A DNA stretch of 64,000 bases from Cafeteria roenbergensis (taxonomy: Eukaryota > Sar > Bigyra > Bicosoecida > Cafeteriaceae). Below the pieces are notes generated by a model. That model did not search any database. It saw only the letters and a program-made list of their open reading frames with translations, and had not been told where the DNA came from. The stretch spans positions 124,001 to 188,000 of the forward strand of contig VLTN01000015.1 in assembly GCA_008330645.1 (NCBI GenBank). Reading direction: 5' to 3'. The position numbers and the translations under genes are program-made. Each line of letters begins with the position of its first letter. The first letter of the stretch is position 1. Of this stretch, positions 1 through 64,000 are shown piece by piece.

Positions 1-397
1 TCGAGCCGTGCGCGCGCGCACGAGCCGGCGGCCGCTGACTCACCCAGGATCCCGGCGCCGTTGATCATCTGGCTGTAGGAAATGTGCATCTGGACGGCCA
101 TGAACGCGCCCGAGGCTGCGGGGCGGGGGGGCGGGAGAGGCGCGGGGCCGAGCAAGCGGCGGCAAGCGATCGGCGAGCAGCGAGACCTGGCTCGCGAGAC
201 TCGCGGCCCAGGCGCGCAGCGGCGGGCCGCGCCGCGGGCGCACGCGGAAGCGCCCCGCGCGCAGGCAGGGCCGCAGGCTCACAGATTCCAGACACGCTGA
301 TCTCAGCCATGTCGACATCGACCTTGGGCAGGTCTGCGCCGGGCTTAACTGCAACAACGCTGGCGGCGGCAGCCAGGGCGAGCAGCCCACGGATCAT
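1..397 (-). CDS. secreted PHB-depolymerase-like esterase, 5' part (cut by left edge)
   Basis: Two 5' exons are visible: 397-283 and 115-44, joined across a 167-base intron (GTGAGC...CGCAG). A second intron starts at 43 (GTGAGT) and leaves the window. The start ATG opens a signal peptide (MIRGLLALAAAASVVAV), so the protein should enter the secretory route. The spliced product then reads AEISVSGISSGAFMAVQMH, ending near QMINGAGILG. The SGxSSGAFMAVQMH stretch is the nucleophile-elbow region of the alpha/beta-hydrolase family that includes poly(3-hydroxybutyrate) depolymerases and related esterases; the serine in GISSG is the expected nucleophile and is restored only when the intron is removed. 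The rest of the catalytic triad lies outside the window, so the substrate cannot be stated. The gene is head-to-head with the CNNM gene, 220 bases between starts. Family call is fairly firm; true polymer-degrading activity is an inference. Confidence 0.75.
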
Positions 398-617
398 TTC
401 GGCGCCTCGGGGGTCGAGGGAGGACGGTGGCGTCCCAACCGCGAAGCTCGCGGAGTGCCGCCGGCCGGCCGGGGCGCGCGCGGCGCGGGGCAGGCGTAGC
501 AGCGCTCGCAGAGCCGCGGGAGAAAAATGCCAGGTTGGCGTCTGCCGGGCTGAGCGACGGGCGCCCTTTCGGAGGCTGCTGCTGAGCGCGGCGCCCTCAC
601 TCTCGCAAGAGCGTGCG

Positions 618-3353
618 ATGATCCAGGCATGTACGGCGAATAGGATAGCTGTGCTATGCGGGATGCTGGGGCTGGCGGCCTTCGGAACGCTCTCGGCGGG
701 AGGCAAAGGGCCCGACGGCCATGGTCAGTCGCTGCGCCACGGGCGCGCCTTGCAGGCGGCCGGGACGGACGTGGGCTACGAGATCTTCCGCTGGGTCACC
801 ATCGTGGTGCTGGTGGCTCTCTCGGGCACCTTCTCCGGCCTCACCCTCGGCCTGCTCGGCCTCGACACCAATCAGCTTGCGGTGAGGACGCCGCAAATTG
901 CCCTCTTCTGTGCTCCGCCCCCGCGGTTGCCTTGAGTGTTCGGCGCGCCCGCGCCGCCGTCCGGCGCGCCTCGGCGGCGCCACGGCCCTCCCGTACCGCG
1001 CGCAGCCGTCGCCCTGTCATGTGCACCGCGGTAGCGCCCGAGCCCCCTCCCCCCCACCTCGCTGTCCCCGCGCTTGTCCGGTTTCCACTGCCTTTGCCCG
1101 CAGATCGTCGCTGAGTCCGGCTCGCCCGACAAGCGCCGCGACGCCCAGCGCATCATGCCCATCCGCAAGCGCGGCAACCTCCTCCTGTGCACGCTGCTCC
1201 TGGGCAACGTGGCCGTGAACTCGGCCCTTTCCATTCTCATGGCCGACGTGACCAGCGGCCTCGTCGGCTTCTTCACCTCAACAATTGTCATCGTCATCTT
1301 CGGCGAGATTCTGCCCCAGGCCACCTGCTCGCGCTTCCCGCTTTGTGAGTGGGCACGTAGCATGCGCCAGCGTGGAGGCGCCGATGCCAGCTGCCCCGGC
1401 CCGCGCTGGGCGGCGGGCGCGCTCTGGTGCTAGATGCGCCGAGCGCCATCGGCGGTTTTTTCTTTCAGTGCTTCTGGTTGCGCGATGCTCCGGCACTGGC
1501 TGCCAACTTTCGCGTTCGCCCCTCCCCTACCCTCCTTTCCGCCATCCGTTGCCGCAGACATCGGGTCTCGCTCCATCCCCCTGGTGCGCGTCTTCATGCT
1601 GCTCCTGCTTCCTGTCACGTTCCCGCTGGCTGCCCTCCTCGACTGGATGCTGGGCAAGGAGGTGGGAGACTTTTACGAGTCCAACGAGTTCGAGGTGCTC
1701 ATCCGGAAGCACGCGGAGAACAGCATGATCGGCAACGACCCCGCCCGCATCATGCAGGGCGCGCTGCGCATGTCCGGCAAGAAGGTGTCGGACCTGATGA
1801 CCCCCAAGAGCGAGATGTTCACCCTCAAGTCCACCGCGCGCCTCGACTACGACACCATGGCCGAGATCTTCCGCCAGGGCTACTCCCGCGTGCCCGTCGT
1901 GGACGCCGAGGACCCTGAGCGCGTCACCGGGATGCTCTACGCCAAGGACCTCATGCTCATCGTGCCCGCCAACGCCACTCCCGTTGCCACGGTCGTGGCC
2001 TTTTTCCACCGCGAGGCCATCACGTTCGTCAACGCCGACGAAAAGGTGGACGTCGCCTTCAACATCATGCTGGGCTCGAAGCGGCACATCGCCATGGTGC
2101 AGACCGTGGACGACTGCGACGGCACGCGCGACCCCGTCTTCAAGCTGGGCGGCATCATCACGCTCGAGGACATCATCGAGACCATCCTCCAGGCCGACCT
2201 CACCGACGAGTACGACGGCAGCATCGCCGGCGTGGCCGGCATGCGTAACGCCGAGCTCAAGCGCCTCACCGATGTCTCCAAGGGCTTCAACGACCTTGAT
2301 GACAGCATGGTGCGCGCCGTGACCGCCCACCTGACGACCAACGTGCGCGCCTTCCGCATGCCGCACCCCACCACCGGCGAGACCCTCAGCCTCGAGGCCA
2401 TCAGCGAGCTCGTCCAGGGCTCCCGCGTGATCGAGGTCGTCGTGCCGCCGGGGACCAAGCCCGAGGAAATCGGTTGGCTCTACCGCCGCGGCGAGCTCGA
2501 GGACGTCTGCTCCATCATCCTGGAGGGCGAGGTGGAGGTGTTCGCCGGCGAGGACGAAATCCGCGTGGTCCGCGGCACCTACGACGTGATGGCTGAGCGT
2601 GCCGTGCTCTCCAAGGACTACGTGTCGGACTTCTCGGCACGCCCCGCCACCGCCACCGTCCGCATGCTCCGCATCACCCGGAACAACGTGGACGAGGCCT
2701 TCCGCATCAGCCGCGGCCCTGCCGGGGTCGTGTCCGGAAACGCTGGCGTCGAGGTGGTGGCCGGCGGCGCCCGGGCAGCTCCCAAGGGCCCCGCCGTCAG
2801 CGCGGCCGCCGCGGCACGCGCGCCCGCCGCCCCCAAGGCGGAGCCAATCTCGCCCGGAGCCCGGGCCGGCTCTGCCGACGATCTTCTCGCCCCCGGCGCC
2901 GCGGCCGCAGGCCTCCGCGGCCGGTCCTCCAGCGTGCCTCGCCCCACTGACACCTCCGCTGCCGAGGCCACTGCCGCGCCTCTGGGCGTGCGCGCGGCCA
3001 CGGCGCTCGCCCCCGGCGAGCGCACCACCGTGGAGTCCCGCCCTGGCATGAAGCATGCCGGGCTGGTCTCGCGCTACGCCATCCCGCCGCGCAAGCGCGG
3101 CTCCGTGACCGCCTCCGACGCGGGCGCCGGCGACGCAGTGCCCCACACCGTCTCCGCGGCCCCTCAGGCCGCTGCCGCTTCGAAGCCACCAGCCTCGCGC
3201 GCTGAGGGCGGGCGGTTGGCCTCGGACTCCTCTGTCCAGACGGACGCCACCAACCCCCTCACGGACGAGGCCGCCGGCGCCCCGGCCACGGCGGCAGCTG
3301 CCGCTGAAGAGCACGACGTCACCGTTTCGCTCGCCAACTCGGCCGCTCACTAA
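618..3353 (+). CDS. CNNM/CorC-family metal transporter (DUF21 + CBS pair + cNMP-like domain)
   Basis: Three exons (618-881, 1104-1344, 1558-3353) give 766 residues. Residues about 8-28 form a hydrophobic leader, and about 55-190 form the DUF21 (CNNM transmembrane) domain with GTFSGLTLGLLGLD, GNVAVNSALSILMAD and IFGEILPQA. A CBS pair follows at about 240-385 (GMLYAKDLMLI and GGIITLEDIIETILQ), then a cyclic-nucleotide-binding-like domain at about 470-550 (LEGEVEVFAGEDEI). The last 200 or so residues are Ala/Pro-rich and probably disordered. This is the domain order of eukaryotic CNNM (ancient conserved domain) proteins, which act in Mg2+ efflux or Mg2+ homeostasis at the plasma membrane or endomembranes. 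Splicing restores the conserved SRFPLYIGSRSIPLV junction. The direction and identity of the transported ion are inferred from the family. Confidence 0.93.
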
Positions 3354-3894
3354 GGCGGGCTGCCGGGGCGGAGCGACGAAGCAACGCCAGCATGGCCCCC
3401 GGTCGCCGCTTTTCGCGCCGTCGGAGACCCAGCTTGCCCGCCGTGGCAAGCGCGCTCCGCGTGCGGTGGTCGCCCACGGGCCCTTGCTCGCTAGTCTTCC
3501 GCGCCCGGCGACGCTTTCGTGCGCGCCCTATGCGCGTGCGGGCTGGATAGCTGCCTGAGTGCCGAGGCAGGCCGCGGCGCCTGCCTTCCCTTCCAATTTG
3601 CCTAGCGCACACAGCTTGCTGCGTTCCTCCAGCGATGTGCACGCGCGCCACCAAGGAAGCAATCGAGTGTGCGTTGACGAGTGGGGCCGTGCGTTGTCGG
3701 GGAGAAAGCAGTCGGAGCCATTTGTTGGAGAGGGGATTCGGCACGCGAGCAAGACACGGGGGAAGGGCCTTGCAAGGCGCTGCGCGGGTCGCTGCACACA
3801 GGCGAGCAGGCCCAGCGGGCGCTGCCGCACCACCCTCCCAACAATCCCGCGCCACCGCAACCCGGTGCACGCGAGACGGCGACGCCGCAGGGGC
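3354..3894. other. intergenic, tail-to-tail (541 bases)
   Basis: Space between the stop codons of the CNNM gene and the ubiquitin-eS30 gene. It should hold both 3' untranslated regions. I see no further gene, RNA or repeat in it; open frames here lack family motifs. Confidence 0.6.
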
Positions 3895-5625
<1,731 letters not shown>

Positions 5626-5946
5626 CGGACGCTGGCGGTCGTGCGTGCGGATTGTGACTTGCCGAGTTTCGAAATTTGTGCGTGGTGTTGGAGCCGTGCG
5701 CTCTCACTGCGCGTGGGAGGCACAGGGCCTCTCTTTGGCGGCGCCACACGGAATCGCATTGCAGCTCGGGACAATCATTGCACGGGAAAGTGTGACGGGG
5801 AGTGGGGGGGGGGCTAAGGCCCCCTGACGCAAGACTCACTCAAAAGAAGACGAACCAACGCACGGTGGGACACCCGACCCACCTGCTGGGTGTGGAGAGG
5901 GCGGGCAGCACGGCGACGACTGCCCGCCGCCAGCCGCACACCGCAA
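5626..5946. other. intergenic, tail-to-tail (321 bases)
   Basis: Space between the stops of the small membrane-protein gene and SMC2; presumably 3' untranslated sequence of both. Contains a short G run near 5805. Nothing else is seen. Confidence 0.55.
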
Positions 5947-8900
5947 TCAAATAGCCGCAACCGCAGGCGCCGCCGCGCTGGCCGCTGCCGCTGCCGCTGC
6001 CGCCGCCTTGGCGCCACGGGGGCCACTCGCGTCCACCGCAGGAGCGGCCTCCTTGCGGCCGATGGTGCGGGTCACGGTGGACACGCCGTCGACGAACTTG
6101 GTCCGGAAGATGACGTTGGCGTTGGAGAACATCCCCTGCTTCAGGGAGACCACGAGGAACTGCGACCCACGGAAGTGGGTGCGGAGCATGCGGCCGATGT
6201 TCTGGGTGTGGGACAAGTCCAGGGCGGCGTCCACCTCGTCGAGGATGTACACGGGCGCCGGCTTGAACAGGAGCATCGCAAGGATGAGGCTGAGAGCGAG
6301 CAGCGAGCGCTGCCCTCCGCTGAGCTCCGTGAGCGACTCCTTCCAGACGCCGTTGAAGCTGACGCGGATCTCCAGGCCGGAGCTGAGGTCCTGCGCGGCC
6401 GAGGAAGCCGAGCCGGCAGCTGCAGCTGCAGCTGCGGCCGCCGCGGCGGCAGCCGCGGGCGAGGCGGCCTCGCCGTCCACGTCAGAGTCGTCGTCGTCGT
6501 CGTCGCTTCCAGCCGCCGCGGCGGCTGCAGCCGAGCCCGCGGAGCCAGCAGCGGGTCCGTCGAGCGGGGCGAGGCAGGCCGACGTCCCGGGGAGGAGGGT
6601 CGAGAAGATGGACGCAAAGTCGCGGTTGACGCGGCGCCAGGTGGTGTCCAGGGCCTCCACCTTCTTCGCGTCGAGCTCCCCAATGACGCGCTGGATCTTG
6701 CGCTTGTCGGCCTCAATGCGGTCCTTCTTGTCGACGAGGCCGCGGTACTCGCGCTCGGCGCGCTCCAGCATGGCCCCGGCGTCCAGGTTGATCTTGCGCT
6801 TCAGCCGCTCCTGGTCCTCCTGCAGCGCCGCGACCCGCTCGCGGGCGGCCTCGGGAGAGGTGGCCTGGAAGTCGTAGAGGGTCCCCGCCTTGCCGAACTG
6901 GGCGCGCTCCTCCTCGATCCAGGGGTGGGCGCGCTCCAGCTGGGCGGCCTGCCGCTTGCCCTTGCGGCGGGCCTCGTCCACGGAGCGGGCCTCGGCCTCG
7001 GACCGGACAGCCGTGGCCTCGGCCTCGTCGGCGCCGGACCGCGCCTCGTCCCGCTCCCTGAGCACGCCGGCGAGCAGCTCGTCGGTCTCCGCCACGCGGC
7101 GGCGGTGCTCCCCCAGCGCGTCGTCGGCCTCCGCGTGGGCCTCGGCGTCCTCTCGCACGCGCTCTTCGGCCTCTTCGCACTTGCCGCGCGACTCCGCAGC
7201 GGACGCCTGAGCGGCCTCGGCAGCCTTGGCAGCGTCAGCGGCGTCCGTCTTGGCGCGCTCAAGCTCCAGCCCGAGCTCCTCGGCGCGCTGCGCCGCGCCC
7301 GCCATGGCCTTCTCGGCCTTGACAGCCGCCTTCTTGGCTGCGGCAAGGCGCTTCTCCGCGTCGGCCTCCTCGCGCTCCCGGCGCCCCTCCTCGTCGCCGG
7401 AGTCGCCCTCGAGCTTGGCAAGCAGGGCGGTCGCCCGCTCCACCTCCGCCCTCTGGGCCGCGGCCTCCGCCTCCAGCGCGGCCGCCTCCTCCGATGCCTT
7501 GTCCGCCCTGCCCTTGGCCTCGGCGTACTCGCAGGACGCCAGCCTGTCCTCCGCCATGCGCATGCGGTGGAGGCACACGTCCCTCTCCGCGCGGGCCTCC
7601 TCCAGCGCGGCGCCCGCCGCTTGCAGCTCCGAGAGGCGCTTCTCGATGACGGCCAGCTCCGTGCGGGCGGCGTCGAGGCGCTCCTGGATGTCGGCGAGCT
7701 TGCCGAGGCGCAGGAGGATGCCGCCGCCGCTGGCGCGCGAGCCACCCTCAAGGGTGCCTGCCGGGTCGTACACGTCGCCCTCCTTGGTGACGCTGACGCA
7801 CCGCACTGCCCTGTCGAAGGCGCAGGCCTGGGCGGCGGCCTTGTCCTCGCAGACGAGGGCGCGGCCGAAGACGTGCTGCATCGCGGCCTCGACCTCCTCG
7901 CTGTAGCCCACCAGGCTGAGGGCAGGCACCGCCTTGCCGCGGGAGATCTCCGAGGCGCGGGCGACCCTGTCCGCGGGGATGGAGGCGCCGCTCACCCTGT
8001 CGAGCGGGATGAGCGTGACGCGGCGCTGAAGGCGGCCCTTCTTGAGCAGAGCCTTGCCCGCGTCGGCGCTCTGCACCACCACCTGCCACAGGCGGCCGCC
8101 GGCAGCCACCTCGAGGGCGGTGGCCGCGCTCGGGTCCTTGACCCTGACGAGGCGGGCGACCACCCCCTTGACCGCCGCGGGGTCCCACCGCGCCCCCATG
8201 GACGACTCGTCGTAGTCGAAGCGGAGCCGCGAGCCGAGGGAGGCTGCCTCCTTGTCGGCCGCGGCCGAGAGCTTGTCCACAGCCCTGGCCCTCTCGTCCC
8301 GGCGGGAGAGCAGGGCCTTCTCCTCCCTGGCGTCGTGGGAGCCGGCGAGGCGCTCGACGGCCTCCTCCGCCGCCCTGGCGGCCGCTCCGGCCGACTCCTT
8401 GTCTGCTCTCAGGCGGTCGAAGGCGGCCTTGCTGGCGCCGAGCCCCGACAGGCAGGCGGCGGCCTCGTCCCGCAGGTGCTTGGCACGCATGCCCGCCGTG
8501 TCGGCCTTGACAGCGGCGGAGGCCGCCGCCTCGCGCGCCTGCATCATGCGTCCCTGGACGGTGCCGCCGCCCTCTCCGGCCTTGGCCCCGGCCGCCGCCA
8601 CGCCGGTGCAGGCCGCCTCGTACGCCGCCTCCGCTGCCTCGTACTCCGCCTTGGCGGCCGCGGCGCGCGCGCACACCGCGGCGTCCTCCTCCTGGCGCTT
8701 GGCGAGGCGGGTGGCGATGGCCCCGGCAGCTGCTTCGGCCTCGGCTGCGGCCGCGGCCGCCGCCTGGGCGGCGCGCTCCTCGCGCTTGAGGGTGTCCTTG
8801 GCCGACGCCAGGCGGGCCTGCGCCTCCACCAGGGCCTTCCCGCGCTCGGCCTCCAGGTCCGCGACGCGGCGGTACTCCGGGCCCATGGCCGCGCGTCGCG

Positions 8901-10164
8901 CCTCCTCCAGCTCGGCGACGCGGGCCTCCTTGGCGTCCGCCTCGGCGCGAAGGCGGGTGGCGTCGGCACGCGCCTGCGCCGCCTGCTCCTTGAGGGTGTC
9001 CAGGTCCTCGATGGAGCGCTCAAAGGCCTCCGTTGCCACCACCCACTGGTGCGCGGCGATGAGGCGGGCGAGCTTCTCGAGCTCCTCCCTGTTCTGCTGG
9101 TGCCGGCGGTACTCGCGCTGCTCGTCGCGGAGGCGGGCCAGCGTGGGGTTGATCTCCTTGGCGAGGACCTCGTTGATCTCGCGGACCTTGCCCTCCTTCT
9201 TGTCGATGACGCGCTCAGCGCTGCGCTTCTTGTCCTCGTACATGCGCGTGCCTGCGGCCTCCTCGAGCATGCCAAGGACCTCCACGGGCTTCATGTTCAG
9301 AACCTTGGTGATGCGGCCCTGCATGATGAGGAAGTGCGGGTTGTTCACGTTCAGCTGCACGCTGTGGAAGAGCGTCTGCACGCGGGAGGCCTGCGCCGCC
9401 GACCCGTTGATGAAGTACTTGGAGCGCCCGCCAACCACAACCTGCGGAACGACCAAACAACAAAAAGAACCAGTTCACGCACAGCCGGGGGGCAAAGGTT
9501 GAGAGGGGAGGGAGGGAGGGGAATGTCCGCTTTTCTGGGGCGGGAGTGGGGGGGGGGGGCGAGCCGCAACGTTCGAGAGTGCCACTCGGGCAACCGCAAT
9601 TGCCGCGTGCCCTGACAGCGGCGCGCTCGAGCACGAGCCGGGCAAGGGACCACATGTGGGATGCCCGTGCAATTCCAATGTGCCAGCTTGCCGAGGTGCG
9701 GCCGCTGCGTGGAGCGCCCTTGCGCCGCGTGCGCTGCTGGGCAGTCTCCAACGGCGGCAATTGCCTCGGTCTCCGTGGAACTCCGACCGCCCCCGCCCTG
9801 CTTCCCCCCTTCGCCAAGTCTGCACCCCGGGTGCAACGGCTCTCACCTGCCGGGTCACGGTGATGGTGTCGAAGCCCTCGTAGCCAACCGGGGACTGCGC
9901 CGCGTCGGAGTTGTCGAAAACGAGGGTGACGCTGGCCTTCTTGACGTGGGCCTGCCCCTGCTTGTAGACGAGCTCCTGCAGGTTGCTGGCGCGCACTTGG
10001 GACAGATTGGAAATGCCCAGCACGAAGCACACGGCGTCCAGGATGTTGGACTTGCCGCTGCCGTTCAGGCCGGTGATGGCATTGAACTCGGGGTCGAAGC
10101 CCGAGATGACCGTGCGCTTGGCATAGCTCTTGAAGCCGTCGAGGACGACCTCCTTGATGAACAT
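5947..10164 (-). CDS. SMC2: condensin subunit SMC2
   Basis: Two exons (10164-9847 and 9441-5947; intron 405 bases, GTGAGA...CCGCAG) give 1270 residues. The in-frame [20 protein letters not shown] matches the family start; a TTG three codons upstream is not used. The N-terminal head has Walker A (GLNGSGKSN, residues 32-40) and the SMC2-specific [11 protein letters not shown] and [16 protein letters not shown]. Coiled coils flank a hinge at about 540-690 with DPAGTLEGG. The C-terminal head has LSGGQRS, Walker [13 protein letters not shown] and [11 protein letters not shown]-like [14 protein letters not shown]2 pairs with SMC4 in condensin, compacting chromosomes in mitosis. The protein is longer than the usual roughly 1190 residues, mainly because of an Ala/Asp-rich insert at about residues 1060-1120 inside the C-terminal head, just before [19 protein letters not shown], and a second Ala-rich tail. 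Confidence 0.97.
9548..9559 (+). repeat. G12 homopolymer in the SMC2 intron
   Basis: Twelve G on the plus strand, that is a C run in the SMC2 transcript, inside its only intron. It lies roughly 110 bases upstream of the acceptor and may act as a pyrimidine-rich element. Confidence 0.8.
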
Positions 10165-10376
10165 GGCGGTCAAAGCCCGCGGAGGAGCCCGGTCTCGGAG
10201 CCGGCGACTGGCCTAGCTCAGCGAGTGGGGCGCCACCCATGCCGGCTCGGGGCATTCCGCCCGAGCCCCAACGGCCGCGAACCGCCTGCTCTGCCGGCGC
10301 CTGGCTGACCTAACCCTCGGCGCCATGCAACAACACAAGGCTGCAACTGCTTTGGCACTGCGACCTGCGCGCAGCC

Positions 10377-10856
10377 ATGTGCCCGATGCGCATCTTCCTG
10401 TTCTTGGGGTCGCTCATTGTGATCCTGGTGTCCATGTGGGCGATCTTCGGCGACGACGAGGGCTTGGCGGCGCTGAAGCGCGAGGACCAGAGCTGGGTAC
10501 GTGTCTGAGCGCGGCAGCGACCCCGCGAACACGGGCGTGCGCCTGCGGCCTTGCCCTGCCATGCAGCCACGCGTGCGGCACGTTGTGGCGCGGGCTGGCT
10601 AGCTGGCAATCCCGAAGCGGAGCGGCCCGCGAGCGCCCGTGTGCCTGCGCCCGCTGTCCCCCCGGCTGCCTGCCCTCCGCAGTGGCGCTGGTTCGTGTCG
10701 TTGTGGACGGGGGAGTTCTTGTACGAGAGACTATGGCCCGCCGCGGTGCCCAAAGACCCCGAGGCCGCGGATACCGCCCAAGACGCTGTGGACGAGCCGG
10801 AGCCTGACGGCACGGGCTGCCTCGAGGCCGCGGAGGCGGGCACCGTGGACAGGTAG
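10377..10856 (+). CDS. small Trp-rich single-pass membrane protein, unknown
   Basis: Two exons (10377-10496 and 10683-10856; intron GTACGT...CCGCAG) give 97 residues. Residues 4-24 form one hydrophobic segment (MRIFLFLGSLIVILVSMWAIF), then a short acidic/basic linker. A tryptophan-rich patch spans the splice junction (QSWWRWFVSLWTGEFLYERL), followed by an acidic tail. Exon 1 is phase 0 and exon 2 opens in the same phase, with an acceptor like every other intron here. The gene is head-to-head with SMC2 (212 bases). The build resembles small mitochondrial inner-membrane subunits, but no family was recognised. Confidence 0.65.
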
Positions 10857-11582
10857 CCCCTCGGCGGCGACGCGTCGCATGCCGGGTGTGTCACCAGCAC
10901 TGCGCTGGCTGGCCCCAGCGTCACCGCCCCCTGCATTTTCACGGCCCCACTGCGTGTTTGTTGTTGCGTGCCGCTCGCGCCTCGCCAGCGGGCCGCGGCC
11001 TGGCTGCGACGCGGCAGCCGCGAGCCGAAGCTGCGGGAATTCTTTTGTCTGCAAGCTGTTTACCCGCCGCGTCGGCACCCGCTAGCGCCGCCACCCCACC
11101 CACTCCCTCTTCCGGCCTGGCCGCCGGCCACTCAGCGACGTTGCGCCTGCGGAGTCGCCACGCCTGCGACGGGAGCGAGGCGCCGCCGGACCTGCAAAGC
11201 GGGCAAGCGTGGCCGAGCTCGTGCAGCGTGCTGGAGCGCTCCACCGCGACCAGCCGAGCTGCCGAGGCCGTCGATCGTGGGCGCCCCGCAGGCGAGGGAG
11301 TCGGGACTGCCCGCCAGCACACCGCCCCCCCCCTTCCCAACAACAAGAACAAGCAGATGCCACGCGCACGCACGTCCTTGGCGAGGAGGTCGAGAGAGGG
11401 AGGAAGAGCGCGTGCGTGCGGGGCCAGGGGGGTTGCGCATGGGAGTTGCGGAGACGAAGCCAGGCGCACTACCGAGCATGTTCCGCGGACAAGGCTGCCG
11501 CCAAGCGCCGAGGGCTCTGCCGCCGAGCGCCGCAGGCGCGGGCACTCCTCGGCGAGGCGCGGGTCGGCGTGCGCTGGCTGCG
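10857..11582. other. intergenic (726 bases), same-strand neighbours
   Basis: Lies between the small Trp-rich protein gene and the MRH-domain gene, both rightward. It should hold one 3' untranslated region and the promoter of the MRH gene. A short C run occurs near 11325. I see no convincing exon, because the MRH gene already starts with a complete signal peptide. Confidence 0.5.
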
Positions 11583-13013
11583 ATGCGGCTGTTGGTCTCG
11601 GCGGTGGCTGCCGCTGTTGCCGTTGCGGGGCAAGCGTTGGCCGAGACGTGCACGTTCGAGGTGCCCTCAAACCCGAACAAGGTGTACGACCTGACGCCAC
11701 TCTCCGGTCGCGACTTTCACGTGCCGTCGGCCAAGGGTGACTTTGAGTTCCACCTCTCGGTCTGCGGGCCGCTGGCGGACCCGCCCAAGGAGTGCGAGGC
11801 GGTGACCAAGAAGCACCGCGTGGCGGCAGCGCAGGTATCGCGCGGCGGATTTTGCTTCTACCTTGGCCGCGCAGACGAGCCCAGCGTGCGCATCGAGGAC
11901 GGAGACGCGGAGCTGGGGTTCGACCTTGTGTACTCGTCTGGGGAGCCGTGCTCGGACGGGCGGCGCCGCGAGGTGCGCTACCATTTCATCTGCGCCGAGC
12001 GGTACGAAGCGCACGTGGCGCCGCACTTTGTCGTGGAGACGCCAGAGAAGTGCCACTACAATGTCACGTGGCCGTCGAGGTACGGGTGCCCGGTGGACAG
12101 GTCCTCGTGGAGCTGGTGGGCGGCCACGGGGCGCCACGGCGACCCCAACCAGGCGACCGCGCGCAAGGGGGCCCCTCAGCAGAGCGTGGAGGCCCTGACC
12201 GCGGGAAACCAGAAGGGCGGCGTGGCCATCAAGGGCACCCCTCCCAGAGCGGACACCGCGGGGGCTCATGCAGGCGCCCACCACCCCGAGCTGGTGTACG
12301 GGCTGGGCCTGCCGCAGCTGGAGCTCTGGGGCGGCTGGACCTTCTGGGACGTCCTCATCTGGTCGCCCGTGGCGGCGGCCGTGTACATGGTGCTGGGGTT
12401 CGCCTACAACGTGCGCTCTGGGCGGTCGCCGGGCTGGAGCGCGGTGCCTCACTCGGAAGCGGTGCAGGGCTGCCTCCGACGTGCGTGCCCCGCCGCCGTG
12501 GCGCGCAGACTCGCGGTTCCCGCGGCTGCGGGCGGTGGCATGGTGCCCGGGGCCGCCCCGCTGTCGTGGGGCTTCGGCGCCCAGCGAGCCCGCGAGTCCG
12601 GGGGCGCGGGGAGCTGGTCGGTGGCCGGGCTGCTGCGGAGACTCCCCTTTGTCGGGGGCTCGGCAGGTGCCTCCGCAGGGGGGGTCAACGTACAGGCACG
12701 GATGAGAGGCGTCGGGGGGGCTCCGGCCGCGGGGGCGGCGCGGGCGGCGACTAGCGCCGGGGGTGGTGCTGAGGGCGCTGCGAGGCGGCGTGGCGGCGCG
12801 GGTGGGGACGGCGGCGGCGGCTCGCTGCTCGACGACGAGGCCGTGGATGCTGCCGCACAGGCCGGCGCCACGGCCGGGGGGCTGGACGACGCTGGCGTCT
12901 TCGGCGGCGAGGACGACCTGGAGGGCCTGGCAATGGACGCCACGGACGACCTGGACCTCTTTCGCTCGGAGCTCGAGGCCGACGAGCGCAGGGCGGGAAA
13001 CAAGTCGTCCTGA
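11583..13013 (+). CDS. MRH-domain type I membrane protein (M6P-receptor/Atg27-like)
   Basis: An uninterrupted gene of 476 residues. It starts with a signal peptide (MRLLVSAVAAAVAVAGQALA), followed at about 22-185 by a mannose-6-phosphate-receptor-homology fold. This has paired cysteines, a Gln in AAQVSRGGFCFY, an Arg in VRYHFIC, and the closing ETPEKCHYNVTWPSRYGCP with Glu and Tyr, matching the Q-R-E-Y ligand set of MRH lectins as far as can be judged by eye. A linker follows, then one membrane span (WDVLIWSPVAAAVYMVLGF) at about 255-275. The cytoplasmic tail is long, Ala/Gly-rich and finally acidic. Proteins of this plan include the cation-dependent mannose-6-phosphate receptor and autophagy protein Atg27, which cycle between Golgi and endosomes. 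Which of the two it serves as cannot be decided here. Confidence 0.8.
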   Translation: MRLLVSAVAAAVAVAGQALAETCTFEVPSNPNKVYDLTPLSGRDFHVPSAKGDFEFHLSVCGPLADPPKECEAVTKKHRVAAAQVSRGGFCFYLGRADEPSVRIEDGDAELGFDLVYSSGEPCSDGRRREVRYHFICAERYEAHVAPHFVVETPEKCHYNVTWPSRYGCPVDRSSWSWWAATGRHGDPNQATARKGAPQQSVEALTAGNQKGGVAIKGTPPRADTAGAHAGAHHPELVYGLGLPQLELWGGWTFWDVLIWSPVAAAVYMVLGFAYNVRSGRSPGWSAVPHSEAVQGCLRRACPAAVARRLAVPAAAGGGMVPGAAPLSWGFGAQRARESGGAGSWSVAGLLRRLPFVGGSAGASAGGVNVQARMRGVGGAPAAGAARAATSAGGGAEGAARRRGGAGGDGGGGSLLDDEAVDAAAQAGATAGGLDDAGVFGGEDDLEGLAMDATDDLDLFRSELEADERRAGNKSS

Positions 13014-13186
13014 TCGCTCGCGCGTGCACCCAGCGGTTGCGTGGCAAGCGGGTGATCAATCGTGGGGTGCGCAGGCCTGGCAGTGGCGTGTGGCTGGCGC
13101 GCGAGGCAAAGAGGGAATGGTTCCCGCTGGAAAAAGGTTGTCGAGTCGGCCGTACAGACAAGACGGCCCGCGACACATCCGAACAC

Positions 13187-14057
13187 TCACACGCGCGACG
13201 GGTAGAGCATCACGCGCACGTTCGCGCCCATAGCCTTGGCGGGCAGGTTGGAGCGGAACTTGGCGCGGACGGCGCCGTTGGTGCCATGGGCGCGCACGAC
13301 CTTGCCCCAGATGACGCGGAAGTTGCTGCCGTTCTTCAGGGTCTTGGCCTGCGGAGCATTGGCATCGGAGCGGGAAGGACACCAGCAGCGTTGCGGGCGC
13401 AGCGAAGACTTGCGGGGCGGGGCGGCTCTGGGCATCGCGAGGACGAAGCGCCCCGGGATTCGAGAGCAAGGGCAGGCTCACCTTGTAGATGAAGGCGGCG
13501 CGCTTGCCAAGGTAGAACTCGGTCTCCTCCTTGCTGTTCACGTCCTCGAGGCGGAGGATGCTCGTGTGGTGGTACTGGTTGACCTTCGAGCTGCGAAAAA
13601 AACCGAGCGAGAGAAGCGAGGCAACAATCGTCGTGGCCTCCGCCGAGCTCCCGCGCCGAGCCCGCAGCCACAGACCGCTCCCATGCACGACAGCTCCTGC
13701 CCAGGCCGGCCTCCTTGTCCAGCCGCAGCGCCCAGGCTTGCTCCCCTCGCCCGGCAGGCCCTGGCACCAGACCCCGCGGCCGCTCGCTGCGGCAGTCCTC
13801 GATTGCTCCGCCGACTGCAGCCTCACCCCTTGAAGCCAACGAACTTGGCGCGCACATACAGCCTGCGATGGACGGAAAACGGGGCAGAGGACGACTCAGA
13901 TGGAGGCCCGCCGCCCTTGGCGTTCGTCGTGCGCCGCAGGGGCGCGCGGGGCGCGAGAGCAGAGACCAGCGGAGCAGGGGCACGCCCCGCGAGCCCGGCG
14001 CCGCCCCGGTGCCGACTGGACGCACCGCACGGGCTGGGACTTCATGCCCTCGGCCAT
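13187..14057 (-). CDS. 60S ribosomal protein eL33 (L35Ae)
   Basis: Four exons (14057-14026, 13862-13827, 13590-13482, 13348-13187) encode 112 residues, the usual length for this family. Exons 1 and 2 are only 32 and 36 bases, so no single open frame shows the N-terminus. The spliced protein reads [20 protein letters not shown], then [48 protein letters not shown] and [15 protein letters not shown], ending in VMLYPSRV. These are the defining blocks of eL33, a large-subunit ribosomal protein. The three introns make it the most intron-rich gene in the window; all three acceptors end CGCAG. Its start faces the FAM161-like gene across 926 bases. Confidence 0.96.
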
Positions 14058-14983
14058 TTTGAGAACGGTGCGACGGTGGGACCCGACAACCAGCGAGTGG
14101 AGCCGACTTGCTGCGGGTCCGTGACGGCTCGGGACGTCGCTCTGTTCTGCGGCGTGTGCACCTTTGGACGATCGCAAATTGAGGGCCGACCAGAGCCTCG
14201 CTGATTCCCCGTGTGCGTCGCGCCACGACCGCTGCTCGGGGCGTGGCCGGGGCACCGGTTCGCGGAGCGGGCTCGTCGTGGTTGGCGCGCCGCGGCAGAA
14301 GCGGCACCGGGCCCAGGCGGCTGCGCGTTTGTGGCTCAACAAAGCCGCCTGGCGTGCAGAGCCCGGCAGCTGGCCCGCGAGCCTGCCCGGGCGCCTGGTT
14401 CCGACGCAGCGCGGCGTTGCAAGTGGGCGGCACGCTTTCGTGTGCTGCTTTAAAAGCGGCGGCTGGCGCGGAATCAGCGTTGCCGGTGCTGTCCGAGCGC
14501 TGCGAGGCTGCGAGGGGCGCCGGTTGCTACCACGTCATCCGCGGTGGCGCGCTCGCGCTGGCATTCGGTGGGCGACACTCGCCGAGAGCAGCCACGCCGC
14601 AGGACAGCGCAGCAGCAGCGCCTTCCTCGCCTCCGCTGCACTGCGCGATGCTTTCAGCTTCGCAGCGCAACCACTGGTGAGCCGGCCATGGCTGCAAGCG
14701 GCCGAGGGCGAGTCTGCGGGCCCCGCGAGCACAACGTTGCGCAACGCACCACCCCCGCCTCGCGGGCGCCCGCAAGGGGCCACCGTCCGACACCGAAGCG
14801 CCGGCTGCTGGCTTCGGCTCCATGCCGCTCTTAATTGGCTGCCACACACAACGCGTGGCGTCGCTGTGCGCCATTGTGCCGCGTGCCTGAACGGCAACTC
14901 CAACGCAACCTGTGCGTCCGCACGCACACCGTCTTTCCAACCGCAGCGTGACGGCCCGCCCGCGGAGCGGCGGTGCTGGCGCC
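14058..14983. promoter_or_regulatory. divergent intergenic region (926 bases)
   Basis: The longest head-to-head spacer in the window, between eL33 (leftward) and the FAM161-like gene (rightward). It should carry both promoters and 5' untranslated regions. Several unsupported open frames cross it. I found no motif or RNA gene that I can name. Confidence 0.4.
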
Positions 14984-17288
14984 ATGACCCCCGAGGAGCG
15001 GCTTGCCGCGGAGCGCGAGGCGGCCTTGGTTGAGGCGAGGCTGCGCAGCGGCCCGCCGGAGCGCAGGCCCGCTTGGGGAGAGCGCTCCCCTCTGCCCCTG
15101 GAGCGCTCCCGCCGTCTCACCAGGCCCATGGCAGCCGCCGGGTACGCCTTCAGGGGCGGCACCCTCGCCCCCGGGCAGGGCGACGACCCGCCGGGCCACC
15201 GGTCGCGCCGCGGCCTTGGCGCCCGCATCGAGTCCCGGTCGCCGACGCGGTCGCCGTCTGCGACTTGCTACCCGTACGACTGCGATGGCAACGACCACTG
15301 CCCCGGCCTGGCCGCTACGGGGCCCATCTCCGCCTCCCCCGGGTCCCGGCACGGTCTCGACGAGACTCGCGCCAGCGGCACGGCACGGGCCTCCCGGCGA
15401 CCCCGCAGCCGTTCGGGGAGGCAGCGCCGCAGGTCTGGCCCTACGGGCGGAACCGGGCGGTCCGCCGACGACCAGGGAGCGTACGTGCGGCGCCTCGAGT
15501 GCCAGGTGGCGGAGCTGAGAGACACGATGTCGCTCCTTGCAGACGTCAACACGCGAGAAGTGGAGGAGCTGGCGTGGAGGCGCAGAACAGCTGCCACCAG
15601 GCAGTCAGGCCGCGCCCCCGGTGGACGCCGCAGGCGGCCCTCCGGCGGCGACACGTTTGGCCGGGGCGGCCACAGCGGGTCCCCGGGCAGAGCCAGCGGG
15701 CGGATGCCCGTGACAAAAGGTGCATTTGCTGGCCGGGTCAGTGATGCCATTGCAGAGTCGCGCGCTCACGCGCGTGTGGCCTCGGCGATCGACAAGGAGA
15801 CGGAGCGCAGCCAGGGGCGGGAGGAGGCGCTGAGGAGGCGGCAGGCGCTCGCAGAGGCGGAAGCCGCGGCGGCCGAGGCGGACGAGGCGGAGGAAGCAAC
15901 TCAACAGCCCCGTGCAGAGCTGGCGGGGGGGCACGATGAGGACCAGGCGGAGGACAAGCAGAGCCGGCGGCGGCAGCAGCAGAAGCAGACGGGGCCGAGC
16001 GGTGGCGATGGGGACGCCGACGAGGACAAGGACGACGACGAGGGCGGGGACGGATACGGCTCGGAGAGCGGTGAGGCCGAGAGCAAGCAAGCGGGCGGCG
16101 GAGGCCGCTTGCGAGGCACCGCGCAGCGAGCAGGGGAGGCCGCCCTCGGGGCCGCCATGGCGTCGAGGCGAGCTCGGGAGGCGGCCTCGCTCAGCCCCGA
16201 CGGCGAGGGGCCGGACCCCATTCCGCCGCGCCCCGCCCGCCCGGCATCCGCCCGTCCGTCGCGCCGGGCCGGCGGCGGCGCCTCTGCGACCGACGAGATG
16301 GAGGCGTGGGCGGCGGACGACGAGGCCTGGGTGCGGGACGTGAGGTCCAAGTATCTCGGCAGGCAGAGCCGGGCCAGGAAGTGGGCCATGGGCAGAGCCG
16401 GGCGGCCCACCACTGCGGGGGCGCGGGGACGCAGCGCCTCCGCGGGGAGGTCGGGAAGCCAGTCTCGCAAGGCCGGAGGGGACGCGAAACCGCGCTACAT
16501 GCTCACCGCAGAGGAGACGGGTGCAGAGACGATCGCGAGGCGGCGGTTCGAGGAGGAGAAGCGTCGGCTCGAGGAGGAGGAAACGGCGATGCGGCGCTGG
16601 CGGTTTCGCGCCAAGCCCGTGCCCCGCTCCACGCGCGAGGCGCTGTACGACAAGGTGGTCTCCCAGGCGGCCACACGGCGCCGGCTGCACCACGAGGCTC
16701 GGCTGGAGGAGCTGGAGTCCACGATGAAGCCGTTTGAGCGCATGGAGGCAGGAGACAGGCGCAGGCGCGAAGAGCAGGCCCGCCGGCGCCGCGAGCGCGA
16801 GGAGGCCGAGGAGCGGCAGCTGCGCCAGGCCGCGCGGTTTCGCGCCAATCCTGTGCCGGTCACCACGCGGGAGCCCGACGAGGAGAGCCGGGCCCGCCAG
16901 GAGCGGGACGCGATGCGCACCGAGCGCGTGGCGCACAGGGCGCTGACTCTGCTGAGCAACGCGGCCCTCCCGCCGCGCATGGAGCTGCGGAAGGAGGAGG
17001 AGGCGGCCAAGGCGAGGCAGGCCGCAGTCGAGAAGCGCCGAGCCGAGGCCGAGGCGGCGCGTCAGAACCGCATCCGCCCGACGCCGCTGCCCGATTTTGA
17101 GCGGCTCCACGGCAAGTTCGTTCGCGCCCTCAGAACCAGCAAGACGGCCAGGGCTCCGACGGCGCCAGAGCCCTTCTCCTTCGACTCGGAGCAGCGCCGC
17201 GCCGAAGAGGCGGCCCGCGCTGAGGCGCGCAGGGCCGAGGAGGAGGAGCGACTTGCCAAGATGATGTCTCGGCCAGTGCCTCACAGCA

Positions 17289-17319
<31 letters not shown>

Positions 17320-18001
17320 GGCGCGGGAGGCGAGGCTGCTGCAGGAGCTGCGGTCCACCGTCAGCGGTGGGGCGGGGTCGGACCCCGGAGCCATGACCGG
17401 CACGCGGCTGGCAGCGACCATGGGCGAGGGCGGGTTCCGCGTGACGATGACCCGGGCTGCAGAGCTGCGAATCGAAGCCCGGCAGCGGGCCATCAGGGAG
17501 CGCCAGGCGGCCGAGGCCGCCGCAGCGCGCAAGGAGGAGGAGCTGGCGCGGAGGCAGAAGGAGACGGACAGGCTTGTGCGGCCCGTGGTGCTCCGGCTCG
17601 AGCAGCAGCGGCGGCCGACCCCGCTGGCGTGGCAGCTGGACGACGACACCCCCGAGGCCCGAGAGCGCAGGCGCGCGGACCGCCTCGCAGCCCAGGCCAA
17701 GCGGGAGGAGCTGGCGGCCGGCGTGGCCAAGGCCGTCGAGCGGAGGGAGATGCTGTTCCTGCGCGGCTCCGTGGACAAGGAGCGGGGGGAAGCGGAGCGC
17801 AGGGCGCTGCTGAGGGTGGCGGGGTCGGTCGCAGACGGCGCGGCCTCGAGCCACGGCGGCGGGGCAGCGTCGCGGGGGGCGGCCTGGCACGAGATGGAGA
17901 CCACGGGCGGCATCGCCGGCCAGCGGGATATCCTCTTCTCGGAGGAGGAGCGGAGTGCGCTGGGCGGTGGCGCGGCCTCGACGGGCGACGATGACGAGTG
18001 A
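14984..18001 (+). CDS. FAM161-like centriole/cilium protein
   Basis: An intronless gene of 1005 residues, with the start taken at MTPEERLAAEREAAL. It is highly charged and mostly helical. The family-type blocks lie at about residues 540-750 and recur in spaced form: FRAKPVPRSTREALYDKV, FRANPVPVTTREPDEESR, ALTLLSNAALPPRM, IRPTPLPDFERLHGKF and APTAPEPFSF. This series of F/I-x-x-x-P-x-P motifs, followed by the PDFxxLHxKF block, matches the FAM161 family (UPF0564). FAM161 proteins bind microtubules and line the inner wall of centrioles and the ciliary transition region. The N-terminal 500 residues are Arg/Gly/Glu-rich and not recognisable. A run of Gly codons sits at about 17290-17320. Together with LC8 it implies a flagellated cell. 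Confidence 0.75.
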
Positions 18002-18529
18002 GGGGCGGCTTGGCGCCGGCCAGGCGACGGGCGCGTGTGTGCGTGTGGAGGAGGGAGGTGACTGGGGGGGGCTTGCTGAGGGGTCAGCGTTGCCCAATTC
18101 ACGCCGTGTCAGAGGGCGCGCGCGTGCCTCTGCTGAGCGTTGCATCGGGCGGAATGGCGCTTCGGCGATGCGTGTGTATTCGTGCAGAATGAGTGTGCCT
18201 CGCAAGAATGAGCCGTTGCGGCGACCCTGCCCTAGCCTCGCAGCCCCCTCTCCGGGGCGCACCCTCTCGTGCCCCCACCCCGCCCGCCCAACACACTCAC
18301 ACACACACACACACTCGCTCTCTCTCTCTCACACGTCGCTGCACGCTCGAGCACGCATGGCACTCGCTTAGACGCTCGCTGCCACAAACGCGAGCGCTCG
18401 CACCAGCAGAGGACGGGCGACACGCAACCAGAGCGAGCCGAGCAGCCGCCTACAGGCACGGCGGTGTCACCCCCTCCCCTCTCTCCCCCACCCGCGCGCG
18501 CGGGGTGGGGGGCCCTCTGCTGGGTGAGC
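18002..18529. other. intergenic, tail-to-tail (528 bases) with simple repeats
   Basis: Lies between the stops of the FAM161-like gene and the unknown leftward gene. It holds a CA/CT microsatellite (annotated separately) and otherwise only presumed 3' untranslated sequence. Confidence 0.55.
18290..18335. repeat. (CA)n-(CT)n microsatellite
   Basis: A run of CA dinucleotides followed by CT dinucleotides, with a few interruptions, in the 3' spacer between two convergent genes. Likely length-variable between strains. Confidence 0.9.
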
Positions 18530-19333
18530 TCAGAACTCGTCGTCGTCGTGGCTGAAGTCGCCGTGAAACCCGCCCAGCGCCGCGCCCAGCAGCGACGGCG
18601 CCGCAGCAGCCACCGCGGCGCGCTTTGCGGCCGGCGCTTCTGTGCTGTCGGCGCTGTCCGCCGGCCCGGCAGCGTTCGTGGGCGGCCCACTCTCGGCTCC
18701 TTCGGCGCCTGCCTCGGTCTCGTCTCTCGCGCGCTTGCGGGATTCCGCGGGCGCCCCCGCCGGCTCCGCGGGGCCCTGCGGAGGCTCGCCTCCCGCCGAC
18801 TGCGCGACAGACGCCCCGTCTCCCAGCGCGTGCCAGGCAGGGCGGTTCAGCCGCAGCGCCATGCGGCGGGCCTCCTTGGCGGCCGCGGCCCCAACTCCCC
18901 CCTCGGCCCGGTCGTCCATCTCCACCACGCGCTCCACCACGCGGCTGAGAGCGTGCCTGTCCACCGCCACGCTAAACCGCCTGCAGTCGGCCAGCGCAGC
19001 CTCCGCGCGCTTGCGCCGGCGCTCCGCCGCTTCCTCCCGCCTTGCCACCGTGGACGCGAACACACCGTCCCGCCCGCCCGTCCGCATGTCTGCGCACTCG
19101 GTGGCGATCGCCCACTCCAGCGAGCGCTCGAGCGCATCGTCCAGCAGCGCAGCAAACATGCCGGGCAGCCGGGCCGGGTCGTGCGAGGTGCCAGTGAGCG
19201 CCCTCCTGGCGAGCCCATCGAGGGCTGCAACCCCTTCTGCCGCCGCCATGCAAGCCCCCTCGAGGCCGTGCTTTCCCACGGGGCACTGCGGCGCGCGGTC
19301 CTGGGGCGCAGCGGTGGCGTCCCGCGATCGCAT
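18530..19333 (-). CDS. unknown Ala/Arg-rich protein with acidic C-terminus
   Basis: A 267-residue reading frame from the only in-frame ATG (MRSRDATAAPQDRAP). Frame continues upstream to about 19570 but only through GTG, so the 5' end is uncertain. A possible intron (donor near 19432, acceptor CCGCAG before the codons for CPVGKHGLEG) would fit the local splice rule but leaves no ATG upstream. The middle part looks helical (MFAALLDDALERSLEWAIA; RREEAAERRRKRAEAALADC; HALSRVVERVVEMDDR). A Lys/Arg patch (AESRKRARDE) could be a nuclear localisation signal. The tail is acidic (HGDFSHDDDEF). No family recognised. It is head-to-head with LC8. Confidence 0.55.
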   Translation of the reverse strand: MRSRDATAAPQDRAPQCPVGKHGLEGACMAAAEGVAALDGLARRALTGTSHDPARLPGMFAALLDDALERSLEWAIATECADMRTGGRDGVFASTVARREEAAERRRKRAEAALADCRRFSVAVDRHALSRVVERVVEMDDRAEGGVGAAAAKEARRMALRLNRPAWHALGDGASVAQSAGGEPPQGPAEPAGAPAESRKRARDETEAGAEGAESGPPTNAAGPADSADSTEAPAAKRAAVAAAAPSLLGAALGGFHGDFSHDDDEF

Positions 19334-19629
19334 GCCGTCCGGCAGAGCCGCCGCAAGGCCACAGAGATCATCTCGCCCGCGGTCAGGCTCTCCAACCGCC
19401 TCACTTGGGTCTTCGGCTCGAGTGAGTGGGGCCGCCCCGCGTGCCCCCGTTGCTCCCCCACAGCGCCGCGTGCGGCGCGCCACGCGCGGCGCAGTGGGGT
19501 GGGTCGCGCGCGCAGCGGCCCGAGGCCGCGGCTGGCGGGCGCGAGCAGTCTTGCTGTCGGGGCCAAACACCTGCGCTCGCCGCCGGCTGCCTCCCCCCGC
19601 CTCCCCCGGCCCCCCTCGTCCGCAGAGCC

Positions 19630-20373
<744 letters not shown>

Positions 20374-21049
20374 GCCGGCGGGCTGCATGCTGTGTGCGTA
20401 CTATGGGGCCGGGGGGAGCCGCGACTCGGGAGGCCGAGCGCGGCAAGGAGGCTGGAGGCAGGAGGATGAGGAGGACCAGAGCAACGGGGTTCGGGCGCAA
20501 GCGCGCCTTGCTGTAGCGGCGCACCCGCGCCGCTGCACGCGAGGCGCCGTGCGCCCGGGCCCCGCTGTTCTGCTGGGCGACGACGCTGTCGCACCGGCAC
20601 TGTCGCAAGGATGGCTGCGCGGCACCGGTCGGCTTGGGTCCTTGTTGGCCTGGGCCGGCCTCCCGGGCCGGGGCGGACTCTGAGTTTGCCCCGGCCCACA
20701 GTCCTGGGTGCGCCATGGTGGGGCGCGCTCAGGGGCGGTGGCGCGGCGTCCCGAACCGGGCTGATGGGTCGCTGCGCCGGAGGGCGCGAGATGCAAGTGG
20801 GAGGGGGTGCCCGCGCCAGCGGGCCGGGTGGCGGGCCAGCGAGAGCTGACAGAGGCTTCGTTTGGCTCGAGTGTGTTGGGCGGTGCGGCTGCGGGGGTCG
20901 CGTGCGTGCTTCCGTGGCCCCGCCTGGCCACGGCGTCGATTTCAACGATGCAGTGAGCCGAGCTGCTTGGAGCGCGCAGGCCCCACGCGCAACCATCACC
21001 GCCACCGCGGCACGCAGCAGGTGCACGCAGCCACAGCCGCGCGCCGCGA
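20374..21049. other. intergenic, tail-to-tail (676 bases)
   Basis: Lies between the stops of LC8 and the TBC1D23-like gene. Presumed 3' untranslated sequence; open frames here have no recognisable motifs and no RNA gene is seen. Confidence 0.5.
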
Positions 21050-23041
21050 TCAGCGGTGGCCCAGAAGCGTGTCGCGCAGGGCCGCAACCATGCCGCGCCG
21101 GTCACTCACCTGAACTACCAGCCCATCATCCGGGCTCTGCCCACGAAGCGTCAGCCGCAGGGACTGACCCTCCTTGCCGAAGCGCAGCTTGACCAGCTCC
21201 GTGACGTGCAGGTTGCGGGTCACGACGAAGCTGTCGGGGCTGCCGGGCTCCGAGGCGCCCACCACCAGCCGCTGCCGCGACAGCAGAACGACGGTGCGCG
21301 CAGAGCCGCTGCCGCCGCCGAAGACCGCCACCCCGGCAGCGCCGCCGTGGCCCTCGAGGGCCTTGTGGATGCCCGAGCTGGTCTGGGGCTCGCCGGGCGC
21401 CAGAGCAGCCAGGATACGGTGGCCGAGCGGCGACAGCGGTCCTGGGGCGGTGGGGCCGAAGCCCGGCGCTGCTGCAGGCGCTGCTGCCGGTGCAGCATCG
21501 CCAGCCGACGACCCGTCAGCCGCCGATCCGGCACGGGCCTCCCCCTTGCCGTCCTCTGCCGCCGTCTCTTCCTCCTCCTCCTCCTCCTCCTCGTCATCGA
21601 TGGCGAAGCGAGCGTCGCCGCTGTCTTGGCGCTGCTCTGCCCTTCTCGCCGAGGCCGACCCAGACGGGACCCCTCCCTGCCGCTCTGAGGCCCCTCCGGC
21701 GTCTGCCGGGGCTGGCGCGTCCGGTCCGGTGCCCTCCACCGCCTGCGCCACGCGACTGAACAGCCCGCGCATCCCCGCTGCGGCCCGGCGCCCCGCGGAG
21801 GCCACCCCGGCGCTGGCCGGTGCTGCCTGGCTGCTGAGTCGGCCACCGAGCGACTTGGCTCTGCCAGCGAGGCCTGACCACATGGACGTGGCTGCCGGTG
21901 CATCTCCCGCCGCCGGGGCAGGCACGGCAGGGGCCGGACCGGGCAGAGGCCCAGCGGCAGGGGCCGACGCCACCTGCGTCGGGGGCAGCGTGGGGGAGGG
22001 CGGGACCGCCACTGCGCGCCTGAGGCGCTCGCCCAGTGAGGCTGCTCCCTGCGAGATCCGGCCTGCAAGCAGCGTGGCGCCGCTGGCAACGGCGGCCGTC
22101 GCCCGGTCTCCGGCCTCCTTGGCCAGCTCTGCAGTGGACGGCCCGGCGGCCAGGCGGACGCACGACGCCGCGACCGCCTCAGCGCGCCTACGACGCGCGT
22201 GGGCTGCCACCATGGCGTGGCGGCACACGGGGCAGCGCGCCCGGTCAAAGTCCGCCACGCGCGAAACCGCCCCGGCCCGCCTCACGCGGCGCAGCACTGC
22301 CGCGTACCCGCCGTCCACGGCCGACACCATCGGGAACCCCGCCCCCTGCAGAGCCGCGACAGCAGAGCGCACGCGCGCTCTGTCGCGGTCCGCCGCCGGG
22401 CCCAGCTTGTCAGCTGGGTAGAAGCCCCACAGCGCCTCGGCGCCCACGCCCATGACGGCAATGTGCGCCACGCCACGCACTGGCGCGAGCGCGCCCAGAG
22501 CGGCCGCCAGCGACATTCCTCGGACAAGCTGCGCCTGCGCCACAGTGCGAGCGAGCTCCGAGTCGGTGCGGCGCCGGGGGGAGCCGTCGGCGGAGCTCTC
22601 CGTGGCGCGGTGGGTCGCGCCAACCTCGCTACTGCTCCCCGCAGCGCCGTCGGCATCAGCCCCGGCGGCCAGCCGACGGCCCATTTCCAGCGCCTCCTCC
22701 GCCGTGGCGGGGAGAGTGGCAGTGTCCAGGTGGAAGGCAGCGCCGAACCGGCCAAGCTTGCGGAACGACTCGGGGCGGACGTCCACCACGATCCAGCGGG
22801 CCGAGCCGCGCACGGAGCGCACCCGCGCCTCGCCGCGCAGCCCGAGGCGGGCCCTGCCCCGGCTGGATCCCGAGGACAGCGCCAGAGCCGCCTCGTCCGC
22901 GCGGAGCAGCACGCAGCCGAACGAGTCACGTGGCACTGGGGGGGGCGCGGGGGCGGAAGCGCGCCGTGCCGCGGCTGCAGAGGCGCCCGCTTCGGCGGGA
23001 GCGCCCCCGACAGGCGTCGCTGATGCAGCCGCCGCCGACGC

Positions 23042-23073
<32 letters not shown>

Positions 23074-26000
23074 TCAGCACACCGGGCGCCTCCGCTGACG
23101 TGACGAGCGATGTGGCGACGTCACGGCGAAGACTGGTCCAGTCGGCACGATCAGCTGACAGCAACCAAGCGCCCTCGGCCGCCGTCCTGCCGGCAAGCCA
23201 GGCCCCCAACCGCTCCGCCATTACGCCCATCGCGTCCGGATACCGCGCCGCCCAGCCCCCGACGGTGAGCCCTCCGACGGGCAGAGCAGCGTCCACAGCG
23301 GCGGCCAGCACCAGCGCGTCGGCGCTCGCGACGTCAGCTGACGAGCCGCCCACGGAAACGATCCCTCCGCCCGCCAGAGGGGGGCGGCTGCCGCCGGCGC
23401 CGTCGCCGGACCAAGGCGTGACGGCACCGGCGCCGCTGCCGCCGCCGCTGCCGCTGTTGCCGCGGTCGTCGTTGCCCGTGCCTGTGGCAGCAGCTGCGTT
23501 GCTTGCGGGTCGCCTTGAGCCTCCTGTGAGCGCGCGAAACCGCGCGGCAGTCGACGACCCGGCTGCCGCGGCTGCGCGCCTTTGCAGCCCAGCGGCTGCC
23601 GCCTCCGCTTCCCGCCGCCCGTCCACCGCTGCCTCCGCCTCGAACCCAACGCCCAGCGCGGCAACAGGCACACCCGCGTTCTCCGCCCACGCCACCAGAG
23701 CCTCCATGGCGGCAGTGGCTGGCGATGCCTCCGCGATGGCCACGGCGCTGGCCCAGAGGCGCTGCGAGGTGTTTGCCGCGTCCGCGCCAGACCCTGCCGC
23801 GCTGTCGGCGTCGGGTGGCGGCAGCGCCGCGTCGTCCGTCTCGGGCAGAGTCTCCCTGGTGGCAGTGCGGGCTGCGCCGCGGAGCATTGCCGTCACGAAG
23901 TCCATACCCCTGCCGGCAGAGCCGCTTGTAGAGCCGCCGGCCTTCGCAGCGGCAGGCTCCGGCCGCTTCTCAGGGGCAGTGGAGAGCAGAGTGGCGCGAC
24001 AGCCGCGCAGGACCGCAACGACGAGGGCTGCCGGCAGCAGCGCCGCCGAGAGGGGCGGGCGCACGCGGGGGAGGCCCCGCGGGGGCACGGGGGGTGCGGC
24101 GAGCGGGGTGCGCGCTGCAGCCCCGGGGCCGGGCGCGGTCGAGCGGGCGTCGCGCGACGCGGCAGCGCCGTCCTTGCCCGCTCCCGCTGCAAACCCGCCC
24201 GCTTGCACGTCGCTAGGGGCCGCGCCTGCGGCGGGACCCACGGCCGCCGCCCAGAGGTCCACGTCGTCCTCGTCCTCGTCAGACTCGAACGCGGCGTGCT
24301 CCAGGCCAGACGGCGACGTCACCCCGGCAGAGCCCGCCCCCTCCTTTGCGGCGTCCGGAGCCAGAGTGCTAGCGGGGCGGTCCCGCGCGCCAGCGGCGGC
24401 GGCGGCGGCCGCCGCTCCGGCTGTGAGCGCTGGGTCGGCAGCCTCGGCTGCCTCGTCTGCCGCGGCGGGCGTGTCTGGGGCCGACGCTTGGGCGACCCAG
24501 GCCTGCGCTGCCTCGCCGCGCTGCCCCCCCAGCACGCGCGCCCACGCCAGCTGCGGTGCGTCCGTCATGGCCATCACGTGACGGTCCCACAGCGACAGCA
24601 GTGCCTCCCCCTGGGCGCCGCCCACCCCGGCCATCCCCGACCCCAGCCACGCCGCCGGCACGCAGCCCCCCCTGGTGGCGCTACGGTGCCACCCTGGCCG
24701 CACGCTCGTCAGGTGAGCCGCCAGCGCGGGGTCGTGGTACGCCGTCAAGGCAAGCACGAGCGCGTCCTCCCGCTCGCCTGCGCTGCGCACGCGAAACCGC
24801 ATGAGCGACTCCCGACGACGGCGCAGGGCCCCTTCGTCGCGCCCCGTCAGCAGGGCGTCACACAGGCGCTCCGCCGACGCCCGAACCACGGAGCGTTCAG
24901 CCGCGGGGGCCTTTGCATGGACGGGTGACTCCGAAGCGCCACCCAACCCGCCTGCAACGGCCGCAGCGTCGTCGTCAGCCCCCGGCACAGCGCCAAGCGT
25001 GCTCTCGTCGTCGTGGAGCTGCCAGCCCGCGTCCGCTGCCTCGTCCTCCAGCGCTCGCCACCAGGCCTCAATCCCGACCGATTCAGCGGCAGAGCCGCAG
25101 GACGGCCAGGCCTCGCCCGCGCCGGAGGCCGGCTCGGCACCGGGCCTTGCCTCAGCGGCTGCCGCCGGAGCCGCGACACGCGCAGACCGGCCGGCTGGCG
25201 GTCGCTGGGCAGGCACATGGGGCCAGCTTCGCTGCGCCACCGCCGACGGGCTGATACTCTGCGCAAGGGCCGCGGCGATGGCGCCAAGGGACGCGGCATC
25301 GTGCGGGGAGGCGACTTCCTCGTCGGGGGAGGCCGCTGCTGCCGCCGCTGCCACGACTGCGGCGGCGGCTGCCAGCCCCGGGCTCGAAGGGTCCACGCGC
25401 AACGCGGCCGCTGCCTGGGCCAACACAGCCAGCGTGGCCGCGTCGTCCGTCCCCAGCGCCACGCTGGCCGTGGCGTCGGCGACTGCATCCGCCGCCGAAG
25501 CGTCGGCATCAGCAAGCGCGTCGGCAGCCGATGCCGCCGACCCCTCACCCTCGCCAGGTCCACCACCGGCGCCACGGCCCGCGGACCAGTTGCTCGCCCC
25601 GTGCAGGCGCAGTGCGCCGTCTGGGGCCGCCCCTGTGGTGTGCTCGTCCTTGGCCCTCAGCGCGCCAGACGCGGCCAAGACCAGCGACCACACACGCAGT
25701 CGCAGCGAGGGCGGAAGCGCCCTCCGGGCAGCACCAGAGCCACATGCAGCGGCGACCATCGCGGCGTCCGGCGCCATCCCGCTGGCCTCCCTGCGCACGC
25801 TCGTCGCGTAGCCGGGGCCGGCGACGGGCAGGGGCGATGACAGCGGCGCGCCATCGTCCGCTGCCCCCGCAGACTCGCCCAAGGAGGGCAACGGGGCCGC
25901 TTGGAGGGCCTTGCGGAGAACGCTTTCGTCGCCAGCCGCCGAAGGGCCAGTGACGGCTGACAGGCGACTTCCGCTGCCGACGCTGGCAGCGTCTGGGTCC

Positions 26001-26380
26001 ATCTGCGAGCCACCCGAGAGCGACAGGCGGCGGGACCCTGACTGCGAGCGAGGCGCGCTCGCATCACTGGGCAACGGCCGGCGTGCGTCCGGCCGGGGGG
26101 GGCGGGACGGCGCAGCTCCAAGAGAAGGCGGGGGCAAGTCCCCGCCGAGGCTTGGCGAGGCTCGCGAAGCCGGCTGCGCTTCGGGCTCGTCGCCGACGAA
26201 GGGGGAGCTGCCGTCCCCGTCGAAGATGTCGTCCAGTTCCTTGTCTTCGCTTCTGCCCAGAGCGGCGCCCTCCGCAGCACCTGTGGCCAGTGCCGGTTGC
26301 GTGACGCCCATGTCCTGGTCGGAGTCGCCTTCCTGAGCGAAAATGTCATCCAGCTCGCTGCCCACCTCTCCAAACGACAT
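21050..26380 (-). CDS. TBC1D23-like endosome-to-Golgi adaptor (TBC + rhodanese + PH-like)
   Basis: An intronless gene of 1776 residues from MSFGEVGSELDDIF; the frame is open further upstream but is not protein-like there. Near the N-terminus the acidic motif ELDDIF occurs twice. A degenerate TBC domain is split by Ala-rich inserts, with LPPSLRLRVWSLVLA at about 220 and LTAYHDPALAAHLTSVRPGW through LLSLWDRHVMA at about 550-600. A rhodanese-like domain lies at about 1180-1350 (ARWIVVDVRPESFRKLGRF; VSAVDGGYAAVLRR), followed by a CPVCRH pair. The C-terminal 120 residues look PH-like (TVVLLSRQRLVVGA; VVTRNLHVTELVKLRFG). This order is that of TBC1D23, which captures vesicles at the trans-Golgi through golgins and the FAM21/WASH side. 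I see no clear GAP arginine/glutamine fingers, in line with the family being non-catalytic. Confidence 0.82.
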
Positions 26381-26783
26381 GGCGAGCCGAGGTGTGACGC
26401 TTGCGCGAATCAAGTCCCGTGGCCCGGCCTGGCGCGGCGGGCGAGCCGCGGTCGATCGCAGCAGTGGACAAGGGCTCCGGCCGTGGCGAGCGCATGCGCT
26501 GGCAGAGTCAAGACCGGCCAGGTTGAACACAGCGCAATCGCCAAGCCCGGAGCGCACCTCACCACGGTGGCGTAGGCACCGCCGCACTGAGGTCTGCGTG
26601 TGTGTTTGGGGCGCTGTGCACCGCTGAGCAAACGCGGCGCCCGGCGCCGTGGACAGCTGCATTTGCGACGTAGCGCCGGGCCACGCATGCATCGCAGTCC
26701 CGCGCGGGGGCTTGGACTCTTGGCGCTGGGCGGAGGGTCATGCGGCAGTTGCACGCCAACAAGCTCCGCAGCATGGCTGTCAC
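26381..26783. other. intergenic (403 bases), same-strand neighbours
   Basis: Lies between the start of the TBC1D23-like gene and the stop of ERI1-like copy A; should include the TBC1D23 promoter. GC begins to fall towards copy A. Nothing else is recognisable. Confidence 0.45.
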
Positions 26784-27800
26784 TCAGTCGGCGAACCGGC
26801 TAGGGAAGAGTCGGGCAAGTTCCCACGCCTCGTCCGCCGGATCCCAGCGCGGGTAGGCGATGTGCCGACGCGAAAGCACCGTTTCGTTGGGGACCAGGCT
26901 GTCGTTGATGCCGTAGGCACCGGGAAGCACCAGGAGAATTTGGACGAGACGTGCGAGCCGCTGAACTCGTCTCGTCGGTCCGCGAGCCCGGAGCGCGCCC
27001 AGTCCTAGCGCTTCGCCCTGGTCACGGGCGCGGAGCCGATGCGCGTCGTCGATGCCCAACGTTTCGCACAGGCTCCAGCGGGTGTTCCACCAGTCAGACA
27101 TGTACGGCTTCCACAGGTCGTAGTGAATGCCGTGGCGAATGCACTGCTTGGCCAGGTCGCAACCGAGGATCCACGGGCCGTCGGCGGCGATCACAAAAGA
27201 CGCACGTCCCTTCTTCCGACCCCGGAGGGCCTTCTGGAGCTCGCAGAAGGTGTCTTCATACTCACCGTCGCGCGTCAGTGGCGAGAGCACCGTGTGCCAT
27301 CCGGAGCCTGAGTCGGCGACGTGGAACGATGCTCCAGCCGAGGCAGCAGATTGAGACAACTCGAACGTGTGCGGCGGAGCTCCCTCCAGCGCGTCCGTGG
27401 GGGCCCGGAGCGACGCAGGCCTCGTCGTCGCCACCGCGCGCGTCACTCGGTTGATGACCGTGTGGAACGAAGCCAGTGCCACCCGAAGCGGCGGTGCGGA
27501 GAGGAGCTCGCGGCGGCTCACGCCAAGCAGCTCCAGCATGTGTGGTGTCACCTCAACACCCCGTGCAGGGCGGATGAGGGTGTGCCAGAAGGCAACTGGC
27601 ACAGCCACTCGGTCTCTGCAGTCGAGCACGGCAGCGCTCAGCTGGAGCACGGCCGGAGTGTCCGACGGCGAGTCGCGGCTCGTTGACATTCCGTGAAGGC
27701 ATACGATGCAGTCAGGCAGATCGGCTCCTGCGCATGCGAGAATGCCGCGGAAGCTTCGGGAAATGCTGAAAATCTGGAATCCAAAACGACGATACTGCAT
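26784..27800 (-). CDS. ERI1-like DEDDh pseudo-exonuclease, copy A
   Basis: An intronless gene of 338 residues, with the start chosen at MQYRRFGFQIF because that gives the same length as copy B. The fold signature follows ERI1/3'hExo. Strand 1 is CIVCLHGMS (36-38 region), where the family has DFEAT. Next come VLQLSAAVL, then FWHTLIRP...VTPHMLELLGV (family YVRP...ITGI). AADGPWILGCDLAKQ (about 206-218) stands where the family has TDGSWDMxKFL, and MSDWWNTRWSLC where it has WINIRKS. The region of the H-x-x-L-D-D motif reads RARGPTRRVQRLARLV, and the end INDSLVPN matches the family terminus. All catalytic positions are changed: Asp and Glu to His and Met, the Asp after W to Ile, and the His/Asp lost. 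About 70 extra residues lie before the third motif. If folded, it should bind but not cut RNA; function unknown. Confidence 0.7.
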   Translation of the reverse strand: MQYRRFGFQIFSISRSFRGILACAGADLPDCIVCLHGMSTSRDSPSDTPAVLQLSAAVLDCRDRVAVPVAFWHTLIRPARGVEVTPHMLELLGVSRRELLSAPPLRVALASFHTVINRVTRAVATTRPASLRAPTDALEGAPPHTFELSQSAASAGASFHVADSGSGWHTVLSPLTRDGEYEDTFCELQKALRGRKKGRASFVIAADGPWILGCDLAKQCIRHGIHYDLWKPYMSDWWNTRWSLCETLGIDDAHRLRARDQGEALGLGALRARGPTRRVQRLARLVQILLVLPGAYGINDSLVPNETVLSRRHIAYPRWDPADEAWELARLFPSRFAD

Positions 27801-29087
27801 TTTGGATCCTCGCACCAACGCTGAGTTGCCCACCATGCAACCAAGCCGCCTGCCAGCGCGCTGGAGGCATGCGACGAGAAGCGACGCGCCTCGTTGAGGG
27901 ACGGGCAACGGCAGCTGAGTGCGAGTTCGTTCCTACCTCCCCCCTTCCCTTCGCCCCGGCGACGATCGGGCTGCCTGCGGGGTCGACAGCTGCATGCTCG
28001 AACGCAGGGCACCCCGGCGCGTCGCGACCCGGGATAGCTCACGTGGTCCAAAAAGCGCAGCTGCTGCCATTTGGGCGTGGGCGGGAGGTTGGGCACCACC
28101 TGCGCGGACGCGTGAGGTGGAGCGGTGTGGCTTTGGTCGGCGATCTTGGAACATCTCTGCCCGGTCCTGGCCGACGTGCGCAGAGCTGGCCGTCGATGAC
28201 TGAGCCTTTCGGCGAACGAGGAGCTGGCCACGAGCATTCTGATAGGACGAAGCGGAATGTTGGCGGAGAGATGGTTAACCGTTCATCGACCCGCACTTCG
28301 TTGCAGGAGAAGATGGCGCAGCAGCATCATCCTCTGGTCTGAAAGTCGGCTCCATGGTTGGTGAAAATCCAGATTCACTTGCTCGCCGCGCAGTTCTGCT
28401 CGTGCACGCCTCAGAGTCTACCACGGCCCTGGGGGGCGGCTGCAAAGCCCCGCTTCCCGTCACTTTCAGGAACTTCTCGGCGCTTCTCGGCATCGGACTG
28501 TGGCTCAGACGGCACCTTGGTGACCCAAGGCGCTGGGTGCACTACACGAGCCGAGTGCCGCAATCCCCCTGATGCTTGTCTTGGTTCTGGTTGGTGGAGT
28601 GGGGACCTTGTGTCTAAAGATTGGGCTCGCCGGGGACCGCCAGGGTCGCCCGAGGGACGGGTGATGAACATCGTTGGGGGGGGGGGGGGGGCGAAAACTC
28701 TCGTAACCATGCCACACACTCGATTCACAGACTCATCAGGAACCAATGCATCACCGATGAATCAAAAACCGCGCGAAACCCGCGATCCCAAGTCCCAAGC
28801 CCAAGTCCCAGATCACTCCCATCACACCGCCACGAGTCGCCACTCAGCCGCCCCTGCTCACCGCATGCGCTCCACGTGCTGTCGCAGGTACTGCGTCTGC
28901 CCGATCAGCTGGGTGAGCTCTTCTTGTACTCCCCCATCTTGTCTTTCTCACGACTGACAACCAAGCAGGGCGAGACTGCGTTGGCCCCGCCGCGGGTTGC
29001 AGAGCCGAGCGCAGGCGTGTCGCTGAGACATGCGCTGCAAGGCCAACCAAGTTGACCAGCAACCTCAGCTGTCAGCCATTGCGAGCA
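27801..29087. other. low-GC intergenic region between the two ERI1-like copies (1287 bases)
   Basis: The longest gene-free stretch of the window. It contains a 16-base G run at 28676-28691. I searched it for the conserved blocks of the flanking paralogues (the MSDWWN and FPSRFAD regions) and found no third copy or fragment. No open frame here carries a family motif. The promoter of copy A must lie here. Confidence 0.5.
28676..28691 (+). repeat. G16 homopolymer
   Basis: Sixteen consecutive G in the spacer between the two ERI1-like genes; candidate G-quadruplex former and a likely site of sequencing length error. Confidence 0.9.
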
Positions 29088-30107
29088 TCATCTGTCTTCA
29101 TCGTCAGCGAACCGGCTAGGGAACCTGCGCGCGAGGCGCCGCACCTCTTTGGGAACGTGCCACTCCGGTTTGGAGATTTCCCGACGCGACATCACAATGG
29201 CGTTGGGAACCAGGCAGTCGTTGATGCAAGGCACCTCCTTGCGATCGATCAGGATGTCGCAAACAATGGAAGCCAGCCGGCGAGCTCGGTACGTCGGGCC
29301 CGATCCCCGGTCAATCCCGGATTTATCCAGGAGAGTCATCTGATCGCGCATGCGCATCTCTTTTGCATCGCGCCGGCCTTCGGCGCGGCAAAGCGTCCAG
29401 CGAATGTTCCACCAATCGGACATGCTGCGCCTCCACTTCGACGTCAGTCCGTCGTGCCTGACCTGTTTGGCCAGGCTGCTCCCTAGCAGCCAGGGTCCAT
29501 CCGTGACAAACATCACCTCGCCTGCCTCGCCCCTGTCAAAACCAAGGGCTTCTTGCATGCGCGCGAGCGCAGTTCTGTCGGCTTCGGCGTCACCAACCGG
29601 CGACAGCACCGTGCTCCAATCGGCAGCATGGTCACCGACGCGGAACGATGAGTCGGCCTTGGCGTCCGAGGCGACCAACTCAAACGTATGAAGCAATGCC
29701 GACTCTGGACCGCCCTCCAGCGCGCTGACAGGCTCGAGGCCTGAGGAGATCGCTCTGGAGAGCCTGTCAGTCACGAGGTGAAGCGACTCCAGGGCAATCC
29801 CGAGTTCCGGCGCTGTGTCGAGGCTCGCTAGGTCCTCGATTGCCAGCAGCTTTCGCATCAGCTTGCTAACGCGAATGTTCGGAGGTCGGCGGACGTAGGC
29901 GTGCCAAGCGGCAATGACCACGGGCGTGTCCTCGGCGAAGGCCAAAAACGTCGCACTCAGCTGGAGGGTCCTCATGTCGCGCGTGGGGCCCACAGCAATC
30001 CCATCCAGGCACACAAGCAGCTTGGGCGCGTCTCGCGCAGCCGCAAAGCCATGATCTGCAGAAATCCAAAAAAGCCGAGGGACGCGAAATCTGAAAAACA
30101 AGAACAT
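29088..30107 (-). CDS. ERI1-like DEDDh pseudo-exonuclease, copy B
   Basis: An intronless gene of 339 residues, starting at MFLFFRFRVPRLFW; an upstream TTG is in frame but is not a normal start. It aligns with copy A along its whole length, by eye about a third identical. The strongest blocks are LQLSA, HTFEL, WSTVLSPV, DGPWLLGSSLAKQVRH, MSDWWNIRW, MRMRDQ, INDCLVPN, SRREI and RRFPSRFADD. Against ERI1/3'hExo it keeps one catalytic residue, Asp35 in LVCLDGIA. The Glu two places on is Ile, the Asp after W206 is Leu, and the final His and Asp sit at Ser269 and Tyr273/Arg274. No SAP domain is present. A TTTTTCAG string lies inside the first codons, so the 5' end could be slightly different. Both copies being full length and open suggests selection. 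Role unknown; a nucleic-acid-binding or decoy role is only inference. Confidence 0.7.
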   Translation of the reverse strand: MFLFFRFRVPRLFWISADHGFAAARDAPKLLVCLDGIAVGPTRDMRTLQLSATFLAFAEDTPVVIAAWHAYVRRPPNIRVSKLMRKLLAIEDLASLDTAPELGIALESLHLVTDRLSRAISSGLEPVSALEGGPESALLHTFELVASDAKADSSFRVGDHAADWSTVLSPVGDAEADRTALARMQEALGFDRGEAGEVMFVTDGPWLLGSSLAKQVRHDGLTSKWRRSMSDWWNIRWTLCRAEGRRDAKEMRMRDQMTLLDKSGIDRGSGPTYRARRLASIVCDILIDRKEVPCINDCLVPNAIVMSRREISKPEWHVPKEVRRLARRFPSRFADDEDR

Positions 30108-31126
30108 CCATTTCAAGGTACCACCGCCCCTTGCATGACCCCTCGCCCGGTCACAGAGCTACGCGGCAACTCGAGGGGCCAGTGCCACACAGCCGCGAGG
30201 GCCGGGGGCAACAGGAAGCCGGAGGGAAGGAGACTGAACCAGCTGAGCTCGAGCCGCCCTCAGGCCGCGAGACCTTGCTCCTTCCGCTCATCCCTCGGTG
30301 CGCCCGTCTCGCTCCAAGTGCGATGGGCCAGGCATCGCCCGCGCAGAGAGGCTCACCACCCAAGCGGCTTGCCGCTGCCATGGCCAAACTCCAAGGGTGC
30401 CAGGCGAGAGCAGTGTGATGGTGCGCCTTCGAGCTGCCGACTCTGCCTGCCCTGCCCAACAGGGCGGCCCTTGGCCGCAACTGCTTGGGCTGTCTGTTCG
30501 CTCTTGGAGTCAGCCCTTCAGATCTGCGCCCTTGCTTGGGCAGCTCGCCACTACCGCGGCACTTGACTGGATTCGCTACAGGCACGGCGAGCGGCAAGCG
30601 CTCGTATCTCGTTAGAAAAAAAAAAATACGGCACAGTCGTGCTTTGTGTTGCTGCGGGACGGCGCTCACAGGCAAAAGAGCCCACGGCGCCGACGCAATC
30701 GAGCGCATTGGCAAGCTGCAGCATGGGCGGTTGATAGCGCGCCGCGGTCCTGAGCGGGGGCCGTGGCCCTTCCGCAGCGAGCGCTCGTGCTTGCTCCCAG
30801 GCCGCCGTCGCCGCACCAGGCGGGCCTCTCGTCGGGCTTGGTCGGCAGCACGCCAGCGGCCTGTCAGCATCGGGCCCGCTCGTCTGGGTCCGCAGCGCGC
30901 TGCCGCAAGCCAGGGGGGGCGAGAGGATTGCGTTACACGCGGCACTCACAGTTGCACATGCGCATGCACAGGTGCCTCCTGGCTGGGCTTCAGCACAACG
31001 ACCGCACAGCTTGCCGTTGCAGTGGAGCAGATGGCGAGTGGTGGGCCGCCGCGTTGACAGACGCTGAATTGCGTGGCAACACCCGCACCCTCGGCTCATG
31101 TTACCGGAACGCTCCGCCACGCGCCA
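30108..31126. other. intergenic (1019 bases), same-strand neighbours
   Basis: Lies between the start of ERI1-like copy B and the stop of V-ATPase E. It includes an A11 run at 30616-30626. I found no coding or RNA gene that I can support. Confidence 0.45.
30616..30626 (+). repeat. A11 homopolymer
   Basis: Eleven A (T11 on the other strand) in the gene-poor spacer upstream of ERI1-like copy B. No RNA gene that would use it as a Pol III stop was recognised. Confidence 0.85.
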
Positions 31127-32258
31127 TCACTCTTCAGCGGCCTCAGAGGCAGGGAACAGGGCGGCGCGCAAGACGTGCTGCAGCTCGTGGGTCACAAGCG
31201 CGAGGCGAGCGTGCAGGGAGTTGTCGACAACGATGCGGCCCGCCGAAGCGGACACGATAACCCCTCCTCCGACCCTGCCTCCGTCGGCCTCGAGACGCGT
31301 GTCAGCCTTGACCCAGACCGCTTCGGGCAGCTCAGCGTCGGCAACAGCAGCCTCGCCGGCCTTGGCGGCCGCTGCCGCCCCCGCCTCAGGCGTGTCGGCC
31401 TCCGCCTCGGCGCGGGCTCTTGCTGATGTCTCCGCCTCCCTGCGAAGCGCCTCAACCATCGCGGCCTTGACGGCGCTGCGGAGCTTGCTGCGGAGCTTGC
31501 TGCGCCCCTGAGCGTCCTTTGCCCCGCCGTCCCCGAGGAGGTCCACATCGCACCCGCGCACCCGCAGCTCTACGTCGGCGGCCACCTTTTCTCGGCCCGC
31601 GATCTGCGCGATGGCCTGGCCCGCGAGCGCTGGCAGCAGGTCCGCGTAGGGCTCGCCGCCAGCTGCCACGAAGCGCTCCATCTTGGACCGGGCATCCCGG
31701 CTGAGGTCGGTGAGGAGCCCGTCCTGGTGCCTCAGTCGGCGGATGCGCTCGTCATTGAGGACCTTGGACTCGTCCTTGCGAAGCTGGCTCTTGGCCTTGG
31801 CCTGCAGCCGCTTGTACTGATCGCGGAGCTGAGCCTTGCGCTTCGCGACGGTAAGCTGCTTCAGCGTCTCGCACTCGTGGTCGGTCTGCGAGACGCGCAG
31901 CACGGGGGGGGGGGTGAGGTTCAAGCTCGGTGTTTGCCTGCCGGCCCGGTGCAACAACTTGCGGCAAGTGGCTGCGAGCGCCCCTGCCAAGCACTGTTGC
32001 CCCCTGCCCCGCTCATCCCGGCCCCGAACCTCAAAGCACATCCCCGTCCAGCCCAGCGGCGCGCCGGGAGCGAGGAGCGGCAGAGGCGCGGCCCCGCGAG
32101 TTCAATGCGTCGCAACCAAACGCCACCAAGAGCCTCAAGCGCGTGTTCCGCACCTTGACGCGAATCTCCTCGGCCTTCTGCCTCGCCTCGAGCTTGATGA
32201 ACTCGGCCATCTGGTTGATCTGCCGCCGCGCGGCATCGTCGCCGAGGGCCCTGCTCAT
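31127..32258 (-). CDS. V-type proton ATPase subunit E
   Basis: Two exons (32258-32154 and 31885-31127; intron 268 bases, GTGCGG...TCGCAG) give 287 residues. The N-terminus (GDDAARRQINQMAEFIKLEA, then RQKAEEIRVK) is the family's long helix of the peripheral stalk. It continues as charged helix (LKQLTVAKRKAQLRDQYKRL; RHQDGLLTDLSRDARSKM). The C-terminal head has GGGVIVSASAGRIVVDNSLH, followed by ARLALVTHELQHVLRAALF, matching the GGVEI...NTLESRL...RxALF pattern of subunit E. With subunit G it forms the stators that hold V1 to V0, acidifying vacuoles and endosomes. The length is somewhat above the usual roughly 230 because of an Ala/Glu-rich insert before the final block. It is head-to-head with the SUMO protease gene (183 bases). 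Confidence 0.92.
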
Positions 32259-32441
32259 GGTGCCGCGAGGGTGAGTGCGGCAACCTGCAGATCAACTTGC
32301 CGTCGATGCGTGGCTCTGCCTCCACTGATCTCGGTGTCGCTTGGGCCTTGGCAGTTCGCTATTCCTCGCCTACAGCGCACCCGCGTCGCTGGCCGCGCAG
32401 CCCGGCGGCTGGGCACAGGCCAGGGGCGACGACCCTTGCCC

Positions 32442-35400
32442 ATGGCGCTGGCGCAGGGGCTCTCGCGGCTTGTCCGGGCGATTCTTGGCTCCCCCGGCCC
32501 GCGCAGCAGAAAGCGGCAGCGCGAAGGCGAGCCCGAGGAGGACGCTCGCGAGCCCATTGCGGCGGCAAGGCGCAAGCCGCAGGCCGAGAGCATTGCGGAG
32601 CGCGCGGAGCGCGAGGCCCGCGCTCGCTCGTTCGGCTGGGGGCCCGAGCCAAAGCGCGCTAGGGCAGGTTTGGAAACGGGGCCGCCGCCGGCGCGGGCGC
32701 CCGCCTTGGCGCCGCAAAGTCCTCGCCAGAGGATGGCAGCCGCTCGGGCATCGCACCTGGCAGGACTTTCAGGCCGCGGCGCCGTCGAGGAGGCTACGCC
32801 TGGCACGAGCGCCCGCTCCGGAGCAGGGCGAGGCCAGGCCTCGGGCCCGGCTTGGCACGGCAACGGCCTGGTGCCTGCGCCCCAAGCGCACCGTGTAGGG
32901 CGTTCCGGCCCTTCGCTGGGCTCCCAGGGGGGGAAGAGAGGGCCGTCCTGGCCGAGAGAACCCAGCGCACAGCGGCGGCCGATTCCGCAGGGCGCGCAGC
33001 TGCCCACCGCGTCGGCAGTGGCCAGCCATGGCCCTCTCTTCTCCCCGCTGCCCCGGAGGCCCGTTCCGGGCGCCGCAACAGCCCTCCGTCCACCCTCGCC
33101 CTCCCCGGCAAAAGCAGCGGCGCTGCCTTCGGGCAGGGGTCAGCTGACCAGCCGACTCGCAGCTCTGCGGAGCGCTGGGCTCGCAGCCGTGGCTGACGGG
33201 GTGGGGCAGGCCGCACCCGCACCGGTTCCCGCACCTAGCGCTGGCGCTGGCGCTGGTGCTGGCGCTGGTGCTGGTCCGGCTTCCGGGTTGGCGGCCATTC
33301 GCAGCCGGCCTGCGCTCTCGTCTTCGCGCCACGCTCTCGCTTCGCCCCCCACGCCCACAGCGGCGCCGTCTCGCTCGAGCGCCTCTTCGCCAGCAGCGAC
33401 CCGCTCCGTCCTCCCCCGCGACCGAGCCATCATTGCGCTCTTCGACACGGCTGCAAGGATCCTGGGGCCCGGCAAGGCCTCCAACCTCGCAGCGGCCATC
33501 GCGAAGCGAGCTCGCGCCGCGCAGGCAGCACCCCCCAGCCTCGGCCGCGGCACCCCGGGCTGCCCCCCGGACAGCCCCCCGTCCTCCTCCCGTGATGGAC
33601 TGCCATGGGGCCACAAGCAAGCGCCGGCTGCGGCTGCCGCAACCGGCATGGACGCCCTCAACGCGTCTCGCGTCGGCCAATCGTTCGGCCGGCTGCCGGG
33701 CGCTCTGTCGATCGGCTTGCGCCGCAGTGGCCTGTCAGCGGCTGGGAGCACGTCGCCGCCAGCATCCTCCCCCGGACTGCAGGCGGCGCTGCCGGCTGCA
33801 GCCACCGGTGCCGCAGGGCTGGGGTCCTCGGCTGGAGGTGACTCGCTGCTGATGGGGTCGTGGGCGGACCGCGTGGGCGCAGCTTCCGCCGTCGCTGACG
33901 GGCCCACGCCCTTCGGGGACGCAGCCCTTCCGTTGCGTGAGATGCACGACGTGGCAAGCGACGAAGACGGGGACGGGGACGGGGACGAGGAGAGTGCGAG
34001 CGAGGAAGTGGATGCGCGCAGCCAGTCCCTGCAGCGAGGGCGCATGGCGGCGGCAGCTGCTGCCGTGGCCCAGGCGGACGACAGCGGGAGCGACGCGGAT
34101 GTCGACCTGCTGTCGTCGTCGGACGACGACGATGAGGGCGAGGGCGAGGGCGCGGGCGATGCCGGCGCTGGGGGTGGCGCCTCTGGCTCTGCCGGGGGCG
34201 GTGCCGGGCGCGAGCCGCTGCCCCCCGGGCTCGACGGCGCGGAGAGCGACGCGGAGTTCTGCAAGAGGGAGGTGGGCTGGCACCCGAGGCGTCCCTTCTC
34301 CCCGGCCAGGGGCGTGGCTGCCGGGCCCGCCGACAGGTGGAGCAGGGAGGCGGAGGCGGAGAGGGCCAGGGTCAAGATCCTGGGGCGATACGGCGCCTCG
34401 GCTGCGGGATGGTCGCAGGCCGAGCTGGTGGCGCTCGCAGCGGCGTGGGGCCACGGGCCCGGCTCGCGGTCGGACCTTGCCGCAGTGGTGAGCAAGGTGG
34501 CCGACCAGACGGTCAGACGCGAGTCGCTGTACCGCATGCTGCCCGGCGAGTGGCTCAGTGACGAGAACATGAACTTCTGGGTCGCCTGGCTGCGGCGAGT
34601 GGTGGCCGAGCGGTCTGGCCACATTGCCCCGCGGCATCGGGGCAGGTTCCGCCCGGAAACCCTGCCGCCGCCCAGCGCGCCGCCGCTCGACTCCCTCGCG
34701 CCTTGCGCCCGCGCCGTGGTCCGGGCCACGCCTCGTCCCCTCCCCACCGTTCCCATTGGGAGCCGCTCTCAGGCAGAGCTGCGCCCCCGCCGCCGCTTCG
34801 GGTGGTTCCCGGAGCCGCAGGCTCCCCCCGTCGGCGCCGTGCGCCTGGGCCTGCTCGGGCCTGACGAGGACCCGTTCGGCAGAGACCGCGCCACCACCCG
34901 GCCAGCCCTTCGCGCCGCTGCCGCGGCCGCGCGCGCGGAGGCCGCAACCGGCCGCCCCCTCTGGCCGCCGCGCCGCGCCCCCTCCCAGCGGCGCGTCTTC
35001 GTCGCCCAGGTCATCCACCTCTGGCTCCTCAGCCTCAACGACGCAATGACGTACAACTACGAGTCCGTGCGCAAGTGGACCCGCAAGCAGGGCGTCGACG
35101 TCCGCTTCGTCGACCTCTGCCTCTTCCCGGTCAACGTCACGCCCACCCACTGGGCCCTCGTCGCCCTCGACCTGCGCGCGCAGCGGGTCGAGTACCTCGA
35201 CAGCCTCAGCCCCGGCGACGACGGGCCCCCCAGGCCCGGCTCCCGCGCCCACCGCCTCTGCTCCCACACGCTCCGCTGGCTCCGGGACGAGTGCGCGGCG
35301 TGGCCCGACGTGGGAGGCATCATCGACACCCTGGGGTTCACCATGCACCACTCCGCGCGGATGCCCCAGCAGCGCAACGGCTACGACTGCGGCGTGTTTG

Positions 35401-37289
35401 CTCTCTGGGCGGCGGAGAGCCTTGCTCTCCGTGGCAACATCACGTGGTCGCAGTGGGACGTGCCTGCCAAGCGGTGGCAGGTAGTGCGAACCATGGCCAG
35501 GCACTGCCCGGCCCTCGGAGAGGACGAGCTCGGCCTATCGGAGCCTGACTCGGACGGCGGGATTCCCGGGGCGGAGGGTTCAGCGGCCGAGGAAGGGGGG
35601 GCTCGGGAAGGGCTCGAAGCCGGCGGTGACTCGGGGTCCGAGGACGAGGACGAGGACGAGGGTGAGGACGAGGGCGAGGACGAGGACACCGAGGGCGTTG
35701 GCGACAGCCACGACGTCGACGCGGGCGCGCCGTGGGACAGCGTGCTGGCCGCCGAGGGACGCGCAGCGAAGGTCACTTCGTGGGCGGAGGCAGCTCAGAC
35801 GGAGGAGCTGGGGCACAGCAGTGCTTGGGGTGCCGGGAGCGCGGAAACGGGGCGGACAGAGCTGGGGATCGAGGAGGACGCGGAAGAAGCCGCGGAGGAG
35901 CACGACGTGGAGGAGCACGACACGGAAGGGGAGGACGTGGAGGGAGAGGACGAGGACGGTGCCAGCGCCGTTGTGGAGGCGGATCTGGGGCATGGCATCG
36001 ACGTGGGCATTGGCGCTGCTGACCACGCCAGTGACGCCGGGGCGCTTGCCGCCGAAGCGCTGGAGGAAGAGGAGGGTGAGGCAGAGCAGGAGGAAGAGGA
36101 GGATGAGGCAGAGCAGGAGGAAGCAGTGGAGGAGCAGGAGGCTCGGCTGCTCCATGGCAGAGCCGACGAGGGTCTGGAGCCGGAGAGCGAGCATCAGGAG
36201 GAGGTGTCCGAGTCCCCGGTGGAGGCGGCCGATGGGCCCGGCGAGCGCGCCGATGCCGTCGTTGACGCCGACGACGCCGATGTCAACGCCGAGGGAGCCG
36301 GCGCAAGCGGCGACTGGGCGGCAGCTGGTTTCGGCGCAGCGGACCCGCTATCTTTCAGCAGCTCCCATCAACGCGCAGCTGACGCGGCTGCCGTCGCCGA
36401 AGCAGACCTCGATCCCAACGCGCTGCCCGGGCGGGAGGGGCGTCCGGCGTCAACAGCATCTGCGGAGCTCGGCGGCCCTGCAATTCCGACCTTCGGCTCG
36501 GCTCTGCCCAACCCCTTCGCCGCGCAGTCGAACCCCTTCGCCGCGCAGTCAAACCCCTTCGCCGCTCTGCCCAACCCCTTCGCCGGGACCGCGCGCCCCC
36601 CAGCCGAAAGCACGGCATCCCAGGCGCCGCCGCCGAGTGCCTCCCGGCGCCCCCCCTCGGCCAACCCGTTCTCCCTTGAGGGCGCATCGCTGGCTGCAGC
36701 CTTCGGCGCCGAAGCCGCGGCCCAGAGCAGCCGAGCGGCCGACGCAGCCAAGGACGACGTCGGCGGGGCCAACAGCGACTCGGAAGAGCCCGTGGCGCAC
36801 CAGCCTGGCGGCCTGCAGGCAGAGGCGGGTTCAGATGCCGCCCCTGCTGGCGCGACACCGGAGAGCGTCGGCGGGCTTCAGGGCCGCGGTGCAGGGGACG
36901 CGAACGACAGCGGCATGCCCACAGCCACCCAAGCCCCGGCTGGAGCCGGTTCGGCAGCAGCCTGCCCAAGAGCAGCCGCTGGCGGCGCGGCGGAGGCTGC
37001 ACCCGAGGAGGAGCGATCGGGCGGCGCGTTGGGCGCGTTCATCAACGCGGCATTCTCGGGGCAGCCCGTCGCCTCGGCCGGCGGCGGCAACAACCCGCTT
37101 GCCGCTGCGATCGCGAACGGCCTGCAAAGCGGGGCCTCGGTGTCGGACATGGCCGAGTCGCTCCTGAACCAGCTCTCCCCCGCCTTTGTGGAGTCCTTTG
37201 GCCGTCGGCTGACGCGAGGGGGCGGCGGCAGGGCGGGGCAGGGCGACGCCGACAGCACGGATAGTGCCGACCGTGACGATGCCGTGTGA
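32442..37289 (+). CDS. Ulp1/SENP-type SUMO protease with acidic and NPF-repeat tail
   Basis: An intronless gene of 1615 residues; the start is taken at MALAQGLSRLVRAILGS because frame further upstream runs into the divergent V-ATPase E gene. The C48 peptidase domain lies at about 690-1030: YRMLPGEWLSDENMNFWVAW, VIHLWLLSLNDAMTYNYESV, TPTHWALVALDL (His903), VEYLDSLSP (Asp920) and MPQQRNGYDCGVF (Gln977, Cys983). The catalytic set is complete. The N-terminal 650 residues are Ala/Arg/Pro-rich with acidic runs. After the peptidase come long Asp/Glu-rich stretches, then four NPF motifs (PNPFAAQSNPFAAQSNPF, PNPFAGT) and a fifth ANPFSLEG. A final segment (AGGGNNPLAAAIANGLQSGA) is near the end. Ulp1/SENP proteases mature SUMO and remove it from targets. 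NPF motifs are ligands of EH domains in endocytic proteins, which is unexpected here. Confidence 0.88.
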   Translation: MALAQGLSRLVRAILGSPGPRSRKRQREGEPEEDAREPIAAARRKPQAESIAERAEREARARSFGWGPEPKRARAGLETGPPPARAPALAPQSPRQRMAAARASHLAGLSGRGAVEEATPGTSARSGAGRGQASGPAWHGNGLVPAPQAHRVGRSGPSLGSQGGKRGPSWPREPSAQRRPIPQGAQLPTASAVASHGPLFSPLPRRPVPGAATALRPPSPSPAKAAALPSGRGQLTSRLAALRSAGLAAVADGVGQAAPAPVPAPSAGAGAGAGAGAGPASGLAAIRSRPALSSSRHALASPPTPTAAPSRSSASSPAATRSVLPRDRAIIALFDTAARILGPGKASNLAAAIAKRARAAQAAPPSLGRGTPGCPPDSPPSSSRDGLPWGHKQAPAAAAATGMDALNASRVGQSFGRLPGALSIGLRRSGLSAAGSTSPPASSPGLQAALPAAATGAAGLGSSAGGDSLLMGSWADRVGAASAVADGPTPFGDAALPLREMHDVASDEDGDGDGDEESASEEVDARSQSLQRGRMAAAAAAVAQADDSGSDADVDLLSSSDDDDEGEGEGAGDAGAGGGASGSAGGGAGREPLPPGLDGAESDAEFCKREVGWHPRRPFSPARGVAAGPADRWSREAEAERARVKILGRYGASAAGWSQAELVALAAAWGHGPGSRSDLAAVVSKVADQTVRRESLYRMLPGEWLSDENMNFWVAWLRRVVAERSGHIAPRHRGRFRPETLPPPSAPPLDSLAPCARAVVRATPRPLPTVPIGSRSQAELRPRRRFGWFPEPQAPPVGAVRLGLLGPDEDPFGRDRATTRPALRAAAAAARAEAATGRPLWPPRRAPSQRRVFVAQVIHLWLLSLNDAMTYNYESVRKWTRKQGVDVRFVDLCLFPVNVTPTHWALVALDLRAQRVEYLDSLSPGDDGPPRPGSRAHRLCSHTLRWLRDECAAWPDVGGIIDTLGFTMHHSARMPQQRNGYDCGVFALWAAESLALRGNITWSQWDVPAKRWQVVRTMARHCPALGEDELGLSEPDSDGGIPGAEGSAAEEGGAREGLEAGGDSGSEDEDEDEGEDEGEDEDTEGVGDSHDVDAGAPWDSVLAAEGRAAKVTSWAEAAQTEELGHSSAWGAGSAETGRTELGIEEDAEEAAEEHDVEEHDTEGEDVEGEDEDGASAVVEADLGHGIDVGIGAADHASDAGALAAEALEEEEGEAEQEEEEDEAEQEEAVEEQEARLLHGRADEGLEPESEHQEEVSESPVEAADGPGERADAVVDADDADVNAEGAGASGDWAAAGFGAADPLSFSSSHQRAADAAAVAEADLDPNALPGREGRPASTASAELGGPAIPTFGSALPNPFAAQSNPFAAQSNPFAALPNPFAGTARPPAESTASQAPPPSASRRPPSANPFSLEGASLAAAFGAEAAAQSSRAADAAKDDVGGANSDSEEPVAHQPGGLQAEAGSDAAPAGATPESVGGLQGRGAGDANDSGMPTATQAPAGAGSAAACPRAAAGGAAEAAPEEERSGGALGAFINAAFSGQPVASAGGGNNPLAAAIANGLQSGASVSDMAESLLNQLSPAFVESFGRRLTRGGGGRAGQGDADSTDSADRDDAV

Positions 37290-37743
37290 GGGACGCGTGC
37301 GCGATGCGCCTGTGGGTCGCGCTCGTCGTTGCAAGGCGTGCGTGCGTGCGTGCGTGCGTGTGTGCGGGAGCTTGCGACTGGTGCCTGTTTGCGCTGTCCT
37401 GCTGCGCCTTCTGAGGCCACTGGCGCGCGCAAGCTTCTCCCGCTGGTGTGTGATTGACACAGGGCGTGACGATGTGGGCGCTAACGGCTGCTGGCAAAAC
37501 CGCGCATCGGTCTCGGATGCGGCAACGCACACGCAGTGCCCACGCACTCAATCACATGGAAGAACGGCGCCCCCCCCCCCACCCCCCCTCATAGCGCAAC
37601 GCGCCCTTGTCAAAGCCCTCACAGCCCCCCACAGCCACCGGCGCCACCACCCTCGGCTTGCGCCCCCGCCCGACGTGGAGCTGTCCGCCGCGCCGTCCAG
37701 GCGACGCAATCGCGCCGCCCGCCCACGCGGCGCAGCCCCTCGC
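37290..37743. other. intergenic, tail-to-tail (454 bases)
   Basis: Lies between the stops of the SUMO protease and Cgr1-like genes. It contains a GTGC tandem repeat and a C-rich tract near 37570-37590. Nothing else is seen. Confidence 0.55.
37336..37365. repeat. (GTGC)n microsatellite
   Basis: About seven units of the tetranucleotide GTGC, just past the SUMO protease stop codon, probably in its 3' untranslated region. Confidence 0.9.
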
Positions 37744-38445
37744 TCACTCCCACGGGCTGACCAGCTCGACGGAGCCCTTGGCGTTGACCACCGTCTTCTT
37801 GACCTGGCGCAGCTGCTTCTTGTTCATCTGCTTGATCTTGTCCGCGTTGCTCAGCACTTGGAACGTCGTGGAGCGCATCTCGTTCTCGGCCTTGCGAAGA
37901 GCCTTGGCCTCGCGCTTGGCGCGCTCCTCGGCCTTCTTGGCGCGCATCTCTTCCTTGGCCTCGCGCTCCAAGTCCTGCAAGTACTTGCGGGTGGTGCGGG
38001 CCGCGACCTTAGAGCGCCACGCCTTGTTGCCAGCGTTGTTGTCCGCCGGCCGAGTGGCGGCAGAGGTGCGGGCCGCCTGGCGGCGCTTCCAGGGCTTCAC
38101 GCCTCCGGCGGACGAAGCCCGGGTGGCGAGGGCAGCAGCCGCTGCGGCGGCCGCCGTCGTGGCTGCGGCTTCGCTTCCAGCGCCTCCGCTGCTGGCGGAC
38201 GAGGCTGCCGCCTTGGGAGCAGCCGCGGCGATTGCCGCCGCACGCTCGCGCTGGGTCTTGAGAAACAGGGCCTTGGCACGCGCGGCGGCGTCGGGGACCA
38301 TGCGCACGACCTCGGGGGCGCCGGAAGTGGAGGAAGCGTGCGCGGCACCCGCAACTCGCTTGGCCATGCCCGCGTCCGGGGCGGCCGCCCGCTCGTCCGC
38401 AGGGGCGGACGCGGGCTCCGGGCTCCTGGCGCGCTTCGCGGGCAT
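37744..38445 (-). CDS. Cgr1-like nucleolar ribosome-biogenesis protein
   Basis: An intronless gene of 233 residues from MPAKRARSPEPASAP; an upstream GTG is in frame but not needed. The N-terminal half is Ala/Pro-rich with basic patches. The C-terminal half is a very basic coiled coil (RKYLQDLEREAKEEMRAKKA; ERAKREAKALRKAENEMRST) ending in QVLSNADKIKQMNKKQLRQ. This NE(x)MxSxxxQxxxNxxKIKxMxKKQLRxxxK pattern is the core of the Cgr1/CCDC86 family, needed for processing of pre-rRNA to the 60S subunit in the nucleolus. A Trp-containing block KPWKRRQ and AWRSKVAARTTRKY precede it, as in the family. Confidence 0.85.
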   Translation of the reverse strand: MPAKRARSPEPASAPADERAAAPDAGMAKRVAGAAHASSTSGAPEVVRMVPDAAARAKALFLKTQRERAAAIAAAAPKAAASSASSGGAGSEAAATTAAAAAAAALATRASSAGGVKPWKRRQAARTSAATRPADNNAGNKAWRSKVAARTTRKYLQDLEREAKEEMRAKKAEERAKREAKALRKAENEMRSTTFQVLSNADKIKQMNKKQLRQVKKTVVNAKGSVELVSPWE

Positions 38446-38596
38446 GCCTGCTCGGCCTGCTCCGGGCGCAAGGGGGTGCTCGTTGCTCACGCTCCGGCCC
38501 TCGACTGCTGTGCGGCTCTACTCAAGCAGAGCGAGCTGCAGGCCGGACCCAACTCGGAAATGTTCGTCGCGCACCGAGCCGCGCCCATCGCGGCCG

Positions 38597-39139
38597 ATGC
38601 GGGCCGTCAACGCAGTGGCCGCCGGCAGGCGTGCCGTGGCACGGCATGTGCCTGGCGCGCTGGGGCAGCTGGCGCAAGGCGGACGCATGGGCGGCCGTGG
38701 CTGGGCTGCGGGCGCGCGCGCTGTGGCGTCAGCAGCAGCATCTCTGTTTGACACCATCTCGCGCGCCGAGCAGTTCGAGAGCAGGCTGCGCGCGGCGGAG
38801 GCGTCGGCCCGGGCCCGCGCGCGCTCGTCTGCCATCGAGAGCGCGGTGAAACGGCGAGCAAAAGCGATGCGGCGAGAGGCCAGCGAGCAGGCCCAAGCAG
38901 CCAAGGCCGCGCGCGCTGGCATGAGCGCCTTTGCGAAGCTGGAGGCGTCCCTGAAGGGCGGCGGAGCGGCTGCGACACCCGCCGCGGCCAAGCCGCACCC
39001 GCCGATGCGCCGGCCTCCCGCGGAGCCCAAAGACGGCGAGTGCTGCGGCAGCGACTGCCGCTACTGCGTGTGGACGGAGTACTGGGAGCAGCTTCAGGCC
39101 TGGCAGCGGCAGGAGGCAGCTGCGGGGCGCCCTGCATGA
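38597..39139 (+). CDS. oxidoreductase-like (OXLD1-type) protein, likely mitochondrial
   Basis: An intronless gene of 180 residues from MRAVNAVAAGRRAVARHVPG. The first 40 residues are rich in Arg and Ala with no acids, typical of a mitochondrial targeting peptide. A charged helix follows (ARARARSSAIESAVKRRAKA). The C-terminus is the oxidoreductase-like domain (Pfam Oxidored-like): PPAEPKDGECCGSDCRYCVW, then TEYWEQLQAWQ. Its cysteines (CCxxxCxxC) are all present. Family members such as human OXLD1 are poorly characterised, so the activity is unknown despite the name. The start is 151 bases from the head-to-head Cgr1-like gene. Confidence 0.82.
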   Translation: MRAVNAVAAGRRAVARHVPGALGQLAQGGRMGGRGWAAGARAVASAAASLFDTISRAEQFESRLRAAEASARARARSSAIESAVKRRAKAMRREASEQAQAAKAARAGMSAFAKLEASLKGGGAAATPAAAKPHPPMRRPPAEPKDGECCGSDCRYCVWTEYWEQLQAWQRQEAAAGRPA

Positions 39140-39405
39140 GGGAGCTCCCCGTGGCCAAGGGCAGAGCAGAGGGCGGGGGCTCGCGTGGGCGCGGGTGCTC
39201 AGCGCGACACCGACTGCCTCGGCAGACGCGCAGGCTGGGCATACCGCAATATTGGAGGCCGCGGGCAGGCGGTACCAAGCTGGCTACACAGCCAAGCCAC
39301 GCGCGTTGCTCAGCGGCTCGACTCGACACACCTTGCCCCGACACCTCCCCCGCCTTCCAAGTGCGCGCTCACCGTGCGCCTAGCGGCGCAGTGGCGCAAC
39401 GGCGC

Positions 39406-40533
39406 TCAGTCGTCGGCCCCCACTGCCGCCGCGCCATCGTAAGGCTTCACCAGCATCTCGGAGAAGGCGGCCAGGCTGGCAGAGCCACGCACTTCGTCCT
39501 TCATGGCCGGCATCTTGACCACGTGGAAGTCCTCGTATAGGTCGGCGATCTGCGCAAGGTACTTGCCCTGGACGCGGCGGCGGGCGCGGCACACGCCGCA
39601 GGGGTCGGCGGCAGCCCCGCCCCGCGGCTCCCAGAGCACCTGGTTGACGACCACGTTTGCAACGTCGATGCTGTGCCGGCCGAGCTGCTGGACCAGCCTC
39701 TCGGTCTCGTACAGGGAGAGGAACTCCGGGATGCAGACGCAGACGAAGGTGCACCGCTCCGGGTCCGTCAGGGTGGAGCGCACCTCCGTGAGCGCGGACT
39801 TGAACGCCTCCATCTGCTCCGAAATCTTCCCCAGGGCGTCGCCGCCAGAGGGCCCCATCATGCTGGTGGCCATGCCCAGGAGCGGCCCCAGCTGCGTCTT
39901 GAGCGCCGTGGCAGCCTCGAGGCCCTTGGCCAGGGAGTCCGGGAAGGCGAGCAGGCGAAGCGTGTGGCCGGTCGGCGCGGTGTCGAACACGACCACATCA
40001 AAGTCCATTGAACGAACCAGCCCCATCATCTGGACGAAGGACAGCGCCTCGTCGACTCCGGGCACGCTGGTCACAAGGTCGGACACCATCTTGGAGATGC
40101 CCGCGCCGCCGTCCGGGCCGAGCAGGCCGGCGAGCGGGGACGACTGCGCCTCGCCGCCCCCTGCCGCGGCGCGCACCTGTGTGTCGGCCTGCTTTTGCGC
40201 GGCCTTGAGCGCCTCGTCCGTGTCAATCTCCATGCAGAACAGGTTCTCGACGCCATCCACAGCGCTCGGCTTGCCCCCGAATTTTTGCCCGAACGCATCG
40301 CTCAGGTTGTGCGCCGGGTCCGTCGACACCAGCAGCACTCGGCCACGCGTCCTCGCCAGCTGGAGGGCGACGCTGCAGGACGTCGTGGTCTTGCCCACGC
40401 CCCCCTTGCCGCCCACAAACACCCACTGCAGCGTGGGGGTTGCCACGAGCTCCTCGAGGGAGGGCTCCATGGGCGGCAGCTCCTCGTCGGGGCCTCCCAG
40501 CCCCGAGCCGCTGGTCGCGCCCGCCGCTGCCAT
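39406..40533 (-). CDS. tail-anchored protein targeting ATPase Get3/TRC40
   Basis: An intronless gene of 375 residues. The P-loop with the deviant Walker A lysine is VFVGGKGGVGKTTTSCSVAL. Switch I is STDPAHNLSDAFGQKFGG, the A-loop is FDTAPTGHTLRLLAFPD, and the zinc pair is DPCGVCRARRR (CxxC, the dimer-bridging cysteines). The C-terminus has FHVVKMPAMKDEVRG. Get3 is a homodimeric cytosolic ATPase that carries tail-anchored membrane proteins to the endoplasmic reticulum receptor. The CxxC pair and the length place it with eukaryotic Get3 rather than the bacterial arsenite pump ArsA. The first 30 residues (GATSGSGLGGPDEELPPMEP) are a short variable extension. It shares a 266-base head-to-head spacer with the Mtr4 gene. 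Confidence 0.96.
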   Translation of the reverse strand: MAAAGATSGSGLGGPDEELPPMEPSLEELVATPTLQWVFVGGKGGVGKTTTSCSVALQLARTRGRVLLVSTDPAHNLSDAFGQKFGGKPSAVDGVENLFCMEIDTDEALKAAQKQADTQVRAAAGGGEAQSSPLAGLLGPDGGAGISKMVSDLVTSVPGVDEALSFVQMMGLVRSMDFDVVVFDTAPTGHTLRLLAFPDSLAKGLEAATALKTQLGPLLGMATSMMGPSGGDALGKISEQMEAFKSALTEVRSTLTDPERCTFVCVCIPEFLSLYETERLVQQLGRHSIDVANVVVNQVLWEPRGGAAADPCGVCRARRRVQGKYLAQIADLYEDFHVVKMPAMKDEVRGSASLAAFSEMLVKPYDGAAAVGADD

Positions 40534-40799
40534 GGCCTGTCGCCTCCGAGGCGCGAGTGGCTGCCGCCCTCGTGGCCCGCAAAGCGCGCGAGGCGGCGCC
40601 TCTGCCAGCACTGCGCTCCGCGCGCCGGCAGAGCCCTGCTCGAGGCCATGCTGTTGCCTTCGCGAGTGTTTGCCGCGGCGCCCCGACCCCGCCACACAAG
40701 GCTGCGAGGTCACAGGCCACCAAGCACGACCGGACCGGGCCCTGCAGGTCCCCCGGCGCTCGCCCCACACCTGCGCAAGCCCCCAGCCCCAGAGGAAAC

Positions 40800-43700
40800 A
40801 TGGAAGACGACCTTTTCGGCGTGTTCGAGGAGGCTGCCGTGGCCGGCCCGGCAGCCGCTTCGTCCCACGCAGAGGGCGCGGGCGCGTCGTCCAGCTCGGC
40901 CGCAGGCAGGAGCGCCTCGAGCTCAGCGGCGGAGGCCGGCCAGGGCCTGACGGGCAGCGGCCGTAAGAGGCCGCGCTCAAGCAGCGACGACAAGGCCGCG
41001 GCGGCTGCCGGCCTGGACGACGAGGATGCCGCAGCCAACGAGGACGACGAGTCGGACGAGGCGGCTGCGCGCACGCCCGCCGCAGCGGACGGGTCGGCCC
41101 TGGACGCGGCCGCTCCCAGCTCCAGCTCCCACGAAAACAACAGCAGCTCGGCCGCAAGCGCGGCGGCGGCGGGCTCGAGCGCTGCCGCAGACGGCGCCGC
41201 CCTTGCGGACGACCGCGGCGCTGTCGACGAGGGCCAGTCGACGACGCTGGACGGCACGCTGCCCCCCAAGGAGCGCATGGCCAAGACGTACCCGTTCGAG
41301 CTCGACCCCTTCCAGCGGCGGGCAATTGCCTGCCTGGAGCGTGACGAGTCGGTGCTCGTGTCCGCGCACACGTCGGCGGGAAAGACCGTCGTTGCCGAGT
41401 ACGCCATCGCGATGGCGCTCAAGGCCAAGCAGCGCGTCATCTACACGTCGCCCATCAAGGCCCTGTCCAACCAGAAGTACAGGGAGCTGTACGAGGAGTT
41501 CGGCGACGTCGGCCTCATGACCGGAGACACCACCATTGCCCCCAACGCCTCCTGCCTCGTGATGACCACGGAGATTCTTCGCTCGATGCTCTACCGCGGC
41601 TCCGAAGTTGTTCGCGAGGTGAAGTGGGTCATCTACGACGAGGTGCACTACATGCGCGACCGCGAGCGCGGCGTGGTGTGGGAGGAGTCTATCATCCTCC
41701 TCCCCGACTCCGTCCGCTACGTCTTCCTGTCGGCAACAATCCCCAACGCGCGGGAGTTCGCGGGCTGGATCAGCTGGCTCCACCGCCACACCTGCCACGT
41801 GGTCTACACCCAGTACCGCCCCACCCCTCTGCAGCACTTTATGTTCCCTGCGGGCGCGGAGGGCATCTTCCTCATCGTGGACGAGCGCGGCCGCTTCCGC
41901 GACGACAACTTCACCGACGCGATGGCCACGCTCGAGGACGAGGACGCGACCGCCATGGGCGGCACGGGCACCATGGTGGGCGCAGGCCCCGGCGCCAGCA
42001 GCAAGGGGAAGCGTCGCACCCCGCAGCGCGGCAAGGGCCCCACGGACCTCTACCGAGTCGTCAAGATGGTGATGGAGCGGGGATACGACCCCGTCATCGT
42101 CTTCTCCTTCTCCAAGCGGGAGACGGAGCGGAACGCCATGCAGATTGCCAAGCTGGACCTCACCTCCAAGGAGGAGAAGTCGATGATCGAGCAAATCTTC
42201 AAGGCCGCGCTGGCCTCGCTCGCCGAGGACGACCGGCAGCTCCCCCAGATCGTGAACCTCCTCCCGCTCCTCAAGCGCGGCATCGGAATCCACCACGGCG
42301 GCCTGCTCCCCATCCTCAAGGAGGTGATCGAGATCCTCTTCTCAGAGTCCTACATCAAGGTCCTGTTTGCCACCGAGACCTTTGCAATGGGCGTGAACAT
42401 GCCGGCAAAGACGGTCATCTTCACCAGCGCGGAGAAGTACGACGGCGAGACCACGCGCATGGTCTCAGCGGGCGAGTACACGCAAATGTCCGGCCGTGCC
42501 GGCCGTCGAGGCCTGGACGACCGCGGCATCGTCATCTGGATGGTCCCCCAGCGGCTGGAGCGCGACACGGTGCGCGGCATCCTCTGCGGCTCTGCCGACC
42601 CGCTCGACTCGGCCTTCCACCTCGGCTACAACATGCTCCTCAACGTGATGCGCATCGAGGACAGCACGGTCGACCCCGAGGCGATCATGGCAAAGTCGTT
42701 CCACCAGTTCCAGGCCCAGCGCGCCGTGCCCACCATGCGCGCAGAGGCCCTCCGCCTCCGCGAGAAGGCTGCCGCCATCGAGGTGGAGGGCGAGGCGGAG
42801 GCTCGCGCCTTCGTGGAGCTGCTCGACAACCGCCAGCGAGCCATGGACGCGCTGCGCGCCATCGTCACGCGCCCCGCCCACGCCGTCCGGTTCCTGCAGC
42901 CCGGCCGCGTAGTGCGCGTGGTGGACGGCAAGGTGGACTGGGGGTGGGGCGTCGTGGTCTCCTTCCGGGCCAGGGCAGGCAGCGCCGCCGCACGGGCCGA
43001 GGCTGCCGCCAGCGCCGTCGCAGCGCGAAACCGCGGCCCCAAGGGGCAGCGCCGAAAGCGCGCCAAGGCGGCGGAGGACCAGGCCGCGGCCGCGGTCACC
43101 ACCGGGCCGGCCTCGGACGTGGTGGTGGACATCCTGCTCGACTGCGCGGTGGGCGTGGAGGAGCAGGAGGCCCTCCGCAAGGCCGACGCCAAGGCAGCCG
43201 CGGAGGCCGCCCGAGCGGCTGGCAAGGACCCCGCCGACGGCGAGGGCGACGACGCTGATGGCGCTGAGGAGGGCTTGAACGCGGACGGGACCGTGGCCGT
43301 CGCCGCGACGTTCGCGCCGGGGGCGCCCCGCCCCGCCGTCCTCTTCCCCGGCGCGCCCTCCCGCGACGCGCGCGTGCTCCCCGTTGTGCTGAGCGCTGTT
43401 GACACCTTGACGCAGCTGCGGGTGGCCGTGCCGTCGGACCTGCGGGCCAAGCACGCGCGCGCCGACATCCTGCGCCGCCTGGGCGAGGTGCGCCGCAGGC
43501 TGGAGCCCAAGGGCGGCCTGCCGGTGCTGGACCCCGCAGACGACATGGGGATCGAGGACGAGGGCCTCGCAGCCGCACTGGAGGCTCGCAGGGAGGCAGA
43601 GGCGGCCGTGAAGGCCCACCCCATGGCCGCAGCCGCAGCCGCAGCCCCTGCCATCGATGCGGCCGGCGAGGCAGCCACTGGCGCTGCTGGTGCTGCCGCA

Positions 43701-44447
43701 GACTCCGGTTCTGCCGACGGGGCCGAGGCCGCCTCCCTGCGCGAGGCAGCCATGGCCCGCCTGCGGGGTGTGCGGCGCAAGATGGCGCTGGAGCGGCGCG
43801 CGCTGTGGGTGGAGCGCGAGGTCGACAGGAGCAAGGCCCTGGTGATGCGCGGCACGCTCAAGCGCATGACGCGGGTGCTTCGCCGTCTGGGGCACGTGGA
43901 CCCGTCCTCCGTTGTGCAGCTCAAGGGCCGCGTCGCCTGCGAGGTCAACACAGCGGACGAGCTGCTCTGCACCGAGCTCATGTTCGAAGGCGCCTTCAAC
44001 GACCTCACGCCGGCGCAGACGGCCGCGCTCATGTCATGCCTGGTGGCATCCGACCGGTCCAAGGACGACGACGAGGGGGCCGAGTCGCTCGCCCCCGAGC
44101 TTGGAGGGCCGTTGCGCGTCTTGCAGGAGGCCGCGCGGCGGGTGGCACGCGTCAGCGAAGAGGCCGGCATCGAGATCGAGGTGGACGACTATGTCAAGAG
44201 CATGTCGCCCTCGCTCATGCAGGTGGTCTTCTCGTGGGCGTCTGGCGCGCGATTCTCCGAGGTGGCAACGATGACCAAGGAGTTCGAGGGCAGCATCATT
44301 CGCGTGATCAGGCGACTGGAGGAGCTGCTCAGGCAGCTGGCAGACGCGGCGCGCGCCATCGGCGACGAGGCGCTGGAGTCCAAGTTCAAGGCCAGCTCCA
44401 CTGCCATGCGCCGCGACATTGTGTTTGCTGCATCCCTGTACACCTGA
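40800..44447 (+). CDS. Mtr4-type Ski2-like RNA helicase (nuclear exosome cofactor)
   Basis: An intronless gene of 1215 residues from MEDDLFGVFEEAAVAG. About 150 acidic, Ala/Ser-rich residues come first, then the helicase core: FELDPFQRRAIACLERDESV, P-loop AHTSAGKTVVAEYA (about 188), TSPIKALSNQKYRE, DEVH box VIYDEVHYMRD (about 280), LSATIPNA (about 311), GIHHGGLLP, FATETFAMGVNMPAKTV and motif VI QMSGRAGRRG (about 562). The arch with a KOW-like segment (VRFLQPGRVVRVVDGKVDWG) and the C-terminal helical domain (SPSLMQVVFSWASGARFSEV) follow. Mtr4 feeds structured RNA, including rRNA spacers, into the nuclear exosome. VNMPAKTV and the FxxFPAG block favour Mtr4 over Ski2. An Ala-rich insert at about 730-850 enlarges the arch. 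Confidence 0.95.
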   Translation: MEDDLFGVFEEAAVAGPAAASSHAEGAGASSSSAAGRSASSSAAEAGQGLTGSGRKRPRSSSDDKAAAAAGLDDEDAAANEDDESDEAAARTPAAADGSALDAAAPSSSSHENNSSSAASAAAAGSSAAADGAALADDRGAVDEGQSTTLDGTLPPKERMAKTYPFELDPFQRRAIACLERDESVLVSAHTSAGKTVVAEYAIAMALKAKQRVIYTSPIKALSNQKYRELYEEFGDVGLMTGDTTIAPNASCLVMTTEILRSMLYRGSEVVREVKWVIYDEVHYMRDRERGVVWEESIILLPDSVRYVFLSATIPNAREFAGWISWLHRHTCHVVYTQYRPTPLQHFMFPAGAEGIFLIVDERGRFRDDNFTDAMATLEDEDATAMGGTGTMVGAGPGASSKGKRRTPQRGKGPTDLYRVVKMVMERGYDPVIVFSFSKRETERNAMQIAKLDLTSKEEKSMIEQIFKAALASLAEDDRQLPQIVNLLPLLKRGIGIHHGGLLPILKEVIEILFSESYIKVLFATETFAMGVNMPAKTVIFTSAEKYDGETTRMVSAGEYTQMSGRAGRRGLDDRGIVIWMVPQRLERDTVRGILCGSADPLDSAFHLGYNMLLNVMRIEDSTVDPEAIMAKSFHQFQAQRAVPTMRAEALRLREKAAAIEVEGEAEARAFVELLDNRQRAMDALRAIVTRPAHAVRFLQPGRVVRVVDGKVDWGWGVVVSFRARAGSAAARAEAAASAVAARNRGPKGQRRKRAKAAEDQAAAAVTTGPASDVVVDILLDCAVGVEEQEALRKADAKAAAEAARAAGKDPADGEGDDADGAEEGLNADGTVAVAATFAPGAPRPAVLFPGAPSRDARVLPVVLSAVDTLTQLRVAVPSDLRAKHARADILRRLGEVRRRLEPKGGLPVLDPADDMGIEDEGLAAALEARREAEAAVKAHPMAAAAAAAPAIDAAGEAATGAAGAAADSGSADGAEAASLREAAMARLRGVRRKMALERRALWVEREVDRSKALVMRGTLKRMTRVLRRLGHVDPSSVVQLKGRVACEVNTADELLCTELMFEGAFNDLTPAQTAALMSCLVASDRSKDDDEGAESLAPELGGPLRVLQEAARRVARVSEEAGIEIEVDDYVKSMSPSLMQVVFSWASGARFSEVATMTKEFEGSIIRVIRRLEELLRQLADAARAIGDEALESKFKASSTAMRRDIVFAASLYT

Positions 44448-44906
44448 GCGGGAAGGCGCCCACGGGCAGCCTTTCCGAGCGAAGTTTTGCACGTGCCCAA
44501 CGCAAGGCAGCCCTTCGAGTGCAGCTCCTCTATTGGTCGCACGCAACAGCCTGGGCCATGTGGCCACCCGAACCGCTGCGCCTTGAGTCGCACAGAGACA
44601 TCGAATGCGCGGGAAACCGGCCGCCGGCAGCGACGGCGCTGCGGGGGCGAGGGCGCTGCGAGACTCCCGGGTGCGAAGCTGTCGCCCATTCAGAGGCTGC
44701 GTCGAGCGCTTGCGGGCAACGCCGTGGAGGTCCCTGTTGTCGCCCGCTTATGCGCCATTCCTAAGCGGAATCGCCAGGCCCCGACGCATTTTGGCGGCCG
44801 TGATGGACTGAAGGCCCGCACGCAGTGCTCTGCTCTTGACTCATCGCCGCGGCTGGATCCACGCCTCGCTCGGCGCACAGTTCCGAGCCGCGGAAGAAGT
44901 CGGGCC
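44448..44906. other. intergenic (459 bases), same-strand neighbours
   Basis: Lies between the Mtr4 stop and the F-box-like gene start; should carry one 3' end and one promoter. Nothing named is seen. Confidence 0.5.
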
Positions 44907-45929
44907 ATGGCAGGCCCAGCGTACTGCGTCGCAAAGGACGCCTTTTGGGCGTGGTCGCGCCCCGTGGCCGCGTTCGTGGACCTCCCAGACCTGCTGGCAC
45001 TGCGGCAAGTCTGCCGCGCGTTTTCCGGCAAGGCCGGCGCGAGGCTGCTGCGCCACCACGCCGCGACGGTGGATCGCGAAGCACACCTTGCAAAGCGCAT
45101 GTGTGAGGACTTTCCGCTGCCCGGGGACGAGGCCTGGGCAGCGCAAGCGCGAGCGGTTGCTCTTGCGAGCGGAGATGATGTGCATGCGGCAGGCGGGGCC
45201 AAGAGCGGCCACCCAGAGCCCGCCGCGAGCTCGGGGGAGTCAAGTGATACCAGCCGTGGCGGGGCTGCTGCAGCTGCTGCTGCTGCAGCGGGGGCGAGCT
45301 CGGGCATCGACGAGGACGTGCCCGCGGTCGATGCGCTCCTGGTGCGCAACCTGCGCGCCCGCCGCCTCATGACCCCTGCCTACGGCGAGAGCGGGGTCAT
45401 GTGGGGCACCTCCCCGGAGTACTACGCACCCGACACGCCCTCCCCTGGCCCCAAGCTGTTCTCCAAGTTTCTGCAATGCCGATTGGTGTTCTGGCTGGAT
45501 GTCGGCAAGCACATCGATGGAGCCGTCTCCGCCTTTCCCGAGCGGCTCTTGCTGGCGTCGGTGCACCGCCACTGGAGAGGCGTGGGGAAGTCTGCCAACG
45601 TGCAGGTCACTGTGAAGGACCGCGCGGGTGAAGACCATTCCGCGCAAATCGACAGCGTGTCGACCCTCACGAGTCCCCACGACATCGGGCACGGCCTGTA
45701 CGTCGCCCCCCTCGCCAACGTGGTGGTCTCCCCGGACTGCAAGGCGACCACGCTGCGCTTCTGGCACCACTCGGGATCATCGTGCTCCGGCTCCACCGAA
45801 GCGTTCGTGCTCATTCCGCTGGGCCGCGCGCCCGAGACCCCGGCAAAGCCGGTGACGCTCACGCCCGTGACGGACGATGAGGCCGCTGGCCGGACGGTTG
45901 CTGCTTTCCTGGAGCCCATGATCCACTGA
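44907..45929 (+). CDS. F-box-like protein, unknown
   Basis: An intronless gene of 340 residues from MAGPAYCVAKDAFWAW. Residues about 20-50 (AFVDLPDLLALRQVCRAFSG) resemble the second half of an F-box, the short helix set that binds Skp1 in SCF ubiquitin ligases, though the usual initial LP is weak. A poly-Ala linker lies at about 120-135. The C-terminal half is a folded-looking beta-rich region (FLQCRLVFWLDVGKHIDGAV; ERLLLASVHRHWRGVGKSAN; TLRFWHHSGSSCSGSTEAFV) with no family that I recognise; it could be the target-binding part. The F-box call is tentative. Confidence 0.6.
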   Translation: MAGPAYCVAKDAFWAWSRPVAAFVDLPDLLALRQVCRAFSGKAGARLLRHHAATVDREAHLAKRMCEDFPLPGDEAWAAQARAVALASGDDVHAAGGAKSGHPEPAASSGESSDTSRGGAAAAAAAAAGASSGIDEDVPAVDALLVRNLRARRLMTPAYGESGVMWGTSPEYYAPDTPSPGPKLFSKFLQCRLVFWLDVGKHIDGAVSAFPERLLLASVHRHWRGVGKSANVQVTVKDRAGEDHSAQIDSVSTLTSPHDIGHGLYVAPLANVVVSPDCKATTLRFWHHSGSSCSGSTEAFVLIPLGRAPETPAKPVTLTPVTDDEAAGRTVAAFLEPMIH

Positions 45930-46414
45930 CGACACTGCGCCGCTGACGCGCTTCGGCGCCGCCAATTCCAGCAGCTGCATCGGCCAAGGATTCATCCGGC
46001 ACAGCCCTCCTCGGCCTCGCCTCGGGGCCACTCCTCACGCGCCCCGGGCCTGCTTCCTCAAGGAATGACGAGCTCTGATGTGACGCGTGCATGCCATCGC
46101 GCCTGACTGAATGCGGCCACCGCTGAGCAGACCTTGGCCCGGCGCCGTCGAGCCCCACGCCTGACCGCACGCCCAGCCGCCACGACGCAAAGCCTGGCTT
46201 CGACGCAACACGCACGAGGCGCGCCAAGGACGCAGTGCGCGAGACGTCACGCTCGGGTGCGCACGCGGCGCGTGAGTGGCATCTGTGTGGCCGGCCGCGG
46301 CAGGGCGAGGCTGCAAGCGCAAGCGGGCGGGCGAGGCATATCCTTTGGGGGCAGGCTGGCAGCCGGTTGCCGCACAGCAACAGAGTCAACACGTCGCGAC
46401 GGTCAGCGGCCCGG
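45930..46414. other. intergenic, tail-to-tail (485 bases)
   Basis: Lies between the stops of the F-box-like and isochorismatase-like genes. No gene, repeat or RNA recognised. Confidence 0.5.
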
Positions 46415-47276
46415 TCAGCGCCGCTCCGTGACTCCGTCGCTCTCGAGTTTGGCCCAGTGGGCGCCCCCCGCCTCTGTGTAACAGGCGGCGTTGTGCTGGA
46501 TCAGGCGCTTGCTGACGTCCTTGAACTGCTTGTGCCCTGCCCCGCCGACGAGCCCGAGCATGACGCTCTCCGTTGTGGTCACAAGCGCTCCCTGGCTCGC
46601 GAGGAGCTGCAGGGCGGCGGCCCTGTCGGCGGCCCGCTGCGAGCTCACGGCGTCTGCAACCAGGTGAACCACGAAGCCGTCCTCCAGAAGCTGCAGCGCG
46701 GTCTGCTGCACGCAAACGTGAGCCTCGATGCCAAAGAGCACCGCGTGGGGAGCGCTCCCGTCGCCCGCGGCCAGCGCGCCGTCCATCTCGCGCCTCACGT
46801 CGTCGGTGATCATGCTGAACTGCGACTTCTCGAACACTGGGGCCGTTCCGCCTCCGGCAGTCGTGAAGCCCTTCAGCTCATCCACCGTGTGCTTGAACGC
46901 CTTCGGGTATTGCTCCGTGAAGATGATGGGGTGGCCGAGGATCTGGGCGGTGTCGCACTGCGACGGGGGGCGGGACAGTCGCAACACGACGGGTGTTTGC
47001 AACATGGCGGCGGGATCCGCAACGGCGGCACTGACGCCACAGGCGGTCCCGTGGCGCGGCGGCGGGCGACTGCGCAAGGCCGACCTGGGCGCAGACGCCG
47101 CCGCCGATCCCCATTGCGCGTGCCGGCGACAGGGGCAAGCTCACCAGCGTCACAGCGCTCCGAACGACGCTCTCCATTTCAAAGATGAGGGGCACGAAAC
47201 GCGTTTGCATGTCGCATGCCAGGAACACAACGCCGGGAGCCTTGCTGATCAGCTTGGACGCAGGGCGGGAGGCCAT
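46415..47276 (-). CDS. isochorismatase-like hydrolase (ISOC1/2 type)
   Basis: Two exons (47276-47145 and 46957-46415; intron 187 bases, GTGAGC...TCGCAG) give 224 residues. The exon-1 strand VVFLACDMQTRFVPLIFEM has the catalytic Asp. After splicing come CDTAQILGHPIIFTEQYPK and VFEKSQFSMITDDV with the catalytic Lys. HAVLFGIEAHVCVQQTALQL has the nucleophilic Cys, followed by EDGFVVHLVADAVSSQRAAD and VTTTESVMLGLVG. The Asp-Lys-Cys triad of cysteine hydrolases of the isochorismatase fold is intact. The sequence follows animal ISOC1/ISOC2 (and the yeast nicotinamidase-like branch), whose substrates are mostly unknown; no isochorismate pathway is implied. It is head-to-head with the VOC gene (116 bases), the tightest divergent pair here. 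Confidence 0.92.
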
Positions 47277-47392
47277 GCTCGCGTCGTCGCGCAGGTGAGT
47301 GCTGCTGCGCTATTCGGACCGCAAGCGCAGAGCCGCTCGGTGGAACACCCGCTCGCGCGCCGCGCCACGGGCTGCGGTCCGCACATTCCACA

Positions 47393-48209
47393 ATGATGTC
47401 CAGCCGGGCGCTCCGGGCGTGTCGCAGCCTCGCAGCAGGCCGCGCTGGCGTGGGGGCGGCGGCGTGCGGCCTGTCGCGGGCACTTGTTGCAGTGGGCGCC
47501 ACTGCGACGGGCGCGGTGGCGCTGGCCGCGTCGTCCGCATCCTGCGCCGGCGCGCGGGCCGGCAGCTCGATTCCTCCCTTCCACCTTGCCATTCCCGTCC
47601 ACGACCTCGAGGAGGCCAAGGCCTTCTACGGCGAGGTGCTGGGCTTGTCCGAGGGCCGGAGCTCGGCCAAATGGCAGGACTACTCGTTGTTCGGCCACCA
47701 GCTCGTTGTGCACTACGTCGGCGAGGCGTACCGGGTAAGGCCTCGCTGCTTGGCGCGCTTCGAGCGCTGCCAGGCGTGCAGCTGGCTCGCTGAGAGGGCT
47801 CGGGATCAGGGACGCCATACGCAAGCGCAACTGCTTGGCCCCTTGGCACTCCGCGGCGCCTGCTTGCACGAGGCTGGGCGGTGCCCTCTCGGCCCAAGCG
47901 CGCTAGCCCCGACCGTGGTACGCTCCTGGTCGGATTCCGCAGGGCCCCGAGTGGTTCAACCCCGTGGACGGCGACGAGGTGCCCGTGCCTCATTTCGGGG
48001 CTGCCCTCTCCGTGGAGGACTTCCACGCACTGGCAAAGCGGCTTCGCCAGCATAAGACAAAGTTCATCATCGAGCCGCACCTGAGGTTCAAGGGGCAGCC
48101 GGGCGAGCAGTACACGATGTTCTTCAAGGATCCAAGCGGCAACTCTCTCGAGTTCAAGGCAATGACAAACCCCAACAACCTGTTTGCAAAGTATCACGTG
48201 GAGGACTAG
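47393..48209 (+). CDS. VOC-superfamily (glyoxalase-fold) protein, likely organellar
   Basis: Two exons (47393-47734 and 47943-48209; intron 208 bases, GTAAGG...CCGCAG) give 202 residues. The first 55 residues (MMSSRALRACRSLAAGRAG, then an Ala-rich hydrophobic part) look like a mitochondrial presequence or signal. A single vicinal-oxygen-chelate domain follows: PPFHLAIPVHDLEEAKAFYG, VLGLSEG, WQDYSLFGHQLVVHYVG, then after splicing VPHFGAALSVEDFHALAKRL and YTMFFKDPSGNSLEFKAM. The His of FHLAIP, the His of VPHFG and the Glu of SLEFKAM are the usual metal ligands. It resembles the dioxygenase/glyoxalase-like VOC proteins common in bacteria. The substrate is unknown. Confidence 0.88.
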
Positions 48210-48504
48210 CGCCTGCCCCGCTTTGGTCCGCAGCGCGAGAGCTTTGGTCAGTCGGAACAGGCGTGCTCGGACGGCACACGCGACTAAGGCCGCCCAAATT
48301 TGCACGGGGAGCTGATTCGGCGCTGCGCAAGACCTGTCGCCACGCACGCCACGCACTTTGCCTTCAGGACAGCACCAGCTGCCGCCCTCACCGCAGCACC
48401 ACAATGTCTGGGTCCAAAGCCACCACCAAAATGTTCGTCACATTCTTGCGTCATGGCTGCCCCGAAAGGCCGCGGGTGCGAAGGCTCTGCTGCTCAGTTG
48501 CGGC

Positions 48505-51500
48505 ATGTTGAAGGTCGGAGTGCCCCGCGCACGGGCCCACAACGGCGCCGAGCCTGCCAGGCCGGTCCAGGGGCTGTGGGGCCAAATGGCGCTCTATGGG
48601 CGTCCGTGGCTCGCCGTGGAGCGCATTCCCCTGGAGCTTCCGGAGGGCGTATCGGTGCGTGCGGCAGCGGCGCCTGGCTCCAGGTCCTGCCCCCCAGCGC
48701 GGGCTGCAGCTGCGCCGAAACGGCACGCTTCCGCCAGCTTTCCCATGATAATCGCATCTCGTGTCCCCGCCGCAGGCTACGTGCGCTGCTGCTTGGAGCG
48801 GCGGGGTGGTGGTGGGCACTGAGCGGGGAACAGTGTACTTTTTGGGCCGGGATGGTCGACGCATCATGGGGGTTGTGCCGCCCCCACCAGGGGCTCGGCG
48901 CTCGCGTGTTGACAAGGTAGCTGCTGGGGCGGCCGGCGCCCTCCTGGCCGTGGCAGGGCGCGGGTGGACCTGCTTGCGGTCCGTGCAGTGGGCCAGCGGT
49001 GCACAGCCCGCGGTGCAGGGCTCGCAGGTCCTGGCCTTGCACGCCGCCCACGGGGCTGCGGAAGTTACCAGTTTGCAGTGGCTCCCCTCCTCGCTTGGGT
49101 CCTGGGGCCCGAGCCCTTCTCACGCCGCCGCGTGGGAGGCGTCCGGCAGGGGAAAGTTCCCAGTGGCCCTGCTCACAGCGGACGACGCCGGAGCCGTCGT
49201 TCGCTGCGCTGTCGGCCGGCTCTCTGCGGCCGGGCTCGTCGTGGGCTCCGCGCCGGTCGTCGACGTCGTGGCCAGGCTCGACGCAGGCATCTCCCAGCTG
49301 TGCCTGACGGCAGAGTCGTTCCTCTATTCGGATGCACTGGATGTCGGCTCTGCATGCGAGGGCGTGGCGGAGGAGCACGCCCTCCCTCTGCGAGTGCACG
49401 CGTCGTCCATGCCTGGGATTCGCAGGGCTGCCGGGGCAGCGTCCAAGGCGGCGTCCGATGCGGCGTCCGGTGCGGCGTCCGAGCGAGCGTCGGAGGACGT
49501 GAGCGCCTCTGCGTCGCTGGTCGGGTGCGACGCCCTTGTCCCGTGGGCCGTGGCTGTGACTGTGGAGGGGCGCTCGATCCACCTGCGGGAGCCCGCACCC
49601 CCGACAGAGCGGCGCGGCCGCGCGCCGCCGCCACGAGAGGCCACAGGCGGAGGCAGAGCCCCGGGTGGCTCTGCCGACACGGATGCTGAGGAGGTGCCTG
49701 GCAACAGCGGCGACAACGACGGCGGCGGCGGCGAGGACGAGGACGAGGACGAGGACAACGAGGACCAGCCGCCAGGGTTCACGGCCGCCGCTGGCGCCGG
49801 CGCCAGCGCCAGCGCTGACGACGCCGCACCCCCGGCAGGCGCTGCGATCGACCACGGACCACCTGAAGGCACTTCCGACGATGCAGGCGAAATTGCTGCG
49901 GTAGCGCCTGCAGAGGCCGCCTCCACCCTCCGCTCGCTGCTGGGCCGCTCGGGCAGTGCCCCAGGCTTCGACCGAGCGCAGCGGGCGCCGGCGCTGGTTG
50001 TGCGAGTGTCGCCGGCGGAGGCGGCCCTCGCGGCGGCGGCAGGCGGCGCTCTCGGCCTGTGGCGGCCGTCCTCCGCCCAGCCGCCAGCCACCTTGCGTGG
50101 CGGCGCAGCAGCAGCGCTCAGCGTCGGGCCCGAGGCTCGCGCTGGCGGCCTGCCGCCCCCGGCAGTGGTTGCAGCCGTTTTCGGACCCACAGGCGCGCTC
50201 GAAAGCGCTGTAGTGAGCGACCGTGCGATGGACCAGCAGCAGCGAGCCATGGACCAGAGCGACGCGGCTAGCGGGGCGACGGCATCCGCGTTCCATGGCG
50301 AGGTGGCGGCCCTGCCCATGGCTCTGCCGGCGGCCCCGCTGGCGCCCAGCTGGGGAACGGCCCTGGCTCTGCTCGTGGACAGCACAGGGGCCGGCAGAGC
50401 CGTGGCGGACGGGGACAGGGCGCGGCTCTGGGAGGCACGCGCGGCCCTGCTGGCAGCCCTGGGGAGTGGGGCAGCGGGGCCGGCGGCGCTTCGGGCAGGG
50501 GCTGCGGCGTCGCTGTGGGCGGGGCATGCGCTGGCCGGCACGGCTCCCTTCGCGGCGCCTGGGTGGGGGCGGGGGGTGGCGGAGCCGACGCTGCTGGTGC
50601 TGCCGGTGGGGGACACTGGCAGAGCCGAGCCGACGCCGACGTCCTCGGGTGGGTCCGCCTTCCAGGGCGCTGTCAGGCAGCGGCTTGTTCCCAGGGGCTC
50701 CGCCGTTCTGGACGCGGCCGGCGTGCCTGAGAGCGGAGGGTGGAAGGCGTTGGCGGCCAGCGTGCCTGTGGCGTCCCTCCGGGATCGCTCCGCTCTCTCA
50801 GGAGCTGACAGTGGAGGCGGTGGAGGCGGGGCAGACGGTGGCGGCAGCGGTGGAGGCGGCGCCGGCGCTGCTGCTGGCGGCCCCGGCAGCTGTGGTGTGG
50901 CGGCGGTCGGGTCGGGGCAGCGTCTGGGGAGGGTGGCGGTGCTTGTTAGCACCCCCGTTCCCCGAAGGGCAATGCCTCCAGCGACTCCCACCGCCTGCGT
51001 TGGCGACGGCGAGGGCGTCGCCTCTGGAGGCAAGGCTCCTGCTGGAGGAGCCGGCTCATCGGCAGGATCTTCGGCCGGACCCTTGGCAGGATCCAGCGGG
51101 AGAGGGCCCGGACACCTGCCCGCCGGGTCAAGATCTGGGAGCAGCGGCTCAATGATTCTCCGAGACTGGCGGCGACGTCGCAGCTCGGCGGCACCCCAGA
51201 GTCGCTCGGAGCGCGTCGCTCGCCGTCGCTCGACGCTGGCTCCTGTCGATGCCGCATCGCTTGCCGTGGCGGGTGCCGCCAAACGCGCTTCGCCGAGTGC
51301 GCGACGGGCGGAAGCGGGGAGCCTGCGGAGCGGGGAGGACGAGCCGCCTGGCAGAGCTGCGAGCCGGGAGCCCGTCGACGTCACCGGCAGGGCGCTGCCC
51401 CTGCCTTCGCGGCAGCAGGGCACGCGGCGGCAGCGAGGCGCAGCGTCGCACGGCTCTGCCGGGGCGGGGCTGCGGCAGTCAGAGCTGCTGATTGTGAGCG

Positions 51501-53542
51501 CTGCCTGGCCGGCCGACCTCCTGGATCGGGCGGAACGATCGACGTCGGCGGGTGGTGGCAGGGTCAGCGCAGCGAGTGCTCCCGCTGGTATGGCAGAGCC
51601 GTCACGGGCGAGCCCCAGCAGCGACGTCGACGGACCGGCCGGGTCAGCATTGGCGGCGCTCGCGGCTCAGTTTGCCGCCGAGCAGGACGCCGCTGCAGCG
51701 GCGCTGGGGGCAGCAGTGGAGGGCCTTGCAAGCGGCGGCGGCGGCGGCGGCGGCGAGCTCGTTGCTGAGCTGCTCTCGGCAGCCTGGCGCGTGGGTCTAA
51801 GAGCCGACGTCCCAGGACTGAGCGGAGAGCGCGCCGCGTCCGGAGGCGGCTCCGTAGGCGTTGACATCGCCGATGCGACTGCCGCGGGGGCAGCGACTGC
51901 ATCGGGCGAGGGCTCGACCACGCAGCAGCTGTCCTTGGAGGCACGGTTCGCCGGCGCGGCATCGGGGGCCATGCGCGGCTCCGCAGCCGCGGTGGCTGCA
52001 CTTCGGGCCGTGGGGCAGGGCTCGGCGGCCGCCACGGCAGCGCTCGCGGGGGAGCCGGCGCGCACGGGGGCCGCCGAGCCAGCCGGCGCGGCGTCTGGCC
52101 TGTCGGCGCCAGGCAGCGCCGCCCGAGACCGCTGGGCCAGCGCCATGGTCAGGAGTGCCGCCGCCAGAGTCCGGTCGGTCAGGAACCACCTCAGGAGCGG
52201 CGGCTCGCAGGCTGCGTCTGAGGAGGCCGAGGCCGAGGCGAGGCTGGTGATGCGGACTGGGCTGGCCTCTCTCGGTCGGCAGTCTGCCCTGGCACTCTGC
52301 GCGGCGGCCAAGGCGGCGCTAGACGCCGACAGAGCCAGCGGCGCGCTCTTCGCGGCAGAGGCGGTCGCGCCGCGGGCCAGTGGCCGCCTCAGAAGCGCGA
52401 GCTCGCGCGCGGAGGAAGCCCCTGCCGGCTCCGTGGCGGCTGCGTCGGCAGAGCCGGCGGCAAGCGCGGCGCTGGCCGGCCCTTCCGGAGGCGGTGCAGC
52501 AGCCCCTGCGGCTGCCTCCGCAACGGCCACAGAGCCGGAATCCCCTGCCGCGCCGGCGGCAGATGACGAGGCGGACCGCACGAAGGGGTCGCCTGCGGGG
52601 CCCGCCCTGACGGCAAGCGCCGCCGAGCCGGCTGCCGGCACACCTGTGGCACCGTCGCCCCTCGCGTCAGCCATGTCGTGGTCGTCTGGGTTCGCAAGCC
52701 TGCTCGGGTCCCCGCGGCCGCAGGCGACCCGTGCCCCGGCAGAGCACGCGGGTCGAGCTCTGCTGGATCTGCTCTGCGGCGACGACGGCGACGGCGCGGC
52801 TGCGGAGGACGCGATGGCTGCCCTGCCTTGGCCGGTGCGGCGGGCGATGTCAGCGGCCGCGGGCAACGGAGTGGCGAGCCTGCGGTCGCTGGCGGTCCCG
52901 CTCCACTGCTGCGGCGCCGTGGGCGTCACGTCGGCCCAAGCAATGCTTGACACGGCGAGAGACGTGACTGTGATCAACGGGACCACGTGCGCTGGAGAGG
53001 GTGCGGCCGAGAGCGCGCTAGACCTGCTCCTCTCATCGGTCCGCGCGGCACTGCCAGAGGAGCCGGCGCCTGAGAGCGTGGCCGTGGGCGTGCTGAAGAG
53101 CGCGTGCCGAACCGCAACGGGCGCAGACTCGCTCTTCCTGTGTCGCGCGCTGTTTGGGGCGGAGAGCATCGTGGCCCCCACCAGGAACAGGGGAGCGTGG
53201 CGTTGCAGGAGTCGGGACCTGCCCGCGGAACTGGGCACCGGTGCCGTGATGGTGGACTTCGACGAAGCTGGGACGGTGACAATTCAGTGCGCCACCGTGT
53301 TTGACGTGTTTGCGCCCGAGCAGGTCGGCCTATACAGAGAGCGGAGCGACACAGAGGCGACTGGCGACACCGAGGGCGGCGACGACAAGGACTCTGACGG
53401 GGGCTTTCAGCCGGACGACTGGAGGGCGTCGCCCTGGCTGCGCGTGGGCGTGCTCGTCAAGGAAGTCGGCGCCCTGGCCTCGGGGGAGCGCAGCAGAACT
53501 GTGAGTGCTTGGCGGGCCGTGGGAGAAGCCGCAGCTGTGTGA
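48505..53542 (+). CDS. very large protein with N-terminal beta-propeller, unidentified (HPS5/TECPR2-like at most)
   Basis: Two exons (48505-48654 and 48776-53542; intron 121 bases, GTGCGT...CCGCAG) give 1638 residues. After splicing, residues about 20-210 show WD40-like blades: TCAAAWSGGVVVGTERGTVY, VTSLQWLPSSLG, VALLTADDAGAVVRCAVGRL and ISQLCLTAESFLYSDA. The long middle is low complexity, rich in Ala, Gly, Ser, Asp and Glu. The last 200 residues look folded (DSLFLCRALFGAESIVAP; GAVMVDFDEAGTVTIQCATV). A propeller that opens with a VVVGTxxGxVYFL blade recalls vesicle-tethering proteins such as HPS5 or TECPR2, but the match is too thin for a name. The start MLKVGVPRARAHNG is the first ATG in the exon-1 frame; a start further along, at MALYGRPWLAVERI, is possible. 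Confidence 0.65.
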
Positions 53543-53691
53543 TCAGAGTGATCGTGGTCCACGGTTCTCGTTGCGCGGCGAGAGAACGCGGGGGGAGTGT
53601 CCCGTTCGCCATAGCTTGGCACCCAATGACACTGACGAGGCAAACCTGGGCATGCAGCGAACGTGGCACATGGCTGCCGCCACACTGTCGA

Positions 53692-56126
53692 TCAAGCGCT
53701 CGCAGCCGGTTGCTCGCCCGCGGTGGCGCCAATGAGCGCGTGATCACCGTCCTTGTGGGCGTGGCGATGCTTGTGCATGAGCTTGCGCTGCTTCACGTCG
53801 GCGGAGCGCCACCGGTGGCGGCAGACGCAGTCGACGAGGCCGATGATGATGGCGAGCACAATCATGAGGGTGGCAGCCAGCATGGTGGCGGCTAGCACGC
53901 TGTGGGACGCCGTGCGAACGGTGCCATCGACAGTCACAGCTGGAATCATGCGTCCGTTGACGCACAGCATGTTGCCGTTGTTGGCCGTAGAGCCCTCGTC
54001 GCACTCTCGGCAGATGCCGTCGACGCACTTTCCCTGCCACAGGACCCTGCGGGCAAGGCCCGAGGACGAAATCCCGGAGGTGCTGAGCTCGCCATGGCTG
54101 GCGTTGTAGTACACGGCGCCGCCGCAGAAGCCGTAGCCGTTGCTCTCGCTGGTGCCATCCTCGTTGGTGGCGACGTTGGCTACGAGCGGGGCAGGAGCTG
54201 TGCTGACGATGAATGTCCCCGAGGTGAACACTGCCGCAGTGTCGGCGCGGCAGCCGCTGCCCAGGATCTCGCCCGTGGGGTCCTTGGCCACGCAGAGCCC
54301 GAAGCGGGCGTTGGAGTCGCGGTCACAGACGAACTGGAAGCCCCGGCCGTCCTCGCAGACACCCGGATCGGAGTGGCAGTACTCGCCCTCGCCGCAGTGC
54401 GAGTCGGTCAAGCACTCAAGGCACTGCGCAGTGGGGCGGTAGGCGTACTCCGCCGAGGGCACGAGCATGCACTGGCGGAGGCGCGTGGCGTCCTTGTTAG
54501 CAGAAAGTGGGCTGCGGATGCCGGGGTGCGACTTGGCAGAGGCGAAGCAGTCGGCGTATGTCATGCAGCTGCCGGACACGTTGGTGGTTGTGTAGGTGAG
54601 CTTGACGTCGAGCGCGCCGGTGGTCGGCTGGTTGGCGTTTTTGTCCACGCGCAGGAAGTAGCGGGGGGCCACAGAAACCGTCACTGGCGAGGCCAGCAAG
54701 GTGTCTGGAAGGGTGAGCGAGAGAGGATTGGTGATGTAAAGCCCGCGGTTCTCGAACGTGAGGTCGGCGCCGACGAGGGCCGACGGGGTCTTGGTAGACA
54801 AGGAAGCGCCGCCGGTGAAGGCGTCGGACGCCGGGTTGCTCTCAAAGTACACTGTGGGGGCGCCGGTGTTGTACGGGGAGCCGCCCACGGTGGCGGTGGT
54901 GGGCGCGTTGACGGTGACGTTCCACCACAGGTTGCTCAGCTCGATCTCGACGACGTCGACGTCGGCGAAGGCGCGCGCATCCGCCGTGATGCTGAGGCTG
55001 GCCTCGGCGCCCGCCTTGATCTTGGGGTACGCCGTCACGCCCGCAGCGGGCATGGCCACGGTGCCGGTCATGAAGGGCCCCGCCGCAGCCCAGTTGTAGT
55101 ACTGCGTGGCGACGTTGTTGAGCGTCACCTGGACCTCGACCGTCTGGGCCGCAGGGCGGGCCACGCGCTGGAACACTGCGGTGGTGGTCCCCGACGCAGT
55201 GGTCTCCGAGGTGGACGCAGCAGTGGCAAACATGGTGCTGGCCACAGCGGCGGCAGCCGAGTCCGACGCGGGCGTCACGTCGACCTTGGCCTCCTTGACG
55301 ATGACGCGCTCGGCGATGAAGCCGCCGCCAACAGTCACATTGGCCGAGGGCGCCGCGGTGGTGGGCAGCACGCGGTACATGGCGCCGGCCGCGGAGCCGA
55401 TGGTGGTGGCCTGCTGGGTGTACCCCTGGTCGACGACAAACGCCCAGTCGCCCGCGCCCACGGACACGACGAAGTGGTGCTCGCCCATGCGCACGTCGCT
55501 GATGGCCTGCCGGTAGAAGAACGGGATGGCGGTGGCGGACGCCGAGGACTCGCGGCCGTTGTGCACGGCGACGGCGGACGAGGTGCCCAGCGTGCTGCGG
55601 TACGAAGCCGTCGCTGTGAAGGTCGCGCTCTGGGCGGCGTTCCACATGATCAGCTCGATGTCCTTGCCGTCCATGGAGCTAGGCACGTTGATGGTGATGT
55701 CCAAGTCTCCGCTGGAGGCGAACTGCGCGAGGAAGGGGACCGGGGGGAGGGGGGGGGAGCAGCAGACGCGCGCAGGACGGAGGGGCGTTGCCGCGGCGCT
55801 AGTGCGAAGGCGTCGGCCCGGCAGCGCTGGCTGAGCGGGGAGCGGGGCAGCCCAACACCCCAACGAAGAGCAGGCTCGGCAAAACGCCGCGCGTCCAGGC
55901 GCGCCTGGCGACGCCCGGAGGCGGTGGCGCAGCCCGGGCGGCTGGATCGCGCGGCCGCGCCAAGAACAGCCGCCGTCGGCCTCGGGACGCTCACGGTGCC
56001 CTTGAAGCATGCCTTGGTGGTGTCGTACGTGACCGTGGCGGCCGAGCCGGCCGAAGTGCACTCGCTGACCGTGAGGGCCTGGGCCGAGGCGGCCAGGGCC
56101 ACAAGCGCGGCGGCGAGCGTCCGCAT
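53692..56126 (-). CDS. type I surface glycoprotein with Cys-rich membrane-proximal region
   Basis: Two exons (56126-55995 and 55722-53692; intron 272 bases, GTGAGC...GCGCAG) give 720 residues. The signal peptide is MRTLAAALVALAASAQA. A Thr/Ala/Val-rich ectodomain of about 450 residues follows, with Asn-x-Ser/Thr sites such as NVTVNAP, NVSGS and NASHG, and beta-strand-like alternation. A Cys-rich block at about 480-640 has EGF-like spacing (CLECLTDSHCGEGEYCHSDP; KCVDGICRECDEGS). One membrane span (VLAATMLAATLMIVLAIIIG) lies at about 655-675, then a short tail with a His/Lys-rich cluster. It is probably exposed on the plasma membrane or flagellum. No named family recognised. Confidence 0.78.
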
Positions 56127-56641
56127 CTGCGGGTGCGGTTTCGAAGGGTGCCGGCACAGGCTATGATCGCGCGGCCGCCATCTGCAAGTTCAGCCAGCGG
56201 GCTTGGCGGAGAACGACGGCTTTGGCGAGGGATGTCATGGCACTGCTTGCCGCTTGGCCACTCGGTTGGCCCTTGGCCCGAGCAGGGCGCCTTGCTCGCT
56301 TGCTGCGCGGAGCAGTCGCACTGAGCTGCTGCTGCCGAACACGGCCCGCCCCCCAGCCGCGCGTTGCGAATCCGTGCACTCCCCACTATGCTGCCAGTGA
56401 CATTGAAGCGCATTTGGGCTCACATGGTTTTCTTGCCCGACGCCTGGGCTCTCCGTGTGCTGGTAGCCGGGAGCGCGCCGTTGCGAACAGCAATGGCGCG
56501 AAGCGGCTTGAGCGAGTGGGCGCGCAGAGCAAATATTGATCCAAGTAGCCGAATCAGCCCCTTCGGAATTCAAAGACCACGCTGGCCACGTCCCCGGGTC
56601 ACGAGGGTGGGCGCTGCGCAGCCGCGCTGAGCTGTGGTGCT
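56127..56641. other. intergenic (515 bases), same-strand neighbours
   Basis: Lies between the start of the surface-glycoprotein gene and the stop of the ChbG-like deacetylase gene, both leftward. It should hold the glycoprotein promoter. Nothing else is recognised. Confidence 0.5.
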
Positions 56642-57930
56642 TCAATCACCCACGCAGACAGCAACTGAAGCTCCAAGCGCGCGCAACTCGGCACCAACAG
56701 CGGCAAGGCTCGTCGTCTCTTGCAGTCGATCGTCGCTTGCCGCAAACGCATCCGGCCCGCACCCACATCCTGCCAGAGCCTCAATGCGACTTGCAGCGCT
56801 GCTTGGGGCGTCAGCACTGGCGGGAAATCTCGTCGCTGCCGCGCGGACTGAGTCCGGCGTTGTCGCGTTGCCGGGGTGCGACATGAGCTCCACCTCGTCC
56901 AGGCCAACGGAGGCCGACGACGCTGCCAGCCGAAGGTCACTTCTCCGACGTGAAGACTCCAAGGAAGCCAGCCCCGCCGTCGCCTGCCTGTGCGCGGCTA
57001 CCACCAGGGCTGCAACGCGCCTCGAGCGCCGCATCTCCCTGCCCATGCACGCGAAGCCCACGAAGGCAATAGGCGCCCGCAGGCCACATGCCGCATACAC
57101 AGCCCGCGAGACAGCTGCAAGGGCCGAGACTCGCTCGATGAAGGCCCGCTTTGTGTATTGCGACCCGCCCGACGCAAGGGCCTCCGATTGATCCTCTGCC
57201 CGGCTCAGGAGCGGGAGCCTGATGCTCGGCACCCGGTGCTCTGCGAACAGCGGGCCAAGCACCGCTGCGAGGCCAGGGTGAACGTGGCAGTGCTGGTGGC
57301 CGTCGACGTGAGATATGCCTCGAGTGCGCCCCCTCGCGGGCACACCCCCTGTGGGTGGCAGGGTATCGCTGACGCCGGAAGGGTGCGGCGCGCAGTCGCC
57401 ACCTCCATGCACAGAACGGCGTTGGGCAGCCTCGAGCATTCGTTCCAGCGCGTCGAGTTGCGCCTGCGCCTCTGTCCGTACGTCAGCGGGATCCAACAGT
57501 CCCTCTGCAGCTCGCGCATGAAAAGCCCCCTTCCCCCAGAACACGGCCTTGCCATACTCTGGGTCCATCGTCACGAGTGAGGGGATGGCGCTTGGCGGCG
57601 AGAGAGGCAGGCCCTCTGTGAGGTTGAGGTGCAGCCCGACTGGCATTCCCACCAAGACCGCACGGGCGACCATCTGCCGCGCAGTCATGCCGTTTACCAT
57701 GACCGACCCTCTAGAAATGAGGCCGGCTTCGAACGCCTCAAGCTGCGGCGATGAGTGGGCCAGCGCGGTCTCGAATTGCGACAGGTTCATGAATTCCGCT
57801 GCCAGTGCTGGGGCAAACCGCTCCTGCTTTCGCGGGCTTCGGGTCTCACGATGCCGTCATCTCTAGGGGTGCTGTACCCGCAGTCATCGGCAGTCACGAT
57901 GACGCGGGGCCCCTGCCCTGGGGCAGCCAT
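56642..57930 (-). CDS. ChbG/YdjC-family carbohydrate deacetylase
   Basis: Two exons (57930-57850 and 57742-56642; intron 107 bases, GTGAGA...CCGCAG) give 393 residues. Exon 1 supplies the key strand RVIVTADDCGYSTPRDDGI with the metal-binding Asp pair (15-16). Splicing joins it to LEAFEAGLISRGSVMVNG, then MPVGLHLNLTEGLPL with a metal His, and GISHVDGHQHCHVHPGL with the second His site. MSHPG near the end is also typical. The family removes acetyl groups from chitobiose and related oligosaccharides; bacterial ChbG and human YDJC belong to it. No signal peptide is seen, so it is probably cytosolic. An insert of about 25 residues (HGGGDCAPHPSGVSDTLP) and an Ala/Arg-rich stretch lengthen it against the bacterial size of about 250. 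Confidence 0.9.
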
Positions 57931-58067
57931 GGGGCGGGTGGCTCGTGGAGAGCGGCTTGCAGAGCCCCCCGCGGCCGGCAGAGCACCGCAGAGCGCGTCG
58001 CTCGGCCGCAGCCGACCGCAAGGCCGCAGCCGGCGGCCGGGCACGTGCAGACCCTGCGCGAGGCCCA
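57931..58067. promoter_or_regulatory. short divergent promoter region (137 bases)
   Basis: Lies between the start codons of the deacetylase (leftward) and the secreted repeat protein (rightward). Its length is in line with the other head-to-head spacers, which supports the small first exon proposed for the repeat protein. No named element is seen. Confidence 0.4.
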
Positions 58068-61000
58068 ATGCGGCTCGCGCTTGCCTTTGTGGCGCTTGGT
58101 GAGCAATGCCGCTCATGATTGCGTGGCTCTTCGGGGACAGTCCGCGGCGTGCGGGCGGAAGCGCGGCGAGGGACTGCTGCTGCTTGCTGCCTGTGCCAGC
58201 GCCGCCCGACCGCGCCCTCCCGTGGCGGACTGCGAGACCTCCCGCGCATCCCGCGCCCCTCCAGGGCGCGGTCATGTGCAAGCCTCGGTCCTCCATGCCC
58301 CGAGCGCCTCGCCCTCGTTCCCATTCGCTCGCAGCCACGGTTTGCTTGCTTCCCTTGGAAACGGAGGTGAGACCCAGCCCCAACCTCGACGGCCTCGCGC
58401 ACGCTCGCTGGGCGGGCCGGCCTGCCCGCCAGTCCCCGGGGCGGCACCCAGCTTTTGACGGAGCGTAGGAAGCCGGTGCAGCGGGGGTGGCTGGGGCCGT
58501 CAAGGAGTCGCTTTGAGCGCCGCGCGGCCGCAAGCTCGCGGCGGCGGCGGCGGCCCAAGCCGAATTGCGCTGTCCTCCGCGCCGCAGCGTCGCAAGCCGC
58601 CCCCCAGGTCCTTGCCCCCCCCCCCCCCCCCCCCTCCACCTCCACATCATGCCCCGCAATGTCCCCTGCTGCTCCCGGCCCGGTCATTCAATTGCAGGCT
58701 GAAAAGTTGCGCGGGAAGCGCCAGGATGCTGCCGACGCTCCTGTGGCAGAGGGCGCTGCGGCCGCTGCCAACTCGACGCGGGAGGCAATGGAGCCGCCGA
58801 CCGTTCACGTGCACACCACGACAACGGTTGTGTCCGCACCCGACTTTGGTGGCCATGATGGCGAGGAGGTGTCCCACAGCGGCGAAGCAGAGGGGGCCGG
58901 ATCGGCGACCGCGTCGGCTGGCACCCCGCCTTGCGCCGCTCCGCCTTGCAGCACTGACGCTGCGGCATCCGCTCCTGCCCCCGTCGAGAATGCAGTTGCC
59001 CCCGAGATGATCGCCGAGCCGGCAGGCAACGTGGTGTCGGAGGGATTTGCCAAGGGCGCGTCTGACGCTGAGGCGCCTGAGGCTTCGGCGCCAGCAACCT
59101 CGCCAGCAACCGACGGCATGGCAAGGAGCGCAGCTGCCGTCGCCAAGCTTGCTGACGCCCTTGAGAAGTCTTCAGAGCTCGAGGCTGCCAGCCACGAGGC
59201 GGAGGCCCAGGCGGCAGAGGACGCAGAGGCAGCCGCCACCGGAGAGGGCAAGGTCGCTGTTGTTGACGGGGAGCACGTTGTGTCTCTCAGCGAGGGCGAC
59301 GATGGGTCCCTCGAGGCGGAGCACAACCCCGACGCGTCCAGCCCCCACCCCATCGTGGTCAACGTCCGCAATGCCCCTGCACCGGCAGCGGAGCCGCAGG
59401 CCACTCCCGAGGAAGTCGCCGCCGAGGCTGCCGCCGAAGCGAAGCAGGCGGAGGCGGAAGCCGAAGCGGCAAAGGCAGCAGAGGAGGCCAAGGAGGAGGC
59501 TGAGAAGGTGAAGGAAGAGGCCAAGGAGGAGGCGGAGAAGCTCCTGGCGGAGGCCAAGGAGCAGGCCGAGAAGGCCGAGGAGGAGGCCGAGGAAACCAAG
59601 AAGGAGGCCGAGGAGAAGGCCGAGGAGGCCGAGAAGGAGGCCGAGGAGAAGGCCGAGGAGGCCGAGAAGGAGGCCGAGGAGAAGGCCGAGGAGGTCGAGA
59701 AGGAGGCCGAGGAGAAGGCCGAGGAGGCTGAAGAGAAGGCCGAGGAGGTCGAGAAGGAGGCCGAAGAGAAGGCCGAGGAGGCGGAGGAGAAGGCGGAGGA
59801 GACGGAGAAGGAGGCCGAGCAGAAGGCCGAGGAGGTGGAGAAGGAGGCCGAAGAGACGGCCGAAGCGGCTCAGTCCGAGGCCGCTGCGGCTCTCAACGCT
59901 TCCACTCCCGTGGCCGCCGCTGATGCCGCCGCCCCCGTGGCCGCCGCTGATGCCGCCGCCCCCGTGGCCGCCGCCGCTGATGCCGCCCCCGTGGCCGCCG
60001 CCGCTGATGCCGCCGCTGATGCCGCCGCCCCCGTGGCCGCCGCTGATGCCGCCGCCCCCGTGGCCGCCGCTGATGCCGCCGCCCCCGTGGCCGCCGCTGA
60101 TGCCGCCGCCCCCGTGGCCGCCGCCGCTGATGCCGCCGCCCCCGTGGCCGCCGCTGATGCCGCCGCCCCCGTGGCCGCCGCTGATGCCGCCGCCCCCGTG
60201 GCCGCCGCTGATGCCGCCGCCCCCGTGGCCGCCGCCGCTGATGCCGCCCCCGTGGCCGCCGCCGCTGATGCCGCCGCTGATGCCGCCGCCCCCGTGGCCG
60301 CCGCTGATGCCGCCGCCCCCGTGGCCGCCGCCGCTGATGCCGCCGCCCCCGTGGCAGCTGCAGCAGCAGCGACTCCATCCGCAGTCCCCTCGCCCGATGT
60401 GGCCGCAGCCATCGCTGCCGATGCCGCTGACGGCCTGCGCTTCCTCCGCGCCTTCACTGCTGCCGGCCTTGCCCGCCCGGACGATGGCGTTGACACCGCT
60501 GACGAGTACCACTCTTCCCTGCGCTCCATCTTCACTGGCCTCAAGCCGTCGACGGTGCCTCAGGCGGCGGAGGCGGACGCCGCCGAAGCACCCGCCCCAA
60601 TCGCGGAGCCCTCGGCGGAGCCCTCCGCTGAGCCCTCTCCAGAGCCCTCGGCATCTGCGCTCCCTTCCGCGTCTCCCGAGCCCTCGAAGCGCCCCGTGGT
60701 GGCGGAGGGCTACGCCCGCGGCTCTGGCGGAATCGAGGCCGTTCCCGGCTTCGGTGGCGGCGAGCCCCTGTCCATGGTGTCGGACGAGCAGAGCGCTGTC
60801 GCGCGCGCCGAGCCAGGCCTCGCAGCCGCCATGGGCGAGGTCTGTGGCTCCGTGTCGTCCTGCACCACCTGCCTGCTCGTCTCCGCTTGCGAGTGGTGCG
60901 GCGGCTCCTGCGTGGCGTCTGGTTCGATGGCGACCGAGGCGACCGGTTCCTGCGCCGTCCTCGGCCACTGGGGCCGCACCGATGCCCGCACCGGGCGTCC

Positions 61001-64000
61001 TGTGACTGCGGCTGCCGTATGCCGCGACTACGCCTCCGCCAACTCGGCAGCCCAGGCCCTTGCCCCGGCAGCGATGCACGCTGATGGGTCCGAGTGCCCC
61101 TGCGCTGCGGCCGCCATCCAGCAGCTCGCCCAGTCCGCCACCGAGCAGGCTGAGGCCCAGATCGCTGCCATCGAGGCGCACGCAGACGGCAACGCCGCCG
61201 GCTCCTCCGTTGACTGCCCTTGCGCGGAGGCAGCTGCCGCAGCCGAGGCCGGGCCCGCTGCCGTGGAGCACCAGGCTGTTCTCGTCGGCGACTTGCTCTC
61301 CCCGCAGGAGGAGGACGCAGCCGCAGCAGCGGCTGGCATGGGCGCCATGTCCGAGATCAACCCCGCCGCCCTCGAGGCCGAGCAGGAGCAGGCGGAGCAG
61401 GAGGAGGCCAGCGCTGCCGCTGTCGAGCGCGCCCTCCACGGCGCCGAGGCCGTCATCGAGGTTGTGCACCGCCCCCGCAAGCACCGCAAGTCTGTGGCAG
61501 CGGCAGCTGCTGAGCAGCAGGCCCTCATGCCGGCAGAGGCCATGGCTGAAGCCGAGGCCGAAGCCGAGGCCGAGGCCGAGGCTGAGGCCGAGGCCGATGC
61601 GTCATCAAAAGAGGAGGCGCAGCCATCGGACAGTGAGGAGGACTCGTCCGCGCTCTCGGCTGCGCCAGGCTCATCAGAGAGCGCGGCAGACTCGACCCAC
61701 GTCGGCACCTTCCACGGCCACGGGCACTCCAAGTCCCAGGTAGGCGACACCACCGTGCACGCCAACGTGTCGACAACGGTCGCGATCCACCGCCGGAGCA
61801 AGAAGGCTGCCGCCGCAGCTCACCCTGAGATGGGCGAGGAGGCCCAGGCCGAGGCAGAGGCGGCGTTCCGCGAGACCGCCGGCGTGCCCGCCCCCTTCCC
61901 CGGCCTGCCGCTCTTCGAGCCCGCCTTCGTGCTCAACCAGTACGGCTACCCGGTGGCAGTCCAGCAGTCGCCCGCCCTCCTTGCGCGCTCAACTGACGCC
62001 GCTACGGGGCTTCCTGCCCTCCCAGCGCTGCCCGCTGCCTCCGCCAGGCACTCCCGCGCTCTCCAGCAGCTGGCCTGGGCCCGGTTCCGCACCCGCGCCG
62101 CCGAGGCCAACGCCACCGCCGCCCAGGCCGAGGAGGAGGCTTCACCCGCTCCGTCCACCGCCCAGCTCAACCCGCTCGACGCAGCTGTCCAGGAGGCCGA
62201 GGCTGAGCTTCGCGGCGCTCACGTGGCCGGCGCCCTCGCCCGCCGCACCGCTCTGCGCGAGGCCGAGGCCGAGTCGGGATCCTCCACTGCCATGCGCCGC
62301 CGCCTCACTGCCCTCCGTGACGCCCGCCGCGGCGTGGAGACGCTGGTCTCCGGAATCAAGGTCGCCCTCGACATCGAGGAGACCAAGGCCATCGACGCCG
62401 CCAGCGCTCAAGCCGAGACGGACCCCGACCGTGTGGAGCTCGCTGACGTGGAGCAGGAGGCCGAGCACCGCGAGGCCACCCCCGCGGAGCTGCAGATGCG
62501 TGCCGACCAGGCCCACCGCCTCGGCGGCAAGCTGGACACCCTCGCCGAGGCGAAGCGCGCTGTCCAGCGCCAGCAGGCCGACCTCATGGCCCACGAGCGC
62601 AAGCGCGTCAGCGCCCTCGAGGCCCTCACCGAGGACATCACCCTCGTCAACGAGGCCCTTGTGAAGTACAGCCGCGCCCGCTCCGCCCAGCTCACCCGCG
62701 ACCTCGTCCAGGCCCAGTCGACCATCGCGCGTGCCCGTGAGGTCAGCGACGCGGTCGGCGCCGACATGGAGGCTTCCACCGCAGCTCGCCGCGCCGCAGA
62801 GAAGGGCCTTCGCATGGCCGATGCCGCGCTCGACGCGGCCCGGCAGGCACAGCGCACGGCGACCCTCTCTGGCGACGACAAGTCCGACGAGGTGACCGCA
62901 GCTCGCAAGGCCGTCCGCGAGGCCGAGACCGCTCTCCGCGTGGCTGCCGCCGCGGAGGACTCCCAGCACGCCCGTGGCGTGCACGCACAGAAGGCCATCG
63001 TCCTCTCTCTCGACGCCCAGCAGCAGATGCACGCCGAGCTCGAGGAGATCTCCCACAAGCTTGCCTTCGCCGAGCGCATTCTCTCCGGCGCGCCCGAGCC
63101 CGAGCCGGCGCAGGCCGCCGCTGAGGCGGGCGCGGAGGGCGCCGCCGAGGCCGAGCTTGCCGAGGGCGCAGCCGCCGCGGCGCACCCGGCCTCCCTCGGC
63201 ACCGATGAGGAGCAGGTGAGCATCGTCGAGGCGGAGGAGGTCGAGGACGCCGTCGTCTCGGCCGACGAGGCTGCCGACCGCGCTCTCGTCGTGCTCAAGC
63301 GCCTCGAGAAGCTCGCTCGTGCCGCCCAGGCCACTTCGCAGCGCGAGGCATCCGAGGCCAAGGCCGAGGAGGCCAAGGAGGGCGACGCGAAGCACACCGA
63401 TGCCCCCGCCGAGCCCAAGTTCCGCCAGGTGGCAGCCTCCGTGCAGGCCGCCCCCGTGGCAGCGCCCGCCATGCTGCGCCCGCAGGACGCCCAGTCGAAG
63501 GAGGGCTACGCCGCCCTCATGCAGCGCATCCTCGGCCACACCCCCGGGGCCGGCGCCCCTGAGCTGTCCACCACGCCGGCGTCGCTGCTGCAGGTCGCGT
63601 CCACCCGAGCCTCGGCCATGGCTCGCTCCGTTCGGACCGCCCTCTCTCGCCGGTCCGCTCGCTTCGCGGCCCGGGCCAGCGATGCCAACGCCACCGCCAC
63701 CGCTGCCGACGACGACGCGGCGGCTGTGGCTGCTGCCGCTGCTGATGCCGAGGGCACCCCCGACGCCGCCAACGCCACTGCCACTGCCGCTGCCGCTGCC
63801 GGCGTCAACGCATCCGCAACCAACGGCACCGACCCCGCCGTGGAGAAGGAGCTGGCCAAGGCGCGCGAGGAGAAGCGCCAGGCCGAGGCGTCCGCCGCCC
63901 AGGCCAAGAAGGCGTCGGGCGAGGCTGCGGTGGCAAAGGCCCGCGCTGAGGCCCTCCAGGCCCGTGCCGAGGCTGCCGAGGCTATCGGGAAGGCCAAGGA
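58068..64000 (+). CDS. giant secreted Ala/Glu-rich repeat protein with PSI-like domain (cut by right edge)
   Basis: The main frame is open from about 58590 to the right edge (over 1800 codons). Proposed exon 1 (58068-58098) plus exon 2 (from 58588; intron GTGAGC...CCGCAG, 489 bases) gives MRLALAFVALASQAAPQVLA, a clean signal peptide, followed by a Pro run. The alternative start ATG at 58659 lacks a signal. Parts in order: an acidic N-terminus; about eight 11-residue units KEAEEKAEEAE (59601-59860); 16 units PVAAADAAA (59906-60365); a Cys-rich PSI-like domain (SCTTCLLVSACEWCGGSC); a run of alternating Glu-Ala; then a long charged coiled coil with LRRA-type helices. Many Asn-x-Ser/Thr sites (NAST, NSTR, NATA, NGTD) agree with secretion. 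It may be a cell-surface or matrix protein. A 90-base in-frame intron at 58608-58697 ending in TTGCAG is possible but breaks the local splice rule. Confidence 0.75.
58615..58634 (+). repeat. C20 homopolymer inside a coding exon
   Basis: Twenty C in a row, read as a proline run just after the predicted signal peptide of the secreted repeat protein. The reading frame of the first exon joins the rest of the gene only if this length is right, so a length error here would matter. Confidence 0.85.
59601..59860 (+). repeat. 33-base tandem repeat coding an 11-residue helix unit
   Basis: About eight imperfect units encoding KEAEEKAEEAE, with Val/Ala and Lys/Glu swaps. Eleven-residue (hendecad) periodicity suits a straight coiled coil and resembles group 3 LEA-type proteins. 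Lies within the secreted repeat protein. Confidence 0.9.
59906..60365 (+). repeat. 27-base minisatellite coding PVAAADAAA
   Basis: Sixteen units of 27 bases with three length variants (27, 30, and a longer unit carrying an extra DAA). A short series of variants occurs twice in the same order, so part of the array was itself duplicated. All length changes are multiples of three and keep the frame. Nearly identical codons show that it is young. Confidence 0.92.

Follow-up and report, generated by a model that had tools for sequence, protein, structure and literature searches.

Activity of human 3'hExo requires Asp134, Glu136, Asp234, His293 and Asp298 (PMC10388802). Pseudo-exonucleases such as Maelstrom, Exuperantia and EXD1 have been described (PMC8097288, PMC7968707, PMC4408791), and EXD1, SMG5, Maelstrom and Exuperantia are all listed as pseudonucleases (PMC8097288). 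Maelstrom has a DEDD-type domain in which the first Asp is kept and an Arg occupies another DEDD position. It binds single-stranded RNA strongly and does not cut it, and an ECHC site in its MAEL domain binds a structural zinc. In an amoebal relative of Maelstrom the DEDD set is complete and the protein is an active exoribonuclease; the animal proteins have lost these residues (PMC4408791). Pseudonucleases illustrate how an enzyme can change into an RNA regulator.

The window analyzed here is a stretch of 64,000 nucleotides (G000:C15:124001-188000) from a genome of 36,303,456 bases in 167 contigs, and its GC content is 62-77% in 2-kb steps. It comes from Cafeteria roenbergensis, a marine bicosoecid flagellate; C. 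roenbergensis and C. burkhardae are two names for the same cultured strains. Two frames on the minus strand encode ERI1-like proteins, copy A of 338 residues (26784..27800, ATG at 27800) and copy B of 339 residues (29088..30107, ATG at 30107). We consider it likely that the two are tandem duplicates of a dead DEDDh exonuclease of the ERI1 branch, kept by selection and acting by binding. The frames, positions, strand and lengths are as given in a first-pass annotation made from the sequence, which also had the copies aligning end to end; they do so over almost their full length, with 42% identity (137/325, E 4e-66). The genes had been called intronless as well. The open frames are indeed uninterrupted as described, but an intron near their 5' ends is possible. 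The open frame of copy A extends upstream of ATG 27800 as far as TTG 27908, and GCAG is found at the same codon phase directly upstream of strand 1 in A, in B and in the intact C4 paralogue described below. This GCAG could be a shared splice acceptor, so that intron sequence may account for the Phe-rich N-termini of both copies. For that reason the idea that the Phe/Arg-rich N-termini target the proteins to mitochondria was dropped.

Frame length was rejected as gene evidence for A and B. Long open frames are frequent by chance here because of the high GC content, and in simulations based on the local composition, 66 of 300 stretches contained an open frame of at least 356 codons. Open length is thus little proof, and the case rests on the conserved alignment. 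The genes nearby look ordinary: one frame encodes V-ATPase subunit E and another a Ulp1-type protease. A neighboring frame of 1880 codons matched nothing in Pfam at E 0.001. Between B and A, the spacer contains a high-copy dispersed repeat (28604..28952, no strand assigned), recognized from a genome search with the spacer that gave at least 110 matches genome-wide, self counted.

Direct searches leave some room for the alternative that A and B are unrelated to ERI1 and match its motifs by chance in a biased composition. The Pfam scan gave RNase_T at E 0.17 for A and listed nothing for B, and NCBIfam gave E 0.035 for A and listed none for B. The same Pfam scan listed no SAP match for either copy, although the 5' gene ends are doubtful and weak matches can be filtered. 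In a PDB sequence search at E 10, neither A, B nor an A+B profile matched ERI1; Src was the sole match (E 1.6) and is not significant. Searches of the genome itself gave a different picture. A search with B (E up to 1) returned B itself, A (45% there) and the C4 frame (26%, 3e-18), and a search with A (E up to 10) returned the same three. The C4 protein (G000:C4:429568-430515) is above the Pfam cut-off for RNase_T and matches human ERI1 (4.6e-10), ERI3 (1.8e-9) and ERI2 (1.6e-5). A genome search with C4 brings in two further genes, C22 (7.7e-37) and C23 (9e-14). All three have complete catalytic motifs: DVEAT, DGPWD and HSGIDD in C4, DVEAT, DGPWD and HCGLHD in C22 (read across a presumed intron), and DFEAT, CGDWD and HHSGLDD in C23. 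A three-row profile of A, B and C4 reaches ERI3 (5.8e-5) and ERI1 (1.2e-4). With hhalign, A+B aligned to C4/C22/C23 with a probability of 99.2 (E 1.3e-19, 274 columns) and to 17 bacterial ERI1-like proteins with a probability of 86.6 (E 4.5e-6, 169 columns); the bacterial profile contained no Cafeteria paralogue, and the match starts after strand 1. The negative control, the A+B profile against two SLBP-type proteins, gave 0.1 (E 0.55). Given these profile comparisons with their control, the long alignments with C4 and the placement of A+B with C4 in the tree, a chance resemblance is extremely unlikely. The ERI1 kinship first proposed from block order is supported by the C4-containing profile, the C4 matches and the profile comparisons, and the ERI1-type genes suggested to lie elsewhere in the genome are C4, C22 and C23. 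Relatives of the A/B family alignments were not confirmed on viral contigs.

The catalytic columns were read from an L-INS-i alignment of A, B, the three intact paralogues and 23 of 32 bacterial loci, giving 26 relatives for comparison. At the columns of Asp134, Glu136, Asp234, His293 and Asp298, the relatives have D in 26, E in 26, D in 25 (one has E), H in 26 and D in 26. Copy A has H, M, I, R and R, which is none of the five catalytic residues, and copy B has D, I, L, S and R, which is one of the five. On the minus strand of copy A, strand 1 reads H-G-M (27687..27695) where all 26 relatives have D-x-E, DGPWI (27168..27182) takes the place of DGPWD in C4 and C22 and puts Ile in the Asp234 column, and RGPTRR (26967..26984) aligns with HSGIDD of C4, with Arg in both the His293 and Asp298 columns. 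In copy B, also on the minus strand, D-G-I in strand 1 (29997..30005) keeps the first Asp and loses the Glu, DGPWL (29487..29501) has Leu in the Asp234 column, and SGPTYR (29286..29303) aligns with HSGIDD of C4, giving Ser and Arg. The His293 and Asp298 columns are gapped and their register is less sure for A and B, and other alignments shift slightly; H-x4-D is absent from both copies in the alignments compared. The catalytic loss claimed by the first-pass annotation is therefore borne out, with a slightly different reading of the last block, for which it had given neither residue in A and Ser/Tyr-Arg in B.

The two copies have kept other features in common. DGPW, MSDWWN, IND-LVPN and FPSRFAD, which had been described as shared, are confirmed by the alignment. 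The MSDWWN block lies at 27084..27101 in A and 29406..29423 in B, and the FPSRFAD tail, which C4 does not have, at 26787..26807 in A and 29103..29123 in B, all on the minus strand. Both also retain the DGxW Trp and the Asn in the WxN block. An insert of about 75 residues before strand 4 is common to A, B and C4; in copy B, part of it (29604..29690, minus strand) was located by the alignment and the model, and the insert has three predicted strands. This region is long but less alike in C22, C23 and bacterial L017, and is absent in the other 22 bacterial rows. Conservation among the 26 relatives reaches 90% or more in 27 columns, of which A retains 4 and B retains 6. The changes at 23 (A) and 21 (B) of these 27 near-invariant columns show that the loss extends beyond the active site.

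The site is predicted to be unable to work, since most of the metal-holding carboxylates are now aliphatic residues or Arg. It could be argued that A and B are still enzymes that use migrated acidic residues or other chemistry. Migrated residues are reported as possible in pseudoenzymes, and some acidic residues common to A and B are found away from the former active site. However, in the L-INS-i alignment no acidic residue is common to A and B in any catalytic column, and the former metal-site columns hold Ile/Leu and Arg. Continued catalysis is thus very unlikely.

An AlphaFold model of copy B made with 11 bacterial ERI1-like rows had a pLDDT of 68. Its best structural matches are 3'hExo and ERI2, in agreement with a predicted DEDDh fold for copy B. 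Because the model needed the bacterial ERI1-like rows, the fold match is not an independent test. The structural likeness to ERI1 that was expected at the outset is seen for this model, but AlphaFold on the A+B rows alone failed, with a pLDDT of 36.8 and an unusable result. Exuperantia scored a Z slightly below that of ERI1 against the B model, so that the two are practically tied. Maelstrom was not among the best 50 rows shown by VIA-align for the B model, which excludes nothing. Foldseek of the B model against viral models returned exonucleases together with unrelated rows (best E 3.4e-5), and these matches are weaker than those to ERI2 and 3'hExo in the PDB.

A tree computed without the five catalytic columns pairs A with B as sisters (100/100), then adds C4 (99/95) and after it C22 (100/98). 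The stem leading to A+B measures 2.55 changes per site, compared with 0.84 and 1.41 for the copies after their split, and a stem of this length makes the tree position less sure. With some caution, the sequences place the ERI1-type ancestor of A and B nearest to the intact C4 paralogue. The simplest reading is that catalytic loss preceded the duplication, because at four of the five positions neither copy has a catalytic residue, and the Asp298 column holds Arg in A as well as in B. The divergence between A and B would then postdate the loss, and constraint on their codons would reflect selection acting on an enzyme that was already dead. In 326 aligned codons of A and B, the above-chance identity is 0.39, 0.49 and 0.13 at codon positions 1, 2 and 3. 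The values of pS and pN are 0.643 and 0.418, and shuffled codon pairs gave 0.69 and 0.73 as a control. The Nei-Gojobori dN/dS is 0.42, a rough value as dS (1.46) is near saturation and one pair of copies was compared. The codon pattern marks A and B as genes, and the sequences of this paralogue pair support purifying selection on the proteins, as the first-pass annotation had proposed.

These numbers also bear on the possibility that A and B are decaying relics which drift after loss of function and have no present role. The very long stem, the loss of most near-invariant columns, the dispersed repeat in the spacer and the chance frequency of such open-frame lengths would be compatible with decay. 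However, decay would equalize the three codon positions, and the strong codon-position bias between copies that are still 42% identical, together with the shared motifs retained, makes this quite unlikely.

In animals, 3'hExo acts on histone mRNA 3' ends, and rRNA ends are a further ERI1 target. It had been suggested that A and B compete with ERI1-type trimming of such ends or those of small RNAs. A six-frame, exon-by-exon search of the genome (E 0.001) found no Piwi domain, and no Argonaute was detected. This counts against small-RNA ends as the target of A and B and weakens that part of the suggestion. Two SLBP RNA-binding domains in the genome score above the cut-off, with 89 and 44 bits, and a third falls short of it with 23 bits. 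A common hairpin, GGTGTT-CATTC-AACACC (GGUGUUCAUUCAACACC), stands at the end of the clustered core histone genes. A 21-base hairpin pattern has 43 exact matches in the genome, all on the histone-cluster contigs C27, C54 and C73, and the reversed pattern used as a control has 0. Thirty of the 43 hairpins lie 180-205 bases downstream of a same-strand histone Pfam match, the distances being computed with 36 of 40 histone matches. Nine of the remaining 13 were inspected; a frame recognized as histone H4 precedes 7 of them but not the other 2. The hairpin does not accompany all histone genes. A looser pattern found no hairpin in three solitary histone gene loci (L063, L064, L065) and a four-base-loop form at a fourth (L066), and it also matches 12 times in other loci examined and twice in the window. 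The consensus pattern of the metazoan-type histone hairpin has 0 matches, and its reversed controls have 0 and 2. Judging from these patterns, the animal-type histone end acted on by 3'hExo seems to be present here in altered form.

The protein cores have pI values of 8.5 and 7.2 and net charges of +3 and 0, and neither is strongly basic. The near-neutral charge and the lost family columns argue against plain RNA binding by A and B, and with most family-invariant columns changed RNA binding need not survive. The same column losses weaken the more general idea that the copies and ERI1-type enzymes compete for 3' ends. The main rival to RNA binding is a protein-partner role, in which A and B would be dead subunits that bind protein and regulate or scaffold intact C4, C22 or C23. 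Dead paralogues are reported as activators of two trypanosome enzymes, AdoMetDC and deoxyhypusine synthase. The Cafeteria genome also contains paralogues in which the catalytic residues are complete, the charge of A and B is near neutral, and the insert, MSDWWN and the tail are kept between the copies where the family-invariant columns are mostly lost. However, no heteromer of an ERI1 enzyme and a dead paralogue is known to us. A partner role is possible but on the whole doubtful.

We prefer the reading in which A and B are dead ERI1-branch exonucleases that act by binding. An ERI1-type gene near C4 would have lost its two-metal site, at four of five catalytic positions in both copies, and would have retained the fold and the insert shared with C4. 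The dead protein would then have been duplicated in tandem and held by purifying selection thereafter. By analogy with Maelstrom, it may act by binding, most likely to RNA, and A and B may be regulators that do not cut, alongside the three ERI1-type enzymes whose catalytic residues are complete. The likeliest ERI1 targets in this cell would be histone mRNA 3' hairpins and rRNA ends, not small RNAs. Homology, tree position, residue loss and codon-level constraint can be read from the sequences, and as a sequence finding the pair is solid; a binding function is what we infer by analogy. It is unlikely, though conceivable, that A and B form the first ERI1-derived pseudo-exonuclease family and sit on the histone hairpin GGUGUU-CAUUC-AACACC with SLBP-type proteins, shielding it against the intact ERI1-type enzymes.

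No ERI1-derived pseudo-exonuclease was met among the best-matching open-licence papers, and within the open-licence literature searched an ERI1 origin of such a protein looks undescribed. The initial statement that no described family with this pattern was known has to be set beside the known pseudo-exonucleases, Maelstrom, Exuperantia and EXD1 among them, but it appears to hold for one derived from ERI1. In this genome, two dead ERI1-type genes occur together with three complete ones, with SLBP-type genes and with a distinct histone 3' hairpin. With cultured strains and no Argonaute detected, the role of a dead ERI1 can be asked where small-RNA trimming is not the answer, and the question is whether its target is histone mRNA, rRNA or a protein partner.

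Compared with ERI1/3'hExo, ERI2 and ERI3 (Pfam RNase_T), copy A lacks all five catalytic residues and copy B lacks four, and both differ from the ERI1 family in the insert of about 75 residues, in a different tail and in that no SAP domain was found. The C4 paralogue has the insert and block order of A and B and joins them in the tree, but its DVEAT, DGPWD and HSGIDD are complete. Fungal Ssd1/Sts5, derived from Dis3L2, are similar in that an active exoribonuclease became an RNA-binding regulator, sometimes after duplication (PMC8097288); however, they belong to the RNase II family and are not DEDDh proteins. Exuperantia has an EXO-like and a SAM-like domain in its structure. The Pfam scan, in which diverged members can go unnoticed, lists no Maelstrom family for either copy. 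Copy B keeps the first Asp and has Arg at another position, which is the same kind of pattern as in Maelstrom.

The tetranucleotide GCAG lies just upstream of strand 1, the block that carries the first catalytic motif of ERI1-type exonucleases, in both tandem genes of the window (27728-27731 in A and 30056-30059 in B) and in their nearest paralogue with complete catalytic residues, C4 (locus L003, 1354-1357), and the codon phase is identical in all three. In C4 the frame of the DVEAT motif has no ATG ahead of the motif, therefore this gene, at least, probably has a further exon upstream. Another intact paralogue in the C. roenbergensis genome, on contig C23, lies in a composite open frame. A single open frame of 578 codons (L004, 997-2730, minus strand) matches an ERI1-type exonuclease in one part (PF00929, 1.8e-20) and an RNA 2'-phosphotransferase in the other (Tpt1/KptA, PF01885, 2.2e-14), the latter match covering the second half of the profile, positions 86-177.

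The spacer between genes A and B contains a dispersed repeat (window 28604-28952); the spacer, used as a query, has at least 110 matches in the genome, itself included. Several of these matches are close to contig starts and some are in tandem, and thus the repeat is perhaps subtelomeric in origin. Beyond gene B, the open frames of a V-ATPase subunit E (31127-32041, minus strand) and a Ulp1-type protease (31836-37289, plus strand) overlap on opposite strands, the gene ends being putative.

At the ends of the core histone genes that lie in clusters stands a conserved hairpin, CCCCGGTGTT-CATTC-AACACCACC, whose loop has five bases, for example at L053 2064 and L068 2010; one H3 gene (L066, 1709) has a variant with a four-base loop. 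The 21-base core of the hairpin has 43 exact matches in the genome, every one on the histone-cluster contigs C27, C54 and C73, and no hairpin of this kind was found at three solitary histone loci (L063-L065). The stem forms in RNAfold with an energy that is unremarkable versus shuffles (z of -1.7 and 0.07). A metazoan-type hairpin pattern gave 0 matches, and when L053, L068 and L066 were scanned with Rfam at E 10, the Histone3 family was not among the matches listed.

The SLBP RNA-binding domain has two matches above the Pfam cut-off and a third under it (L049 on C2, L050 on C55 and L051 on C19). Next to the C55 and C19 copies is an extended array of simple repeats, whose units are read as CWRAGVLA. 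A six-frame search, which does not model introns, found no Piwi/Argonaute domain (PF02171) in the genome at E 0.001.

ERI1-like exonucleases are also encoded at 32 bacterial loci (L017-L048) from Myxococcota, Planctomycetota, Pseudomonas and others, and some of these proteins (L017, L019 and L034) have additional C-terminal stretches. The alignment took in 23 of the 32 loci, and all 23 proteins keep the catalytic residues, one of them with Glu in place of the Asp that corresponds to Asp234 of human 3'hExo.
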